64,000 nucleotides of DNA, taken from assembly GCF_000447795.1 (NCBI RefSeq), contig NZ_AUNI01000021.1:62001-126000 (forward strand), read 5' to 3'. Source of the DNA: Bacteriovorax sp. Seq25_V. Its GTDB lineage: Bacteria; Bdellovibrionota; Bacteriovoracia; Bacteriovoracales; Bacteriovoracaceae. Below, piece by piece: positions 1-64,000 of the stretch. How positions within the stretch are numbered: the first letter of the stretch is position 1; every line of letters starts with the position of its first letter. The position numbers and the translations under genes were made by a program. The notes beneath the pieces were generated by a model. The model was not told where the DNA came from. It did no database searches and saw only the letters and a list, made by a program, of their open reading frames with translations.

Positions 1-803
1 CCTTTTCTAGAATCTAAAATTGCAACATCTTGAGGAGTCGAGACTCCAACAACACCTGTGATATCAGTCGCCTGAATCATTGAGAGTTGAACATCTCCAG
101 TTCCAGGAGGAAGATCAAGAATCAGATAGTCCAGCTCTCCCCAATCGACATCAAATAAGAATTGGTTCAATACTCCACCCAGCATTGGGCCACGCCAAAT
201 AACAGGGTCACCTTCAGCAATGAAAAGTCCGAAACTCATGAACTTAATCCCATTTGATTCTATAGGGGCAATTTTTTTATCATCTGTAGAAATGGGTTTT
301 GCATCTCTCATTCCAAGCAACATTGGAATTGATGGCCCATAAATATCTGCATCAAGTAGTCCGACTTTCTTACCTTGATTTTTAAGAGCAAGTGCGAGGT
401 TCGTTGATACAGTCGACTTTCCTACTCCACCTTTCCCTGAAGAAACAGCGATAATCTGTTTAGCCCCATTAACCTTACGTTTTGAAGGAAGTGGATTACC
501 GTGTCCAACTTTTAGATTAGCTTTCTCAGGAGCCTTTTCAGGTGCTTTCTTCCCAAGTACATCTTGTGAGTTTGTCGATGTCGTCATGATATAGATATTA
601 TCTTCGCTAAAGTGTTGTTTTAACTCGTTAATAATTACGCCTTCAAGTACTTTTTTTTGCTCTGGACTAATACCATCTCTCTTATAAGTAATATGAAGTT
701 GACCATTTTTATTTTCAATTTTTTCAATCCTATTTTCTGCGCCAAACGTTTCACCTGTTGCAGGATTTTTGATTGATTCTAATATCTGTCTAATATGCTC
801 CAC
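1..803 (-). CDS. mrp: Mrp/ApbC (NBP35) family P-loop ATPase, 3' end outside window
   Basis: Mrp/ApbC proteins are cytoplasmic P-loop ATPases that act as iron-sulfur cluster carriers. I translated this strand directly: the frame is open from a GTG at 803-801 to the window edge, about 267 residues. It begins VEHIRQILESIKNPATGE, the small N-terminal MIP18/DUF59-like domain. The deviant Walker A SGKGGVGKST and the motifs DADIYGPSIP and LDLPPGTGD follow, all typical of Mrp. GGAG lies 7 nt before the GTG. The gene runs leftward, divergent from the HAMP protein at 965. The C-terminus is cut off, so the usual CxxC cannot be checked. Family assignment is secure; the partner proteins are unknown. Confidence 0.93.
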   Translation of the reverse strand, partial: MEHIRQILESIKNPATGETFGAENRIEKIENKNGQLHITYKRDGISPEQKKVLEGVIINELKQHFSEDNIYIMTTSTNSQDVLGKKAPEKAPEKANLKVGHGNPLPSKRKVNGAKQIIAVSSGKGGVGKSTVSTNLALALKNQGKKVGLLDADIYGPSIPMLLGMRDAKPISTDDKKIAPIESNGIKFMSFGLFIAEGDPVIWRGPMLGGVLNQFLFDVDWGELDYLILDLPPGTGDVQLSMIQATDITGVVGVSTPQDVAILDSRK

Positions 804-964
804 TAATAGTCTCCAATTTATATTTAGTTCATTGGATATTATTAAATTAAGCACATTCAGGCAATTGGAAGCCTTAAAATTTTGCCTAACTGGATAAATT
901 TTCGAAGACAATAGATAATATAAGGGCATTCCAATAAGGGATATAAAGAAAATGGAGTTTCATT

Positions 965-1528
965 GTGTCCAAACCATACAAAAGGTCAATTTTTATTGTC
1001 GATACCAAGTTTCAGTTGAAATTCAGCATCCTCATGAGTTTAGTAATAATTATTTTCAGTAGTTTTTATCCAATGGTGATTTATCAGGCACTTGGAACAA
1101 TTGGAGAGAAGTTTCCGCAAAGTAAATTGTCTGTGGATGAAATGAAAGACAGCTTACGAATGCTGCTTGTTTTATGGCAGTTAATTTTTGGTCTAGTGAT
1201 CTTCATTGTTTGCATCATCTTTACACATAAAATTGCTGGCCCTCTTTATAAATTAAAAAAATATCTTACAAACCTTAGAAATGGTTATAGCGAAGGCAAA
1301 TTATTTTTTAGAAATGGAGACTATTTCCAAGACGTCGCTGACGAAGTGAATACGACTATTGAAACTTTTCAAGATCACTTTAAAGAAGACACCGTTTACA
1401 TTTCGGAAGCCGCAGCTTACCTAAAAAATCTGAGGCAGACTGTTCCTGATGATAAAAAAGTTGTCATCAATGAAATTGTTAAAAGACTAGAAACGATTGA
1501 AGAACGTTTCGAGGAGTTCATCGGTTGA
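965..1528 (+). CDS. Two-TM membrane protein with stand-alone HAMP domain
   Basis: A 187-residue inner-membrane protein. Hydrophobic segments at about 21-43 and 67-88 flank a periplasmic loop of roughly 25 residues. A HAMP-like module follows (KIAGPLYKLKKYL..., about 90-138, with the conserved Pro and a DE pair), then a short coiled-coil tail. No kinase, methyl-accepting or GGDEF domain is present. HAMP domains normally relay signals across the membrane; here the output is unknown and may be protein-protein contact. The GTG start has GGAG 7-8 nt upstream. The stop overlaps the TTG start of the transglycosylase gene, so the two are translationally coupled and may act together in envelope work, which is inference. 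Confidence 0.75.
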   Translation: MSKPYKRSIFIVDTKFQLKFSILMSLVIIIFSSFYPMVIYQALGTIGEKFPQSKLSVDEMKDSLRMLLVLWQLIFGLVIFIVCIIFTHKIAGPLYKLKKYLTNLRNGYSEGKLFFRNGDYFQDVADEVNTTIETFQDHFKEDTVYISEAAAYLKNLRQTVPDDKKVVINEIVKRLETIEERFEEFIG

Positions 1529-3504
1529 ATTTACTAAAGGTTGCCCTGTTTTCACTTTCATTCTCTGCTGCTTTTGCACAGCTTAACAACAATGATATTC
1601 AAGCTGCAAAATACATTGCAGAACTTGAACGCAACCTACTACGTAGTAACTTCAAAACTTCTACAATCAATCAAGCTAAACAGTTTGCAAGCAGCTCTAA
1701 AACGTTCAAAAGATATCTACCAGAAATCGAACTTATTCAAGAGATCACAAAAGCTAAAAATTTTGATTGTACAAAACTCAAGAGTAATCAAGATAGACCT
1801 TGGGGAAATAATCTTACTATTAAAACAAGAAGCTACTGCTATCAGATCCAATTATCTAAATTTTCTAAGCTAAAAAATATCAATGCGGATAAAAAGACAT
1901 GGATTGCCAATACAATTAAGTTCTTTCTAGAGAATGACCAGTCAACTTTGGTAGACCTGCTAACAAAGCTTAATAGTAAAAGTGACTTGTTCAACCATTT
2001 ACTAAATGAGACTGTAGAGATCTCGCTAGAAGAAGATATTACTCTTCCACAAAAACTACTTGATCTCATAGATATCAATTCAAAAATCACGAGTTTATTT
2101 CAAAAGAAACTTCCACTTTCAAGAAGAAATAAAATTATCCTAACAAAAGAATTCATCAAGCTTGCACGTTCTCTAGCAAACGAGGACACTCCTCCAGCAC
2201 AGGCTGATTATCTCATATCTTTTCATAATTCTAACAAGCAATTTATATATCCAAAATCTGCTTGGAAGAGAGTGATCATTGCAGGACAAGACCTAAAGGA
2301 TCGTGGATTTGAAAAACAGGCTTTTAAATTATTTAAGTACGCGATCTCAATTAGCCAAAACAATGACAATCGTAACGATGCTATTTTTCAAGCACTATGG
2401 ATTTCACTATCTGAAAAGAAATTTAATGATACTCTTGGAATTATCAGTCAACTTAAGCTTGTAGAAGACTTTTCAAGATTAAGTTCAAAGAATAAGTTTT
2501 GGATTGCTTATTCACTTTATAAAGAAGGTGAATCTTCAATGTCTCAACATTTGTTTAACCTGCTGATCAAAAACAATCCATTGAATTATTACTCAATCAT
2601 TGCTCAGAACTATGTACCACATATTGATGAAAAGTTTATGAAAAACAAGTTCAAGTCTCGTAGTCACACTCTACTGAAAATTAAAGATGGCGATCTTGCA
2701 AAGTCTGAGTTTAATAATTTGAATGAAATGCTTGTATGGAAAGAACTAAACTATTCATCTAAAGTCGATCGCTTCATTGCACATTTCTCAAGTCTTGAGG
2801 CAAATGATTTAATTTCTTCAAAAACATTATTAAATGATTACACAAAAGAAGAACTTGAAGAAGCAAAGCTTTATTTCTTTCTTGATGTCTTTAAAAATAA
2901 TAATGACTATCTTTCTTCATTCAAATACCTATCTCGTATTATCGATAGTGATGATTACAATTTTAATAATCTAGATATCAGCTCGCTTTTCCCTACAAAG
3001 CACTTAACTACAATTAAGAATCATTCGGGTAATATTGATCCATTATTAGTTTTATCTATCATCAGACAAGAGTCTGCTTTCAATGAGAAAGCTCAATCTC
3101 ATGTAGGCGCGCGTGGCTTAATGCAGTTAATGCCAAGTACAGCGAAGATGATGGGGCGTATCAGAAATAATGACGAGCTCTTCGTTCCTGCACAAAATAT
3201 AAAATACGGTGTTAAATATCTAAACAAACTACTTAATAGATTTGAAGGAAACCTTATTTTAACTTTAAGTTCTTATAATGCTGGGCCGACTAAGGTTTCA
3301 AGATGGGTGAAAAATCGTTTTGTTCATGATGACCCGATTTTTCTTATTGAAGAGATTCCATATAAAGAAACAAGACTTTACGTAAAATTAATTTATAGAA
3401 ATCTCTTCTTTTATAATCTGTTGGATAATAATTATATCTTCGATAAGAGTTTGAAAAATACTTTTAAAGTTGTTTCAAACTCTACCAAATTATCTAAACG
3501 TTAA
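1525..3504 (+). CDS. slt: Soluble lytic murein transglycosylase (Slt70-like)
   Basis: Cleaves the MurNAc-GlcNAc bond of peptidoglycan in the periplasm, forming 1,6-anhydro ends. The 659-residue protein has a signal peptide (cleavage near AFA-Q19), a long helical superhelix as in E. coli Slt70, and a C-terminal SLT/GH23 domain from about 500. The catalytic Glu is E516 in IIRQESAFN, followed by GARGLMQLMPSTA and later SSYNAGPTKVSRW. Its length is close to the 645-residue E. coli enzyme. The TTG start at 1525 overlaps the previous stop (TTGA) and has GAGGAG 8 nt upstream. It ends convergently into ychF with an 11-nt overlap. In a predator it could serve prey-wall remodelling as well as self turnover; that is inference. 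Confidence 0.93.
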   Translation: MNLLKVALFSLSFSAAFAQLNNNDIQAAKYIAELERNLLRSNFKTSTINQAKQFASSSKTFKRYLPEIELIQEITKAKNFDCTKLKSNQDRPWGNNLTIKTRSYCYQIQLSKFSKLKNINADKKTWIANTIKFFLENDQSTLVDLLTKLNSKSDLFNHLLNETVEISLEEDITLPQKLLDLIDINSKITSLFQKKLPLSRRNKIILTKEFIKLARSLANEDTPPAQADYLISFHNSNKQFIYPKSAWKRVIIAGQDLKDRGFEKQAFKLFKYAISISQNNDNRNDAIFQALWISLSEKKFNDTLGIISQLKLVEDFSRLSSKNKFWIAYSLYKEGESSMSQHLFNLLIKNNPLNYYSIIAQNYVPHIDEKFMKNKFKSRSHTLLKIKDGDLAKSEFNNLNEMLVWKELNYSSKVDRFIAHFSSLEANDLISSKTLLNDYTKEELEEAKLYFFLDVFKNNNDYLSSFKYLSRIIDSDDYNFNNLDISSLFPTKHLTTIKNHSGNIDPLLVLSIIRQESAFNEKAQSHVGARGLMQLMPSTAKMMGRIRNNDELFVPAQNIKYGVKYLNKLLNRFEGNLILTLSSYNAGPTKVSRWVKNRFVHDDPIFLIEEIPYKETRLYVKLIYRNLFFYNLLDNNYIFDKSLKNTFKVVSNSTKLSKR

Positions 3505-4603
3505 ATCTGAAGTGAATAACGTCACCATCTTTAACAACGTACTCTTTACCTTCCATACGGAGTTTTCCGGCTTCTTTAACTTTACCTTCAGTACCGTATG
3601 TGAATAGGTCTTCACAGTGATAAATTTCAGCTTTAATAAATCCTCTTTCAAAATCAGAATGAATTACACCAGCAGCTTCAGGAGCTTTAGCACCTGCTCT
3701 AAACGTCCATGCTCTTACTTCTTTAACACCTGCTGTGAAATATGTTCTTAGGCCTAGCATCTCGTATGCTGCCTTTGTTAGAGTTGCAAGACCAGTAGTC
3801 TCAATACCAGCAGCTTCCATAAATTCAGCTTTTTCTTCATCTGTATCTAAGCTTGCGATTTCTGACTCAAGCTTTCCACATATTTTCATTGATAAAGAGC
3901 CTTCATCTGCTGCGAATTTTTGTACGGCCTTAACATAGTCGTTATCTTCGAAAATTCCTTCTTCATCTACGTTACATAGATAAAGAACTTTTTTCAAAGT
4001 GATTAGGTTTAGGTCAGAGATTACATCCATATCTTCTTCAGAAAGACCTAGTGTTCTTGCTGATCTACCTTCTGCAAGTTCTTTTGCAAGTGTTTCAAGA
4101 ATTGGTTGAGCAACCTTTGCTTTACTCGCTATCTCTTTATTTTGATTTTTCATTAACTTTGGAAGATTTGAAAGTTTTCTTTCAACTACTTCAAGGTCTG
4201 CAAGAGCTAGTTCCATGTTAATTGTTTCAATATCATCTACTGGATTAACTTCACCGTGCACGTGAATAACGTTTGAGTCATCAAAGCAACGAACAACGTG
4301 AACAATAGCGCTTACTTGTCTGATGTTACCAAGGAACTGATTACCAAGGCCTTCACCTTTAGATGCACCTTTAACAAGTCCTGCAATATCAACAAATTCA
4401 ACCACAGTTGGAATTAGTTTTTCTGGTCCAATTATGTCTGCAATCTTTTGCATACGTTCATCACTTACGTTTACAATCCCTACGTTTGGTTCGATTGTAC
4501 AAAATGGAAAGTTTGCAGCTTCAGCGGGTGCAGAAGTAATTGCTTGGAAGATTGTTGATTTACCAACATTTGGAAGTCCTACGATTCCACAATTTAACGC
4601 CAT
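3494..4603 (-). CDS. ychF: Ribosome-associated ATPase YchF (Obg family)
   Basis: YchF/OLA1 is a cytoplasmic Obg-class P-loop protein that prefers ATP and binds ribosomes. The 369-residue length matches the family. G1 is GLPNVGKST at about residues 8-16 and G3 is DIAG near residue 72. The NxxE (NVDE) pattern near 211 replaces NKxD, the hallmark of ATP preference. The C-terminal TGS-like domain ends GDVIHFRFNV, as usual. It lies 10 nt downstream of pth on the same strand; ychF and pth are neighbours in many bacteria. The whole run tRNA-Gln-prs-pth-ychF probably uses the promoter at 6257-6285. Its 3' end overlaps slt by 11 nt tail to tail. Confidence 0.96.
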   Translation of the reverse strand: MALNCGIVGLPNVGKSTIFQAITSAPAEAANFPFCTIEPNVGIVNVSDERMQKIADIIGPEKLIPTVVEFVDIAGLVKGASKGEGLGNQFLGNIRQVSAIVHVVRCFDDSNVIHVHGEVNPVDDIETINMELALADLEVVERKLSNLPKLMKNQNKEIASKAKVAQPILETLAKELAEGRSARTLGLSEEDMDVISDLNLITLKKVLYLCNVDEEGIFEDNDYVKAVQKFAADEGSLSMKICGKLESEIASLDTDEEKAEFMEAAGIETTGLATLTKAAYEMLGLRTYFTAGVKEVRAWTFRAGAKAPEAAGVIHSDFERGFIKAEIYHCEDLFTYGTEGKVKEAGKLRMEGKEYVVKDGDVIHFRFNV

Positions 4604-4613
4604 TTGGGCCCCT

Positions 4614-5186
4614 TTATTTCAATAAGTTTTTTTTGTTATATCTTTGAAGAGCAATAGTGAATCCACTTTTCATATAAGTTTCAATTGCTCTTACAGCTTT
4701 TTCTAAATATGTATCAATCGCGATAGCATCATCCCCATGATATCTGCCAAGTACCCAATCACTAACACTTCCGTGTTGGGGTCTACCGATGCCCATTCTT
4801 AATCTTTTAAAATTTTGATCACCATACTGAGCTGCAATTGACTTTAGTCCATTATGCCCAGCTAGGCCTCCCCCATCTTTGAATGCCACGACACCAAAAT
4901 TAAGGTCAAGTTCATCATGAATTACGAGAATATCACTCTTATCAATCTTGAAGAAGTTTGCAAAAGGAATGACACATTCACCAGAAAGATTCATGTATGT
5001 TTGAGGCTTTAAAAAGTAAATTCTTTCCCCATCAAAATCATACTGGGCGTAAATCCCCTTATTTTTTTCTTTCCAGATTAGTTCATCATAGAATTTCAAT
5101 TTTTCAAATACGTCCCAACCAATATTATGTCTTGTATGAGAATATTCTGAACCTGGATTTCCCAGGCCAACAATTAGTTTCGCCAT
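4614..5186 (-). CDS. pth: Peptidyl-tRNA hydrolase
   Basis: Releases peptides from peptidyl-tRNAs that drop off ribosomes. The 190 residues match bacterial Pth. GLGNPG lies at 7-12 with Asn10. His20 in TRHNIGWD is the expected catalytic histidine, and the IHDELDL segment carries the conserved Asp. GxxGHNGLKS and RLRMGIGRP follow, all standard. The gene sits 9 nt after prs and 10 nt before ychF on the same strand, forming a compact translation and nucleotide operon. Nothing unusual was seen. Confidence 0.97.
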   Translation of the reverse strand: MAKLIVGLGNPGSEYSHTRHNIGWDVFEKLKFYDELIWKEKNKGIYAQYDFDGERIYFLKPQTYMNLSGECVIPFANFFKIDKSDILVIHDELDLNFGVVAFKDGGGLAGHNGLKSIAAQYGDQNFKRLRMGIGRPQHGSVSDWVLGRYHGDDAIAIDTYLEKAVRAIETYMKSGFTIALQRYNKKNLLK

Positions 5187-5195
5187 TTAAAAACC

Positions 5196-6140
5196 TCAGA
5201 TAAATAATGAACTGACCGAGTCGTTATTAAATGTTCTATGAATTGCTTTTGATAAAATATCTGCAACAGAGAGACATGTGATCTTTTCAATGCTCTTTGC
5301 TTCTTCTGTCAGTGGAATTGTATTTGTTACAATAATTCTATCGATTGCATCAGAGTTTTTAATTCTCTCAAGTGCTGGACCAGAAAAAACAGGGTGTGTA
5401 GCACAAGCAACAACACGACGAGCACCTTTATCTTTTAGCGCCTGGCAGGCTTCAACTAATGTTCCCGCAGTATCGATCATGTCATCGATAATAATACAAT
5501 CCTTATCTTTAACATCACCGATGATATTCATCGCCTTCGCAATATTCTTCCCTGTGCGCCTCTTGTCGATCATCGCAATGTCTAGGTGACATTTCTTTGC
5601 ATAATGTCTTACACGTTCAACACCACCAGCATCAGGAGATACGAATACCGTATTATCAGTTAAGAGCTCTTTCTTGATATAGTTCAGTAGTACTGGTGAT
5701 GCAAAAATATTATCAAAAGGAATATTAAAGAAACCTTGAATCTGTCCTGCATGAAGATCCATCGTAATAACACGAGTTGCTCCCGCAACGGTTAGGATGT
5801 CGGCCACAAGCTTCGCTGTAATTGGCGTTCTTGGACTTGCCTTTCTATCTTGTCTTGAATAACCGTAATGTGGAATTACTGCAGTGATTGATTTTGCCGA
5901 AGCTCTTTTTAAGGCATCGATCATAATCAATAGTTCCATCAAACTATCATTCACAGGTGGGCATGTAGATTGAATTATAAATACATCTGCACCACGAACA
6001 TTTTTTTCAATTTCACAGAATACTTCGCCATTAGCAAAACGAACCAATTGAGGATCAACCAGAGGAACATCTAATATAGTGGAGATATCTTTGGAAAGTT
6101 TGGGGTTAGAAGATCCCGAAACAAGGACTATTCTATTCAC
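5196..6140 (-). CDS. prs: Ribose-phosphate pyrophosphokinase
   Basis: Makes PRPP from ribose 5-phosphate and ATP for nucleotide, histidine and NAD synthesis. I place the start at the GTG at 6140-6138, giving 314 residues beginning MNRIVLVSGSSNPKLS, the normal length for the family. A GGGGGG run lies just upstream. An in-frame extension to 6203 exists, but it translates the 3' half of the tRNA-Gln gene and is rejected. Visible motifs are VSPDAGGVERVR and the PRPP-binding loop IIDDMIDTAGTL. The 20-nt gap to the tRNA indicates co-transcription from 6257-6285. Downstream are pth and ychF. Confidence 0.97.
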   Translation of the reverse strand: MNRIVLVSGSSNPKLSKDISTILDVPLVDPQLVRFANGEVFCEIEKNVRGADVFIIQSTCPPVNDSLMELLIMIDALKRASAKSITAVIPHYGYSRQDRKASPRTPITAKLVADILTVAGATRVITMDLHAGQIQGFFNIPFDNIFASPVLLNYIKKELLTDNTVFVSPDAGGVERVRHYAKKCHLDIAMIDKRRTGKNIAKAMNIIGDVKDKDCIIIDDMIDTAGTLVEACQALKDKGARRVVACATHPVFSGPALERIKNSDAIDRIIVTNTIPLTEEAKSIEKITCLSVADILSKAIHRTFNNDSVSSLFI

Positions 6141-6160
6141 TTGGTCCCCCCAGGAAAAAA

Positions 6161-6236
6161 TGGCTGGGGTGGAAGGACTTGAACCTTCGAATGGCAGAAT
6201 CAAAATCTGCTGACTTAGCCACTTGTCGACACCCCA
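6161..6236 (-). tRNA. tRNA-Gln(TTG)
   Basis: Read on the minus strand as a 76-nt cloverleaf. The 7-bp acceptor stem is TGGGGTG/CACCCCA. The anticodon stem GCAGA/TCTGC closes the loop TTTTGAT with anticodon TTG (reads CAA). The T arm is GAAGG-TTCAAGT-CCTTC. The discriminator is G and CCA is encoded at 6161-6163. It lies 20 nt upstream of prs and about 20 nt downstream of a good -10 element. Confidence 0.96.
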
Positions 6237-6256
6237 ACAATGTGAATTATGGAAAA

Positions 6257-6285
6257 AATATACTCGCAGTTTTCACTTTTGACAA
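6257..6285 (-). promoter_or_regulatory. Sigma70-type promoter for tRNA-Gln-prs-pth-ychF
   Basis: On the minus strand TTGTCA (6285-6280) and TATATT (6262-6257) are separated by exactly 17 nt. The -10 ends 20 nt before the tRNA 5' end. Spacing and similarity to consensus are good. Seen by eye only; no transcript data. Confidence 0.7.
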
Positions 6286-6296
6286 GACTATTTTTA

Positions 6297-8129
6297 CTAT
6301 AATTGACACAATGACGCACCCAACCTTCGGCCAGAGTACAATAATGATTCCTGAAATATTTTAAACGATGTATTCGATCCATATAATGGCAATGATTTTA
6401 GTTTATCACGACCCTCTTCTATACCTGTCCAAATCACATATGTGATATGCCCATCGTATCCCACAAACCAGTTATCAAACCCATTATTGGTAGTCCCTGT
6501 TTTCCCAAATATCTTAAATTGCGTAAGTTTATCTTTAACAACACGCCTTATCGTTGTTTTGCTTACGTCTGCAAGTGCCTCGAGTACACTATGTTCAGGC
6601 CTAGCACACTCAGTCTGTATCATTTCCCGGTATTTTTGGTTTAGCTCATTGATGCTGATTTCTGTTGTCCCTAGAAGCTGTGCTGGATACTCGGCTAATG
6701 GCTTTAACATTTCAGGAAAAATCTTTTCCATCTCTTTTTCAAATGTTTCAAAGCCAACCTTTTCGACCAGTCTAATTAAAGGATTATTGAACGACTCTTG
6801 AAGGGCCCTTCTAGCCGTAATCTCCTTTTCTTCAATCTCGTGTGATTCCCTCGGAGCCCAAGTCCCGGACTTCAACTTAAGCACCATTGGCTCCATCGAA
6901 ACTTGGTCATCCAAGTTAATTCCTAAACCAACGAGTATACTGTAAAGTAGCGGCTTGATTGTACTACCAATCTGTTGCTTCTCATCCTTAATAGCTTTCT
7001 CTTTGTTTCGCTCAAATCTATTATAGTAGCTTAAAGTTATATTTTTATTACTTATTAAGAATTTTACCGATAGATCTGTTGATATCTCTTTTTTACTATC
7101 GAGAAGTTTTCGAGATTCTAATATTCCTTTGTACTTCAGATACTGCATGTCCGATTTATAATCTTCTGTAGCTAAATATATTGATTCAATATAGTTATCA
7201 TTCTGAAGCACATTAAGCTTAATAACCCACTCTTCCCACTCTTTATCATTCCACTTAGTTTCAAAACCTCGATTGTACAAATTAAGGTCCTTTAGTTTCG
7301 AGTAAATAAAGTCTGCACGGTCACGCAATCGTTTTGTTTGTCTTATTGGATTATAATACGAAGGTCCCTTGAGCATAGACACCATTATCGCTGCTTCATA
7401 CTGAGATAGAAGCTCAATATCTTTACCAAAGTATGTTAGCGCAGCTGCCTGAATCCCTTTGATATAAATACCATTGATACTACCCCAGAATACTTCATTG
7501 AAATAGTTTTCTAATATTGTTGTCTTATCAAATTTGAGTTCAATATAGATCGCAAGAATAGCTTCTTTAACTTTTCTCTTAAACTTCCTTTCATTAGTAA
7601 AAAATAGATTCTTCACAAGCTGTTGTGTAAGGGTCGATCCACCTTGAACCAAAGCTCCTGCTTTTATATCTTGTACTATTGCTCTTAATATTGAAACCAC
7701 ATCGATTCCAAAATGATCAAGGAATCGGTAATCTTCAATACCAATAAGACCCCTGCTCAACACATTTGGAATTTTTGAAAATGGAACTTTATATTGAACA
7801 CAGCGATTACTTTTACAGTCATTTTTTCTAAGGTTAGCGAGGGTAAAATCATTTATTACCTCGAGAGTATTTTTATCTACGAGAGTAAGATTTTTGTTTA
7901 TTACTTCATCAAACTTTAACTCATTAGAAAAAGCCCTAAATACATTAAAATCAGTTTCCCTAAGTAACGCCCCTTCTTCAAAGTTTATGTCTATAATTTT
8001 TTTAGTTATTTCTGTTTCTTTCAGGGAATCACTAACTCCAGACTCCTCGATTATATTTGATATCGCAACACCAACCGCAATAGTTATAATTACAAAAACC
8101 ACAGAGAATATCTTAACGTATCTTAACAC
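6297..8129 (-). CDS. Bifunctional penicillin-binding protein (class A, PBP1-like)
   Basis: Polymerises lipid II and cross-links peptidoglycan at the periplasmic face. One N-terminal TM helix (about 8-25) is followed by a GT51 glycosyltransferase domain: the catalytic Glu132 motif IEDYRFLDHFGID, then QGGSTLTQQLVKN at 162-174. The C-terminal transpeptidase has the S389-T-I-K392 nucleophile motif, SFN (446-448) and KTGT (543-546). At 610 residues it is shorter than E. coli PBP1a/1b, with a lean linker. The GTG start is the first in-frame start after a stop codon; its ribosome site is weak. It is divergent from the outer-membrane protein gene at 8216. Confidence 0.93.
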   Translation of the reverse strand: MLRYVKIFSVVFVIITIAVGVAISNIIEESGVSDSLKETEITKKIIDINFEEGALLRETDFNVFRAFSNELKFDEVINKNLTLVDKNTLEVINDFTLANLRKNDCKSNRCVQYKVPFSKIPNVLSRGLIGIEDYRFLDHFGIDVVSILRAIVQDIKAGALVQGGSTLTQQLVKNLFFTNERKFKRKVKEAILAIYIELKFDKTTILENYFNEVFWGSINGIYIKGIQAAALTYFGKDIELLSQYEAAIMVSMLKGPSYYNPIRQTKRLRDRADFIYSKLKDLNLYNRGFETKWNDKEWEEWVIKLNVLQNDNYIESIYLATEDYKSDMQYLKYKGILESRKLLDSKKEISTDLSVKFLISNKNITLSYYNRFERNKEKAIKDEKQQIGSTIKPLLYSILVGLGINLDDQVSMEPMVLKLKSGTWAPRESHEIEEKEITARRALQESFNNPLIRLVEKVGFETFEKEMEKIFPEMLKPLAEYPAQLLGTTEISINELNQKYREMIQTECARPEHSVLEALADVSKTTIRRVVKDKLTQFKIFGKTGTTNNGFDNWFVGYDGHITYVIWTGIEEGRDKLKSLPLYGSNTSFKIFQESLLYSGRRLGASLCQL

Positions 8130-8148
8130 AGTGTTTCACCAACTTTCT

Positions 8149-8176
8149 TTGACTTCATTGACCTAATTCCTATATC
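8149..8176 (+). promoter_or_regulatory. Candidate promoter for the outer-membrane protein at 8216
   Basis: TTGACT (8149-8154) and TATATC (8171-8176) are 16 nt apart in the 86-bp gap between divergent genes. A second TTGACC at 8159-8164 with TATCAT about 18 nt later is an alternative pairing. Confidence 0.45.
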
Positions 8177-8215
8177 ATCAATATCATATTTTAATCTAAA
8201 GAGGTGATTTACAAA

Positions 8216-9661
8216 ATGAAAAGTTCAAAAATAGCACTTATTGCACTATCGACACTTCCTGCATTTGCTCTTCCAATTGACTGGCACGGTGAGTTTCAGG
8301 TTGATACACATAGAATTGAAGAATTTAGAAATATTGAAGATGCAACAGCTGGTACTCCAGGTGATGGATCTCAAGAAGTTAATCTTGCAGGTGGTGAAAA
8401 ATCTAATGCAAGCTTTCAAACTTATATTCTTAAACTAAAGCCAGAAATCGTTATCAACGATTCAACGACTTTTAAGGCAGAGCTAACTACTGGATATGGA
8501 CACGGTGGAAGACTTGGGGAAAGTAATCAGTCTAAGAGAAAAAATTCTAATACGACTGGATTTACAAGTGCTCTTTATAATTATGACACTGTTTCTGATA
8601 GTTCGCTTAACCTAACTCAAGCTTACGCTGTTTTCTATGCGGACACAGCAACTTACACAGTTGGTCGTCAAGCGACAAACTGGGGATTAGGAGCACTTCA
8701 TAATAATGGTGAAGATATGTCGACTAGACATGCAACAATAAGAGATGGAATTACTATTGATTTTAAAATTGGTAATTTCAATATTTCTCCATATTACGCA
8801 AAAATTAGTTCTCGTGAAAACTTAACTAAATCTGCACGTGTTAAAGAAACAGGTGTTAAGATTTTTTATAACAACTTAGATACAGATTTCTCTTTTGGTC
8901 TTCTTTATGCAAAAAATCGTGCTAGTAACTTCGCAAAACTTGAAGATGACAGTACTGGAACAGTAAGAGACTTAGGAAAGACTGATGTAACCGTAACTGA
9001 TATCTATTTTAAAAAAGGTGTTGGAAACTTCACAACAGAAGTTGAGATTCCTCTTTTAAGCGGTGATGTTGGCCACATGTTTAATGATACAGATGCTGCA
9101 AAGTACAAGGCTAAAGCATTCCTTGTGCACAATACATATAACTTCAACAGTAATCACGCGATCAAGTTTAACCTTGGTAAAGTTTCTGGTGACGCTGGAA
9201 CAAAGTCTTCTTACGAAGCTATGTATCTTCACCCGAATTTCCAAATTGCGAATATTTTGTTTAGATACAATCTTGGTGCTGTAGCTGACAAGAATCAAAA
9301 TGTTTTCGATTCTTATGTTAGTAACGTTTTCTATGCTAAATTCGCACACGTTTATAATTCTGGTTCATGGACTTGGGAAAATAGTGTTATCTGGGCAAGA
9401 GCTGAAGAAGTAGCAAAAGCAGGTAAGTCTGCTTACAACCACACAAACAGTAAATACTTCACTGCTAATTACGATCAAAAGGATGATCTAGGATTTGAAA
9501 TTGATTCAAATTTCAAATATCAATGGAATACAGCTGTAACAATCGGTGGTAACTTTGGTTACTTCTTCACTGGTGATTACTTCGCTTACACAAACGAAGC
9601 TCAAGAGAATAAGACAAAAAACAGTTATGCATTAAAAGCATTTGTGAACGTTAAGTTCTAA
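8216..9661 (+). CDS. Outer-membrane beta-barrel protein, porin-like
   Basis: A 481-residue exported protein with a signal peptide (MKSSKIALIALSTLPAFALP, cleavage near AFA-L). Alternating hydrophobic and polar strands follow, ending in an aromatic C-terminal strand (...AFVNVKF) typical of BAM substrates. Conserved stretches such as YTVGRQATNWGLGALHNNGED resemble alginate/OprD-like or uncharacterised delta-proteobacterial porins, but I do not recognise the exact family. The start is the ATG at 8216 with GAGGTG 9 nt upstream; an in-frame GTG at 8204 lies inside that ribosome site. It is followed directly by a strong bidirectional terminator. A role in solute passage is inference. Confidence 0.8.
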   Translation: MKSSKIALIALSTLPAFALPIDWHGEFQVDTHRIEEFRNIEDATAGTPGDGSQEVNLAGGEKSNASFQTYILKLKPEIVINDSTTFKAELTTGYGHGGRLGESNQSKRKNSNTTGFTSALYNYDTVSDSSLNLTQAYAVFYADTATYTVGRQATNWGLGALHNNGEDMSTRHATIRDGITIDFKIGNFNISPYYAKISSRENLTKSARVKETGVKIFYNNLDTDFSFGLLYAKNRASNFAKLEDDSTGTVRDLGKTDVTVTDIYFKKGVGNFTTEVEIPLLSGDVGHMFNDTDAAKYKAKAFLVHNTYNFNSNHAIKFNLGKVSGDAGTKSSYEAMYLHPNFQIANILFRYNLGAVADKNQNVFDSYVSNVFYAKFAHVYNSGSWTWENSVIWARAEEVAKAGKSAYNHTNSKYFTANYDQKDDLGFEIDSNFKYQWNTAVTIGGNFGYFFTGDYFAYTNEAQENKTKNSYALKAFVNVKF

Positions 9662-9668
9662 AAATAAG

Positions 9669-9695
9669 AAAGCCCACATTATGTGGGCTTTTTTT
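9669..9695. terminator. Bidirectional rho-independent terminator
   Basis: Stem AAAGCCCACAT/ATGTGGGCTTT with a very short loop, followed by a T run on the plus strand and preceded by A residues that give a T run on the minus strand. It lies between the convergent outer-membrane protein and the coiled-coil protein genes. Confidence 0.9.
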
Positions 9696-11746
9696 TATCT
9701 ATAACCTTGATACTGATATGGATTTGTAAAAGTACTTCCGCCGGCTGCAGGAGCTCTTATCTGTTGTTGCTGTGGAAACATCTGCATTTGCTGCATCGGT
9801 TGACTCACTTGAGCTCCCGAAAAATCAACATAAGGCATGAAATCTAATCCTGCTGTTGCACTATTGCCAACATCAAAGAAGCTATAGTCGTAATTACCAG
9901 TATATGATTCAGTTCCAAATAAATTTCCATTCGCCATTTGATTTCTTAGTTTTGCAGCTTGATATTGATCACTCATTGTCTGATAGCTAGAAATTAAGTT
10001 TTGCTGTTGAGTAATAGCATTTCCATATTTATTACTCCACTCGTTCATAAACTGACGATTCTTATTCTGCATAGTTGATTGAAAGCCACTATATAATTGA
10101 GTCTTTCTCTGCATCCAATTCTGACAACTTTGTGAATAGAGACCATCACCACAGTAAGCCTTATCTCCTCGAGTCATATACTGCTGTATATATTCTTGTT
10201 GTGATTGAAAACCTGATTGAAACTGCTTTCTCTCTTGCTGACTACGTGAGTATAACTCAGCAAGTACTTTCCTTCTTCTTTCTATTGGTGCACTACTTCC
10301 ACTCTTAAGTTGTCTTTCGTCATCCCAAAGGTTAACAGTTTTAAGATACTTATCATTAGACATTTGCTTACTTTTTGTTTCAGCTTCTGCGAGAGATATC
10401 TTCGTACCTCTATCATCAGTATCACCTTCATACACTCGTTTATACAGTTGTGCGTTTACTACGGCTTCGAAAGATTCCTTCGTAGCACTTTTCATATTCG
10501 CTTCCTTCAGACCACGAATAAAAGTAACGAACTTATCGCCACGTTCCGAATTCTCTCTATTGAATACTGATATCAGCTCTGAAAGTTTTTTAATTTCTTC
10601 ATCAATAGCTTCTTTTCTATCGTCATCAGCATCTTCTCTTTCTGCAAGAAGTACTTTAAGATCGTTCTTTATTTGAGGAAGCAATTCATCATTAAATCTT
10701 TTCATTAATGCTTCATATTCTTTACCAAGTTTTTTAGCTTCTGATTTACTGACACCAATTTTCTTTCCTTCCTCTACATCTTCCTCAGAAGGCTGAAATT
10801 TATCCTCGATATTATCTAGCTTCTCTGCCATCTCATCAACTTCTTCTTTTAGAAGATTGTATTTCATCTTATTCAAACTCTGAATAAGCGGAGTGAAGTT
10901 CCCAAGCGTATCTGCTTTTAATAAGTCTTCACGGATTGCATCTACGTCATGAAGTGATGCATTCGGATTTTTACAAACAGCTTCTGCCTGATCTAAAAGT
11001 CGTGTTTTCTCTGTTTGGTATAGTCTAAATGCTAAATTCTGTGGAGATTCAGTTTTCATACAATTCCACTTTGCTTCAGTAGAATCGCCTAAGCCATTTG
11101 GAACATTTGAAAAAACTGTTGCATTGTAAACAGATGACGATTGTGGAGAAACTACTAAAACTTCTGAGTCTCTACTACTATCAACACCACTAAATGAAAC
11201 CGCTTTCTTGAATCCACCGCGAGTGATGAATCCCTGCTTATCAGCGACATTATAATCAATCACACCATCCTTAATTAATTCTGGGCGTGATTTCTTTAGC
11301 TCGTCGATACAGTTTTCATATTTTATTTCCAGAGTATCACCAGGCATCGCGGCCATCTCTGGAGAAGGTTTTATATCAAATTTTAAATAGAGGTTATTAT
11401 CTGTACCAACTTTTGATGAAAGATTTATTTTATCAATACAGCCGTTAAAGTATTCAGGAATATTAACTATAACTTCACCATTCTTCGTTTCAAGTTCAAC
11501 AGGCTTGCCTGTAAGACTTGTTATAAAATCATAAGAAACAGCGTTTCCTTTATCACATTTTATGTCTGATACTGTTGCGTCTCTAGCAGGTTCACTTGTA
11601 TAAGGCCTGTCTTGGCTAGTTCCATTAGTTGAAGAACCTATACCAGGTGAGTTATCAATTCTAGACCCTAGTCTTACTTTTCCAAATGATGGTGCAGCTA
11701 CCGCTAAAGCGACACAAGTAGTAAGAATTTTTTTCGTTTTTCTCAT
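9695..11746 (-). CDS. Exported coiled-coil protein with Gln-rich C-terminus, unknown function
   Basis: I do not recognise this 683-residue protein. It has a signal peptide (MRKTKKILTTCVALAVAAPSFG). The N-terminal third may be beta-rich, with two or three Cys. The central charged helical section (about 290-420) is very rich in Glu, Lys and Leu and probably coiled coil. The C-terminus is rich in Gln, Tyr, Asn and Met (YIQQYMTRGD, QPMQQMQMFPQQQQ). The composition suggests a periplasmic or surface structural protein. It follows another exported protein gene on the same strand, but a terminator at 11759-11797 separates them. Confidence 0.75.
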   Translation of the reverse strand: MRKTKKILTTCVALAVAAPSFGKVRLGSRIDNSPGIGSSTNGTSQDRPYTSEPARDATVSDIKCDKGNAVSYDFITSLTGKPVELETKNGEVIVNIPEYFNGCIDKINLSSKVGTDNNLYLKFDIKPSPEMAAMPGDTLEIKYENCIDELKKSRPELIKDGVIDYNVADKQGFITRGGFKKAVSFSGVDSSRDSEVLVVSPQSSSVYNATVFSNVPNGLGDSTEAKWNCMKTESPQNLAFRLYQTEKTRLLDQAEAVCKNPNASLHDVDAIREDLLKADTLGNFTPLIQSLNKMKYNLLKEEVDEMAEKLDNIEDKFQPSEEDVEEGKKIGVSKSEAKKLGKEYEALMKRFNDELLPQIKNDLKVLLAEREDADDDRKEAIDEEIKKLSELISVFNRENSERGDKFVTFIRGLKEANMKSATKESFEAVVNAQLYKRVYEGDTDDRGTKISLAEAETKSKQMSNDKYLKTVNLWDDERQLKSGSSAPIERRRKVLAELYSRSQQERKQFQSGFQSQQEYIQQYMTRGDKAYCGDGLYSQSCQNWMQRKTQLYSGFQSTMQNKNRQFMNEWSNKYGNAITQQQNLISSYQTMSDQYQAAKLRNQMANGNLFGTESYTGNYDYSFFDVGNSATAGLDFMPYVDFSGAQVSQPMQQMQMFPQQQQIRAPAAGGSTFTNPYQYQGYR

Positions 11747-11758
11747 GATAATTTCCTA

Positions 11759-11797
11759 TAAAAAAATATTCCTCGTTTACCTTTCGGACAAACGAGG
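11759..11797 (-). terminator. Rho-independent terminator
   Basis: Stem CCTCGTTT/AAACGAGG (11771-11797) with about 11 nt of loop, followed on the minus strand by AATATTTTTTT. It lies just past the exported protein gene at 11848-12867. Confidence 0.8.
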
Positions 11798-11847
11798 TGA
11801 ATTCTTGACTTTTTTTCTTGTAATGGAGAATTATCAGGTACTTACGT

Positions 11848-12867
11848 CTAAAAAAACGTATCTTTTAACAGAATTTGTGGTTGGTTATCAGAGCTTTCTG
11901 GTTGAGTATATTTTGTGTTTTCAATGATTTTTTTGTATTCACTAACTCTCTCAGAGAATGATTTATTCTTACTTTGAAATGTATAGTAGTTAACAATCTC
12001 TATCTCATTTTCATACTGCTTGTTTTTGAATAAATATTTTTTGGGTAGTTGGTATTGTTTAAAAGTAACATAATCATTTGGAATAATAGCTACCTCATCT
12101 ATCTCCATGTTCAACTTCAAACTCTTTAATTGATGTGTCTCATTTTTGAATTTTGCTGTTAGTCTATCTGTTTCAATATTCCAAAAAAACTCAGCGCCAT
12201 CTTTACTAAGCTTAATGTGTGTTTGTTGATTATAGATAGATCCTGTTAACATACCTTCAATTCTTTTTTTCTCTTCTTCATCCTCAGAAGTGAGTGGAGA
12301 AACTGGCTCCACTAATGCAGCTCCCTCTTCTACAGTTATTCCATCTTTCTTCATTTGCTTTTTCTTCTTATCGTACTCATTTTTGTTAATGAGATATTTT
12401 TTATACTTAGCAAATAATTCTTTCTTCTCTAAATTGACCAATTCACTATTCAAAGTATAGTTACTATCGAATTTTTTAATAATTTTGCTTATCATTACAG
12501 AAGAGTTTGTAGTGAACATACTCAGTGTTGCAAAATTTAGGTTTCTCATGGTTCTATTTTCTTCTTTTAATAAGTCCATTTCATTGCTTAAAAATTTAAC
12601 GTCAATAATATGATCATTGTCCATTTCAGCCGTAGCATACTTTGCTATAATTACTTCTTTTCTCTCTCCAGATGTGTTGTTGATAAGTACTTTATAAAAT
12701 GCTGTATCTGCTACTGCTTCCTCTTCATGGGGCTTAACACTCGCCTTAACATTTACAACGATCAAATTGTCTGTAATATCAGGATTGATTGAGTTTCTAA
12801 ACAGCCCTTCCATTGTTGGAATTGCTGCAAATGTATTTAAAGTTAAAAGTAATACTAAAATTTTCAT
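11848..12867 (-). CDS. Exported protein of unknown function
   Basis: 339 residues from the ATG at 12867, which has GGAG 6 nt upstream; an in-frame GTG 12 nt earlier overlaps that ribosome site and is less likely. A short signal peptide (MKILVLLLTLNTFA) leads into a mixed, probably beta-rich domain, then a Lys/Glu-rich helical section (KKYLINKNEYDKKKKQMKKD) and a further mixed domain. There are no recognisable catalytic motifs and no Cys pairs. The periplasmic or surface location is inferred from the signal peptide. Confidence 0.7.
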   Translation of the reverse strand: MKILVLLLTLNTFAAIPTMEGLFRNSINPDITDNLIVVNVKASVKPHEEEAVADTAFYKVLINNTSGERKEVIIAKYATAEMDNDHIIDVKFLSNEMDLLKEENRTMRNLNFATLSMFTTNSSVMISKIIKKFDSNYTLNSELVNLEKKELFAKYKKYLINKNEYDKKKKQMKKDGITVEEGAALVEPVSPLTSEDEEEKKRIEGMLTGSIYNQQTHIKLSKDGAEFFWNIETDRLTAKFKNETHQLKSLKLNMEIDEVAIIPNDYVTFKQYQLPKKYLFKNKQYENEIEIVNYYTFQSKNKSFSERVSEYKKIIENTKYTQPESSDNQPQILLKDTFF

Positions 12868-13008
12868 AATTTTCTCCACGACTCTATTTTACACATTTAC
12901 TCAATATCATCCAGCTCAATTTACTTGAGTATTTCGCTTCATCTTTCTTTGTTCGACCTTTCCATTTTTTTATCATAAAATTAGATAAAATTTAATCTCG
13001 GAGATAAC

Positions 13009-13866
13009 ATGAAGTTTACTCTTGCATGCTTGCTAACAACTTTTACTTTCGCAAAGACTCTTAATTTTGAAACTGCTAGGACTAAATCTACGGCCGGAGC
13101 TGGGGTAGCATCTATCTTAATGAACGAGGCAACTGTTACAAACCCTGCGCCACTCGCTTTCTTTAATTTATCTTCCATTTATTTTGAAAAGTTTTCCTCA
13201 ACTATAACAAATGATGATAATTCATCTGAACTTGATAACTATGCGTTTATTGCTTCTGATTCAAGTAAGAACCTTAAGGGATCAGTTGCTTATATTAAAT
13301 CTTCTTCCGATGGACTTAAAAATAAACAATTTAATGTTGCCTTCGCAGCAACAACTGGAAAAAAGTCTGCTGCAGGTATTACATATAAAGATGTGAAGAA
13401 GCAATATCGTTTCCAAAACCAAGTTATAACTAAAAACTACAAACAGTTTGTTCCGGGTGTCTTTCATGTCGTGAATCAAGACTTCTCTCTTGGATTTGTT
13501 GCGATTGATCCGCTTAGAAAAAACCCACAGGAGTCTAAAGTAATACTTGGTGCACAATACACAGTTCTTAATTACATTACGCTCATGCTTGATGTTGGTG
13601 CTGATTATAAAGAAGACCTTAACAGTAAATCTCTAATACGCTCTGCTGCACAAGTAAGAATCTTCAACGACTTCTTCTTTCGTGTAGGTGCTTACGAGGA
13701 TAAGGGACTTAAAGAAAGAGGAAATGGTATTGGAATTGGTTGGGTACAACCGAAACTTGTAATTGATCTAGCATTGAAGAACACTAAAGTTTCCGAAAGC
13801 TTAGAACTTCAACAAGATAAAGAAGAAATTAAAGAAACTTCTTTTTCACTCTCATATAGATTCTAG
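13009..13866 (+). CDS. Outer-membrane barrel protein, FadL/PorV-like
   Basis: 285 residues with a signal peptide (MKFTLACLLTTFTFAKT). The mature N-terminus (TAGAGVASILMNEATVTNPAP) is reminiscent of the gly/ala-rich plug motif of FadL, PorV and UPF0164-type barrels (GGAGVA...NPA). Repeated amphipathic strands end in SFSLSYRF, a typical BAM C-terminal signature. Start ATG with GGAG 6-7 nt upstream. It is followed after 1 nt by the CFI-box protein gene, then LptF/G and GT39 genes with 4-nt overlaps, so these four form one operon with an envelope theme. Confidence 0.75.
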   Translation: MKFTLACLLTTFTFAKTLNFETARTKSTAGAGVASILMNEATVTNPAPLAFFNLSSIYFEKFSSTITNDDNSSELDNYAFIASDSSKNLKGSVAYIKSSSDGLKNKQFNVAFAATTGKKSAAGITYKDVKKQYRFQNQVITKNYKQFVPGVFHVVNQDFSLGFVAIDPLRKNPQESKVILGAQYTVLNYITLMLDVGADYKEDLNSKSLIRSAAQVRIFNDFFFRVGAYEDKGLKERGNGIGIGWVQPKLVIDLALKNTKVSESLELQQDKEEIKETSFSLSYRF

Positions 13867-13867
13867 A

Positions 13868-14587
13868 ATGGCCGCAAAAGATAAGAAAGATAAATCACAA
13901 GAAGAAGAGAAACACTCTGATGGCATGATTAATGCCTACCGAGATAGACTCAAGGTCCTTAAACATGCTCAGGAATTTTCATCGAAAGGCGAAATACCAA
14001 AAGCCGTTGAAAAATACTCCCAATACCTTGGCATCCTTGCAGCATATAACAGGACAACTGAGCCACAACTGTCTCCTAAGATGTTTGATCCGGTAAAGGA
14101 TTTAACTGAGATGCTTTTGATAAGCCATGCTTACTGGGATCTTGCACGTTCATACGATCGTAGTCCAAAGCTACAAAAAGAATGTATTCGCTGTCTTCAG
14201 CAATTTATTTCATTTACTCTAGGTTTCAAATTTCAACACGTTAATGCTCAAATGTTAAAGAAATTTATCAAGAGCAAGAAAGTCTATAATAAAAAAGCAT
14301 TTGAACAAGCACTAGCGAGGATTAATGTAGAATCAAAAGCTTGTTTTATTGCGACTCATGCTTACCCATCAAATGATAACTTCATTCTTGATGACTTACG
14401 TAAGTTTAAATCTATTTTATTAGAGTCGAGAGTTGGGGCTCTCTTTGTTGATACATACTATTCTGTATCGCCAAGACTTGTGGACTTTCTTGATAATCGC
14501 AAGAATCTCAATACAATAATTACAAATTTTCTGATAAAACCTTTTTTGAAATTAACTCATAGGGTACTTAAAATTTTTATATTATGA
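13868..14587 (+). CDS. CFI-box C-terminal domain protein, unknown function
   Basis: 239 residues, no signal peptide. A Lys/Glu-rich start is followed by a helical section that resembles a tetratricopeptide-like pair (about 25-115). From about 156 it carries the CFI-box: ACFIATHAYPS, then LDDLRKFKSILL and a hydrophobic VGALFVDTYYSVSPRLVDFL, matching the pattern CFIATAAYGS...LRxFRD..L. This C-terminal box recurs on many otherwise unrelated bacterial proteins; its biochemical role is unknown to me. Here the usual AAYG is HAYP. The stop overlaps the ATG of the LptF/G gene. Confidence 0.7.
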   Translation: MAAKDKKDKSQEEEKHSDGMINAYRDRLKVLKHAQEFSSKGEIPKAVEKYSQYLGILAAYNRTTEPQLSPKMFDPVKDLTEMLLISHAYWDLARSYDRSPKLQKECIRCLQQFISFTLGFKFQHVNAQMLKKFIKSKKVYNKKAFEQALARINVESKACFIATHAYPSNDNFILDDLRKFKSILLESRVGALFVDTYYSVSPRLVDFLDNRKNLNTIITNFLIKPFLKLTHRVLKIFIL

Positions 14588-15687
14588 TTATCAGAAAACT
14601 TATAACAAGAGAATGGATCCGTTTTTGTGCTGCTGCGTTCGTTGCACTCTTGAGTCTATTATCTGTTGGAAATCTTGTTACTGGTTTTATGCGTGGTAAT
14701 GTTTCTGCTTCTGAAGTTCTTCTAAGCTACTTAATTCAAGTGCCCAACTTTATGATTCAGATCCTTCCGGTTTCATGTCTTATCGCCTCTCTTTTTAGTA
14801 TTAATAAACTAAAGAATAGAAATGAGTTAACGGCCATCTTCGCTGCAGGATATTCACGCCAATCATATATTATTGATCTCTTACAAGTTAGTACATATGT
14901 CGCTGTTCTACAATTTATCCTCAGTGCTTATATATCACCTTATATTAATTCTAAGAGATTTGATCTTCTCGAGGATTCTGTAACGAAGTTTAGAAGTCTT
15001 AAAACGCAAGGTCTCAGTTCATCTACCATTGGAAGTGGTGAAGTTTGGTACAAAAGCGGTGATTACTATTTCTCTTTTTCACACTTTGATACTAAAGCAA
15101 ACAAGCTCTTCAATATTAACATTTACTCATTTGATACAGAATATAAGCTAAAGAAGATTACATCTATTCCATCAATGTCTTACAATTTTAATGATAAGAC
15201 GTGGCTACCTGACAATGTTAAAGAAATTGCTCTTTTGAATACACCAACCTTTCCTCGAATAGAAGAATATGTTTCTCCAATTTTTCTCAATGAACAACTT
15301 GAAGACTTCAAGAAAATTGAATCTGATATTACAACTCTGAGCTTTTTTAAGCTTTATGACTACATTAGACAGCTAAGAAGAAGTGGAATTAATATTGGTG
15401 AATATCTAGTGATTTTTTATAAACATATTTCAGATTCCATCATTTGTATTATATTTGCACTATTGGCTGCGATACCAATCTTTAATCCAAATAGACGAAA
15501 CTCTTCTTTTGGGAAAAGTGCAAGCTTTGTCTTTACCTTTACTTTACTCTACTGGCTTGTCCAAACGTATTTCATTGAACTAGGTAAGAACTTAAAAATC
15601 ATTCCACTTCTTGCATGTTTTACGGTACCTTTCCTCTTCTCTGTATTTATATTTGTAGTATTTTATAAAAATAGGAAACTGGCTTGA
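14584..15687 (+). CDS. LptF/LptG family permease
   Basis: 367 residues of the YjgP/YjgQ family. These inner-membrane subunits work with LptB to extract lipopolysaccharide and push it to LptC/A. TM helices lie at about 14-34, 56-76 and 100-120, a periplasmic beta-jellyroll spans 125-260, and three TM helices follow. Only one LptF/G-type gene is visible; the partner must be elsewhere. It starts with a 4-nt overlap with the upstream CFI-box gene and ends with a 4-nt overlap with the GT39 gene. LptF cannot be told from LptG by eye. Confidence 0.88.
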   Translation: MIIRKLITREWIRFCAAAFVALLSLLSVGNLVTGFMRGNVSASEVLLSYLIQVPNFMIQILPVSCLIASLFSINKLKNRNELTAIFAAGYSRQSYIIDLLQVSTYVAVLQFILSAYISPYINSKRFDLLEDSVTKFRSLKTQGLSSSTIGSGEVWYKSGDYYFSFSHFDTKANKLFNINIYSFDTEYKLKKITSIPSMSYNFNDKTWLPDNVKEIALLNTPTFPRIEEYVSPIFLNEQLEDFKKIESDITTLSFFKLYDYIRQLRRSGINIGEYLVIFYKHISDSIICIIFALLAAIPIFNPNRRNSSFGKSASFVFTFTLLYWLVQTYFIELGKNLKIIPLLACFTVPFLFSVFIFVVFYKNRKLA

Positions 15688-17279
15688 TTACGCAACTTAA
15701 AAAGTATTTTCTCCCTTTCGCTATATTAATCGTTTGTTTTTTTTATTTCTTTGATCTTTCAAACCTTGATGCTTTAAGACAAGGAACAGAGGGTTTTTAT
15801 TTACAAATTTCTAAAGAAATGTTTGAAGCTAATTCTTGGCTTACTCCTTATTATCGAGGAGCTCGTCATTGGTCTAAACCATTTCTACACTTTTTATTTC
15901 CTTTTCCTCTATATGAAACTGGGTTTTTCACGAACATTCAAGCTGCTCGATTATCGATTGCGTTTATTACAATTGTTTCTATTTTTATCACGGCTAAACT
16001 ACTCGAAAAGAGAACAAAAATTGCGCCCTATGCGACTTTTCTCTTCTTCCTTTCTTCAGTTGGCCTAATAAAATACGGTCGAATTTTTATGATGGAAATT
16101 CCACTTAGTCTTTTATGCTTTGTTGGCTCTCTCTTTCTCTATGAATATTTAAAGTCCCCAACTAAGAAGTACCTTTTTTTTGCAACGCTCTTCATCTCGC
16201 TTTCGATTTTAATAAAAGGGCCTGTTTCTTTTGTGTTAAGTAGTGCCTCTATTGGCTTCTATATACTTTTTAACTTCCTTATTAAGAAAGAAAAAATACC
16301 TTTTAAAACCCTTTCAATCTATGTTGGATGCACACTTTTCTTCTCTTCTCTATGGTTTATTCGCTCATATGTTGTTTATGGTGATGAATTCTTTAATTAC
16401 TTTTTCCTTCGTGAGAACATGGGAAAATTTTCTACAAAAAGCTATCCAATTCGACATGTATTCCAGGGGCTACTTATATTTTCTCTTCCTTGGAGTCTTT
16501 ACCTTCCAAGTATTATTAAAAACAAATACCGCTCATTTAATCTAAGTAATGATTTTCTAAATTTCATTTTTATTCATTGTTTCTTTTTTTTCGTCATCTG
16601 GCTTATCCCAACTCAACGGTCACATCACTATGCAATGCCAGCGATTCCATTTTTCTTAACGCTTATTCTTTTTGGTCTCAATGACAATAAGATACTCATT
16701 TCTAAATTTGCAAATATTTCTATTACACTTTTTATGAGTTTTGTAATTGGTGTACTACTTATACCGACATTCAAGGCAGAGCTATTTCCTGAGCATCATA
16801 ATTTGACTTTATTCATGATACTTACACTTTCAATTCTTATTTTGAGTATCATAGTTTTTATCAAATCCAAGAATATTTCTCTCAAATCTTTATCTTGTCT
16901 AATTTTTATTGGGTGGATTTGGGTTTTCGTTGCACCACAGTTTATACCTGCTCAACTTCCACCTAAGGCAATAGAACTTATCGGAGATAGAAACCTTGCC
17001 GGGTTTGTGAATAAACCATATTTTATTGAGGAAGCAATAGGAAGAGATATGACTCTTATGCAGCCCCACAGATTACGTGAAAATATCGACAATACATCAA
17101 TATTCATACTCAGTTTTGATTCTTACCAATCGCTTAATTTTGCCCAAAGTTGTTCTATTTTAACTGACTGGAAAATATGGAAGCGTAGAACTAGAATGCA
17201 TGAAATTATTGATGCAATTTCCTCTAATAATATCAATAAGATAAGAACCAAATACGTCCTCTTTGAGTGTAAACTATAA
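15684..17279 (+). CDS. ArnT-like glycosyltransferase family 39 membrane protein
   Basis: 531 residues, about ten TM helices. The first periplasmic loop carries the PMT/ArnT signature: an acidic residue in RQGTEGFYLQISKEM and then YYRGARHWSKPF. GT39 enzymes use polyprenyl-phosphate sugars as donors; ArnT modifies lipid A. Next to an LPS-export permease gene, lipid A or core decoration is a sensible guess, but the substrate cannot be read from the sequence. The TTG start overlaps the previous stop (TTGA). A 37-bp gap precedes def. Confidence 0.85.
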   Translation: MITQLKKYFLPFAILIVCFFYFFDLSNLDALRQGTEGFYLQISKEMFEANSWLTPYYRGARHWSKPFLHFLFPFPLYETGFFTNIQAARLSIAFITIVSIFITAKLLEKRTKIAPYATFLFFLSSVGLIKYGRIFMMEIPLSLLCFVGSLFLYEYLKSPTKKYLFFATLFISLSILIKGPVSFVLSSASIGFYILFNFLIKKEKIPFKTLSIYVGCTLFFSSLWFIRSYVVYGDEFFNYFFLRENMGKFSTKSYPIRHVFQGLLIFSLPWSLYLPSIIKNKYRSFNLSNDFLNFIFIHCFFFFVIWLIPTQRSHHYAMPAIPFFLTLILFGLNDNKILISKFANISITLFMSFVIGVLLIPTFKAELFPEHHNLTLFMILTLSILILSIIVFIKSKNISLKSLSCLIFIGWIWVFVAPQFIPAQLPPKAIELIGDRNLAGFVNKPYFIEEAIGRDMTLMQPHRLRENIDNTSIFILSFDSYQSLNFAQSCSILTDWKIWKRRTRMHEIIDAISSNNINKIRTKYVLFECKL

Positions 17280-17316
17280 CTAGACTAACGCATAGCACGC
17301 ATGCTATAGAATTGTT

Positions 17317-17898
17317 ATGAATATATTAGAAAATTACACTCTCGAGGGCGAGCTGCTTCCGATTTTTACGATGCCAGCTCCAGTATTAAAACAAGTAGCT
17401 AAACCAGTTGAAGTTTTTGACGAAGACTTGAAAAAACTTTGCAAGGATATGCTCTACACAATGTACCACGCACCAGGAATTGGCCTGGCGGCTCCGCAAG
17501 TTGGTAAATCAATCCGTCTTTTTGTAATGGATATCGATTACAATCGTGAAGAAATTACTAAGGCAGATGGTTCTAAAGACTTTGCTCTTTCAGACTTCCA
17601 ACCAAAAATCTTTATCAACCCAGTTATTGAAAAAATTTCTGGTGAAATTCTTTATGAAGAAGGTTGTTTATCTGTTCCTGGAATTTACGAAGAAGTTTCA
17701 AGAAGTGAACATATCAAAATCAAATACCAAGATATCAATGGTGATCACCATGAAATGGAAGCACATGAACTCCTTTCAGTTTGTATCCAACATGAGAATG
17801 ATCATCTTGATGGCATTGTATTTCTTGAAAGACTAAGTACTCTAAAAAGAAATTTCTTAACGAAGAAGTATCTAAAAGCAAAAAAGAAAAAAGGATAG
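17317..17898 (+). CDS. def: Peptide deformylase
   Basis: Removes the formyl group from nascent N-terminal Met. 193 residues. Motif 1 is GIGLAAPQVG (54-63), motif 2 is EGCLSVPG (115-122) with the metal-binding Cys117, and motif 3 is HENDH (159-163), where the second position of the usual HExxH is intact. An insertion of about ten residues (EEITKADGSKDFALSDF) lies between motifs 1 and 2. It is followed 5 nt later by fmt, the usual pairing. Confidence 0.96.
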   Translation: MNILENYTLEGELLPIFTMPAPVLKQVAKPVEVFDEDLKKLCKDMLYTMYHAPGIGLAAPQVGKSIRLFVMDIDYNREEITKADGSKDFALSDFQPKIFINPVIEKISGEILYEEGCLSVPGIYEEVSRSEHIKIKYQDINGDHHEMEAHELLSVCIQHENDHLDGIVFLERLSTLKRNFLTKKYLKAKKKKG

Positions 17899-17903
17899 TA
17901 CTC

Positions 17904-18854
17904 ATGAAAAAACTTAATGTAGTTTTCTGTGGTACCCCTGATTTTTCAGTTCCAGCTCTTGAGCTTCTAGCTAATCACCCAAGTATTAATCTCCATGCAG
18001 TGATAACTATGCCCGATCGTCCTGCAGGACGTGGGCATAAGCTACAGTCACCACCAGTGGCAGAATTTGCAAAACAGCATAAAATCAAACTTATCCAAAC
18101 AGAAAATATTAATCGCGAACCAGATTCAATAGCTGAACTAGAGAAAGCTGAAATAGATTTCTTTGTTGTTTTAGCTTTTGCACAATTTCTTGGTTCTAAA
18201 ATTCTTCAACTCCCAAAACTTGGTTGTTTTAATATCCACACTTCACTTCTTCCAAAATACAGAGGCGCCGCACCTATTCAGTACGCTCTACTCAATGGTG
18301 ATGAAATGACAGGCGTTTCTATTCAAAAGATGGTGAAGCAAATGGATGCTGGGGATCTTGTTAAAGAACACCCTGTTACCATCTCTCCCGATGAAACTGG
18401 CGGACAACTTTATACCCGCTTAAAGTTTCAGGCTGCTCTAACTCTTAATGATCTTATTACTGATATCTTAAATGGAACTGTTTCCTATAAAGTTCAGGAC
18501 GAAGCTCATGTTTCATTTGCACCAACATTGAAAAAAGAAGATGGTTTAATTAACTTTGAAACTGAGTCTGCTAAAGTTATTTTTGATAAAGTACGTGCAT
18601 TAAAACCTTGGCCTGGCACGTATACATATATTAACTCCAAAAGGGTTAAAGTTATTGATGTTTCTAAAGAGTCTTACAAAGTTTCACCTGGAAGTATACA
18701 GGTCATAGAGAACAAACTAGTTCTTGGAACAGCTGAAGGATGCCTGCGCCTACTTTCTCTTCAATTTGAAGGCAAGAAGGCTTGTAGTGACCGTGATTAC
18801 TTAAATGGTCTCCAGGGAGATCTTAATTTAACGCTAACAAAGGATCATTTGTGA
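17904..18854 (+). CDS. fmt: Methionyl-tRNA formyltransferase
   Basis: Formylates initiator Met-tRNA with 10-formyl-THF. 316 residues, normal length. N-terminal Rossmann-like domain with GTPDFSVPALE. The catalytic Asn110/His112 lie in FNIHTSLLPKYRGAAP, and QMDAGDLV contains the conserved Asp. The C-terminal OB-like domain ends in LNGLQGDL. It is placed between def and rpe; its stop overlaps the GTG start of rpe by 4 nt. Confidence 0.97.
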   Translation: MKKLNVVFCGTPDFSVPALELLANHPSINLHAVITMPDRPAGRGHKLQSPPVAEFAKQHKIKLIQTENINREPDSIAELEKAEIDFFVVLAFAQFLGSKILQLPKLGCFNIHTSLLPKYRGAAPIQYALLNGDEMTGVSIQKMVKQMDAGDLVKEHPVTISPDETGGQLYTRLKFQAALTLNDLITDILNGTVSYKVQDEAHVSFAPTLKKEDGLINFETESAKVIFDKVRALKPWPGTYTYINSKRVKVIDVSKESYKVSPGSIQVIENKLVLGTAEGCLRLLSLQFEGKKACSDRDYLNGLQGDLNLTLTKDHL

Positions 18855-19504
18855 TTATTTCTCCAAGTATTCTTTCTGCAGACTTCATGAATCTTGAAAC
18901 AGATATCAACTCTCTTGGAAAGCGTGACGACCTTTGGCTTCACCTTGATGTCATGGATGGTCACTTTGTTCCAAACATGACTTTTGGTATCCCAATAATT
19001 AAGCAACTTGCAAAAATCACTGAAATTCCTCTTGATATGCACTTAATGGTGACAAATCCTGATTTTCATATAGAAGAATTAAAAGATACTAAACTTCAAA
19101 ATGTAACCTTTCACGTAGAGGCGGTATCTGATATTTTGGCACTTGTAACCAAGGCTAAGAAGTATTATCCAAGTGTTGGAATTAGCATCAAACCTGGCAC
19201 AAGTGTTAGTTCACTCACTCCAGATGTTTTAGATCTTGTTGATCTTATATTGGTAATGTCTGTAGAGCCTGGGTTCGGTGGACAAAAATTTATGCCAGAT
19301 TCGATTCAAAAAATAAAAGATCTCACTACGCTTAAGAAGTTGAATAATTATCACTATCAAATTCAAGTCGATGGTGGAATTGATAATAATACTGTCAAAG
19401 ATGTTGTTCACGCCGGAGCAGACAATCTTGTCGCGGGATCATATATCTTTGGCGCCAGTCCAGACGAGTATTCAAACAGAATTGAAAGTTTAAAAATTAA
19501 ATAG
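18851..19504 (+). CDS. rpe: Ribulose-phosphate 3-epimerase
   Basis: Interconverts ribulose 5-phosphate and xylulose 5-phosphate. 217-residue TIM barrel. SPSILSADF opens the protein, HLDVMDGHFVPNMTFG (31-46) holds metal and catalytic residues, DMHLMV follows, VEPGFGGQKF is the phosphate loop, and VDGGID carries the second catalytic Asp. GTG start overlapping fmt, in the def-fmt-rpe run. hutH follows after 7 nt on the same strand. Confidence 0.97.
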   Translation: MIISPSILSADFMNLETDINSLGKRDDLWLHLDVMDGHFVPNMTFGIPIIKQLAKITEIPLDMHLMVTNPDFHIEELKDTKLQNVTFHVEAVSDILALVTKAKKYYPSVGISIKPGTSVSSLTPDVLDLVDLILVMSVEPGFGGQKFMPDSIQKIKDLTTLKKLNNYHYQIQVDGGIDNNTVKDVVHAGADNLVAGSYIFGASPDEYSNRIESLKIK

Positions 19505-19511
19505 AGGGTTT

Positions 19512-21053
19512 ATGGGAAAAGAAATTATCATTGATGGTCATAGCTTAACAATGGAAGACATCTTTCTTGTTGCTAATGCAAAAACAACTGACGTTAAAGT
19601 GTCGCTATCTCCAATAGCGAAAGAAAGTATTTTAAAGTCACGCGAATATGTACACAAAATCGTAGAGAAAGGTGAGCCTGTTTACGGTATCAATACTGGT
19701 TTCGGCGCACTCGCAACTAAGCACATTGCTAAAAAAGACTTATCTCAATTACAGGTAAATCTTATTCGTTCTCACTGTACTGGCGTTGGTAAACCTTTTT
19801 CACGTGAAGTGACTCGAGCAATTATGCTTCTTAGAGCAAACTGTTTAACTTCTGGTTATTCAGGTGTTTCTATTGAAGCAATTGAACTACTCATTGATTT
19901 TCTAAATCATGATATTACTCCAGTAGTACCAGAGAAAGGCTCTGTTGGTGCATCTGGTGACCTTGCACCACTATCACACATTGCTCTTGCTCTAATTGGT
20001 GAAGGCGAAGTTGTCGTTGATGGTAAAGCTCAAAAGTCTGACTTCGCAATTCATCAGATTGGCAAAAAACCTGTGATACTAGGACCGAAGGATGGCCTCG
20101 CGCTAATTAACGGTACTGCTGTTATGGCAGCACTAGGTGCTCTTGCAATTTATAAATCAGAGAGATTAGTAAAGCTTGCTGACATTGCTGCAGCTTGTAC
20201 TCTTGAAGGTGTTCGCGGAACGGCTTCTGCTTATGATTATAAAATTCACAGTCTAAAACCACATCCTGGTCAATTAGCATCTGCAATCAATTTGAATAAA
20301 CTACTAGAAGAAAGTGGAATTCTTCACTCTCACCCAGACTGTGGAAAAGTTCAAGATCCTTACTCTTTAAGATGTGTTCCACAAGTGCACGGCGCTTGTA
20401 GACAAACCCTTGCTCATAGTAAGGAAGTACTAGGAATTGAACTTAATGCAGTAACAGACAATCCTCTAATCTTTGTCAACGAAGACGAAGTTATTTCTGG
20501 TGGTAACTTTCACGGGGAGGCAATTGCAATGGCCATGGACTATCTTGCAATCGGCTTAGCAGAACTTTGTAATATTAGTGAAAGAAGAGTTGAAAAAATG
20601 ATGAACCCAACTTTCTCTGATCTTCCAGCATTCTTAACTCCTAATTCAGGACTTAATAGTGGTTTAATGATTGCCCACGTAACAGCAGCAGCATTAACTT
20701 CAGAAAACAAATACCTATGTCACCCAGCAAGCGTTGACTCTGTCCCAACTTCAACTGACAAAGAAGACCACGTATCAATGGGCGTGACCGCTGGTAGAAA
20801 ACTACATGAAGTTTTAGATAACTTGACAAAGTGTCTTTCAATTGAGTTTCTATGTAACACTCAAGCAATTGATTTACTAAGACCACTTAAATCTTCACCA
20901 GCTATCGAAGCTCTTATTGCACACGTTAGAAAAACCGTGCCAATGATTGAAGACGACAGAATATTTTATAAGGATATGAACAATATCGAAGCCCTTATCA
21001 ACAATAACGAACTTCTATCTGTTGTAGAGAAAGTTATTGGAGAATTGAATTAA
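19512..21053 (+). CDS. hutH: Histidine ammonia-lyase
   Basis: Converts L-histidine to urocanate and ammonia, the first step of histidine degradation. 513 residues, normal length. The Ala147-Ser148-Gly149 triad (GSVGASGDLAPLSH) forms the MIO electrophile. Conserved YGINTGFG, GTAVMAALGAL and VTDNPLIF are visible. hutI overlaps its stop by 1 nt (TAATG). No hutU or hutG is in the window, so urocanase must be encoded elsewhere or the pathway is incomplete. A predator digesting prey protein would have use for this pathway, which is inference. Confidence 0.97.
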   Translation: MGKEIIIDGHSLTMEDIFLVANAKTTDVKVSLSPIAKESILKSREYVHKIVEKGEPVYGINTGFGALATKHIAKKDLSQLQVNLIRSHCTGVGKPFSREVTRAIMLLRANCLTSGYSGVSIEAIELLIDFLNHDITPVVPEKGSVGASGDLAPLSHIALALIGEGEVVVDGKAQKSDFAIHQIGKKPVILGPKDGLALINGTAVMAALGALAIYKSERLVKLADIAAACTLEGVRGTASAYDYKIHSLKPHPGQLASAINLNKLLEESGILHSHPDCGKVQDPYSLRCVPQVHGACRQTLAHSKEVLGIELNAVTDNPLIFVNEDEVISGGNFHGEAIAMAMDYLAIGLAELCNISERRVEKMMNPTFSDLPAFLTPNSGLNSGLMIAHVTAAALTSENKYLCHPASVDSVPTSTDKEDHVSMGVTAGRKLHEVLDNLTKCLSIEFLCNTQAIDLLRPLKSSPAIEALIAHVRKTVPMIEDDRIFYKDMNNIEALINNNELLSVVEKVIGELN

Positions 21054-22270
21054 TGAGAATCCTTGAGAATATTTCTGAGTTATTAACACTCGAGTCTGCA
21101 CTAAATAAAGACGGTCGCCATCTTCTACCAGAAGATCTTTCGATCCTTAATAATGCCTCTGTTGTTTTTGATAATGATAATATTCTCTGGGTTGGACATA
21201 CTTCACAACTTCCTGAGCAGTACAGTGTAATCACTGATCGTATTGACTGCTCAGATCTCGTTGTTACGCCAGAGCTTGTCGATTCCCATACACATATCGT
21301 ATTTGGCGGTAACCGTGCCAATGAATATAAAATGAGATTAGATGGTGCCGATTACCAGGCCATAGCGAATGCTGGTGGTGGTATTCTCTACACGATGAAT
21401 GAAACGAATAAAGCATCTGAACAAGAGCTCTTCGATCTTGCTGTCGAACGAATTAATCGTATCGCTTCATATGGAATTGGAACTATCGAGATTAAAAGTG
21501 GATACTCCCTCACATATGATGGTGAGTTAAGAGAGTCGTTAATTATCGACCGCCTTAAAAAGCATTTTTATCCACGTGTTCAAATTTTTAATACTTTCTT
21601 AGCAGCTCATGCTGTTCCAAAGTCATTTAAATCGTCTTCCGAATACTTACGCCAAGTTGTTATTCCTCTGCTTAAAGATTTGGCACCGAAGAATATCATC
21701 GATGCCGTAGATATTTTTCACGAATCTGGTTATTTTGATGAGAAAGATACTCGCGAACTTTTTGACGTTGCGAAATCACTCAATCTCGCTATTAAAATCC
21801 ATGCAGATGAATTCAACGATAATGGTGGTGCGACAATAGCCTCAAACTATCAGGCCCTTAGTGCTGACCATCTTCTATGCACAGGAGATAAAGGTATTAC
21901 AGATCTAGCAAATTCAAGTACTGTTGCAACTGTTCTACCAGGTACTGGATTTTTTTTAGGTAAACCTCAAGCCAATGCCAAAAAGATGCTAGCAGCAGGC
22001 TGTAAACTTTCTATCGCTTCTGACTATAACCCTGGATCATGTCATTTTGATAACGTCCTCTTTGTTGCTTCTCTAAGTGCTCCAATGTATCCATTGAACT
22101 CGGCACAATTATGGACAGGAATAACTCTGAATGCTGCTCATGCATTGGGACTAACAGACCAGGGAGCGATTATTGCAGGTAAGAAGCCGCGCTTTTCATT
22201 TTTTAATGTAAAGAATGTAAGTGAGATTACTTATAACTGGGGCCGAAACTTCGCCGTTCAAAAGTTATAG
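21053..22270 (+). CDS. hutI: Imidazolonepropionase
   Basis: Hydrolyses 4-imidazolone-5-propionate to formiminoglutamate, the third step of histidine degradation. 405 residues of the amidohydrolase superfamily. The metal-binding H79 and H81 lie in VDSHTHIVFGGNR; IKIHADEFND and IASDYNPGSCH carry later metal and acid residues. Translationally coupled to hutH. Ends convergently with the TlpA-like gene (6-nt overlap). Confidence 0.96.
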   Translation: MRILENISELLTLESALNKDGRHLLPEDLSILNNASVVFDNDNILWVGHTSQLPEQYSVITDRIDCSDLVVTPELVDSHTHIVFGGNRANEYKMRLDGADYQAIANAGGGILYTMNETNKASEQELFDLAVERINRIASYGIGTIEIKSGYSLTYDGELRESLIIDRLKKHFYPRVQIFNTFLAAHAVPKSFKSSSEYLRQVVIPLLKDLAPKNIIDAVDIFHESGYFDEKDTRELFDVAKSLNLAIKIHADEFNDNGGATIASNYQALSADHLLCTGDKGITDLANSSTVATVLPGTGFFLGKPQANAKKMLAAGCKLSIASDYNPGSCHFDNVLFVASLSAPMYPLNSAQLWTGITLNAAHALGLTDQGAIIAGKKPRFSFFNVKNVSEITYNWGRNFAVQKL

Positions 22271-22819
22271 ACTATTTAGTTTTTCAAGGAACTCTTCAGC
22301 TAAAAAATCTTTAGAGCCTTTAGATACCTCTATAACTTTACCATTGTGATAAATAATAGATACAGGTATTGAAGAAACCATATACTTGTCTGTTAGTGTT
22401 CCTTTGGAATCTAAAACGATATCAAAGTTTAACTTATACTTGTCTTTTGTTTTTTTCACCGAGGCAATATCACCTGGCTCATCAGAATTAATTGCAATAA
22501 TTTTCAATTTACTATTATCGTATTTTGTTCTCAAGGACACTAATGATGGAAATTCTTCAAGACATGGCTGGCACCAGCTTGCCCAAAAATTAACAATTAC
22601 AAATCCTTTTTGAAGTTCACTATTTTCGATTTTTGTTCCGTCATCTTTTTTAAATTCAAGTGTCGATAGCATTGATTCATAGTGCTTAAACTGTTTCGAA
22701 ATATTTTCACTCTTTTTTGCAAATAGCGAGTCGTACTGAGGTATTACAAATACTCCCAGTAAAATAACTGACAACACTACTACAATATTTAATGGAAAAA
22801 ATTTCTTTGTTGTTTGCAT
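22265..22819 (-). CDS. TlpA-like membrane-anchored thiol-disulfide oxidoreductase
   Basis: 184 residues. One N-terminal TM anchor (about 9-27) is followed by a periplasmic thioredoxin fold with the redox motif W-C83-Q-P-C86 in NFWASWCQPCLEEFP and the cis-Pro region SSIPVSIIYHNG. Proteins of this type reduce disulfides in the periplasm, often for cytochrome c maturation. No cytochrome biogenesis genes are adjacent, so the target is unknown. It is divergent from the small prepilin-like gene, with a 45-bp gap. Confidence 0.88.
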   Translation of the reverse strand: MQTTKKFFPLNIVVVLSVILLGVFVIPQYDSLFAKKSENISKQFKHYESMLSTLEFKKDDGTKIENSELQKGFVIVNFWASWCQPCLEEFPSLVSLRTKYDNSKLKIIAINSDEPGDIASVKKTKDKYKLNFDIVLDSKGTLTDKYMVSSIPVSIIYHNGKVIEVSKGSKDFLAEEFLEKLNSL

Positions 22820-22864
22820 ACCAACCTACCTACTAACATATAGTATAAAGGTAAAAAATATCTC

Positions 22865-23092
22865 ATGGAACATAGCAAAAAGTGCCAAGCGATTTATATA
22901 AGAATATTAACTTCTTTTAGGTCTTTTGTAAAAGATGAAGATGGCCAGGCGCTTATAGAATTTCTATTCCTATTTCTTATCATGGTCTCATTATCATTTT
23001 TAATGGTTAAAAATGTCGGCGTAAATATTGGCAACCGCTGGGTAGCTTTACTCAAGGTTATCACCAATCCAACTGATTCTGTAATCGAATAA
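22865..23092 (+). CDS. Small prepilin/TadE-like membrane protein
   Basis: 75 residues. A basic leader is followed by DEDGQALIEFLFLFLIMV and a hydrophobic helix. The pattern Gly-Gln-Ala-Leu-Ile-Glu-Phe looks like a class III or type IV prepilin cleavage site: cleavage after Gly would put Glu at +5, as in Flp pilins and TadE-type pseudopilins. The mature part would be only about 50 residues. No other tad or pilin gene is adjacent; glpK follows after 11 nt. Could be a pseudopilin or simply a small membrane protein. Confidence 0.6.
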   Translation: MEHSKKCQAIYIRILTSFRSFVKDEDGQALIEFLFLFLIMVSLSFLMVKNVGVNIGNRWVALLKVITNPTDSVIE

Positions 23093-23103
23093 CTGGAGCT
23101 TAT

Positions 23104-24597
23104 ATGTACATACTTTCTATTGATCAGGGAACAACTGGTACAACCGCAGTTCTCATTGAAACAAATTCATTTACTATCGTCGACAAGATTAACCAAGAAC
23201 ATGATCAAATATTTCCTAAACCAGGATATGTTGAACACAACTTAAACGACATTTGGACCGCGACGCAAACTACAATTACTAAAATTCTCAGTAAGAATAA
23301 TATTGATCCAAAATCTATTTCCGCTATCGGAATAACAAATCAACGAGAGACAACATGTGCTTTCAATAACGCCGGTGCCCCGTTAGCAAACGCAATTGTT
23401 TGGCAAGATCGTCGTACTGCACGTTTTTGTAATGAACTTAAAGAACGCGGATTAGAAGATTCTGTCAGACATAAAACTGGTCTACCACTAGATCCATATT
23501 TTTCTGCAACGAAGATGAAGTGGTTTATCGACAATAATCAGTCAGTCAAGAGCGCGCTAACATCTAATGATCTGAAGTTTGGTAATATTGATACTTACTT
23601 ACTTTATAAATTAACAGCGGGAACTTCATACAAGACAGATGTTACAAATGCGTCTCGAACACTTCTAATGTCACTTGATAGTCTAAACTGGGATGATGAA
23701 CTTCTCGATATTTTTAATATAACTAAGGATATTTTACCTGAAATTCAGGACTCAGTTGGCTTATTTGGGCACACTAAAGGTCTTAGTTTTCTTCCTGATG
23801 GCATTCCTATCTCAGGTATTCTTGGAGACCAGCAGGCTGCTCTTTTTGGACAAGCATGCTTTTCAAAAGGTGAAAGTAAATGCACTTATGGCACAGGTGC
23901 CTTCATGTTACTTAATACTGGAAATGAAAAAGTTTATTCCAATAGTGGTCTACTCACTACTGTTGCATACAAACATAAAGACACTACTATGTATGCTTTA
24001 GAAGGTAGTAGCTATATTGCTGGAGCCTGTGTTCAGTGGCTTCGTGATAATATGAAGTTTTTTAAGTCAGCTCAAGAAATTGAAAATCTAGCCAAGTCTA
24101 TTGAAAATCTTGACCGTGTTCGCGAAATTTTCTTTCTTCCATTCTTTACAGGAATTGGATCTCCTTACTGGAATCCAAACGCACGTGCAGCAATTTTAGG
24201 ACTTTCAAGAGACTCTGGCCAAGCAGAAATTTCACGAGCAGCTCTTGAGGGTATCGCTCTATCTATAAATGATCTTCTTAATGCAATGGAAAGTGATCTC
24301 GGTGAGAAAGTAACTTCTCTTAAAGTTGATGGTGGTGCTGTTGCGAATAATTTACTTATGGAAATTCAAGCAAATTTCTCTTTAATGGATATCGTTCGCC
24401 CAAAGGTTATCGAAACGACAGCTTATGGAGCAGGTTTAGCTGCAGCCATAGGAGTTGAACTTACAACAATAGATAAGCTACAAGGTATCTGGAGTGAAGA
24501 TCAAACCTTCAGTCCTTCATCTAATTCTACAGACTCTAGAGACTATTATCTTCCTAAGAAATCTGAGTGGACTAATTATATAAAAAGATTATTTTAA
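23104..24597 (+). CDS. glpK: Glycerol kinase
   Basis: Phosphorylates glycerol to glycerol 3-phosphate with ATP. 497 residues, the standard length. FGGY family motifs: SIDQGTTGTTAVLIE at the N-terminus, GITNQRETT, VWQDRRT, GDQQAALFGQ with the catalytic Asp, and GAGLAAAIG near the end. Ribosome site GGAG 7 nt before ATG. No glpF or glpD nearby. Ends 1 nt before the convergent radA stop, with a GGCCGC hairpin just beyond. Confidence 0.97.
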   Translation: MYILSIDQGTTGTTAVLIETNSFTIVDKINQEHDQIFPKPGYVEHNLNDIWTATQTTITKILSKNNIDPKSISAIGITNQRETTCAFNNAGAPLANAIVWQDRRTARFCNELKERGLEDSVRHKTGLPLDPYFSATKMKWFIDNNQSVKSALTSNDLKFGNIDTYLLYKLTAGTSYKTDVTNASRTLLMSLDSLNWDDELLDIFNITKDILPEIQDSVGLFGHTKGLSFLPDGIPISGILGDQQAALFGQACFSKGESKCTYGTGAFMLLNTGNEKVYSNSGLLTTVAYKHKDTTMYALEGSSYIAGACVQWLRDNMKFFKSAQEIENLAKSIENLDRVREIFFLPFFTGIGSPYWNPNARAAILGLSRDSGQAEISRAALEGIALSINDLLNAMESDLGEKVTSLKVDGGAVANNLLMEIQANFSLMDIVRPKVIETTAYGAGLAAAIGVELTTIDKLQGIWSEDQTFSPSSNSTDSRDYYLPKKSEWTNYIKRLF

Positions 24598-24598
24598 G

Positions 24599-25861
24599 CT
24601 ATTGGCCGCATCTTGCGGCCAGTTCATTTACATTTGAGGCTTTAATGGTTTCAAATCCTTTAATTTTTATTTCATCTTTAACTCTTATCGCACCATTTAA
24701 TGAGATTGATCCAGTATAAAGATTGGTTGAATTAAGATCTATTTTTTTAAGTGAACTTAAGATCGCAACTAATATACAACTATCTATCTGTTCATCATAA
24801 TCTTTAATGGTTCCATTTATATTGATATAGATATCATAAGTATTCATATCTATTTTTAAATGCTTCTCCATCACTGCTAAAATCATTGAAAGTCTTGCCT
24901 GATCACCAGATCTAATTATTCGCTTTCCTGTTATTCCCTTCCCTTCAACCACCAAGGCCTCAACCTCAATAAGTATTTCTCTATTGCTTTCTCTTAAAAC
25001 TGTATAAGCTGTGCCACTCATCTGTCTGTTGAACTCATGAGAAACCTTTTTAATGTACTTTTCTTGTATCTCTATCAAACGATTTTCTTTTAACTCAAAC
25101 AAACCAATATCATTAGTTGATCCATATCTATTTTTAACGACTTTTAACATTCTTAGTTCTTCACCTAAAACTTTTTCAAAGTGCATTACAACATCGACCA
25201 TGTGTTCTAGTAATTTGGGCCCTGCAATCTGCCCATCTTTTGTAATGTGACCGATCAAGAAGCAGGTTATATTTTTGGCCTTTATATAATTCAATATTTC
25301 TAAGGTTACTTCTCTTATTTGAGCTACTCCACCTGCATTTGTTCTAATTTCTTCCATTCGTATCGTTTGAATTGAATCAATAATAAGAAATTTTGGTCTT
25401 ATCGAATTAGCTATTGTTAGTATTTTTGATATCTCTACTTCCGTTGCAATATTTATATATTCATTATTTACATTTAACCGATTGGCCCTTAGTGCTATTT
25501 GCTCACAGCTCTCTTCACCACTAACATATAATATTTCTTCGTCTGCTTTTCCTAACTTATTTGCAAGCTCTAGTATCAATGTCGATTTCCCAACACCCGG
25601 TTCCCCGCACAATAAATTCAACGATCCTTGAACAAGACCTCCATCATTTGCTTTATCATACTCATGGATTCCTGTAGATATTTTATCTAGATTGTTTTGA
25701 TTTATATGTATGAGTTTTGTGAGTTTGATTTCTAAGTTCTGCTTTTTTGGAATCTTCTCTTCGAAACTATTCCACTTCTGACACTCTGGACATCGTCCGA
25801 GCCAACTTGCAGTTTGATAACCACACGAGCTGCACTCGAACTTAATTTTTGATTTAGCCAT
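24599..25861 (-). CDS. radA: DNA repair protein RadA, C-terminally short
   Basis: RecA-like ATPase and branch-migration helicase of homologous recombination. 420 residues against about 455-460 usually. The N-terminal zinc finger is C10-C13/C24-C27, the Walker A GEPGVGKST starts at residue 86, and the RadA signature is KNRYGSTND. The Lon-like domain follows but stops at NELAARCGQ, where the family normally continues for some 35 residues (the GFxxxIVPxxN region onwards). The last codons lie in the hairpin at 24604-24620 and glpK begins its 3' end right after. Probably still functional, since the core motifs are intact. Confidence 0.93.
   Translation of the reverse strand: MAKSKIKFECSSCGYQTASWLGRCPECQKWNSFEEKIPKKQNLEIKLTKLIHINQNNLDKISTGIHEYDKANDGGLVQGSLNLLCGEPGVGKSTLILELANKLGKADEEILYVSGEESCEQIALRANRLNVNNEYINIATEVEISKILTIANSIRPKFLIIDSIQTIRMEEIRTNAGGVAQIREVTLEILNYIKAKNITCFLIGHITKDGQIAGPKLLEHMVDVVMHFEKVLGEELRMLKVVKNRYGSTNDIGLFELKENRLIEIQEKYIKKVSHEFNRQMSGTAYTVLRESNREILIEVEALVVEGKGITGKRIIRSGDQARLSMILAVMEKHLKIDMNTYDIYININGTIKDYDEQIDSCILVAILSSLKKIDLNSTNLYTGSISLNGAIRVKDEIKIKGFETIKASNVNELAARCGQ
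24604..24620. repeat. GGCCGC hairpin between glpK and radA
   Basis: GGCCGC/GCGGCC inverted repeat with a 5-nt loop, inside the last codons of radA and 7 nt after the glpK stop. It lacks a clear T run on either strand, so it is a poor terminator by the usual rule. A near-identical hairpin lies after gyrA at 56912-56930. Confidence 0.6.
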
Positions 25862-25870
25862 TTATCTCCT

Positions 25871-27745
25871 TTAGAATTTAAAAAGTTCCTCCTCACTAAT
25901 AATTCTAATACCTAGTTCGATGGCCTTTTTATACTTTGAACTTGATGGTTCTGTTTCGTTAGTTAATAAGATACTTGTATTCTTCGATACAGATCCAACA
26001 CAACTTCCACCAAGTTTTTTAATCTTCTCTTCTACAACTGATCTCTTTTGCGAAAGCGCTCCAGTAATACATACTTTCATGTCTTTCAATGGGCCTTCAG
26101 CATCATTTTTTTCAATTTCCTCAAATTCAAAACCAAGTTCAATTAATTTTTTAATTAACAGCTTCTTCTCATTTAAAGATTTGATAAATTCTGATGCTGA
26201 CTTTTCAGCAAAGCCTTCAATTGCGATAAGATCTTCTACTCTCATCGTTAATATTTTATCAATCGTTTCATATCCTGATGTAACAACTTTTTCACATTTG
26301 TTAACAGCGCCACCAGAGATACCAAGACTTGCTAAAAATGTTATTAAATTTGTTCTCTTTGACTTTTGAATTTCATCAAAAAACTTTTGTGCTAATTTAT
26401 CTTTAACTTTATCTAATTTTAAAAAATCTTCTATCGTTAATTTGTAGAGATCTTCTATCCCAGAGATCATTTCTTGTCGTAAAATTTCATCAAGTCTTTT
26501 TGAACTAAGAGCTTCGATTCCGATTTTTTGAACAAAGTTTAGAATTACTTCTTTTATCTGAGCAGGGCATGATTTGTTTTTACATACTAATCTTATGTCT
26601 TCGACCGTTACAGCTTGATTGCATGATGGGCAGCAACTTGGAACAACAAAATCATTGTTACTAGCTTTCTTAACTTCAAGAAACTTTGGAATTACTTCAC
26701 CAGACCTTACGATCTCGATCACATCACCTTTTTTAAGTTTGTGATTAGCTACGATCCCATAATTATGGAGTGTTACCCTCGACACTATGGCATTACTTAT
26801 TTCTACAGGTTCTACTTCACCTACTGGTGTTAAATAACCATTGCGTGAAACTTGCCATGTTATATCTAGTAGTGTTGTTTGCTTTGTTTCCCCTTGAAAT
26901 TTAAATGCCATTTTATAACGAGGGTGATGAGCTGTTTCCCCAAGTTCATTTTGTAAACCGATTGAATTGTAAACAAACACAAGGCCATCAATGAGAAAAT
27001 CTCCCTCACTCATAAACTGTTTTGCATCCTCTATTAGGTTACTGTAATCGTTTTTTGTTTTTGGGTGTGAGACAGATAAGGCATTAAAGCCATTATCATT
27101 TAAGAACTTATATTTTTCTAATTCTAGTTTATAATCAATACCAATCACATCAAATGCTGCGAAAGAGAGATGCTTACAAAGACTAATATTTTCTTTTCTT
27201 CCGACTAACCCAGCGACAATATTTCTTTGAGATGTAGGGCGATCTAGCCCCATATTGGTCATTTCCTCACAGAGTGATATAAAAGATTTTTCATCACAGT
27301 ACATCTCACCACGAATTTCAATTCTTTCCGTGCTAGAGATCGTTAAAGGGACATCCTTCATCCAGTTAACTTTCGATGTAATATTTTCACCAAACTGGCC
27401 ATCACCACGTGTCTTTGCTTGTACTAATCTTCCATTCTCGTAAATTAGCGAACAACTAACGCCATCTACTTTATAAATACAAACAACGTCTTGGCCTTCC
27501 GCCCATTTCATAAGCTCATCAAGACTATATGTTTTTCCCAATGATAACATTTTTGAATCATGCTTTACCTTATCTTCAGATTTTATTTCTGATCCGATCA
27601 AATTAAGCACTGGGTTATCTGGAGAAAGCTCTCTTAGTTCATCTTCTAGTTTATCATAATCAAAGTCCGATATTTCTGGACTTCCTGCATAGTACAACGC
27701 CTTATGATAACGTATTTGTTTTTCTAGTTCTTTTACTCTTTTCAT
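25871..27745 (-). CDS. ligA: NAD-dependent DNA ligase
   Basis: Seals nicks in replication and repair using NAD+. 624 residues, somewhat shorter than the 671 of E. coli. The N-terminal NMN-binding Ia domain has YYAGSPEISDFDYDKLEDEL, the adenylated Lys is K92 in YKVDG, and the OB fold follows. The zinc finger has four Cys (CCPSC...C...C), then helix-hairpin-helix repeats and a C-terminal BRCT domain (MKVCITGALSQKRS...). It sits 9 nt upstream of radA on the same strand, so the two repair genes are probably co-transcribed. Confidence 0.96.
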   Translation of the reverse strand: MKRVKELEKQIRYHKALYYAGSPEISDFDYDKLEDELRELSPDNPVLNLIGSEIKSEDKVKHDSKMLSLGKTYSLDELMKWAEGQDVVCIYKVDGVSCSLIYENGRLVQAKTRGDGQFGENITSKVNWMKDVPLTISSTERIEIRGEMYCDEKSFISLCEEMTNMGLDRPTSQRNIVAGLVGRKENISLCKHLSFAAFDVIGIDYKLELEKYKFLNDNGFNALSVSHPKTKNDYSNLIEDAKQFMSEGDFLIDGLVFVYNSIGLQNELGETAHHPRYKMAFKFQGETKQTTLLDITWQVSRNGYLTPVGEVEPVEISNAIVSRVTLHNYGIVANHKLKKGDVIEIVRSGEVIPKFLEVKKASNNDFVVPSCCPSCNQAVTVEDIRLVCKNKSCPAQIKEVILNFVQKIGIEALSSKRLDEILRQEMISGIEDLYKLTIEDFLKLDKVKDKLAQKFFDEIQKSKRTNLITFLASLGISGGAVNKCEKVVTSGYETIDKILTMRVEDLIAIEGFAEKSASEFIKSLNEKKLLIKKLIELGFEFEEIEKNDAEGPLKDMKVCITGALSQKRSVVEEKIKKLGGSCVGSVSKNTSILLTNETEPSSSKYKKAIELGIRIISEEELFKF

Positions 27746-27747
27746 TG

Positions 27748-29265
27748 TTAATAATTAAAACTCGCACCAATTTTAAAATTTAAATTTTTATGTTTTACAA
27801 CTGTGTCACTATTCTCAAATTCTGCTGAATTTGAAATATATTCCATAGCCCCTACAAATGCAGTATTTGGGCTATATTGATAACTTCCACCAACTTCAAG
27901 ATTGAAACTTTTAACAGTGTCAGCTTCTCCGTATATTTTTAATGTTTCTTCATAACCTGGGCTTAACATAAACTCAATTAACAAATGTGCTCTAACATCT
28001 TTAATAATTGGCATCGAACCTTTTCCACCCAGAAAAATTCCTTTATAAACGGTTTCTGTAATACCGTCCGCCACTTTATTGTCATAACCATATGTATAAG
28101 AACCATATCCAATATACCCATCAAGTTGCGGTCCATAGAAGAAGCCTAGTGGTAAATAGCGATATCCAACTTTCAGTTTAAATTTTGAGAAGCTAAGTGA
28201 GTTTGAGTCACTATTAAAAGTACCCTCTTTCTTCGAGTGACTTCCAAAATGCTTATCAATATCGAGACCGGCCCAATAGTTTCTCGTAGCCCATATTTCT
28301 GCCGCTAGACCTACACCGATATTTAGACCACCAATTTCTTTTCCGCTAGAGCTATTATCAATCCTTGCTGATCCTGATCCCAAATTTAGATATCCTGCTA
28401 TAAAGCCAAGCTTTCCAAAGCTACTCGATTCATCATCTGGTCTTATTTGAACACCATACTCTAGAGATTCATTATTTTTTACATCAGCCGTATTCTTTGA
28501 AATCAAAATCCAATCATCTACTTGAACTAATGTTTCTCTTTCATATTTTAAAATCTTAGCTTGCGCCTGTGACTGCCCTACATGAAAGAGCTTAGCGGTT
28601 GCTATTGGCATTGTTCTCCACTCTACGATTTCTTTTAAAAGAGGATGCCTTTGTTTTTTTACTGGTCTAACAACATTGATTTCATAGCCATTATAAATGC
28701 CCGCTTGTTGTCCAAGGTCAATTGTAAATTGTGTACCAAGTACTCCCACAACTCTTGCGTCGTAAGGTATATTTTTTTCATAGACATCAAGCCAGTTATT
28801 AACCGTCTGTGCGATTACTTCAATTTCATCACTTTCAATAGCTGTCACCTGATTGAAGTAAACATCTTTACCATTTGGCCCAAGTACTGTTACTTCAATA
28901 TTCATACCCTTCGCCATGCTATCAAGTTTAATCTTTATCAAACTTCCAGCTTGAGTTTTTTCCGATACAATTTTCAAAACTTCTGGATTATTTAATGCCT
29001 GATCTAAAGTATTTTTATAGTTTGTAAGAATGTTGATAATTTCTGAATTAGATTGGTAGTAACACCACTTCGATGCTTTCAAATATCTTTCAACGAGGTC
29101 ATAAACTTTAAAACCTATTGCTCCACCAACTGAATCTCTCACTGGTAAAATCATACACTTTCTCATACTCGGTTCTGCGTTTGCCACCGCTGCGAGTAAA
29201 GTAAAAGCTATTATTAGTTTACATAGGTAATTGAGGTAGTTCTTCACTGATCTTCTCTCTTTCAT
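27748..29265 (-). CDS. Exported protein with C-terminal beta-barrel-like domain
   Basis: 505 residues. Signal peptide ending AVANA, then a periplasmic-type N-terminal domain (about 26-250) with two Cys. A Gly/aromatic-rich C-terminal section (about 275-505) has alternating strands ending FKIGASFNY, typical of an outer-membrane barrel. The first domain has features of a TolB/CsgG-like ligand fold (LPVRDSVGGAIGFKVYDLVERYL) but I cannot name it. The start at 29265 overlaps the HTH gene by 47 nt. An in-frame GTG at 29247 with GAGAGAAG before it would give a cleaner signal peptide and is a credible alternative. Confidence 0.72.
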   Translation of the reverse strand: MKERRSVKNYLNYLCKLIIAFTLLAAVANAEPSMRKCMILPVRDSVGGAIGFKVYDLVERYLKASKWCYYQSNSEIINILTNYKNTLDQALNNPEVLKIVSEKTQAGSLIKIKLDSMAKGMNIEVTVLGPNGKDVYFNQVTAIESDEIEVIAQTVNNWLDVYEKNIPYDARVVGVLGTQFTIDLGQQAGIYNGYEINVVRPVKKQRHPLLKEIVEWRTMPIATAKLFHVGQSQAQAKILKYERETLVQVDDWILISKNTADVKNNESLEYGVQIRPDDESSSFGKLGFIAGYLNLGSGSARIDNSSSGKEIGGLNIGVGLAAEIWATRNYWAGLDIDKHFGSHSKKEGTFNSDSNSLSFSKFKLKVGYRYLPLGFFYGPQLDGYIGYGSYTYGYDNKVADGITETVYKGIFLGGKGSMPIIKDVRAHLLIEFMLSPGYEETLKIYGEADTVKSFNLEVGGSYQYSPNTAFVGAMEYISNSAEFENSDTVVKHKNLNFKIGASFNY

Positions 29266-29518
29266 AAAGTTTAACTAGCATTTTATATTCGTTATTTTCT
29301 TCTTCCAGTAATTTTAATCTGAGCTTGAGCATTGCTATTTCATTCTTATAGAAATGTTCATTTAAAGTCGTTTTTTGCTCTGTCACTTCATCACATTGTA
29401 TAAAGTATTTTCCATCAACAAATTTCGATTCAACTTTTTTATGTCTGATGTATCTTCTAATTGTAGATACTGATATATTTTTTAGAGTAGAATACTCAGT
29501 TATTGTCATCCAATTCAT
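29219..29518 (-). CDS. Small helix-turn-helix protein with coiled-coil tail
   Basis: 99 residues. The N-terminal 45 residues (MTITEYSTLKNISVSTIRRYIRHKKVESKFVDGKYFI, split here only for description) look like a MerR/excisionase-type winged HTH. Residues 55-92 are a heptad-rich helix (EIAMLKLRLKLLEEEN), suggesting a dimer. It overlaps the downstream exported protein gene by 47 nt, so it may regulate or be coupled to it. The target is unknown. Start ATG near 29518; an internal Met4 is an alternative. Confidence 0.7.
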   Translation of the reverse strand: MNWMTITEYSTLKNISVSTIRRYIRHKKVESKFVDGKYFIQCDEVTEQKTTLNEHFYKNEIAMLKLRLKLLEEENNEYKMLVKLYEREKISEELPQLPM

Positions 29519-29593
29519 TCTAAAATTTTACCCTTTTGTTCTTTGTTAATCAAAACTTATCCCTTTTTTTAACGTTATGATATAATTTTTTTT

Positions 29594-30769
29594 ATGAATA
29601 GAATTGATATATCAAATTTTAAAAATAAGAAGTCTGCTCTTGTTCTCTCTGGTGGTGTTGTTAAGGCCGCCGCTTGGCATTTAGGTGTTGCCTGGGCACT
29701 TGAAGAGCTTGGTTTCACTTTAAAAAATAACCACAGTGCCCCAGAGCCAGATTACGAAATCTCAACCTATGTAGGTTCAAGCGCTGGTTCACTTATTTCA
29801 CTTTATCTAGCAAGTGGTTATAGTCCTACTGATATTATAGAGTCATTTATTCAGAGAAAAAATTCTACACTCAAGCCTATTGGCTACAAAGATATGCTCT
29901 CACTCAAGAAGCCTCATAATAAGGTTCAACGCAGTAGCTACGACCCCTTTGAAGGCTTCCCATTAGTAGTTAGAAAGTTACTTAGTCCTGTTCTTGGTAT
30001 CTCTGGTATTTTCTCCACCCAGGGTTTACATGACTACATAAGCGAAAATATCATCAAGTCTAACGACTTTGCTGATCTTGACGCCGATCTTTTCGTGGTT
30101 GCCACACAGCTCGATCATTCACGTAAAGTTATTTTCTCAAAGTATAATTATCCAAACCCTGGTCATGACTCAACTGCTCATTACTATACTGGTATTCCTA
30201 TATCTGAAGCCGTTACAGCAAGTATGAGTGTTCCTCCATTTTATTCACCATACCCAGTTGTTAATACATATACTGGCAAGACTGACTACTATATTGATGG
30301 TGAGATTAGGGAAACACTTTCTACTCATGTGGCCAGCGACAATAATTGTGAATTCATTATTTCAAGCTGGACACATACCCCATATCATTATCAAGATGAA
30401 ATCGGGTCATTAATAAACTATGGTTTACCAGCTATTTGTGTGCAGGCTATATATTTAATGATTCAAAAGAAGATTGTAGGCTCTCGTGCTCGTCGTCTCG
30501 CGGCTGAAGATATTGTTAACACTGTCAATAGTTACATGAAAACTCACAAATTTGATGAAAAGCACCGTCGTCAAATTGGTGCAATTCTCGAGCGTAAGCT
30601 AAACTATAATCCGAATGTGCATTTAATTGATATTTATCCTAAGCATGAGCACTTTGATATTTTCTTTACGAATTCTTTTTCACTTGACCCGAAGCGAACT
30701 TCATTGATGGTTAAAGCTGGGTATAAGAGGACTCTTGAAATTTTTAGAAACCATGAATTTGAAGCATAG
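29594..30769 (+). CDS. Patatin-like phospholipase
   Basis: 391 residues, probably cytoplasmic (no signal peptide). The oxyanion-hole motif is LSGGVVKAAAWHLG (18-31), with GGVVK in place of the common GGGxRG. The nucleophile elbow is G61-S-S63-A-G65 and the dyad Asp is D235 in YYIDGEIRE, the DG[A/G]-type motif. These show a patatin-fold Ser-Asp lipase. Patatin-like lipases in predatory or host-associated bacteria can attack membranes, but secretion is not evident here. It is divergent from the HTH gene and ends at a good terminator. Confidence 0.88.
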   Translation: MNRIDISNFKNKKSALVLSGGVVKAAAWHLGVAWALEELGFTLKNNHSAPEPDYEISTYVGSSAGSLISLYLASGYSPTDIIESFIQRKNSTLKPIGYKDMLSLKKPHNKVQRSSYDPFEGFPLVVRKLLSPVLGISGIFSTQGLHDYISENIIKSNDFADLDADLFVVATQLDHSRKVIFSKYNYPNPGHDSTAHYYTGIPISEAVTASMSVPPFYSPYPVVNTYTGKTDYYIDGEIRETLSTHVASDNNCEFIISSWTHTPYHYQDEIGSLINYGLPAICVQAIYLMIQKKIVGSRARRLAAEDIVNTVNSYMKTHKFDEKHRRQIGAILERKLNYNPNVHLIDIYPKHEHFDIFFTNSFSLDPKRTSLMVKAGYKRTLEIFRNHEFEA

Positions 30770-30797
30770 ACTGGGTTTCCCCAGTCTATTTATATTT
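30768..30797 (+). terminator. Rho-independent terminator
   Basis: Stem AGACTGGG/CCCAGTCT with loop TTTC, starting inside the lipase stop codon and followed by ATTTATATTTT. It separates the convergent outer-membrane protein gene. Confidence 0.8.
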
Positions 30798-30801
30798 TAG
30801 A

Positions 30802-31341
30802 TTATAGATCTAATGGTAAACTTACACCAAGAAGAACAAAGTTTTCTTCTAGTTTGTTAGTTAATGATTTTCCGTCAAACTCGTCATATGACATCATTCT
30901 ATACTCTAGGTTTAGCGATACGAATGGTAAACCTGTAAAACCTACACCAAATCCAATACCGTCTCCGCTATACTCTTTACCTTTGTTTGTACCTTCTTGT
31001 TGCTCAAGATTTGTACTTAAGTAGTAAGTTGCCCAAGCTCTAAGTAGAATTGGTAATTCGTATCCTGCAAATAAACCTAAATTGTTCTGAGAAAATTTAG
31101 TTTTAGTTTTAACACCAGCAGTTTCACCCTCAAGATCACTTTCTGCACCCATTGAATAGTCAAGACCACCCATAAATCCAAGCATTGTATAACCAACACG
31201 CCCACCAATTACTGTTGTATTGAATGTATAGTCAGTAGCTCCCGCATCACCAGATCCAAGTTGATATCCAAGATATGGCTCAACTAAAAATCCTGCACTC
31301 GCACTAACTGTCATAAATACCGCTAATAATAATTTTTTCAT
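30802..31341 (-). CDS. Small outer-membrane beta-barrel protein
   Basis: 179 residues. Signal peptide MKKLLLAVFMTVSASA, then about eight amphipathic strands with Gly and aromatic residues (PYLGYQLGSGD, LGLFAGYELP, VSLNLEYRMMSYDEF) ending LLGVSLPLDL. This is the size and pattern of an OmpA/OmpW/OmpX-type eight-strand barrel. Function unknown. It lies 10 nt downstream of the exported protein gene 31352-32908 on the same strand. Confidence 0.75.
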   Translation of the reverse strand: MKKLLLAVFMTVSASAGFLVEPYLGYQLGSGDAGATDYTFNTTVIGGRVGYTMLGFMGGLDYSMGAESDLEGETAGVKTKTKFSQNNLGLFAGYELPILLRAWATYYLSTNLEQQEGTNKGKEYSGDGIGFGVGFTGLPFVSLNLEYRMMSYDEFDGKSLTNKLEENFVLLGVSLPLDL

Positions 31342-31351
31342 TTTTTCTCTC

Positions 31352-32908
31352 CTAAATTTGCTCTATCAAGTACAAAGAATCTGTACAAAAGCTTTGATAA
31401 TATTTTGTGTTGTTATTTATATCTTTTAACTTCATGTTAATTACTCCGTAATCATTACTATAGACAAATATCTTCTCTGTCAGTCCAGTTAACTCTTTTG
31501 AAAGTGTTCCATCTTTATCCATATAATAAATGTCATAAGATCCTGTTTCCTGCGTCGATGTCACTTGTGCATGGAAATCTTTTAGTGCGTTCTTAAGATT
31601 TAACTGAATAAAGCATGCTTTAGTATTATCATCTATTCCAAGTATACTTTTTAAATATGGAATAAAATCTTCTCCAGGAAGTTTTATTTTACTATCCTCT
31701 CCAACTCCGACAAATATTTTTTGCCCATAATCGATTTCGAGATATTTTCTGAACGCATAGTCTCTTCGTGGAATTTTCAATTTATATCGATTAAGTCCAA
31801 TCTTCGTTGATGCTATATTCGTATTAAAAAACCTGATCCTTTTATCGTTCATTTCAATCGGTAACGTTTTTTTAGAAAGTAAATTTTCCTCTACCAATTC
31901 AAATTCTAAGTATTCTTTCGAATGAAAATTCGACTCGTCATAGGTCACTTCCCCACGGGTTAAATGAATAATTTTTTCTGACATATCACCTTTCATATCC
32001 ATATACCTAATTAAGGTATTCCCTGGTTCTATATCAATGTATAACTCATACTGGTATTCATTATCGACCCTTGCTTCTTTCAAGTTATGATCAAGATAAA
32101 TCTTCTTTTTAAATTTTCCATCTAACGATGTTGAATCTATTTCTTCACCAAGATTGATCAGAAGATAGGCACCATACTCTTCAGTTTGGATATACTTTCT
32201 TACCATTGTATCAAAGGTACTTTCATCAAATAGTGGTATATTAAATATGTCATTTTCTCGAACAGCTAATTCAAAGTTAGTTCTCATCACATTTCTAGCG
32301 GCAATAGAACCTTTAAAATTGTAGAATCGATCATCGTTCGCAATTGGAATTTTAATTACTCCGGTTCCGCTATCTGTAAACAACTGATTTGTGTCGTAAT
32401 TTGGGACCAAGTCAAAATCAGTTACTCCCTTTTTCTCAAGGCCTTTACTACCAACGATCGAAGTTTTTATTTCAAAATAACTTTCTATATTTCTTCTAGC
32501 AGCTGAAGAAATAAACTGACTAAAATCTATATTATCAAATTGTGGGACTTGTTTTTTTTGTGGTTGTTTAGAGACCTTATTTTTAGTCTCAAGCTTTACT
32601 ACAGGTACTTCTTTTGGGGTTTTTATAACTTCTTTATTTTCAGGGGTGTCGTAAGTAAAGAACACCATTTCTTCATCTTTACTTATTTTTTTTGTCTTTG
32701 TTTTCTTATCTTTCATGACTGATGAACTAATTTGCTTTATTTCATCTTCTTGTTTTTCAGATTTTTTAAGTAGCTCATCCCAGTTAATGTTCTTTGTTTT
32801 AATACTGATTTTATAAGGTTTAAAGTCATGGACATTAGTGTCTGAAAATTCATTCCCAAAACAAACTAAGGTACTGAAAATTAATGTAAAAAGCAGCTTT
32901 AATAACAT
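31352..32908 (-). CDS. Exported protein of unknown function
   Basis: 518 residues not recognised. Signal peptide MLLKLLFTLIFSTLVCFG. Then a Lys/Glu-rich low-complexity linker (about 25-125: KKSEKQEDEIKQ, TPKEVPVVKLETK) and a long mixed region rich in beta strands and charged residues (about 130-518) with two Cys late in the protein. The layout, exported plus charged linker plus beta domain, resembles periplasm-spanning envelope proteins. It precedes the small barrel gene, suggesting a common envelope role (inference). Confidence 0.65.
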   Translation of the reverse strand: MLLKLLFTLIFSTLVCFGNEFSDTNVHDFKPYKISIKTKNINWDELLKKSEKQEDEIKQISSSVMKDKKTKTKKISKDEEMVFFTYDTPENKEVIKTPKEVPVVKLETKNKVSKQPQKKQVPQFDNIDFSQFISSAARRNIESYFEIKTSIVGSKGLEKKGVTDFDLVPNYDTNQLFTDSGTGVIKIPIANDDRFYNFKGSIAARNVMRTNFELAVRENDIFNIPLFDESTFDTMVRKYIQTEEYGAYLLINLGEEIDSTSLDGKFKKKIYLDHNLKEARVDNEYQYELYIDIEPGNTLIRYMDMKGDMSEKIIHLTRGEVTYDESNFHSKEYLEFELVEENLLSKKTLPIEMNDKRIRFFNTNIASTKIGLNRYKLKIPRRDYAFRKYLEIDYGQKIFVGVGEDSKIKLPGEDFIPYLKSILGIDDNTKACFIQLNLKNALKDFHAQVTSTQETGSYDIYYMDKDGTLSKELTGLTEKIFVYSNDYGVINMKLKDINNNTKYYQSFCTDSLYLIEQI

Positions 32909-32962
32909 GCTTCTATTGTCTTATGGAGTGGTCTTTGAAGAAAGAGAGCGGCAAATTTTGCC

Positions 32963-32990
32963 TAAAAAAAAGGGGACTAATTAAGTCCCC
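32963..32990. terminator. Terminator at the end of the atp operon
   Basis: Stem GGGGACT/AGTCCCC (32972-32990) with loop AATTA. On the minus strand it is followed by eight T residues, 9 nt past the atpC stop. On the plus strand a shorter CTTTTT follows. Confidence 0.9.
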
Positions 32991-32998
32991 CTTTTTCA

Positions 32999-33415
32999 TT
33001 ATTTTTTTGCAGTTTTTGATAACTGAATTCTAAGAGCAGCTCTTTCAGCTTTACGACGAAATTTTTCAATTTCATCATCTGTTAGAGTACCCGACAGTTT
33101 TTCATTTGCATGATTAAGTGCCAGTTCAGCTCTTTCTGAATCTACTTCTAAGTCTTCTTCAGAAGTATTTGCCAGAATTGTGATCTTGTTATTAAGAACC
33201 TTACAAACCCCAGTAGATACAAAAAAGTGTCTATCTGGATCGTCAGCTCCACCAAATACAGAAATAATACCTGTATTTAACTTTTCAACGATATGAGTGT
33301 GATCCTTCTTAACTTCGATCTGTCCACGTAAAGTTGGGATAAGAACGTCCTCTGCAGGAGCGTCCTTAACGATTACTTTACTTGGAGTTAAAATATCAAC
33401 AGTGAAGTTATTCAT
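32999..33415 (-). CDS. atpC: ATP synthase F1 subunit epsilon
   Basis: 138 residues. N-terminal beta-sandwich beginning FTVDILTPSKVIVKDAPAEDV and a C-terminal helical hairpin rich in Glu/Lys/Ala (AERAELALNHANEKL). It inhibits and couples rotation in the central stalk. Last gene of the leftward atp run, 11 nt after atpD, and followed by a strong terminator. Confidence 0.95.
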   Translation of the reverse strand: MNNFTVDILTPSKVIVKDAPAEDVLIPTLRGQIEVKKDHTHIVEKLNTGIISVFGGADDPDRHFFVSTGVCKVLNNKITILANTSEEDLEVDSERAELALNHANEKLSGTLTDDEIEKFRRKAERAALRIQLSKTAKK

Positions 33416-33426
33416 ATTCGCCTCAA

Positions 33427-35731
<2,305 letters not shown>

Positions 35732-35749
35732 ACGGCCCCTCAACATAAT

Positions 35750-35769
35750 GGGTGAATTTTACTTCACCC
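35750..35769 (-). promoter_or_regulatory. Hairpin between atpA and atpG
   Basis: Stem GGGTGAA/TTCACCC with a 6-nt loop and no T run. Probably an mRNA-stability or processing element between two genes of different translation need; inferred from position only. Confidence 0.4.
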
Positions 35770-35780
35770 CTACTTAAAAA

Positions 35781-37289
35781 TTAGTATTTTTTATTAGCAA
35801 CAAATTCTTTGATGATTGCAGTTACTTTAGTAGCATTGTCACCAGAAACTTCTTTTGCATTTCTAATTTCAGTCATCATTGCTGAATGAGTTGTATTAAG
35901 GTGCTCTAATAGATCTTTTTCACACTCTCTGATTTTAGAAACAGGAACTGGATCAAGAAGACCGTTAGTACCAGCAAAGATAGCGATTGTTTGATCGATA
36001 ACGTCTACTGGTGAATATTGAGCTTGCTTTAGAAGTTCTACAAGTCTCTCACCTTTTGAAAGCTGCTTTTGAGTAGCTTCGTCTAGGTCAGAACCAAACT
36101 GAGCAAATCCTGCAAGTTCTCTATACTGAGCAAGGTCAAGTCTTAGAGTACCAGCAACTTTCTTCATTGCCTTAATTTGAGCAGAACCACCAACACGTGA
36201 TACCGAGATACCAACGTTTACAGCTGGTCTAACACCTGAGTTGAATAAATCAGACTCTAGGAAGATCTGTCCATCTGTAATCGAAATTACGTTTGTTGGA
36301 ATATATGCAGAAACGTCACCTTCTTGAGTTTCAATTACTGGAAGCGCAGTTAAAGAACCTGCTCCTAGTTCATCAGAAAGTTTCGCCGCTCTTTCAAGAA
36401 GTCTTGAGTGTAGATAGAAAACATCCCCAGGGAATGCTTCACGTCCTGGTGGACGTCTAAGAAGAAGTGAAAGCTGTCTATAAGCTTGTGCTTGCTTAGT
36501 TAAATCGTCATAAACGATAACCGCGTGCTTTCCGTTATCTCTATAGTACTCACCCATTGTACAACCAGTATATGGAGCTAAGAATTGTAGTGGTGCAGAA
36601 GCAGATGCAGTAGCAGAAACGATGATTGTATAATCAAGAGCTCCAGCTTCTTTTAGTTTTTGTTGTACTTGTCTTACTGTTGATTGCTTTTGTCCAACAG
36701 CTACGTAAATACAAACTACATCTTTACCTTTTTGGTTGATGATAGTGTCGATTGCAACAGCAGTTTTACCTGTCTTTCTATCACCAATGATAAGCTCTCT
36801 TTGTCCTCTTCCGATTGGTATCATAGCATCGATAGCTTTAATACCTGTTTGAAGTGGCTCATGAACAGATTTTCTTGCGATAATCCCAGGAGCTTTAACT
36901 TCAACCATTCTTGTATGTTCAGATTTAATTTCACCTTGACCATCAATTGGCTGTCCAATTGCGTTTACAACTCTTCCTAGAAGAGCGTCACCTACTGGAA
37001 CTTCAACGATTTTTTCAGTTCTTTTTACAACAGAACCTTCTTTAATCCCTGTGTCTTCCCCAAGAATTGCGATACCAACGTTATTCGCTTCAAGGTTTAG
37101 AACCATTCCTTTTGTACCTGTTTCAAATTCTACTAGCTCTCCGGCCATAACATTCTTAAGACCGAAAACACGAGCAACACCATCACCAACAGTTAGAACG
37201 TTACCAACTTCGTCTACTTTAAGACGAGTTTCGAAGTTAGCAATTCTTTCTTTGATAATGCTTGTAATCTCTTCTGGATTCATTGACAT
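35781..37289 (-). CDS. atpA: ATP synthase F1 subunit alpha
   Basis: 502 residues. P-loop [15 protein letters not shown] near residue 170, the alpha-type signature [17 protein letters not shown], and the arginine finger in the VSRVGG region. N-terminal crown domain starts at [14 protein letters not shown]. Start ATG 37289 with GAGG upstream; a second Met three codons in is possible. 46 nt after atpH. Confidence 0.98.
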
Positions 37290-37334
37290 CTCTTACCTCT
37301 ACAGTATTAGTTGCAAAAACTTTTTTGTTTTTTA

Positions 37335-37874
37335 TTAGTTATTAATAATTGTTTCTTTAAAATCTTGTAATTGTTTATCTACTGAAGCATCTAATTGATA
37401 ATCTTCAACAGTAATTCTAACTCCTGCAGTAATTGCAGAATTCTTCACATAAGTTAGATCTGGCTCAAGCCCAAGCTCTTTCTTTAGGTGAGTCTTAATT
37501 TTAGCAACAGTTGCTTCATCTAATGAATCAGCTGCACCTTCAATTGTTCCTCTCATAAATCCTTTCTTGTGATCGTCAAGAACGATAAGATCTTTGAAGA
37601 TTAATGGTAGTACTGAAAATCTTTTCTCAGCCATTAAGTACTTAAGAAAAGAAACAGTGATTGGACTAAAGTTTAACTTTGAAATAATTGCTTCAAGTAC
37701 AGAAGTTTTTTCTTCAACTGTAAATAAGTCTAAGAATAAAACATTCTCAAGATTGTTGTTCTTATTGATGATCTCTGTAAGAGTCGTCAATTCATCAGCA
37801 ACATTAACTTTCGAAGCTTCACCTAGTTCAAAGATCGCTTTAGCGTATGCTTTAGATACTAATTTTTCTTTCAT
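37335..37874 (-). CDS. atpH: ATP synthase F1 subunit delta
   Basis: 179 residues from ATG 37874 (MKEKLVSKAYAKAIFELG). Connects F1 to the peripheral stalk. N-terminal six-helix domain with AKAIFELGE, and the C-terminal signature SAITAGVRITVEDYQLDASV. An in-frame TTG nine nt earlier is a less likely start. Directly follows atpF. Confidence 0.95.
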   Translation of the reverse strand: MKEKLVSKAYAKAIFELGEASKVNVADELTTLTEIINKNNNLENVLFLDLFTVEEKTSVLEAIISKLNFSPITVSFLKYLMAEKRFSVLPLIFKDLIVLDDHKKGFMRGTIEGAADSLDEATVAKIKTHLKKELGLEPDLTYVKNSAITAGVRITVEDYQLDASVDKQLQDFKETIINN

Positions 37875-37885
37875 TTTTATCAACC

Positions 37886-38416
37886 CTATAATTTAGAAAG
37901 TATATTTTCAGTTGTTTTCTTATTGATATTTGTATCTGCTACGATTTTTGATTTAGCTTTTGCGATAACTTCATCAAGTAAAGTTTCATTTAGCATTTTA
38001 ATCATTGCATTCTTTTCACTTTCAATTTTGTGAGCAGAATCATTCGTAAGTTTTGCAATCGTTTCTTTCACTTCTTTTACATAGTTGGCTTCAAAAGCTT
38101 CACTATCTTTGTGTGCATTTTCAATAATTGCTTTAACTTCAGAATCAAGATGACTAATCTTTTTCTCGTAAGTATCAAGTTTAATTTGTGCTTCTCTGTC
38201 TCTCTCACTTGCAAGTTCCACAAGCTCTTTAACTTTTACAGAATTGTCATCGAACATTTTCTTTAGTGGAGCTTTTAACTTCCATCCAATGAAACCAAAA
38301 ACGATTGCAAAGTTAACAGCCGGAACAATTAGATCTGATAAGTGACCAGCTGAGTGTCCACCTTCGCTTGCAGCGAATGCACCAAGTTGTAATAATAGTA
38401 ATGAAAATAGTTTCAT
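37886..38416 (-). CDS. atpF: ATP synthase F0 subunit b
   Basis: 176 residues. An N-terminal hydrophobic stretch ending AFAA (about 1-16) looks like a cleavable signal peptide. The real membrane helix (about 27-47, IVPAVNFAIVFGFIGWKL) follows, then a long charged helix that dimerises (peripheral stalk). Second of two b-type genes here; the previous one (38427-38870) encodes the b' partner. Neighbours give the order b'-b-delta-alpha. Confidence 0.93.
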   Translation of the reverse strand: MKLFSLLLLQLGAFAASEGGHSAGHLSDLIVPAVNFAIVFGFIGWKLKAPLKKMFDDNSVKVKELVELASERDREAQIKLDTYEKKISHLDSEVKAIIENAHKDSEAFEANYVKEVKETIAKLTNDSAHKIESEKNAMIKMLNETLLDEVIAKAKSKIVADTNINKKTTENILSKL

Positions 38417-38426
38417 CTCTTCTACC

Positions 38427-38870
38427 TTATTGAATAATTTTAGTTACTAGTTCTTGTGATAAAGAATCTGCCTGACTTAAAATCGAAGTTTTCTTGCTTT
38501 CAATTTCAGATTCAAATTCTTTTCTTTCTTGAGTTGCTTTAACTTCTAAAGATTTCTCATGCTCTTTAATAGTCTTGCTTTCTCTCGCAACTACTTCTTC
38601 TTTTTTCTTGTGAATAATTGCAAAAGCTTCTGACTTAGCTTCGTCAATTTTTGCTTTGTATTTTTTTGCTAATTCGTCCGCACTTTTAAGTTTCCCTAAA
38701 GCACCATCTTCCATCTTTGTTGTCTTAGCTTCTCTAAGGTCTAATACTTCTTGGAGCTTTGAAAAGAACAAGCTTCTTAGTACTGCGTAGAGAACCACAA
38801 CAAGTGCAAATTGATAGAAAAATGATTGGTCGATGTCTAGTGATTTGAAGATATTAAGAATCGCATCCAT
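38427..38870 (-). CDS. ATP synthase F0 subunit b' (b-type)
   Basis: 147 residues. One N-terminal TM (about 17-37, FFYQFALVVVLYAVLRSLFF) followed by a long charged helix (LREAKTTKMEDGALGKL...), i.e. a second b-type stalk subunit as in phototrophs, deltaproteobacteria and relatives. First gene of the leftward atp run. A good promoter lies at 38923-38951. Confidence 0.9.
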   Translation of the reverse strand: MDAILNIFKSLDIDQSFFYQFALVVVLYAVLRSLFFSKLQEVLDLREAKTTKMEDGALGKLKSADELAKKYKAKIDEAKSEAFAIIHKKKEEVVARESKTIKEHEKSLEVKATQERKEFESEIESKKTSILSQADSLSQELVTKIIQ

Positions 38871-38922
38871 TGATTACTTACTCCGAAGCTGAATAGTTAA
38901 TTGTTGAAATATTTTTTCCTAT

Positions 38923-38951
38923 TTTCTAATCTTTAAAGGCGATTAAGTCAA
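38923..38951 (-). promoter_or_regulatory. Promoter of the atp operon
   Basis: On the minus strand TTGACT (38951-38946) and TAGAAA (38928-38923) are 17 nt apart, about 50 nt upstream of the b' start, in a 106-bp gap without genes. Confidence 0.6.
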
Positions 38952-38976
38952 GATGAAACGGACTATGTGCATTGCA

Positions 38977-39309
38977 TTAGTTATTTTCATGCATCTTAGT
39001 TGTTCCGTGGAAGATAACCCCGTCCTCAACAACAAGTGATGGTGTTGTAATAGTGCCTTCAAATCTTGCCGGTTTGATAATCTCAACCCGAGATGAAGCC
39101 TTGATATTTCCTTTTACGACGCCACTAATCAAAATAACATCAGCAATAATGTCAGCGTTCACAACTGCAGCGTCTGAGATGATTACCGTGTCGTTTGAGA
39201 AGATACTACCATTAACAAGCCCTGCGATCCTCGCAACACCATTAAACGATAGATTCCCCTCTAGTTTGCAGCCTTCTTCAATGATTGCAGCCATATTACT
39301 TGTAGACAC
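38977..39309 (-). CDS. Bactofilin
   Basis: 110-residue polymer-forming cytoskeletal protein. Core pattern is the right-handed beta-helix with 6-residue repeats: EEGCKLEGNLSFNGVARIAG, VNGSIFSNDTVIISD, VVKGNIKASSRVEI, ARFEGTITTPSLVVEDG. Compact, with almost no N- or C-terminal tails. GTG start at 39309 with AAAGGA 7 nt upstream. It lies directly downstream of parB. In Myxococcus, bactofilins scaffold the ParABS machinery, so a segregation link is plausible here; that is inference from position. Confidence 0.9.
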   Translation of the reverse strand: MSTSNMAAIIEEGCKLEGNLSFNGVARIAGLVNGSIFSNDTVIISDAAVVNADIIADVILISGVVKGNIKASSRVEIIKPARFEGTITTPSLVVEDGVIFHGTTKMHENN

Positions 39310-39323
39310 GATTTTTTCCTTTT

Positions 39324-39339
39324 TGGTTCTATAGGACCA
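39324..39339. repeat. 16-bp palindrome copy upstream of the bactofilin gene
   Basis: TGGTTCTATAGGACCA, one imperfect copy of a palindrome family (consensus TGGTYCTATAGRACCA), lying just 5' of the bactofilin ribosome site. Other copies are in mnmE and dnaA. Confidence 0.75.
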
Positions 39340-39344
39340 GAATC

Positions 39345-39368
39345 AAAAAAGTGGTCCGATAGGACCAC
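39345..39368 (-). terminator. parB terminator built from a palindrome copy
   Basis: Stem GTGGTCC/GGACCAC with a TATC loop followed on the minus strand by TTTTTT, 9 nt after the parB stop. The core is a member of the same 16-bp palindrome family (39352-39367). Confidence 0.75.
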
Positions 39369-39376
39369 CTTCTAAA

Positions 39377-40306
39377 TTATTTTAATAGATATTCGTATAG
39401 GTCATTAAACTCTGCTTCATTTGAAAAGTTAAGAACAATTTGTCCTCCACCTTTTTTATCTGTTTTAATGCCAAAATGATAACCTGTACTTTGTTCAAGT
39501 TTTTGTCTGTACACATCTAACTTTTCAGAAAAATAAGATGCCTGTGCAGTGTCCTTGTTTTTTGCTGGTGATTTTTTACTCTTAATTAGTTTTTCAGTTT
39601 CACGAACAGAAAGTTTTTTTACAATTGCTTCATTCGCAATTCTTAAACAATCCTCTCTCTCCTTAACTGCAGCAAGAACTTTTGCATGCCCAAAAGAAAG
39701 TAATTCTTTTTGAAGCATATCTACAACATCTCTCGGTAGTTTTAAGATTCTAAGAAAGTTTGCAACTGTAGATCTATCTTTACCAACTTTCTTTGAAACT
39801 TCTTCTTGAGTTAGTTGATATTCTTCCATTAATTGAAAGTAAGCTAATGCTTCTTCAACACAGTTTAAATCACTTCTCTGAACGTTTTCGATGATGGCCA
39901 TAACCATCTTCTCTCTATCTGTTGCTCTTTTAATAACAACAGGAACTTCTTTTAGTCCTGCCATTTTAGAAGCTCTTAATCTTCTTTCTCCTGCAACAAG
40001 TTCAAATCCAACATCAGTTTTTACAACGATTAGTGGTTGTATAACTCCGTTCTCTTTTATTGAATTAGAAAGTTCTAATAATAGCTCTTCCTTAAATATT
40101 TTTCTTGGTTGATTTGGATTAGTTTTAATTTGATCAATACTAACCATATATGGTGATGCATCTTCTTTCTTTTCAGCCTGAACAGTTGTATTCGTCGAAG
40201 CTTGTGAATCCATTTCCATTTTACTCTTTGCTTGTAAAAAAGGATTGCTTGCTTGTGAATCAATAAGTGATGCTATTCCCTTACCTAGTGCCATTTTCTT
40301 TGCCAT
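39377..40306 (-). CDS. parB: Chromosome partitioning protein ParB
   Basis: CTP-dependent DNA clamp that loads at parS and spreads. 309 residues. N-terminal ALGKGIASLI as in many ParB, CTPase motifs GERRLRAS and ENVQRSDLN, HTH domain (TQEEVSKKVGKDRSTVANFLRI), and a C-terminal dimerisation domain. 11 nt after parA. Four parS-like sites are found close by (41266, 43006, 43723, 43740). Confidence 0.96.
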   Translation of the reverse strand: MAKKMALGKGIASLIDSQASNPFLQAKSKMEMDSQASTNTTVQAEKKEDASPYMVSIDQIKTNPNQPRKIFKEELLLELSNSIKENGVIQPLIVVKTDVGFELVAGERRLRASKMAGLKEVPVVIKRATDREKMVMAIIENVQRSDLNCVEEALAYFQLMEEYQLTQEEVSKKVGKDRSTVANFLRILKLPRDVVDMLQKELLSFGHAKVLAAVKEREDCLRIANEAIVKKLSVRETEKLIKSKKSPAKNKDTAQASYFSEKLDVYRQKLEQSTGYHFGIKTDKKGGGQIVLNFSNEAEFNDLYEYLLK

Positions 40307-40317
40307 TTACTATCCCC

Positions 40318-41166
40318 TTATTGAATTTGATTCGACATCATAGAATTATCAACTTCTGCCACTCTTGGTATCGTTGGTAATTCGTCTACAATTTTCGACT
40401 CTCTTTCCTTGAGAATAACTTCCTTCGCTAATGCCAGGTATGCTTCACTACCTTTAGACTCAATATCATAAAGAATAATTGGCTTACCAAAACTTGGACA
40501 CTCAGCTAGTTTTACATTTCTTGGGATAACAGCTTCGAATACTTTATCACCAAAGTGTTTTCTAATCTCACTACAAACTTGCTTGTGAAGACTTGCCCTA
40601 CTATCAAACATAGTTAGAAGAATTCCTTCCATCTCTAAATCTGGATTAAGATTTGCCTTAATTAGCTTAACTGTATTGATTAACTGAGCAAGCCCTTCCA
40701 TTGCAAGATATTCCGTCTGCATTGGAACTAGGAAACTATCAGCTGCATTTAAAGCATTAACTGTAAGTAGACCTAGTGACGGTGGACAATCAATTAGAAT
40801 ATAGTCGTAGTAATCTCTAATTGCTCTGAATGCATTTTTTAATTTTGCTTCTCTAGCAAATTCAGAAACTAGCTCAATCTCTGCCCCAGATAAGTTATTA
40901 TCAGATGGACAGATATGTAGATGTGGTAGTTCAGTTTCGTAGATCGCTTCTTTAATATCTACATTACCAATCATTGCATGATAGATATTACAGTGATTAT
41001 ATTGCGATGCGTCTAACCCTAAACTAATAGAACCGTTTCCTTGTGGATCGAGATCAATTACCAGAGTTTTCTTATCAGCTACTGCTAAGCAAGCTGCAAG
41101 GTTGATAGTAGTTGTAGTCTTACCTACACCACCTTTCTGGTTCATCATTGCTATGATTTTAGCCAT
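40318..41166 (-). CDS. parA: Chromosome partitioning ATPase ParA
   Basis: Deviant Walker-A ATPase that positions ParB-parS complexes on the nucleoid. 282 residues. MNQKGGVGKTTTTINLAACLA at the N-terminus, DLDPQGNGSISLG, and DYILIDCPPSLGLLTVNAL (Walker B). A 25-residue C-terminal tail beyond the core. First of the parA-parB-bactofilin run, 36 nt after rsmG. Confidence 0.97.
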   Translation of the reverse strand: MAKIIAMMNQKGGVGKTTTTINLAACLAVADKKTLVIDLDPQGNGSISLGLDASQYNHCNIYHAMIGNVDIKEAIYETELPHLHICPSDNNLSGAEIELVSEFAREAKLKNAFRAIRDYYDYILIDCPPSLGLLTVNALNAADSFLVPMQTEYLAMEGLAQLINTVKLIKANLNPDLEMEGILLTMFDSRASLHKQVCSEIRKHFGDKVFEAVIPRNVKLAECPSFGKPIILYDIESKGSEAYLALAKEVILKERESKIVDELPTIPRVAEVDNSMMSNQIQ

Positions 41167-41202
41167 TTATGTCTCCCTAGAGTTTTCGTGTGTACTATAT
41201 TT

Positions 41203-41862
41203 TTAGAGTAATTTTGATAGACTGACAATATTTTTATTTTTATTTCTTGTGAAATCTCTGATCATTGTTCCACGTAGAACAGTCTTATTTTTTAGAACAA
41301 TAACCATACGACCTTCAGTGCCAGGAATATCGATTAGCTTCTCTTCAACAATCTCCCACTGATTCCCAAGCCAATCAAGGTCTTCAAGTTCGTAGAAATT
41401 TGGCCCCTTGTAGAAAAGAACATGAACTGTTTTATCTGTAATGATTCCCGGTAAGAGATTTTCCACTGTCGAAACGGCCTTGAAAGACACCAGGCAATCT
41501 TGATCTAAATATACATTCTCATATCTCTGGTGATAGGTTTTAACATTATTAATCCCCATCTTTTGTGCAATCTCTCCTACTACTTTTGCCTTCTTTCCTC
41601 TTGCCTCAAATCCGAGATATTTTTTATCTGGATTGTGATATGCCATTGGTAGCAATGGAAAACCACCACCAAAACCGACATCGATATGAATCTTAGTATT
41701 CTTATATATTTTTTCTAAGATTTTAGATTCTTCAAAAGGTATAATCGAATCCCTATATTGTTTATTATAGAAGTCTTCGTAAGAATTAATTCTAGTAAGA
41801 TTAATTCCAGCATACTCGCCATTAACAAGGTCGAGATACTTTGTGCAAAATTCATTTTCCAT
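41203..41862 (-). CDS. rsmG: 16S rRNA (guanine-N7) methyltransferase RsmG
   Basis: SAM-dependent methylation of G527 of 16S rRNA. 219 residues from ATG 41862, which overlaps the last base of the mnmG stop (TAATG); the longer in-frame extension to 41970 runs through the mnmG 3' end and is rejected. SAM motif I reads DVGFGGGFPLLPMAY, close to the usual DxGSGxGxPG. The gene contains a parS-like site at 41266-41281. Confidence 0.92.
   Translation of the reverse strand: MENEFCTKYLDLVNGEYAGINLTRINSYEDFYNKQYRDSIIPFEESKILEKIYKNTKIHIDVGFGGGFPLLPMAYHNPDKKYLGFEARGKKAKVVGEIAQKMGINNVKTYHQRYENVYLDQDCLVSFKAVSTVENLLPGIITDKTVHVLFYKGPNFYELEDLDWLGNQWEIVEEKLIDIPGTEGRMVIVLKNKTVLRGTMIRDFTRNKNKNIVSLSKLL
41266..41281. 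promoter_or_regulatory. parS-like ParB-binding site in rsmG
   Basis: TGTTCCACGTAGAACA, one mismatch from the perfect palindrome TGTTCCACGTGGAACA and close to the general bacterial parS consensus TGTTTCACGTGAAACA. Confidence 0.8.
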
Positions 41863-43709
41863 TATATTAAGTTTCCTGCCACGTAGGCCAATGTTGCTGG
41901 TCTTATTCCTACTATTCTTTGAAGCTGACCAAATGTCTCCGGTCTTATTTCTTTTACTCTCTGTTTGCATTCATACGAGACATTTGTAGAATTGGCGATC
42001 TTCTCCCAATCCACTCTCTTCTTTTCAAGCTTATTCAGTTTACTATTCTCAAGATCAGATCTTTGTATATAACCTTCATACTTTATTGATATAGCCACAC
42101 AATTAATAATTCTCGAATCGATTAATAGTCCATTTGCAGTAAATTCTTTATTAAGTACTTCGACAGGATCTAAATGAGCTCTTTTTGCTAATTCAGCAAG
42201 ATTGATATTGGTATTTAGTGGTCCATAATTATTTTCTTTGAAATATTCTATGTTTTTTGGATTAGCTTTATATGTAAAGGTCTTTGCTAATTCAAAAAGT
42301 ACTTCATACATATCAATAAATTGATCGAGATATGTATCGAGTGCCGTATTTAAACCTAATTGCTTACGAAACTGATACATTCTTAGATAAACATTATCTT
42401 CACGTACAAATAATCTATTCTCAGAACGTGCAGTAAAGAGACGATACGGCTCATCCCTTTTGTTTGACACAAGATCTTCTACCATAACTCCAATATATGA
42501 TACTTCTCTATCTAAAACTAATGGCATTTTACCTAAAACAGATAAGCCAGCATTTACACCAGCAATTAATCCCTGTCCTGCCGCTTCTTCATAGCCAGAA
42601 GTTCCATTAACTTGTCCTGCAAAGTACAATCCTGGAACTTCTTGCGATTGAAGGGTAATATCTAATTTAGTTGTATCAACTACATCATATTCGACTGCGT
42701 AGCCATAAATAGCAATTTCACAGTTCTCTAGCCCCTCAATTGTACGTAAAAATTCTAACTGAACTTCTTTTGGTAGCGAAGTTGATACACCATTTGGATA
42801 AAAAGTATCTAACTCTAAACTTTCTGGTTCAACAAATACATGGTGAACATCTTTGTCGAGATATCTATAAGCTTTATCTTCTATACTAGGACAGTATCTA
42901 GGACCAACACCTTGAATTTGACCGTTAAATATTGGAGATCTCTCTTTATTTGCTCGAATTATTGATAGTGTCTTTTCATTAGTCTTTGTTAAATGACATG
43001 AGACTTGTTCCACGTGGCGTTTGAAGATATCATGATCAAAATGGAAGTTTGGTGTTCTTGAATCACTCTCTTGCTCCTCCATTTTAGAAAAGTCTATAGT
43101 TTGTCTTTTAATTCTAGCAGGAGTTCCTGTTTTGAATCTTTTTGAGAGGGCTGTTACTCCTGCAAAAACATCTGACAAAGCACCACTTTTCAAACAACCT
43201 ACTCTTCCACCTTCGGATTGTTCTTCACCAGTGTGCATTCTTCCATTTAGAAAAGTACCTGTCGTAACAACAACCTTCTTAGACTCGAACACACTTCCTG
43301 CAGATGTCGTTATCTTAAATAACTCATCTACTTTCGCGACAGTGCTAACTGGTTCACGCACTACAGTTATATTTGATTTATCCGCGACTAATTGCTCAGC
43401 CTCTCTTGAGTAAATTTCCTTATCAATTTGAACACGAGTCGACTGCACGGCATAGCCTTTAGACTCATTAAGTATTCTGTATTGAATTGCACTTCGGTCT
43501 GCAAGTTTACCCATAACTCCACCAAGGGCATCAATCTCGCGAACTACTTGTCCTTTACCTACCCCACCTACTGCAGGGTTACATGGTGCTGAAGCAATAC
43601 CAATCCCGGGCATTGTTAAAATTAATACATCAAGGCCAAGCTCAGCAGAAGCAAAAGCTGCCTCAAGACCTGCATGACCACCACCAATAATGGTTACATC
43701 ATATTTCAT
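41862..43709 (-). CDS. mnmG: tRNA uridine modification enzyme MnmG (GidA)
   Basis: With MnmE it forms the 5-carboxymethylaminomethyl group on wobble uridine. 615 residues from ATG 43709 (MKYDVTIIGGGHAGLEAA); an in-frame extension upstream translates the parS DNA and is rejected. FAD motif GGGHAGLEAAFA at 9-20, CNPAVGGVGKGQVVREIDALGG, and TGTFLNGRMHTGEEQ. GGGAAAGAT lies immediately 5' of the ATG. Contains a parS-like site at 43006-43021. Confidence 0.96.
   Translation of the reverse strand: MKYDVTIIGGGHAGLEAAFASAELGLDVLILTMPGIGIASAPCNPAVGGVGKGQVVREIDALGGVMGKLADRSAIQYRILNESKGYAVQSTRVQIDKEIYSREAEQLVADKSNITVVREPVSTVAKVDELFKITTSAGSVFESKKVVVTTGTFLNGRMHTGEEQSEGGRVGCLKSGALSDVFAGVTALSKRFKTGTPARIKRQTIDFSKMEEQESDSRTPNFHFDHDIFKRHVEQVSCHLTKTNEKTLSIIRANKERSPIFNGQIQGVGPRYCPSIEDKAYRYLDKDVHHVFVEPESLELDTFYPNGVSTSLPKEVQLEFLRTIEGLENCEIAIYGYAVEYDVVDTTKLDITLQSQEVPGLYFAGQVNGTSGYEEAAGQGLIAGVNAGLSVLGKMPLVLDREVSYIGVMVEDLVSNKRDEPYRLFTARSENRLFVREDNVYLRMYQFRKQLGLNTALDTYLDQFIDMYEVLFELAKTFTYKANPKNIEYFKENNYGPLNTNINLAELAKRAHLDPVEVLNKEFTANGLLIDSRIINCVAISIKYEGYIQRSDLENSKLNKLEKKRVDWEKIANSTNVSYECKQRVKEIRPETFGQLQRIVGIRPATLAYVAGNLI
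43006..43021. promoter_or_regulatory. Partial parS-like site in mnmG
   Basis: TGTTCCACGTGGCGTT: the first 12 of 16 bases match TGTTCCACGTGGAACA; the right arm is degenerate, probably constrained by coding. Confidence 0.55.
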
Positions 43710-43722
43710 ATCTTTCCCAAAA

Positions 43723-43755
43723 AGTTCCACATGGAACAATGTTCTACGTGGAACA
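43723..43755. promoter_or_regulatory. Tandem parS-like sites upstream of mnmG
   Basis: AGTTCCACATGGAACA (43723-43738) and TGTTCTACGTGGAACA (43740-43755), separated by 1 nt, in the mnmE-mnmG intergenic region. Each differs by one or two bases from the local consensus. parS clusters near parAB and oriC are the rule. Confidence 0.85.
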
Positions 43756-43809
43756 CAAATAATAGAAATGGCCAAAATAGTCCACTAAAATATTGAAATT
43801 GCTAAAAAA

Positions 43810-45291
43810 TTACTTACCAATACAGAAATTGCTGAAAATATTCGAAAGGATATCATCTGGAGAGATAATGCCAATTAACTCACTGATTTTATTACCTAAT
43901 ATTCTACTTTCAGCAGAAATAATGGCAATATCTCCTAAGTTATTGATATTACTTGTAAAAACATCATAACTATCTGATATTTCGTTTATTACTTGACGGT
44001 GACGATCAACTACTATTGGGTCCTGCGACTTTAATAAAGAAAATTTGGCACGAATCTCATCACTAATCTTTGGTCCTATAGAACCAGTAGAACCATTTTC
44101 ACTAGCTGGTCCTATAGAACCAGAAATGATTTTTTTAATTAGTGGTTCTATAGAACCACTTTCTAAAAGTGCCCCCATAGGACCAAAATCATATAAGAAA
44201 TCTTCTTTTACACTCAGAAAAAAAACATTTCTTGATTGTGGAAGAACTCTCAAGCTATCAGTATTTATCGGCTTCTCGAGCTTATCACAATGATTAAAAA
44301 TAATAGCATCGAAAATAGTTTCTTCAGAAAAAGAGAAATTGAATTCCGAAATTTTAGTAATATCAAGAAGCAGAATTTTGTAAAAAGCATTATCTAAAAT
44401 TGAGACGGCCCTACGAATCCCCTCCTCCTCAATTGTGTCAGAAGTAATTCTAAGACCAGCAGTATCAATTAATTTATAAGTATTATTTTCGATTTCAATA
44501 TACTCAGTAATAAAATCGCGAGTGGTTCCTGCGATATCAGAAACAATAGCTCTATTATCATCAAGTAAAAGATTAAATAGAGAACTCTTTCCAGAATTCG
44601 GCTCTCCAACAAGAATGATATCAGGAGACATAAATGCTTTTTTTGAAACATTGGCAGATTTTTTGAGATGTGCAATTTCTTTACCCAATTTTTTAGTTGA
44701 GTCTTGTAGTAGGGCAATACTCTGCTCCTCCCCTACATCCTCAGCGAAATCGATATTAATCTCAATAGCCGACTTCAATTTTAAAAAAGATTGGTAAAGA
44801 TTTTGATAGCGACGATATAGATCCCCATTTAAAAGCTGAAATCCTTGTTCTAGCATAAGGCCAGATGAGGCATTTAAAAGTGTATCAAGACCTTCAACCT
44901 GAGCAAGGGTCAGCTTCTTATTTAGCAAGGCCCTATACGTAAATTCTCCATTTTTAGCCATTCGAAATAAACCGGAGCTAACAAAGCATGAAATAATACG
45001 TTTAATATTTAAAACATTACCGTGTGCTGAGATTTCAAGAATATTCTCGCCGTTATAAGAGTTGGGCCCCTTAAAATAAGTAACGACAACTTCATCAAGT
45101 ACGGTATTTTCATAATACAATTTACAGAATTTTGCGGTGTTCGGTTGTAGTTTTGAAATATCGAAATTGAAGAAATCTTTGAGATATGTGAGTTCTGGGA
45201 ATCCAGATAATCGAATCAAACCTATCGCTGTGTTTTCGGAAACTCCAGAGGAACAAGCAACAATAGGTTTATCATCGAAATTAAAGATCAT
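43810..45291 (-). CDS. mnmE: tRNA modification GTPase MnmE, with repeat insertion
   Basis: 493 residues against about 454 in E. coli. N-terminal tetrahydrofolate-binding domain, helical domain, inserted G domain: G1 GEPNSGKSS (229-237), G2 GTTRD, G3 DTAGL, NHCDK in place of NKxD. C-terminal FCIGK with the catalytic Cys. Between the end of the G domain and the C-terminal helices (about 370-407) lies an extra stretch with GPMGA, GSIEP, GSIGP and GSIGP, encoded by in-frame palindrome copies at 44071-44185. Promoter shared with upstream genes is likely; yidC ends 1 nt before its ATG. Confidence 0.95.
   Translation of the reverse strand: MIFNFDDKPIVACSSGVSENTAIGLIRLSGFPELTYLKDFFNFDISKLQPNTAKFCKLYYENTVLDEVVVTYFKGPNSYNGENILEISAHGNVLNIKRIISCFVSSGLFRMAKNGEFTYRALLNKKLTLAQVEGLDTLLNASSGLMLEQGFQLLNGDLYRRYQNLYQSFLKLKSAIEINIDFAEDVGEEQSIALLQDSTKKLGKEIAHLKKSANVSKKAFMSPDIILVGEPNSGKSSLFNLLLDDNRAIVSDIAGTTRDFITEYIEIENNTYKLIDTAGLRITSDTIEEEGIRRAVSILDNAFYKILLLDITKISEFNFSFSEETIFDAIIFNHCDKLEKPINTDSLRVLPQSRNVFFLSVKEDFLYDFGPMGALLESGSIEPLIKKIISGSIGPASENGSTGSIGPKISDEIRAKFSLLKSQDPIVVDRHRQVINEISDSYDVFTSNINNLGDIAIISAESRILGNKISELIGIISPDDILSNIFSNFCIGK
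44071..44185. repeat. Four in-frame copies of the 16-bp palindrome inside mnmE
   Basis: TGGTCCTATAGAACCA at 44071-44086 and 44107-44122, the perfect TGGTTCTATAGAACCA at 44143-44158, and a degenerate TGCCCCCATAGGACCA at 44170-44185. Offsets are 36, 36 and 27 bp, all multiples of nine, so every copy is read in the same frame. Confidence 0.9.
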
Positions 45292-45292
45292 A

Positions 45293-46771
45293 TTAGTCTA
45301 TAGTTTTATAAACAAGTAACTGCTGTCCAATACCTAGTAGGTTTGAAACACAGAAGTATAAGTTAAGACCAGCTGGTAGATCTTTCATAATGAAACAAAA
45401 TACAAGTGGCATGATATACATAATCTTTTGTTGATTAGGATCAGCAGTTGTTGATGGGTTTAGCTTAGTTTGCATAAGCATTGTAATCCCCATTAAAACT
45501 GGAAGCACATAATATGGATCCTTCATACTAAGGTCAGTAATCCATAAGATAAATGGAGCATTAACAAGATCTACAGAGTTATTAATCGCTTGGTAAAAAG
45601 CAATAAAGATTGGAACCTGAAGAAGCATTGGAAGACAACCACCAAGAGGGTTAGCACCGGCTCTTTTGAAAAGCTCCATTGTTTCTTTTTGCATTCTCTG
45701 TGGATCATCCTTAAACTTTTCTTTAAGCTTAGCAATTTCTGGTTGAACAGTTTGCATTTTCTTCATTGATTTAAAAGATTTAAACTGAAGAGGGAAAGTT
45801 AAAAAACGAATAATAAAAGTAAGGATGATAATCGCTAAACCAAAGTTACCAACATAGTTATAGATATATTGCATACCTTTCAAAATCGGCACAGCAAGGA
45901 CAGAGAACAGTCCAAAGTCAATAGATAGATCTAACTGATCTTTAAATGAAGAAAGATAGTCATAATTTTTTAAAGAGTAAATGAAGTAACCTTCTAATGT
46001 ATTAGTAGGTTCAATCGTTCTTAAAACAAAATAACCACTCTCTTTTACTGCAAATTTAGAAACTAACTTCTCAGAAAATACCTGTGCAAATAAATGATGA
46101 TTGAAATCTAACCCAACCCATTTAGTTTTCCCTTCTCCATCATCATCAGATCCTACGTTTATACGTTGAGTATCAGTAGTGTTAATTAGAAATTGTCTTC
46201 CAACTCCACTAGCTTGACTTTTTTCAGAAGACTGCATTGAAAAGGCATAATTAGAAGCTGTATTACCTTCAATTTTATAAAATAAACGACCATCATCTTT
46301 TAAATCAAAAGTAACTTTAAGCCCTAAATGTTCATCGTAACCTGCAATAGTTGAAGACATCGCAATCTCTTCAAACTTTAAACTAATATTTTCAAGTTGG
46401 TTTTTAGAATTGACCACTAAAAGCCTGAAAAAGTTTTCTTCGTCAGATAATTCGTTCAGTGCAATCCCAGTCTGGTTCCCTTTTGCTGAAGCGAAAGAGA
46501 AATCTGAATTAACGGTGAATGCATAATCACCATTGATAAGATTTACACTTGTAACTTCAGTCAGCTGAGTTGGAACTTCTTGTGCTTTACTTTCGTTGTT
46601 AATAACAGAAGTTGTTTTTTGTTCAGATACTGGACGTGAAATATTGTTATCACTAATAACTTTTTCTTCTATCGCCTTGTCCGTCTTTGGCATAAAAAAA
46701 GCATTCCAAGCAAACAGGATTAAACCTGAAATAGTAAATGCTAGAACCGTTCTTTTTTGGTCATTATTCAT
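45293..46771 (-). CDS. yidC: Membrane protein insertase YidC
   Basis: 492 residues. N-terminal TM (about 9-25), a large periplasmic beta domain (about 60-290), then the conserved Oxa1 core of five TM helices with the groove Arg in LTFIIRFLTFPLQ and ANPLGGCLPMLLQVPIFIAFYQ. Inserts inner-membrane proteins with or without Sec. Lies between rnpA and mnmE, the classic order. No yidD or jag gene is present between them. Confidence 0.96.
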   Translation of the reverse strand: MNNDQKRTVLAFTISGLILFAWNAFFMPKTDKAIEEKVISDNNISRPVSEQKTTSVINNESKAQEVPTQLTEVTSVNLINGDYAFTVNSDFSFASAKGNQTGIALNELSDEENFFRLLVVNSKNQLENISLKFEEIAMSSTIAGYDEHLGLKVTFDLKDDGRLFYKIEGNTASNYAFSMQSSEKSQASGVGRQFLINTTDTQRINVGSDDDGEGKTKWVGLDFNHHLFAQVFSEKLVSKFAVKESGYFVLRTIEPTNTLEGYFIYSLKNYDYLSSFKDQLDLSIDFGLFSVLAVPILKGMQYIYNYVGNFGLAIIILTFIIRFLTFPLQFKSFKSMKKMQTVQPEIAKLKEKFKDDPQRMQKETMELFKRAGANPLGGCLPMLLQVPIFIAFYQAINNSVDLVNAPFILWITDLSMKDPYYVLPVLMGITMLMQTKLNPSTTADPNQQKIMYIMPLVFCFIMKDLPAGLNLYFCVSNLLGIGQQLLVYKTID

Positions 46772-46834
46772 TAATTACTCCATATAGAAAAATATCTCTA
46801 ATCAATACCATGCTGTATTTGAGTTGTTAATCTT

Positions 46835-47197
46835 TTAAAGTCTTATTTTAGAAAATGAAAACTCGAGAGATGACTGCAGATCTTTCAACGGATCCTCAGA
46901 CTGTTTAAATAAACGTGGTGAAACAAGAATGAGATAATCAATCCCAGTTTCTTTATATTCGGAACAACGATAAAACTCACGTATCAGACGCTTGCATTTA
47001 TTACGATCATGAGCCTTACCAACTTTTTTAGTTACAGTAATGCCTATCCTACTATTCACAGAATTTAATTTTGATTTTTTGAAATAGACCCTTAACCATT
47101 TAGTGTTAAAGTATTTCGCATTTTTTTTGAGGTGACCAAAGTCGGAGGCTGACAATAAGCGATGAAATTTTTCAAAGCCATTGTCAGCTTTATTCAT
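46835..47197 (-). CDS. rnpA: Ribonuclease P protein component
   Basis: 120 residues. RNR motif region KVGKAHDRNKCKRLIREFYR, preceded by SRIGITVTKKVG, both diagnostic. Basic. 3 nt after the rpmH stop, as in nearly all bacteria. yidC follows after a 63-nt gap. Confidence 0.95.
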   Translation of the reverse strand: MNKADNGFEKFHRLLSASDFGHLKKNAKYFNTKWLRVYFKKSKLNSVNSRIGITVTKKVGKAHDRNKCKRLIREFYRCSEYKETGIDYLILVSPRLFKQSEDPLKDLQSSLEFSFSKIRL

Positions 47198-47200
47198 GAC

Positions 47201-47356
47201 TTATTTTTTACCTGTAGAAACAGTTAGTGACTTACGTCCTTTAGCTCTTCTAGCATTAACAACTTTACGTCCGTTAGCTGTAGACATTCTCTTAAGGAAT
47301 CCGTGTACTCTAAGTCTCTTTTTCTTTTTTGGTTGCCAAGTTCTCTTCTTCGCCAT
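47201..47356 (-). CDS. rpmH: 50S ribosomal protein L34
   Basis: Read directly: a 51-residue basic protein beginning [20 protein letters not shown] and containing [19 protein letters not shown], the L34 signature (normal length 44-52). ATG at 47356. Likely promoter at 47412-47440. Shares the intergenic region with dnaA, which runs the other way. Confidence 0.96.
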
Positions 47357-47584
47357 TTTCAACCTACCTATTTAAATTACAGTTTGAATAAAATGTTTTA
47401 TTAGAAGCATACTTTTATACTCTCTGGCCCATTAGGTCAATCAGGAAAATATATATTTCATATAAACGACTAATTTTTTTGGCCATGCACAAGAAACATA
47501 TTTTTTTGTATGGCCACCTTTTTTGGGCCATGTTACATAAATGCTCCACACACACGAAGAACACACAATTTGGAGAACATAAAG
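47357..47584. promoter_or_regulatory. rpmH-dnaA intergenic region with four GGCC sites
   Basis: 228 bp. It must hold the dnaA promoter, but no convincing -35/-10 pair was fixed on the plus strand. GGCC occurs at 47426, 47481, 47512 and 47526, within about 104 bp of very AT-rich sequence. No good DnaA box was seen. Confidence 0.6.
47412..47440 (-). promoter_or_regulatory. Candidate rpmH promoter
   Basis: On the minus strand TTGACC (47440-47435) and TAAAAG (47417-47412) are 17 nt apart (or TATAAA at 15 nt), about 55 nt upstream of rpmH. A GGCC site falls in the spacer. Confidence 0.4.
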
Positions 47585-49129
47585 ATGCAAGGAAACTTTC
47601 CTTTTAGCCAATTCTTGAAATCAGGCAACAGTATCAATAATTTCGACCACTTAAGCAATATTCCAGTTTCCACTCCTACCAATAATCAAGAGCTTATTGG
47701 CGACTTTGACGTGGAAGAAATCGAAATGATGAACCAAGAGATTCACAAGGTTCTACAAAACTCTGTAACTACTCAAAAATACACAGCTTTTTTTGAAGGT
47801 TCATTCAATTTAAAGACTATCAATCAAGGAACAGCCATTTTCACTGTTCCTACTCAATTTATTAAGTCAATGGTTGAAAAGAATCTTCCACAGATCTCAG
47901 AGTCAATTTTTTCAATTCTAGGCAAGCAATATCAAATAGATATAAGCGTTGAGGGAACAGCAGATCAACAAACTGCCCCTATAGAACCGCCAAAGGCAAG
48001 ATCTGCAGCTGAAGTCTCATTCAAGCTAGATCTTGAGCCAAAGAAAGAAGACCTACTCTCTAAAGTAGAAAGTAAATATATTGACCACATCAACCCTGAA
48101 CACACGGGAATTCTAATCGACCCCGTGAAGAAGTTCACAAATTTTGTTGTTGGACCATCAAATAATATGGCCTACGCGGCAGCCCTAGCGATCGCAAAAC
48201 ATCCAGGTAAAGCAGGGAAATATCCATCCTTATATATCCACAGTAATTCAGGGCTTGGTAAAACTCACCTACTCCATGCAATTGCTAATGGAGCGAAGGA
48301 GAATTATCCGCATTTCATCATTTGTCTTATTACAGCTAGAGATTTTATGAGAGAGATGATCGATGCAATTAAAGCAGAACAATTACACGAATTCAGAAAG
48401 AAGTATTCTGAGAAAGTTGATATCTTAATGATCGATGACGTTCATGAGTTAAAAGGACGTGAAGGAACTCAAAGAGAATTCTTTCATATCTTTAATGAGC
48501 TATACAATAAAGGTAAGCAGCTTATCTTTACGTCTGATAAGACTCCACAGGAGATTAATGGACTTGAAGAACGCATTAGAACAAGGTTGCAATGGGGTCT
48601 TGTTGTAGACATCCAAAAACCAGATTTTGAGACTCGTACGGCCATCATTAAAACGAAAGCTGACGAACTCGACCTATTTTTGTCTGATGACATTATTAAT
48701 CTTATCGCTTGTAACGTTAAAAATAGTATCAGAGAGCTTGAAGGATCATTAATTAAGCTATCAGCATATACAGACATCATGAAGGTCGATATCGACATTG
48801 AAATGGTTAAAGATGTACTTGCATTGAAAGAACATGAAGACGAAAGAAAGGTAACACTAGAAATCGTTGCAAAAACTACATCACATCATTTCAGAATACC
48901 AATTGCTGATCTCAAGTCTAAATCGCGTACCAAAGATATTGCCAACGCAAGATTCATTGCGATGTACCTTTCTCGTAAGATTGTTGGTGCTACCCATGAA
49001 GAAATTGGAAAATTCTATGGTGGACGTGATCATAGCTCTGTTGTTCACGCGGAACAAAAAATTACAAAACAATTAAGCAGTGACTCACAACTCTCAAGAG
49101 ACGTGATGACAATTGAAAATTCACTGTAA
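47585..49129 (+). CDS. dnaA: Replication initiator DnaA
   Basis: 514 residues from ATG 47585, with GGAG 9 nt upstream. A 75-nt longer frame exists but has no ribosome site. A non-conserved N-terminal extension of about 47 residues precedes domain I (MNQEIHKVLQNSV...). An alternative start at Met48 (47726) would remove it. Linker domain II (about 120-160) carries APIEP at 131-135, from a palindrome copy. AAA+ Walker A NSGLGKTH at 221-228, Walker B LMIDDVHEL, domain IV DNA-binding signature GGRDHSSVVHA (usually GGRDHSTVLHA). Confidence 0.97.
   Translation: MQGNFPFSQFLKSGNSINNFDHLSNIPVSTPTNNQELIGDFDVEEIEMMNQEIHKVLQNSVTTQKYTAFFEGSFNLKTINQGTAIFTVPTQFIKSMVEKNLPQISESIFSILGKQYQIDISVEGTADQQTAPIEPPKARSAAEVSFKLDLEPKKEDLLSKVESKYIDHINPEHTGILIDPVKKFTNFVVGPSNNMAYAAALAIAKHPGKAGKYPSLYIHSNSGLGKTHLLHAIANGAKENYPHFIICLITARDFMREMIDAIKAEQLHEFRKKYSEKVDILMIDDVHELKGREGTQREFFHIFNELYNKGKQLIFTSDKTPQEINGLEERIRTRLQWGLVVDIQKPDFETRTAIIKTKADELDLFLSDDIINLIACNVKNSIRELEGSLIKLSAYTDIMKVDIDIEMVKDVLALKEHEDERKVTLEIVAKTTSHHFRIPIADLKSKSRTKDIANARFIAMYLSRKIVGATHEEIGKFYGGRDHSSVVHAEQKITKQLSSDSQLSRDVMTIENSL
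47974..47989. repeat. Degenerate copy of the 16-bp palindrome in dnaA linker
   Basis: TGCCCCTATAGAACCG, half-conserved, in the codons of the domain II linker; read in the same frame as the mnmE copies (PIEP versus SIEP). Confidence 0.6.
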
Positions 49130-49165
49130 AATACCTGATAAATTCACATAACAATTTAATAAACC

Positions 49166-49395
49166 TGACTAGTCACGGCCCTGTTAACGCAGGGCCTTTT
49201 TATTTTCCACGGCCAATAGAAAGTTATCAACAAAAATGACTAGTCAATGTGAATAATATTTTCTTATAATTACAGAGACTTAGTGTATATATCAAGAAAT
49301 TATCACCGGCCGTGGATAAAATATAATTAACGGCCTCAACATGTGAATAGAAAAGTTATCAACAAGTGGATAAAATGTTGGGCCATGACTAGTCA
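49166..49395. repeat. Three copies of palindrome TGACTAGTCA around oriC
   Basis: Exact 10-bp copies at 49166-49175, 49237-49246 and 49386-49395. The first precedes the dnaA terminator stem; the other two lie among DnaA boxes. Confidence 0.8.
49177..49205 (+). terminator. dnaA terminator
   Basis: Stem GGCCCTG/CAGGGCC with a 6-nt TTAACG loop followed by TTTTTATTTT, 48 nt after the dnaA stop. Confidence 0.85.
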
Positions 49396-49724
49396 AAATA
49401 GACAAAAAGACGACATTGAAAAGAATCGAATAAATATTAACTATTGGCCGTGAATAACTATCTTAAAAACGTCAATAATTGTTCAAAAACTTTTAATATA
49501 CGCATGATGCAAAAAGTTAGAAAATAGTTTACAACGGCCGTCAACATAGGCCAAAATTTGATAAAGCAATACCACAAGGGTGTTTAAGGCTTTTAAACTT
49601 ATCCACAAAGTAATATATATAATAATATAAATATATATATAAAGAGAAAGAGAGTAAGAGCCTTGCTTACTTGAAAAAAGAAATATAAAAACTACTAAGA
49701 TTATTTGAACGTATAGGAATTGAA
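49206..49724. other. Replication origin oriC
   Basis: 519-bp gene-free region between dnaA and dnaN. DnaA-box-like 9-mers: 49224-49232 (+, TTATCAACA), 49248-49256 (-, TTATTCACA), 49300-49308 (+, weak), 49311-49319 (-, TTATCCACG), 49342-49350 (-, one mismatch), 49356-49364 (+) and 49365-49373 (-) back to back, 49449-49457 (-, TTATTCACG), 49599-49607 (+, perfect TTATCCACA). Immediately after the last box lies an almost pure A/T tract (about 49608-49650), a good unwinding element. Seven GGCC sites and two TGACTAGTCA palindromes lie between. Gene directions diverge from here. Confidence 0.9.
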
Positions 49725-50837
49725 ATGCAGATAACGGTACAATCTGAAAATTTAAGAGATGCACTTGGTAAGATACTTACTGTAGTAGATAAAAGAAATT
49801 CACGTCCAATATTAACATACACACTATTCACTGTTAGTAATGATAAAATATATTTATCAGCAACAGATCTTGAAGTATCAGCAAAATATTCTCTAAACGC
49901 AAAAACAGATGGGAATGCTAGCTTCTGTATTAATTCAAAAAACTTATTTGATATATTAAAAGAACTTCCTAACACAGATATCCACATCACGTTGGAAGAT
50001 GGTGAAAATCTCCTAAAAATAAATTGCAATGATATTCATTACTCACTTCTAATTTATGAAAGTGAAGAGTATCCAAAACTACATTTTGGAACTGAGAATA
50101 CTTTTGAAATTAATTCAGACAAACTATTAGATCTAATTAATAAAACTTCATATGCAATCTCGAACGATGAAACAAGACTTCACTTCAATGGAATCTACCT
50201 ACAAGAAGTTGAATCAAAACTGAGAGCAGTAGCAACTGATGGACATAGACTTTCACTAATTGAATTAGATCTAGCTGAACAAAATAACGAAGCACTTGTT
50301 AATGGAATTATTATTCCTAAGAAAGGTGTATTTGAATTAAAGAAAGTTGCTGAATCATATCCAGATCAAACATTAAGAATTTCACTTGATGAATCTTACA
50401 TGTATATCGAAGCAAAAGAAGAGTACCATATTGGTATTAGATTAATTGCTAGAGAATATCCAAAATACCAATCAGTAATTCCAGGTAAGACGACATTCAC
50501 ATTAACAGCTGACAAAGAAGCTATCTTTAATGCTGTTAAGAGAATTAAAATTATGTCGAATGAAAAGTCTAACGGTATTAAAGTTTTAATCAAAGATAAC
50601 TCACTAACAGTTATGGCAAACCACCCATCACTTGGTGATGCAAGAGAGACAATTCCAGTAGATTACGAAGGTAAAGAAATGGAAATTGGATTTAATGCAA
50701 AATACTTAATGGATTCATTTTCAATTTTAGATTCTGAAGACATTATCCTTGAATTAAATAACGAACTAAGTCCTGTATTAGTAAGATCAAATAATTTACA
50801 GAATTATCTTGGTATTATTATGCCACTTAGAATTTGA
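49725..50837 (+). CDS. dnaN: DNA polymerase III beta sliding clamp
   Basis: 370 residues forming one half of the ring that tethers DNA polymerase III. Starts MQITVQSENLRDALGKI; three repeats of the clamp fold; ATDLEVSA, ATDGHRLSLIE and the C-terminal LVRSNNLQNYLGIIMPLRI. AGGA 6 nt before ATG. Stop overlaps the recF start by 1 nt. Confidence 0.97.
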   Translation: MQITVQSENLRDALGKILTVVDKRNSRPILTYTLFTVSNDKIYLSATDLEVSAKYSLNAKTDGNASFCINSKNLFDILKELPNTDIHITLEDGENLLKINCNDIHYSLLIYESEEYPKLHFGTENTFEINSDKLLDLINKTSYAISNDETRLHFNGIYLQEVESKLRAVATDGHRLSLIELDLAEQNNEALVNGIIIPKKGVFELKKVAESYPDQTLRISLDESYMYIEAKEEYHIGIRLIAREYPKYQSVIPGKTTFTLTADKEAIFNAVKRIKIMSNEKSNGIKVLIKDNSLTVMANHPSLGDARETIPVDYEGKEMEIGFNAKYLMDSFSILDSEDIILELNNELSPVLVRSNNLQNYLGIIMPLRI

Positions 50838-51934
50838 TGACTAATTTAAAAATTAAAAAACTACAGGTTACTAACTTTAGAAACCTTGAATCACAGATAA
50901 TTTCCTTCTCTCCAAAAATTAATTGCATCCTTGGGGAGAATGGAAATGGTAAAACAAATATCTTAGAAGCTTTATTTGTTCTTACATATCGAAAGTCATT
51001 TCGTAAAAACACAAGTTTTCCACAATTCCTCGGTATAGACGGTGATAAGCCTGAAATATATTTTAACTCTGTTTTTGAAGAAAACACTCAAGGCAAGTTA
51101 TTAACATATTCGGGTAAGATGGACATCAATGGTTCAGCTTGGTTTATGAATAACGAACCAACTAAAAAGAAAATTGGCGCAGAGATAGTATTTATCAATC
51201 CATTTGATTCATATTCATTTAATAATATACCAGCATTTAGAAGAAAATTTTTTGATGACCATTTATCGATAATTGATAGTGCGTATAAAACAGTATTGAA
51301 TAAGTACAATTCTGCATTGAGATTTAGAAACACTCTTCTCTCTAAGAAGCCATCAAATTATGTTGAACAAATTAGAGTCATCGATAGACAAATGGCCTCT
51401 TATTCTTGCGAGCTCACAACTAAGAGAATTTCGTTTATAAACGATCTCGTTCCACTGTGCGAAGAAATTTATCGCACGATTTTTTCAGAAGAACATGAAT
51501 TAAAAATAAATTTAGATTCTCGCTTCATTGGATTTAGCGAAGATAAAATATATGACTATATGCAATCAAGACTTCCAAAGGACGATGTAGTCGGTCATAC
51601 GACGTATCAAGTTCATAAAGATGACTATGTGCTTCTTTTTGACGGATTAAATTCTTATGAATTTTGTTCTTTAGGCCAACAAAAGATGTCTTATTTGAGC
51701 CTGTTATTTGCCTATATAGAGCTATTTAGGGTAAGATTTAGCACCTACCCTATTGTACTAATTGACGACGTCTCTGGTGAGCTTGATAGGGTTAGATGGT
51801 CTCGACTAATTGAGTTTCTTGAGATGAGAGATTTTCAAGTTTTAATTACGACGGCCAATGAAAAATTTAGGGAAGAATTAGAAAAAATAGAGGGTTCCAA
51901 TAAGATATATATCGAAGGTGGAACCATACTTTAA
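50837..51934 (+). CDS. recF: DNA replication and repair protein RecF
   Basis: SMC/ABC-like ATPase that loads RecA at gaps. 365 residues from ATG 50837 (overlapping TGATG with dnaN). Walker A GENGNGKTNILEA at 33-45, the ABC-type signature region CSLGQQKMSYLSLL, and Walker B TYPIVLIDDVSGELDRVR. A TTG one codon earlier is less likely. gyrB follows 18 nt later. Confidence 0.95.
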   Translation: MTNLKIKKLQVTNFRNLESQIISFSPKINCILGENGNGKTNILEALFVLTYRKSFRKNTSFPQFLGIDGDKPEIYFNSVFEENTQGKLLTYSGKMDINGSAWFMNNEPTKKKIGAEIVFINPFDSYSFNNIPAFRRKFFDDHLSIIDSAYKTVLNKYNSALRFRNTLLSKKPSNYVEQIRVIDRQMASYSCELTTKRISFINDLVPLCEEIYRTIFSEEHELKINLDSRFIGFSEDKIYDYMQSRLPKDDVVGHTTYQVHKDDYVLLFDGLNSYEFCSLGQQKMSYLSLLFAYIELFRVRFSTYPIVLIDDVSGELDRVRWSRLIEFLEMRDFQVLITTANEKFREELEKIEGSNKIYIEGGTIL

Positions 51935-54403
<2,469 letters not shown>

Positions 54404-54418
54404 TTTTAAGGAAGAGAT

Positions 54419-56902
54419 ATGACAGACGAAACAAATAATTCAGAACATAATCACGGGAATATTCAAAATATTAATATTCGCGATGAGATGAAAAGTTGTT
54501 ACCTCGATTACGCAATGTCGGTAATCGTTGGTCGTGCACTACCAGATGTTAGAGATGGACTTAAGCCAGTTCACAGAAGATCTCTATTTGCAATGCACTC
54601 ACTTGGAAACTATCACAACAAGCCATACCTAAAATCTGCGCGTGTTGTTGGTGACGTTATCGGTAAGTATCACCCACACGGTGACTCTGCAGTTTATAAT
54701 ACAATCGTTCGTTTAGCACAGGACTTCTCGATGAGATATCCTCTTGTTGATGGTCAAGGAAACTTTGGTTCAATCGACGGTGATAGTGCGGCGGCGATGA
54801 GGTATACAGAAATTCGTATGAAGAGAATGGCGGAAGAACTTCTGCGTGATCTTGATAAGGAAACTGTTGATTGGCAACCAAACTATGATGACTCTTTAAA
54901 AGAGCCAAAAGTTTTACCAACTAAAATTCCAAACCTTTTAATTAATGGTTCGTCAGGGATTGCCGTTGGTATGGCGACTAATATTCCTCCACATAATCTT
55001 TCTGAAGTTATGAAAGCTCTTATTGCTCTAACTGATAATAGAGCACTAACAATTAATGAGCTTATGGAATTTATTCCTGGTCCAGACTTCCCTACTGCTG
55101 GTGCGATCCACGGGACTGAAGGTATTAGATCAGCTTTCCATACAGGAAAGGGTGTAATTCAAATCCGTGCAAAAATGGATGTTGAAACACATGGTAAATC
55201 TCAAGATAGAGAAAGAATTGTTATTACTGAACTTCCATACCAAGTTAACAAGGCAAAGCTAATTGAAAAAATTGCAGAGCTAGTTAACGGGAAAACACTG
55301 GAAGGTATTTCTGATATTAGAGATGAGTCTTCACGTGAAGGTATTCGTGTTGCTATTGACCTTAAAAAAGGTGAAATCGCTACAGTAATTATCAATAAAC
55401 TATATAAGATGACTCCGCTTCAATCTTCGTTTGGTATCATCTTCCTATCTATTGTTAATGGATCACCAAAAGTTCTAAATCTAAAAGAACAACTTGAGTG
55501 TTTCATTGATCACAGAAGAGAAGTTGTTATTCGAAGAACAGTTTTCGAACTTAAGAAAGCAAAAGAAAAAGCACATATCTTAGAAGGTTTAAAAGTTGCA
55601 GTTGAAAATATCGACGCAATTGTTGAAATGATTAAAAAATCTGAAGGTCCAGCTGAAGCAAAAGCGAAGTTAATGTCTGGATACAGCTTATCTGAAATTC
55701 AAGCGCAAGCTATTTTAGATATGAGACTTCAACGTCTAACAGGTCTTGAAAGAGATAAGATTATTGCTGACTACGAAGCGATCATGAATGAGATTGCTCG
55801 TTTAGAAGCTATTCTTAACAGTGAAGACCTTATTAGAGGAATCATCAAAACAGAATTCGAAGAGGTTTTAGAAAAATATGGTGATGAAAGAAGAACTGAA
55901 ATTGTTGCTAAAGCTGATGAAATTCAACTTGAAGACCTCGTTAAGGAAGAAGAGACTATTGTTACTATCACGCATAAGGGATACATTAAGAGAATGGCCA
56001 TAGACACTTACAAAGCGCAAAAGCGTGGAGGTAAAGGTGTTAAAGGTGCAGTTAATGATGATGACTTCTTTACGAATATCTTCACTGCAAATACTCACGA
56101 TACAATGTACTTCTTCACATCGCGTGGACAAGTGTTCTCTAAGAAAGTTTACAACGTACCTGAAGGAACAAGAACTTCTAAAGGTAGAAATATTGCAAAC
56201 CTTATCCAGATTCCTGGTGGCGATAAGATCAATGAGATTATCTGTGTTCCAAAAGATGCAGACTTCTCTAAATTATACCTGATCTTCGCAACTAAGCAGG
56301 GTCTAGTTAAGAGAACATCTCTTGAAGATTATAAGAACATCAAACAAAGCGGTCTGATTGCGATTAAACTTCAAGATGGAGATTCAATTGCTAACGTTAG
56401 AATTTCTGACGGAACTAAAGATGTACTTCTTTGTGCTTCAACAGGAAAGATCATTAGATTTGATGAGAATGATGCAAGACCAATGGGACGTGTTTCTCAA
56501 GGTGTAAAAGGTATCAATATCGATGATAATGAAACAATTGTTGGTATGGAGCTAATTGATGATAACGTTGAAATTCTTTCAGTAACTGAAAATGGTTACG
56601 GTAAGAGAACAATCTCTAGTGAGTACAGAAAGCAAACTCGTGGTGGTAAAGGTATCCTCGCGATGAGACTTACTGAGAAAAACGGAGACATCATCCAAAT
56701 TAAACCTGTAACAGATAAAGATGATCTAATGATCATTACAAATAAAGGTCAGGTTATTAGAACTAAGATCGCTGGTATTTCACTTATGGGTAGAACTACT
56801 CAAGGTGTAAGAATCATCAATCTCAAAGGTGACGAAAAAGTTGTTGCAGTTGAGAAGATGATGGAATCAGATTCAGACGACGATGATTCAGCAGACGAAT
56901 AA
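54419..56902 (+). CDS. gyrA: DNA gyrase subunit A
   Basis: 827 residues. Winged-helix and tower domains: [20 protein letters not shown], active Tyr near 129 in AMRYTEIRM. The C-terminal beta-pinwheel contains the GyrA box (QKRGGKG) needed to wrap DNA. Acidic tail [11 protein letters not shown]. 15 nt after gyrB. The lipoprotein gene overlaps its last codons. A GGCCGC hairpin follows. Confidence 0.98.
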
Positions 56903-57695
56903 AATATTTAGGGCCGCAAATCTTGCGGCCTTACTTTTGCTTAGCTTTCTAAGTTCATGTGACTTCACTCCAAGAATCCACAGACAAATTCTTATTGCAC
57001 AAAATTACATCACAGCGGGCGATTACGAAAAAGCCGTAAGACAATACCAGGAAATTCTAGAAGAGGTTCCACCAAAAGATATTAAAATTAAAATCTATTA
57101 TCAGCTTGGTGAACTCTATGCAATTTCCCTAGGGCAGTACGATAAAGGTATTACTTATTACGATCAAATTAGAAACTTAACGACAGAACCGATTTGGTTA
57201 GTAAAGACTGGTGAACGTATTGGTGATATCGCATTTACCTATATTCGCGACTACGCAAAATCAGAGAAAGTTTATGAGGAACTCTCAAACTTTCGTCCAA
57301 AACTAAATAACTACGATCTCTATGAATATCGTCATGCCGCTGCTCTTGTTGAACAAAATAAAACAGACAAAGCTATGAAAGCACTACTACCTATTCAGAG
57401 TAATCCAAATCATAAATTTAATAGTGAATCATTTTTTCTACAGGGTATGCTTCACTTTAATAATAAAGATTGGCAAAAATCAATCAACTATCTACGCGAA
57501 TATATCAAGCGTGAAAAAAGAAAAGATAAAATCGTTAATGCAAAGTATATTATGGCGAACGCTTACGAAACAATGGAGCGTTTGAAAACAGCGTATAATA
57601 TTTATTATTCAATCTTAGGTGATTACCCAAATACGAAAGTATTGAAAGAGCGACTAAAAAGTGTTTATGAAAGACGAGTAGCGAGGCGACGCTAA
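56883..57695 (+). CDS. TPR lipoprotein
   Basis: 270 residues. Lipoprotein signal with lipobox LSSC (Cys about 26), then helical repeats of TPR type ([51 protein letters not shown]) and a basic C-terminus. Such proteins scaffold envelope complexes; partner unknown, BamD-like resemblance is only general. The ATG at 56883 lies 20 nt inside gyrA with a weak ribosome site, so translation is probably coupled. The stop overlaps the ATG of the next gene by 1 nt. Confidence 0.75.
56912..56930 (+). repeat. GGCCGC hairpin after gyrA
   Basis: GGCCGC/GCGGCC stem with a 7-nt AAATCTT loop, 9 nt past the gyrA stop, inside the first codons of the lipoprotein gene. Only a weak T-rich run follows, so it would attenuate rather than end transcription. 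Nearly the same sequence as 24604-24620. Confidence 0.6.
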
Positions 57696-57898
57696 TGTTT
57701 GATAGAAAATGGCTTAAGCCTATGGCCCTCGCGATGAGCCTGCCCTCAAGTGCACTTGTCACAGCTTGGGTGCTTTGGACATTAGTTGAGAAGAATATCA
57801 TTTCTAAAAATGTCGCCATTGTGTTACTCATGGTGATAATTTTAAACATACTTATATCAATGGTTGTCTATGCAGTTAGAAATAACAAAAAAAATTAA
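57695..57898 (+). CDS. Small AtpZ/AtpI-like membrane protein
   Basis: 67 residues, two TM helices (about 9-30 and 39-61) with a short loop and a basic tail. Size, topology and position just upstream of atpI-like, atpB and atpE genes match AtpZ/ATPase_gene1 proteins, which help assemble or supply ions to F0. Assignment rests mainly on context. It overlaps the next gene by about 29 nt. Confidence 0.65.
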   Translation: MFDRKWLKPMALAMSLPSSALVTAWVLWTLVEKNIISKNVAIVLLMVIILNILISMVVYAVRNNKKN

Positions 57899-58256
57899 TT
57901 TCAAAAAATTTTTTACGATTTCAATCATTCCTACCGTGCTATGTTTCGCACTAGCAAAAAGTTTCTCTGAAGTTATAGCAATATCTGTTGTTTATATAGC
58001 AACTGTCATCTACTTGTTCATGTTTGCTGAGGCCATTTATCTGCTCACAAATATGTATAAAGAGGGAGAACGTAACGCACCGAAAGGAAAAGTTGCAATT
58101 TTATTTGTTGGAAAGCTCGTAATTTTAATTTCTGCGTTAATATTTGGTGTACAAATTATGGGAAGTAGGATAATTATTCCTGTAATAAATTATATTATTC
58201 AAATCTTTGTGCTTGGCGTAAGTACAAATAAAAACGATAAAGGATCGAAAGAATGA
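57870..58256 (+). CDS. AtpI-like membrane protein
   Basis: 128 residues from ATG 57870, four hydrophobic helices. AtpI helps assemble the c-ring. Only the topology and location (immediately before atpB, 4-nt overlap) support this; sequence similarity to AtpI is not obvious to me. A TTG six nt earlier is another possible start. Confidence 0.6.
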   Translation: MQLEITKKINFKKFFTISIIPTVLCFALAKSFSEVIAISVVYIATVIYLFMFAEAIYLLTNMYKEGERNAPKGKVAILFVGKLVILISALIFGVQIMGSRIIIPVINYIIQIFVLGVSTNKNDKGSKE

Positions 58257-59077
58257 AAATGACTAGATTTCTAGCCTTATTCTTAACTTCAGTCTTCTCT
58301 GTAAATGCTTTTGCAGCAGGTGGATTCACTTGGGTAACTACAGCATTACATGCTCTTCACTTAGATCATTTAACACACTCTTGGCACATCATGACTCTTG
58401 GTCTTGTTGGACTAATTTTAGTAATCGTTGGATTACTTTATAGAGTTAAAATTTCTAAGTTAAATGTTGAGCAAAGAGTAATTCCTGAAAAAGGAATCAC
58501 TTTAAGAAACCTTGTAGAGCTTTACGGTAACTTCATCTACGCACAATGTAGAGCAGTTCTTGGAGAGCACGATGCACCAAAGTATTTTAAATTTGTTGCA
58601 TTTCTTTTCATCACAATTTTTATTTCAAACGTAATTGGATTAATTCCAGGATTCTTACCTCCAACAGAAGTAATTACTACGACTCTTGCTCTTGGTGTAA
58701 TGTCTTTCATTTACTACAACATCAAAGGTTGTAAAGAACTTGGAACAATCAACTACCTTAAGCACTTTGCTGGTCCACTTTGGTACATGGCAATTTTAAT
58801 TTTTCCAATTGAAATTTTATCGAACATGATTAGACCACTTTCTCTTGCTCTACGTTTAAGAGGAAATATGATGGGTGACCACCACGTTCTAACAACATTC
58901 TTAAACCTAAATATTCTAGGTGTTAATGTTGGAGCATTTGGTGCTGCTCTTCCATTTTATGTATTAGGTCTGCTTGTTTGTTTTATTCAGGCATATGTAT
59001 TTACGATGTTATCAATGGTTTATATTAGTTTGGCGACGGCTCACCACGATCATGGTGAAGACCACGCTCATCACTAA
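58253..59077 (+). CDS. atpB: ATP synthase F0 subunit a
   Basis: 274 residues. Signal-peptide-like N-terminus ending AFAAGG, then five or six TM helices. The essential Arg lies in RPLSLALRLRGNM; the common LRLFGN reads LRLRGN here. GLIPGFLPP is also typical. The tail is His/Asp rich (HHDHGEDHAHH). It forms the ion half-channels. Separated by about 20 kb from the rest of the atp genes. Confidence 0.95.
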   Translation: MKMTRFLALFLTSVFSVNAFAAGGFTWVTTALHALHLDHLTHSWHIMTLGLVGLILVIVGLLYRVKISKLNVEQRVIPEKGITLRNLVELYGNFIYAQCRAVLGEHDAPKYFKFVAFLFITIFISNVIGLIPGFLPPTEVITTTLALGVMSFIYYNIKGCKELGTINYLKHFAGPLWYMAILIFPIEILSNMIRPLSLALRLRGNMMGDHHVLTTFLNLNILGVNVGAFGAALPFYVLGLLVCFIQAYVFTMLSMVYISLATAHHDHGEDHAHH

Positions 59078-59106
59078 GATAAACTTAAACTTATAAGGAG
59101 AATTTT

Positions 59107-59349
59107 ATGGAAGCTTCAGTTTGGACATCAAACACAGTTGCAATCAAGTACATGTTTTATTTTTTAGCTATGGCTATCGCTGCTTTCGGTGGAACAGCTG
59201 CTCAGTCAAGAGCTGCATCAGTTGCTCTTGAAGGTATCGCAAGAAACCCATCAGCTGCAGACAAAATTCAAACTCCAATGATTCTTGGTCTTGCACTTAT
59301 GGAATCACTTGTAATTTTCGTACTTATCTCTGTATTCCTTGCAGGTTAA
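59107..59349 (+). CDS. atpE: ATP synthase F0 subunit c
   Basis: 80 residues, two TM helices. Ion-binding Glu in [12 protein letters not shown] (helix 2) and the polar loop ARNPSA. Helix 1 carries Gln 13 residues before the loop Arg, and Ser follows the Glu, as in Na+-type c subunits; Leu replaces the Val. See findings. Ribosome site AAGGAG 7 nt upstream. Followed by a strong terminator. Confidence 0.95.
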
Positions 59350-59378
59350 TTCGAAGAAAACAAATTTCTAAGAAAATG

Positions 59379-59403
59379 AGGGAGCTTCTAGCTCCCTTTT
59401 TTT
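59379..59403 (+). terminator. atpE terminator
   Basis: Stem AGGGAGC/GCTCCCT with loop TTCTA followed by seven T residues. Confidence 0.9.
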
Positions 59404-59413
59404 ATACTCCAAT

Positions 59414-59471
59414 CTGTAAAAAATACAGTATCTTAGAATCACTCTGAGATTATTTCATCCCAGTCTGGGAT
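59414..59471. promoter_or_regulatory. Two palindromes upstream of the HTH regulator
   Basis: CTGTA-N5-TACAG at 59414-59428 and ATCCCAG-T-CTGGGAT at 59457-59471 in the otherwise AT-rich 240-bp gap. Both are typical sizes for repressor operators; an autoregulatory role for the downstream HTH protein is a guess. Confidence 0.4.
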
Positions 59472-59591
59472 ATTCTCGCAAAATCCATTTACGAAATATA
59501 AATACTTTATCAATAAAAAAAGCTTGTAACTTATACTTACTTTGGATTCATAGCGTCATTTTGTTGTATAAGTCGGTTTCGAGGTGAACAA

Positions 59592-60368
59592 ATGGATAAA
59601 GTCTATTTAGAGAGGCCAAATGTGTGCGAGATGCTTCAGCACCACATTAGAGTCTTTAAGAAAGAGCATCCACGGCTTAGTGGAGCGCAGATTGCGAGAA
59701 GATTTGGCGTATCAACGTCATCGTTAAATCGTATTGAAAATGGGGATATCAAAAACCCTACAATTGAACAGGCCGTAAAGGTTTTACGCGCGACCTGTGG
59801 CCCTGAGACAGTCGCTGAGTTCATGCGAACTTATTATCCAGACATTCATCATGGGCTCTTGGATTACTTTAAGTCGTCGTCTGAGAAAGTAGAACTAGAA
59901 GAGGATGTTGAACAGTACTTCTGTGATGAATCCACTTATATGATGATGCTTTTTGCGACAACAAAGCGTGGGCTTTCTGAGAATTGGGTTCTTCAGGAGT
60001 ACGGCCGTGCTGGGCACACGAAGTTTATGAAACTTGCTTCACGTGGAGTTCTTGTGAATCGTGATGGGCGGTTTTTTGCTAGTGAGAGGGATGTGGATCT
60101 AGGAACTGAACCATGCTTGAGAGCGATAGAATATATTGCAAAATCTTCTGCTGAAGAAGCAAGAGCTATGAAAGAAAAACCAAAGAGAACATATTATTTA
60201 ACGAATTACGCATCAGTAAATTATAAAAAAATTGAAACAAAACTTAATAATCTTATTGAAGATTTTGAATATGAAATTGGCTTGATATTGAATGATGAAG
60301 CTAATTATGGAAATGACTTAGTATTCTGTGGGAACATTATTAAAAAAATTAAAAGCGAGGTTTTATAA
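59592..60368 (+). CDS. HTH (XRE-like) regulator
   Basis: 258 residues. N-terminal HTH (about 27-56): LSGAQIARRFGVSTSSLNRIENGDIKNP, a lambda-repressor-type fold. The middle part (about 95-180) is a conserved-looking helical domain (MLFATTKRGLSENWVLQEYGRAG) and the C-terminus is basic and helical. I do not know the regulon. Base composition changes inside the gene: up to about 60130 it is near 45% G+C, afterwards much more AT-rich. GAGGTG 6 nt before ATG. The next gene starts at its stop. Confidence 0.75.
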   Translation: MDKVYLERPNVCEMLQHHIRVFKKEHPRLSGAQIARRFGVSTSSLNRIENGDIKNPTIEQAVKVLRATCGPETVAEFMRTYYPDIHHGLLDYFKSSSEKVELEEDVEQYFCDESTYMMMLFATTKRGLSENWVLQEYGRAGHTKFMKLASRGVLVNRDGRFFASERDVDLGTEPCLRAIEYIAKSSAEEARAMKEKPKRTYYLTNYASVNYKKIETKLNNLIEDFEYEIGLILNDEANYGNDLVFCGNIIKKIKSEVL

Positions 60369-60787
60369 TGAATAAAGTTATATTATTAGCACTTATAGCT
60401 AATATCATTTTTGCAAGCTCTGGTGGTAGAGGAAATACACTTGGTGATGACGATAGAATTGTAGATCTACGTGATAAAAACACACAAATACTAGGCTCAG
60501 GTAGTAGTGGAGATACCACTCCAGACTCTTATGTAAGTATCAAAAAGCAATTGAAAATTGGAGAAGTGTTAAAAATTGGTCACGATGATATTTTGATATT
60601 ACGGACGATGAAAAGATATGTTGCTCTAGATAAATATCAAGATGTTGAGTTATATAGGGAGATTAAAGATTATATAAATATAGAAGCAAAAAAAATTAAA
60701 AATATTTTTGGAGATAATGCTGATGAGATAATAAAAGAAGACTTAGACGTCGATCAAATAAAACCGTATATCTTAGAAGATTTCTAA
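60368..60787 (+). CDS. Small exported protein of unknown function
   Basis: 139 residues. Signal peptide MNKVILLALIANIIFASSGG, then a low-complexity polar stretch (about 19-50) and a charged helical C-terminus. No recognisable domain. Coupled to the HTH gene (overlap by 1 nt), so it may be its target or partner. Very AT-rich like the second half of that gene. Confidence 0.6.
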   Translation: MNKVILLALIANIIFASSGGRGNTLGDDDRIVDLRDKNTQILGSGSSGDTTPDSYVSIKKQLKIGEVLKIGHDDILILRTMKRYVALDKYQDVELYREIKDYINIEAKKIKNIFGDNADEIIKEDLDVDQIKPYILEDF

Positions 60788-60792
60788 AAAAT

Positions 60793-60821
60793 TAGGGGGG
60801 ATAACATTCCCCCTATTTTTT
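60793..60821. terminator. Bidirectional terminator
   Basis: Stem TAGGGGG/CCCCCTA with T run TTTTTT on the plus side and, less strongly, AATTTTTTAG on the minus side. It covers the ends of two convergent genes. Confidence 0.85.
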
Positions 60822-61883
60822 AAATATATCATCCATTTGCTTACAGTATTTAACTGTATATTCAATTTTATTCTCATTAACATCTAGGGTTACATTAACA
60901 TCTCTATCAGAAAGTTTCCTAGGCATATAAAATGGGTATTCGACAGGAACAAAACTCACTATTATCGTATCTAAGAGTTTATATTTTGACTTCAAGAATT
61001 CACCAAATTCATTAAATTTATTTTCTAAAATTATAGGAGTGATTTCATTATTTAAAAGAGTAATAACACACTGAACTTTAGTTTCTAGTAGTATGTTATT
61101 GTCTCTAAGAGACTTTATTGTTTTTCCAAAAAAGCCTTGGTAATCGATAAGATCATTATTTAAGACATTTTTATAACGAGTTTTATTATAGATTTCTTTT
61201 AGTAGAAAGTTCAGCTTATCAACCTCTCCCCCATCACAATCATCTCCACATATAAGCGACTTTGATAGGTTTAAAGTATCAGACGTAGTTACTAATGAAA
61301 TGACTTCAGCATTTTTTGCGATAACTGATCCAAGTTTTAAATTTGGACAGTCCTTGATCGCTAGATTTTTAGAATTAGTCTTTGTTGAACCGAGAGCATA
61401 AATCGACTCGTAAGTAATTGCGCAATCAAGTTTATCTTGCACATACTTCCCTTCACTATTTTTTGAAATCGAAATTGCATTAACGGCAGTATCATTTTTA
61501 TCAAGTATTGCTGGGTTTAAATTAAGAGATGAAATATCAGTTTGGACTTCAATAGTTGTAAGCTCCTCGCCTACTGAAATAGACGAACACTTATTCACAC
61601 CGTTGTTGATATCTAAGATATCAACATTTCCACAATCCAAAAGTTTTCCACAATCATTTGTAACTAGAACTTTGCCGTCGTTGATAACTCCGGTACATAA
61701 ATTATTCCCATCAACAATTGCTACAATTGAGTCTATGCAATCATTAGAATCGCATGAAAAATTATCAGAAACTTTCAAAACCTGCTCTTCTTGTTGAGTC
61801 GAAGGTACAGAAGTTGAATCCTGTGAAGAAGGTTTGTCGCAGGAAGCGATTATCAACAATATAGCTAAGAGATAAATTTTCAT
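60813..61883 (-). CDS. Lipoprotein with degenerate trypsin-like N-terminal segment
   Basis: 356 residues. Lipobox IASC (Cys15), then a Ser/Gln linker. Residues 51-83 (SIVAIVDGNNLCTGVINDGKVLVTNDCGKLL) resemble the first strands of chymotrypsin-fold proteases (SVV.I.....C.G.LI....VLTAAHC), but the catalytic His position reads Asn-Asp (VTNDC), so it should be inactive. Many Cys occur in the first 200 residues. A helical C-terminal half follows. It could be a bound inhibitor or pseudo-protease. Weak resemblance; moderate confidence only. Confidence 0.6.
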   Translation of the reverse strand: MKIYLLAILLIIASCDKPSSQDSTSVPSTQQEEQVLKVSDNFSCDSNDCIDSIVAIVDGNNLCTGVINDGKVLVTNDCGKLLDCGNVDILDINNGVNKCSSISVGEELTTIEVQTDISSLNLNPAILDKNDTAVNAISISKNSEGKYVQDKLDCAITYESIYALGSTKTNSKNLAIKDCPNLKLGSVIAKNAEVISLVTTSDTLNLSKSLICGDDCDGGEVDKLNFLLKEIYNKTRYKNVLNNDLIDYQGFFGKTIKSLRDNNILLETKVQCVITLLNNEITPIILENKFNEFGEFLKSKYKLLDTIIVSFVPVEYPFYMPRKLSDRDVNVTLDVNENKIEYTVKYCKQMDDIFKK

Positions 61884-62307
61884 ATGTTAATAATAACTAA
61901 ATAAATGTCACTTGTGAGAATCATTGAAATCTTTAACTAGGGTGTTCAAAGTTTAGACAATCTACTGAAAATACAATGTACTTTCAATAACTTAGGGAGA
62001 TGTTAAAAATAGATAGCTTGCAAAGAACCTTGTTAATTCCCCGTTTTGCTTCTTGCGCCAATGAAGGCGCCTCAAAAGAGGTAATTCATAGAGGAATTAA
62101 CAAGGTTGTTAAAACTTCTTGTGATCATTATTCAGATAATAATCTGGATAGTTGAATACAAGAAGGGATAACGTAATTAAGGTGAGTACAAGCCTACTCA
62201 CCTTTCCCTTGTTTAATATATCATTCAATATTGAAGTGACCAAATTATATAAAAAAGTATCCTGGAACCTAATGGATAAAACGTGTAAATTACGATAGTC
62301 TACTTGA
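61884..62307. other. Gene-free region with strong RNA-like structure
   Basis: 424 bp without a convincing gene. The 62020-62215 part holds a nested set of inverted repeats (see the ncRNA entry). The flanks are AT-rich, with possible promoter bits (TACAAT at 61970). GGCC does not occur here. Confidence 0.7.
62020..62215 (+). ncRNA. Candidate structured RNA or cis-regulatory leader
   Basis: Perfect 15-bp closing stem: AACCTTGTTAATTCC (62026-62040) with GGAATTAACAAGGTT (62093-62107). Inside it are hairpins GCGCC/GGCGC (62055-62059, 62066-62070) and CCTC/GAGG (62070-62073, 62078-62081). A second domain is closed by CTTCTTGT/ACAAGAAG (62115-62122, 62158-62165). It ends in the 10-bp hairpin AAGGTGAGTA/TACTCACCTT (62179-62204) followed by TCCCTTGTTT, terminator-like. 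It resembles none of the RNAs I know (not 6S, SRP, tmRNA, RNase P, c-di-GMP). May be a separate small RNA or a leader of the gene at 62308. Confidence 0.55.
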
Positions 62308-64000
62308 ATGTGGCTAACAACAAAAATTTTATGGTTCGTCTATATAGTACTGAATATATGGATTATTACAGCGGCTCGTTTATGGAATGAGCACTTAACA
62401 ATATATGCCTTACTCGTACATATACTAGGCCTTCTGATTATTTATCTTTATTCGGAGATAGTTAATAATCTTGTTAAGAATGTGTATCTTAGGACAGGTT
62501 TTTCGTCATTTATTGCGTTTCTGTATTACCTCGCGGCCAGATATCATTATAGAGTAAGAACAAATTTTGATTATGCAGTATTTATCGAAAACTTTCATGA
62601 AATGTTTTCGGAAGAAAGTGTCAAAGTTATCTTTGATACATTACGTACAAAAGATATTTTGAATGCTGTTGGTCTTGGTGTGATCATGCTTCTAATTCAT
62701 TGGAAGTGGAAGTCATTCTCGGCTGACAAGGGACACGTTAATTATAAGAAGGGTCTAAGAAAAATTGTCATTCTCTTCGTTGTAATTGCAATGTCGCCTT
62801 ATACATATGGGGAACTTTCATACATCATGAAGTCTGCATATGAGTACTATATGGGTGGTAAGTATCCAACAGGCAAGCTATACGAAAAATTAGTCTCAGA
62901 AGAAGAACCATATAGACAGCAATTTAAAGCTAGATTCAATAATAAAAAAGATGTGATTATTATTGCCATGGAGTCCTTCAATGGGCTTTATACGAATAAG
63001 GAAATGAATGGAAAAGAATTAACTCCAACAATTAATTCTCTACTCAAAGAAGGTTTATTCGTAGAAGATTTTTATGGAAATTCTATCCAAACAGCAAAGG
63101 GCCATTTTTCAATACTATGTGGCCGAACGCCTTTAATTCGTGGAAAGGCTTCGTACATCGCTGATCCTGATAAACTTGATTGTGCGCCAAAGTTATTCAA
63201 AGAAAATGGGTATACGACATTTTTTCACCAATCACATGGTGATTTAAGTTTTGATAACACAGATGGCTTCTTAAGAAGTATAGGATTTGAAACCCTAAGG
63301 GTTTCAAGATCCGAACTTTTGACAGAAGAGCAGCGTAAGAAAAATATCTGGGGATGGGGTATGCAAGATAATTTTTCTTATGAGCAATTTATCGATAGTT
63401 TTAAAGAATTAAAAAAACAAGGTAAGCCCGTGTTTGCAATGATGGCAACAATTAGTCACCATATGAAATTTAGAGGTGTCCCAAAAGATCAGCGATATAT
63501 ATACCCAGAAGCATCGAATAACAAAGAATACTTCTTTAATTCTCTACATTTGAGCGATAAATATCTAGCTACATTTGTCAAAAGGATGAAAGAAGAGAAA
63601 TTATTTGATGACACAATTATTGTAATTGTAGGAGATCATAGTTTTCCAGCAGGAGAACACTGGTACTATGACAATCAAGCAAGTTATTATCAGGAATTTT
63701 TTAAAATTCCATTGATAATTATTTCAAAAGACCAAATACAACCGAAGATAATTTCGAAACAAACATTTTCTCAGGTTAACATCCTTCCTACTCTGTTAGA
63801 TTTAACAGGTTACAAGGGAGAAGTAAGGCTACAGGCTAAATCAATGTTTAGTACTCCTGGTGAATATGCTCATTTAATACAGCCATATAATGGACTTTAT
63901 TTTGGAGTTGCAAAGTACCCTTATAAATTAGTTTGGGAAAAAAGAAGTAACAGATACTTTCTTTATGATTTAGAGAAAGATCCCATGGAAGAAAATTCAA
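62308..64000 (+). CDS. LTA-synthase/sulfatase-like membrane enzyme, 3' end outside window
   Basis: Frame open from ATG 62308 to the window edge, 564 residues visible. The N-terminal section has about five TM helices (MWLTTKILWFVYIVLNIW...), then an extracytoplasmic alkaline-phosphatase-superfamily domain: IIIAMESFNG near 218 (metal site), NSIQTAKGHFSILCG with the expected catalytic Thr, IVGDHSFPAGEHW (metal-binding). This is the LtaS/OpgB-type phosphoglycerol or phosphoethanolamine transferase fold. A Gram-negative would use it for periplasmic glucans or lipid A; the exact substrate is not visible. No good ribosome site was found before the ATG. Confidence 0.85.
   Translation, partial: MWLTTKILWFVYIVLNIWIITAARLWNEHLTIYALLVHILGLLIIYLYSEIVNNLVKNVYLRTGFSSFIAFLYYLAARYHYRVRTNFDYAVFIENFHEMFSEESVKVIFDTLRTKDILNAVGLGVIMLLIHWKWKSFSADKGHVNYKKGLRKIVILFVVIAMSPYTYGELSYIMKSAYEYYMGGKYPTGKLYEKLVSEEEPYRQQFKARFNNKKDVIIIAMESFNGLYTNKEMNGKELTPTINSLLKEGLFVEDFYGNSIQTAKGHFSILCGRTPLIRGKASYIADPDKLDCAPKLFKENGYTTFFHQSHGDLSFDNTDGFLRSIGFETLRVSRSELLTEEQRKKNIWGWGMQDNFSYEQFIDSFKELKKQGKPVFAMMATISHHMKFRGVPKDQRYIYPEASNNKEYFFNSLHLSDKYLATFVKRMKEEKLFDDTIIVIVGDHSFPAGEHWYYDNQASYYQEFFKIPLIIISKDQIQPKIISKQTFSQVNILPTLLDLTGYKGEVRLQAKSMFSTPGEYAHLIQPYNGLYFGVAKYPYKLVWEKRSNRYFLYDLEKDPMEENS

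Follow-up and report, generated by a model that had tools for sequence, protein, structure and literature searches.

Why should a four-base palindrome, GGCC, be crowded into the non-coding DNA around the replication initiator gene of Bacteriovorax sp. Seq25_V, and could it be a site at which the DNA is marked to control initiation? In E. coli both oriC and the promoter of dnaA are rich in GATC, which serves control by Dam and SeqA. An earlier note on the 64-kb stretch of DNA analysed here (the window) had proposed a similar mark based on GGCC, made by a methyltransferase of HaeIII type or read by a GGCC-binding protein.

GGCC at the dnaA promoter and origin

The source genome is 3.45 Mb, in 21 contigs. 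In the window a yidC-like gene, rnpA and rpmH on the minus strand are followed by dnaA and dnaN on the plus strand, and cumulative GC skew, computed over the window in 1-kb steps, is lowest at 47-48 kb. The predicted origin of H. marinus is likewise the dnaA-dnaN intergenic region (PMC5124646). The longest dnaA ORF (47510-49129) encloses the GGCC at 47512 and 47526; homology to relatives begins at about its residue 26, which makes the ATG at 47585 the most likely start and leaves all four upstream GGCC non-coding. The features of the locus are:

47357-47584, plus strand: rpmH-dnaA intergenic region with the dnaA promoter, four GGCC; its end is set by the homology-based dnaA start
47426-47429, no strand: GGCC, adjoining AGGTCAAT (47434-47441)
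47481-47484, no strand: GGCC, kept in four of five aligned relatives (TTTGGCCATGC)
47512-47515, no strand: GGCC, 5' of the likely dnaA start
47526-47529, no strand: GGCC, 5' of the likely dnaA start, kept in four of five aligned relatives
47585-49129, plus strand: dnaA, initiator (Pfam Bac_DnaA and Bac_DnaA_C)
49130-49724, no strand: dnaA-dnaN intergenic region, likely oriC, nine GGCC and several DnaA boxes
49177-49196, plus strand: dnaA terminator stem GGCCCTGTTAACGCAGGGCC, containing two GGCC (49177, 49193)
49203-49214, plus strand: composite of DnaA box and GGCC, TTTTCCAC-GGCC, GGCC at 49211
49308-49319, minus strand: composite of DnaA box and GGCC, TTATCCAC-GGCC on the reverse strand, GGCC at 49308
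49332-49335, no strand: GGCC
49381-49384, no strand: GGCC, absent at the aligned position in relatives
49446-49457, minus strand: composite of DnaA box and GGCC, TTATTCAC-GGCC on the reverse strand, GGCC aligned in four of five relatives
49536-49539, no strand: GGCC
49549-49552, no strand: GGCC
49599-49607, plus strand: perfect DnaA box TTATCCACA, without GGCC
49725-50837, plus strand: dnaN, sliding clamp (Pfam DNA_pol3_beta)

All 13 GGCC are where the earlier note had placed them, four at 47426-47526 and nine at 49177-49549, in about 0.83 kb. Its estimate that less than one would be expected holds for base composition (0.44) and fails for an intergenic null (about 2.0). Composition is too weak a null, because GGCC is over-represented both across the genome (1.8x) and in other intergenic DNA. 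The note's impression of GGCC as missing away from the origin was drawn from a few short regions; the four it named (59404-59591, 61884-62307, 12868-13008 and 38871-38976) are indeed empty, and the general claim does not stand. Our intergenic background was sampled from about 13% of the genome, the window plus another 400 kb, and held 46 GGCC in 140 stretches totalling 19 kb, which is 2.4 per kb or 3.8x composition. Against it the 13 sites at the origin have P = 2e-7, and P = 4e-6 with a pessimistic background. No other sampled intergenic stretch has more than three GGCC. GGCC is thus raised elsewhere, which in part is what the note had said would refute its proposal, yet the density at the origin is still about 6.5-fold that of this genome's other intergenic DNA.

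Two further sequence elements were seen here. AGGTCAA(T) (AGGTCAAT) lies 5' of dnaA on the same strand, is kept in the regions of 51 of 84 relatives and often runs straight into GGCC, as AGGTCAATGGCC. The palindrome TGACTAGTCA has three copies in oriC (49166-49175, 49237-49246 and 49386-49395), and its core, GACTAGTC, is also found in the origins of four other genomes, with ten copies in all against 0.6 expected in the 89 origin sets described below. This palindrome is possibly a second, putative binding site.

Conservation across the class and composite DnaA boxes

The sample of the class Bacteriovoracia comprised 129 genomes, all of one family. The rpmH-dnaA and dnaA-dnaN regions of 89 genomes served as origin sets; 88 of these genomes, the source among them, belong to the class and one is an outgroup. 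These pooled origins hold 399 GGCC against 45 expected, and the control palindromes CCGG (46) and GCGC (57) are near expectation in the same sets, so that it is GGCC rather than overall G+C that is conserved at orthologous origins, the point on which the note had asked for a check. GGCC ranks first of 136 tetramers in the origins of about 25 genomes. The richest origins carry 22 sites (G003 and G118), followed by 17 (G001), 14 (G018), 13 (the source genome) and 12 (G015); in between about a third and 40% of genomes the origin has little or no GGCC. Outgroup origins (20 regions from the phylum) hold 45 against 29 expected, which we do not call enriched. In aligned relatives most of the oriC positions turn over and the density persists.

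The element is also strictly defined. In 33 GGCC-rich regions no flanking position of GGCC exceeds 0.13 bit of information, and sequences one mismatch away are at or under expectation, except GGGC/GCCC, which itself overlaps GGCC. By these criteria of sequence the origin element is an exact 4-bp palindrome, like the site of a methyltransferase and unlike the motif of a typical regulator or transcription factor. The class origins are depleted in GATC (66 against 193 expected). A deamination signature, GGTC/GACC, gave no signal at oriC, at 0.85 of expectation, a value itself inflated by the conserved AGGTCAAT.

Some of the sites are fused to DnaA boxes. With the box octamer defined as T[TGA][ATG]T[CT]CAC, 43 of 598 octamers in all origins run on as GGCC (the TTATCCAC-GGCC type), in 10 of 46 genera; the binomial P against local GGCC frequency is about 1e-31, for sequences that are not independent of one another. 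Outside origins no octamer did so, in 361 from this genome's background and 309 from 18 other genomes of the class (0 of 670). Where the ninth base of a box is G, it lies within GGCC in 43 of 53 cases (81%). The window has three such composites, in each of which the final base of a variant DnaA box also belongs to GGCC: the earlier note had recognised those at 49308 and 49446, and its count is completed by the one at 49211. In the origins of GGCC-rich relatives the commonest spacing of successive GGCC is 11 bp (18 cases), for example GGCC-aatccac-GGCC, where a box lies between two GGCC.

An orphan methyltransferase and a genome-wide GGCC layer

An orphan cytosine methyltransferase, the kind of enzyme that the note had proposed to look for, was found outside the window, on the minus strand of contig C8 of the source genome (5735-6886). 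The enzyme, of 383 aa, is a C5-methyltransferase of family PF00145 (Pfam E 3e-75; TIGR00675 above cut-off), and its canonical motifs FSGAGG, PPCQ, ENV, RRR and GNAVPP are all invariant in a three-sequence alignment. It is the sole PF00145 match in this genome, which has no PF01555 enzyme. It is present in 126 of the 129 class genomes, in all 73 of the good ones and in all 48 genera; in the rest of the phylum two of 22 genomes match it, both weakly. The origin cluster is missing where the enzyme is missing, in the outgroup, which is a single evolutionary contrast.

The gene is flanked on one side by a Ppx/GppA-like gene and on the other by a 201-aa gene that adjoins a tRNA-thiouridylase-like gene; relatives share part of this order. 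Its neighbours in five genomes are Ppx/GppA, an unnamed gene, an MnmA-like gene, a kinase, a hydrolase, an MFS transporter and a protease, with no restriction gene adjacent in any of the five, although one may lie farther away. In four genomes (L217:6952-7557, L218:6419-7051, L220:4425-5273 and L221:6136-6924) the methyltransferase adjoins a short gene read in the same direction, whose product of 201-282 aa matches nothing in Pfam and is possibly its partner. One relative (G015, the genome of L004) has three full-length copies of the methyltransferase, with 69, 54 and 51% identity to the source enzyme.

M.HaeIII is among the enzyme's best PDB matches. As yardsticks we used C5-methyltransferases from a Neisseria gonorrhoeae record, one of which we take to be M.NgoPII. 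The recognition region common to M.HaeIII and M.NgoPII, IFMSRNRV..FTVQASGRQCQLHP, is missing from the enzyme, which instead has FRQTKYQRLD..SPTIMTHRHSYYHP, and we do not place it in the HaeIII/NgoPII family. Because the region differs from both, the specificity of the enzyme is not given by homology. Plasmid and phage homologues with restriction partners were no better guide, at 26-39% identity; one partner is of the NotI family, whose site, GCGGCCGC, includes GGCC, and the others were uninformative. The recognition regions in the class fall into classes A, B and C, with GGCC enrichment at oriC of 12.6x, 5.9x and 2.1x. We rejected this division as a predictor of the enrichment; it probably follows phylogeny, and the strong genome-wide GGCC bias of class C genomes leaves a shift of specificity there without support.

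That bias is a second layer. In 460 kb outside oriC there are 852 GGCC against 470 expected from trimers (1.81x), and GGCC is the outlier of the 16 tetranucleotide palindromes, the others lying at 0.84-1.22x. Of 18 other class genomes, 17 have it at 1.35-3.0x, and two outgroups are at 1.05 and 0.95. In coding DNA the choice between the alanine codons GCC and GCT falls on GCC 64% of the time when the preceding base is G and 16-23% of the time when it is not. A two-fold codon has G as its third base in 65% of cases if GCC follows, compared with 21-35% if a different alanine codon does; and leucine after GGC takes a codon starting with C in 57% against 28-44%. As three codon positions agree, the effect is on DNA and not on translation. 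Most sampled class genomes share this drive (alanine 0.67-1.00 against 0.13-0.49), which is weak in G058 and G022 and absent in the outgroups sampled.

The drive hits the outer base pair of GGCC, and the inner shows little. Selection for GGCC as such would be expected at the inner positions as well, and a bias of mutation or repair is therefore the likelier source of the coding layer. Elhai proposed biased mutation or repair for the cyanobacterial HIP palindromes (PMC4390886). Repair by Vsr was rejected as the cause, the Vsr endonuclease (PF03852) being missing here and present in 5 of 129 class genomes; this genome has two HhH-GPD glycosylase genes. At the extreme of the drive, GGCT/AGCC has nearly gone from 20-kb stretches of two genomes (6 copies in L255 of G029 and 19 in L249 of G033, both strands), and GGCC is plentiful in the same stretches (42 and 152). 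This layer points to a special place for GGCC in the DNA metabolism of the class and indirectly backs it as the target of the universal enzyme. The co-occurrence of enzyme and bias counts as a single event, because both arose together once, on one branch.

GGCC as a candidate mark and its place among known systems

On balance, and with modest confidence, we favour the reading that GGCC is a DNA-mark site in Bacteriovoracia, most likely 5-methylcytosine made by the class-universal orphan enzyme, which clusters at oriC and in the promoter of dnaA and tunes initiation; we infer the methylation, the enzyme's target and the response of initiation. The orphan enzyme would methylate GGCC, and through the clusters both initiation and the expression of dnaA would respond to the hemimethylation that follows replication. 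Once the fork has passed, the difference between full and hemimethylation would adjust the binding of DnaA and the expression of its gene, on the same principle as Dam and GATC. Not every genome follows this pattern: G019, G022, G014, G101, G027 and G029 are among many that have the enzyme and no excess of GGCC at oriC, and G058 retains the enzyme with little GGCC bias.

Because a methyl group would sit on the ninth box position or next to it, the composite boxes offer a direct route from mark to initiator. The ninth base of a DnaA box is normally A, paired with T. In the composites the first G of GGCC replaces this A, and methylation of the outer C on the other strand might mimic the methyl group of the consensus thymine, so that methylation would create or destroy DnaA binding and oriC would be a switch that reads 5-methylcytosine directly, with no separate reader. 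We regard this as speculative and distinctly unlikely. The coding drive in this genome, being on the outer and not the inner C, fits outer-C methylation without demonstrating it.

GGCC at oriC might instead be a protein-binding element without methylation, read by a class-specific protein or by DnaA itself, TTATCCAC-GGCC being a variant or overlapping site. In GGCC-rich origins about 30% of GGCC abut a box octamer, against 4% of other positions, and the recurrence of AGGTCAATGGCC 5' of dnaA and the genomes that retain the enzyme without GGCC at oriC agree with such binding. However, about 70% of the sites are not beside a box, flanks almost free of information and intolerance of single mismatches are unusual for a binding protein, and the bias of coding sequence towards GGCC is left unexplained. 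We think protein binding without methylation unlikely.

The same drive raises the question of whether the origin cluster is a by-product, GGCC building up genome-wide through biased mutation or repair and appearing strong at oriC where the DNA is long, non-coding and poorly constrained. The 1.4-3.0x excess in nearly all sampled class genomes, the preference for GCC in alanine codons after G (64% against 16-23%) and the 3.8x excess in other intergenic DNA are what it would produce, and it is the likely explanation of the genome-wide layer. The roughly 6.5-fold excess of oriC over the same genome's intergenic DNA and the confinement of composite boxes to oriC argue against it there. Origin enrichment and genome-wide bias are also decoupled in G033, G029 and G025; as G033 and G029 are strongly biased with almost no GGCC at oriC, the genome-wide layer does not explain oriC. 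For the origin the by-product reading is largely refuted, and we consider it quite improbable. A structural role, as hairpin stems or local G+C clamps flanking the unwinding region, is very improbable: two sites make the dnaA terminator stem, and are probably explained by that hairpin rather than by a mark, and hairpins hold 29 of the 46 background intergenic GGCC, but by the same test 6 of the 13 origin sites lie outside hairpins, including most oriC sites beyond the terminator, and GCGC and CCGG, which would be equally good clamps, are not enriched.

The favoured methylation mark resembles the Dam/GATC/SeqA system of Enterobacteria in its dense 4-bp palindrome at oriC and the dnaA promoter, its solitary, clade-conserved methyltransferase and the partial overlap of its sites with DnaA boxes. 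It differs in having a cytosine-C5 rather than an adenine enzyme and GGCC rather than GATC, which is depleted here. M.HaeIII and M.NgoPII are GGCC methyltransferases of restriction-modification systems; they share the PF00145 C5-methyltransferase fold with our enzyme, which is an orphan without the IFMSRNRV..FTVQASGRQCQLHP region and with no adjacent restriction enzyme found.

Blow et al. 2016 described origin motif clusters with orphan methyltransferases for GATC, TTAA (Arthrobacter), CTCGAG (Nocardia) and CTAG (Haloarchaea) (PMC4752239). As in their cases, a conserved non-coding origin cluster, which in the two actinobacterial ones lies beside dnaA, goes with a conserved orphan methyltransferase (PMC4752239). 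Their motifs were known from methylomes and ours comes from sequence alone; here the enzyme is of the PF00145 (m5C) type, the clade is new, the motif is fused to DnaA boxes and there is a genome-wide layer. They also note that m5C methyltransferases are hard to detect by SMRT sequencing (PMC4752239). Cyanobacterial HIP1 likewise combines a genome-wide palindrome excess with a solitary cytosine methyltransferase of the clade, but it is an 8-mer, the over-representation of the 4-bp GGCC is weaker (1.4-3x), and the portion of Elhai 2015 at hand describes no concentration of HIP1 at origins such as GGCC shows here (PMC4390886). Synechocystis mutants that lack the GG(m4C)C methylation made by M.Ssp6803II have phenotypes in replication and repair, which again links GGCC to replication; that enzyme is an N4-cytosine methyltransferase, unlike any here, where PF01555 is lacking, and its paper never mentions oriC or dnaA (PMC6560206).

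Our searches of open-access literature found no earlier report of GGCC or 5-methylcytosine at an origin in this group. If the favoured reading is true, this may be the first case, none earlier having been found in that literature, of 5-methylcytosine in the role that adenine methylation has for Dam and CcrM. The genome-wide layer adds an independent case on the build-up of palindromes around solitary methyltransferases, and composites such as TTATCCACGGCC allow the direct question of whether methylation alters initiator binding. A paper on the architecture of the B. bacteriovorus origin names its regulators among the things yet to be discovered (PMC5124646), and a GGCC mark shared by the class, at oriC and in the promoter of dnaA, is a testable epigenetic candidate for the timing of replication in these predators.

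Follow-up and report, generated by a model that had tools for sequence, protein, structure and literature searches.

The window analysed here is a stretch of 64,000 nucleotides (64 kb) from Bacteriovorax sp. Seq25_V. It contains three exact copies of the palindrome TGACTAGTCA within 230 bp at oriC, which raises the question of what binds these sites and what they do at the origin. The copies are at 49166-49175, 49237-49246 and 49386-49395 and there are no others in the window. Only 0.07 copies are expected and none of 100 dinucleotide shuffles of the window contained three or more, which confirms the cluster described in an earlier note on this DNA. That note had suggested a search for further copies, and in the whole assembly (3,450,786 bases; 3.45 Mb) there are none beyond the three at oriC. 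A scan of the window allowing one mismatch gives five matches, including the three exact copies, against a mean of 2.1, which is at background level. The note had argued from Bdellovibrio, where replication is tied to the predatory cycle; the genome belongs to the Bacteriovoracaceae and not to Bdellovibrio proper.

Setting of the palindromes in the origin spacer

All three copies lie inside the 595-bp spacer between dnaA (47585-49129, plus strand) and the gene at 49725-50837 (plus strand), which we take to be dnaN from its position and family. The spacer (oriC, 49130-49724, plus strand) has DnaA boxes, boxes extended by GGCC and an AT-rich stretch near dnaN. Copy 1 immediately precedes the terminator hairpin of dnaA (arms 49177-49183 and 49190-49196, followed by T's). 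Copy 2 is flanked by two convergent DnaA boxes, at distances of 4 and 1 bp: TTATCAACA (49224-49232, plus strand) on its left and TGTGAATAA, entered as TTATTCACA (reverse), on its right (49248-49256, minus strand). Copy 3 has a weaker DnaA box 12 bp away, and a further box, TTATCCACA (49599-49607, plus strand), adjoins the AT-rich stretch before dnaN. TGACTAGTCA is not itself a DnaA box (a 9-mer of the TTATNCACA type); it adjoins the boxes and does not lie over them.

DnaA boxes at these origins often run directly into GGCC (TTATNCACGGCC type). This extension is seen in 27 of 349 DnaA-like 8-mers from 53 origin spacers (it was found in 14 of the 53), compared with 1 of 390 in upstream control DNA. 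The window's spacer has nine GGCC, compared with 92 in the whole 64 kb, and its GGCC-extended boxes lie within 49177-49560.

Sites at oriC beside DnaA boxes are reminiscent of control by CtrA or SeqA. Unlike SeqA targets, however, the 595-bp spacer contains no GATC, compared with 219 in the 64-kb window. The motif also resembles the ParB/parS system in that its sites are palindromic, origin-proximal and partly inside genes. In contrast with parS, TGACTAGTCA is another word, and there is a separate, intact parB (39377-40306, minus strand) beside parA (40318-41166, minus strand). Three centromere-type, parS-like words of the GTTCCACGTGGAAC type are present in the window on the parA side of dnaA (GTTCCACGTAGAAC, 41267-41280; GTTCCACATGGAAC, 43724-43737; and GTTCTACGTGGAAC, 43741-43754). 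They differ in sequence from TGACTAGTCA and lie beside parA, so TGACTAGTCA was rejected as a parS site.

A family-wide motif beside atpC

The family was represented by 95 genomes, of which 85 have a dnaA match. Two samples were drawn from these, namely the origin spacers of 52 relatives and the window (53 in all) and the 20 kb 5' of dnaA from 40 relatives and the window (41 genomes). Most of the genomes left out of the samples had dnaA at the end of a contig, a weaker match or a short contig. There are four spacers (L042, L073, L085 and L086) in which no dnaN start was found and which were cut at a fixed length.

Four of the six genomes of the window's genus have a dnaA match, including the window genome, and the two without are incomplete. 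Two of the three same-genus relatives with a readable origin carry exact copies of TGACTAGTCA in the origin spacer (G012, three; G073, two), which bears out the conservation at relatives' origins that the earlier note had proposed to look for. Neither of the two outcomes that the note named as refuting its reading, copies scattered elsewhere in the genome or a lack of conservation, was therefore observed. Copy 1 has the same position in G073 (spacer L037) and is near the dnaA stop in G012 (spacer L038). Copy 2 is between DnaA boxes in G073 also, with gaps of 5 and 0 bp. In a context similar to that of copy 3, G073, G012 and G010 read TGACTGGCCA. The sequence flanking the TGACTAGTCA copies differs among the same-genus relatives. 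Chance or a repeat artefact is thus an extremely improbable explanation, as the expected number in the window is so low and the sites are kept at relatives' origins in different flanking sequence.

TGACTAGTCA belongs to a wider motif of the family, TGANTANTCA, of which it is one spelling. Some exact copies of TGACTAGTCA in other genera sit 15-16 kb upstream of dnaA, beside atpC. Of the 178 copies of TGANTANTCA in the 41 upstream regions, 146 are at -17 to -14 kb relative to dnaA. Three symmetric control patterns in the same regions total 22, 14 and 5 copies and have no such peak. A wider scan (-40 to +20 kb where covered) shows peaks of TGANTANTCA only at -20/-19 kb, at this cluster and at oriC. 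The exact word TGACTAGTCA was rejected as a marker on its own; 46 of the 95 family genomes have a copy somewhere and these are mostly scattered.

Where the cluster is present it typically has three to eight copies of TGANTANTCA, most commonly spelled TGAGTAGTCA, and spellings relaxed to TGG or TGC in one half are enriched there as well (52 vs 1.5 and 24 vs 3.5, respectively). The layout in six relatives places most of the copies inside the gene after atpC, in one coding sequence and over about 2 kb, and the others mainly in the spacer beside atpC. There is no enrichment of DnaA boxes at the cluster, so a datA-like titration of DnaA was rejected. In the window, the gene after atpC (31352-32908, minus strand) is the counterpart of the gene that hosts most of the cluster in relatives and has no Pfam match. 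The window's sole TGANTANTCA in the homologous stretch is TGAATAGTCA (31153-31162), which may be a chance occurrence. A fast-changing gene without a Pfam match follows atpC in 12 of the 14 genomes with readable gene order.

Genome-wide, TGANTANTCA is hardly commoner than its reversed control and it is the clustering alone that stands out. Forward counts of the motif and of the control are 17 and 11 in G002, 18 and 18 in G087, 12 and 13 in G014, 23 and 17 in G000, 14 and 21 in G012, and 19 and 17 in G073.

A small winged-helix candidate and its linkage to the motif

The motif peak at -20/-19 kb falls at the start of a gene for a 99-aa protein (29219-29518, minus strand in the window), which is our candidate for the binder. 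It combines a predicted winged helix (HTH_17/MerR-like) with a long coiled coil and an LPxLP tail, which is short and usual in this protein family. An AlphaFold2 model (mean pLDDT 88) has a winged helix (E2-5, H6-13, H17-25, E31-34 and E37-42) followed by a single long helix at residues 45-91, the predicted coiled coil. Pfam gives weak matches to HTH_17 (PF12728), DUF3972 (PF13118) and MerR. In an alignment of 20 members HTH_17 is matched in 15 and DUF3972 in 13 (best DUF3972 E 5e-4), all weakly, and the window protein scores below the Pfam cut-off for both. NCBIfam has no family above the cut-off and no model for this protein, and a sequence profile search of the PDB found no convincing relatives. 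Matches to known structures are weak (Z below 8; Foldseek E 0.09 or worse) but are of one kind: Xis, BldC, MerR, pSK1 Par with centromere DNA and RacA with DNA. A single match to the gene was found in each of 66 of the 95 family genomes, and the gene is present in 250 of 290 genomes sampled from the phylum (E below 1e-6).

The presence of the atpC-side cluster follows the gene. Calling a cluster when the stretch from -17.5 to -14 kb had at least two copies of TGANTANTCA, we found it in 30 of 32 genomes with a canonical gene but in none of nine that lack or alter the gene (Fisher 1.6e-7), where the 'divergent gene' group (G010, G071 and, where used, G054) was set after the scores and alignments had been seen. 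When all 256 symmetric patterns were tested, TGANTANTCA ranked first in 26 of the 32 canonical-gene genomes (a few with weak significance) and in none of the other nine, where the parS half-site comes first in several cases. In six genomes without the gene (G007, G053, G005, G060, G023 and G056) its neighbours remain, including the counterpart of the cluster-bearing gene. Neither G071, in which the recognition helix is altered, nor G010 has the atpC-side cluster. In G010 the gene is still an open frame and retains its helix-turn-helix, but it lacks the conserved C-terminal end.

The motif also marks the gene itself. Scanning genome contigs with the candidate protein yielded 80 loci. In the 10 kb on either side of the gene, about 284 copies of TGANTANTCA fall 2-6 kb upstream, another 41 are no more than 500 bp from the gene start, and about 15 lie elsewhere. 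Five symmetric controls show no such peak around the gene. Some of the copies immediately inside the gene may be due to codons for E/D-Y-S. There is no copy at 11 of the 80 loci; most of these are truncated, and two full-length ones (L224 and L232) correspond to genomes of other families (G180 and G184). In other families TGAGTAGTCA is found 25 bp before the predicted gene start (G216), 24 bp before it (G189) and at the start (G298).

The Bdellovibrionaceae-like genomes, a family assignment that we infer from parS layout and genome size, have ParB about 9 kb from dnaA and the candidate gene on the same side, about 33-37 kb away. Six of them were compared, and degenerate copies of the motif are present at the gene's own start only, with no motif cluster at oriC or parS. 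At four such loci there are three or four copies (at most one mismatch) within 200 bp at the gene start, and in each of the four this is the densest stretch of 20 kb. The six genomes each have two perfect GTTCCACGTGGAAC-type copies 7-8 kb from dnaA, and there are no consistent motif copies within 500 bp of parS. Masking of parS by the candidate in Bdellovibrio was therefore rejected. A single TGANTANTCA occurs at +2971 to +3076 after the dnaA start in five of the six; this recurrent copy, about 3.0 kb after the dnaA start, may reflect coding conservation.

A different protein could bind the palindromes, in which case the linkage to the candidate gene would be accidental and stem from common ancestry or from a dispensable locus that gene and sites share. 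We placed 38 of the 41 upstream genomes on a DnaA tree, on which the gene changes at least six times. Only two contrasts are on well-supported branches, and both are in the expected direction. Because two independent contrasts are too few, and because presence and absence follow relatedness, shared ancestry is a possible source of the linkage. In favour of a different binder, independent losses are few, binding by the candidate is putative, and the oriC copies in the window's genus are without exception the perfect TGACTAGTCA, although the atpC-side cluster most often has the spelling TGAGTAGTCA. In contrast, the motif adjoins the start of the candidate gene in several families, the sites vanish while neighbouring genes stay, and G071 and G010, with an altered recognition helix and a shortened protein, lack sites. 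Taken together, these data make a different binder unlikely.

For the window's genus the assignment of the oriC sites to the candidate relies on motif identity and conservation, because G012 lacks the atpC-side cluster despite having kept the gene, and G000 has a single copy at that location. G082, of the same genus, has no oriC sites and no candidate gene was found in it. As this assembly is 87% complete, it may merely not cover the gene.

Proposed origin marking and its alternatives

Additionally, the motif is linked to the gene at oriC. TGANTANTCA is present in 15 of the 39 spacers from genomes with the candidate gene and in none of the 14 whose genomes lack the gene or carry a divergent one (Fisher 0.005). 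Under a Markov model, 0.03 oriC copies are expected for the window's genus and eight are found; for other genera with the gene the numbers are 0.7 and 16. These copies have no fixed place within the spacer. However, 10 of the 24 lie 0-6 bp from a DnaA box, compared with 14% expected (15 genomes; binomial P about 0.001), and only one of the 24 overlaps a box, compared with 26% expected.

The enrichment close to DnaA boxes and the depletion of overlap, together with the position of copy 2 between two boxes here and in G073, would suit a regulator of initiation (the candidate or another protein) that competes or cooperates with DnaA at the palindromes and so times replication. To our knowledge, oriC control of this kind is known in other bacteria only. 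Against such a regulator, 24 of the 39 gene-bearing genomes have no oriC sites and the main cluster has no enrichment of DnaA boxes. We regard it as possible, but not as the probable answer. Of the earlier proposal of an operator for an origin regulator, the regulator is supported by a dedicated DNA-binding candidate, but CtrA- or SeqA-like control of initiation is not, as the cluster is 14-17 kb away and the oriC sites are confined to 15 of 39 spacers. For the same two reasons, marking, anchoring or organisation of the origin fits at least as well as an initiation switch.

The palindromes could instead be transcriptional operators, acting on read-through from dnaA, on dnaN and on the promoter of the candidate gene, with the atpC-side copies serving the end of the ATP-synthase genes or the gene that follows. 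A site at or just before the candidate gene start in several families and the position of copy 1 against the dnaA terminator are consistent with this. Most of the cluster copies, however, are spread over about 2 kb of one coding sequence, unlike promoter operators, and the oriC copies lack a fixed place in the spacer. This explanation is more doubtful still than that of a different binder.

The reading that we favour as probable is that the three palindromes are sites of the candidate protein, gathered in an origin-marking complex in the manner of RacA at its ram sites or of pSK1 Par. The candidate, encoded 20 kb away, would bind the three palindromes, each dimer reading the two half-sites TGANTA of TGANTANTCA. 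Through the long coiled coil, several bound sites may then be drawn together in a single nucleoprotein complex and so mark the origin region. For most of the family we would expect this complex 14-17 kb from dnaA, beside atpC, and in the window's genus it would form mainly inside oriC, beside the DnaA boxes. It could position or compact the origin, perhaps by holding a polar partner through the C-terminal tail. Because copies are within a few bases of DnaA boxes, the complex may also help or hinder DnaA. We therefore favour positioning or compaction of the origin, with a second effect on DnaA possible where the sites adjoin DnaA boxes.

Judging from architecture and layout, the mode of action is most likely similar to that of Bacillus RacA/ram or of a staphylococcal plasmid Par. 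pSK1 Par is a small single protein with a coiled coil. Its winged helix bound to centromere DNA (8csh) superposes on that of the candidate with a middling Z of 5.0 (2.8 A over 43 residues). Unlike the plasmid protein, the candidate is chromosomal, is found phylum-wide and has no sequence match to it. According to extracts of one account, RacA has an N-terminal helix-turn-helix and a C-terminal coiled coil, its ram sites are short and densest near the origin, and it condenses and tethers the origin region (PMC6593407). The modelled candidate likewise has a MerR-like N-terminal winged helix and a C-terminal coiled coil, and the predicted winged helix superposes on RacA-DNA with Z 4.7 (2.6 A over 44 residues). 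Like ram sites, the motif clusters are origin-proximal, at oriC and/or 14-17 kb away, where the candidate would bind them. In contrast with ram sites, which occur over the whole chromosome, they form one tight cluster, which in the window's genus is inside oriC. The PDB profile search to E 10 returned no RacA chain, although 5i41 and 5i44 exist. DivIVA (PF05103), the partner of RacA, has no match in the window genome but has matches in 7 of 14 control genomes; a polar partner other than DivIVA is possible. We suggest a shared design and do not claim membership of the RacA family for the candidate.

The sites, the words TGACTAGTCA and TGAGTAGTCA and the candidate protein had no description that we could find in open-licence PubMed Central full text. 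The B. bacteriovorus oriC has been described, in a text that has no match for 'palindrom' (PMC5124646). Passages of a review note for B. bacteriovorus that replication initiation has no identified regulator, and for Bdellovibrio that a yet unknown protein complex must keep the origin region at the pole (PMC11318664). Part of another paper infers an unknown Bdellovibrio-specific factor acting near parS (PMC10547168). A conserved, putative DNA-binding protein present in one copy, with sites in the origin region, is a concrete candidate for these roles of initiation regulator, anchor or factor near parS, and a defined DNA word makes such roles testable.

A bolder idea, which we consider rather unlikely, is that the predators of this phylum have a second, ParB-independent origin-marking system, in which each genome has a single small winged-helix/coiled-coil protein and origin-proximal sites dedicated to it. 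These sites would have moved into oriC, beside the DnaA boxes, in the window's genus, where the protein that tethers the origin to the pole would also license DnaA. If this were true, such licensing would account for the firing, in each round, of the pole-held origin alone.
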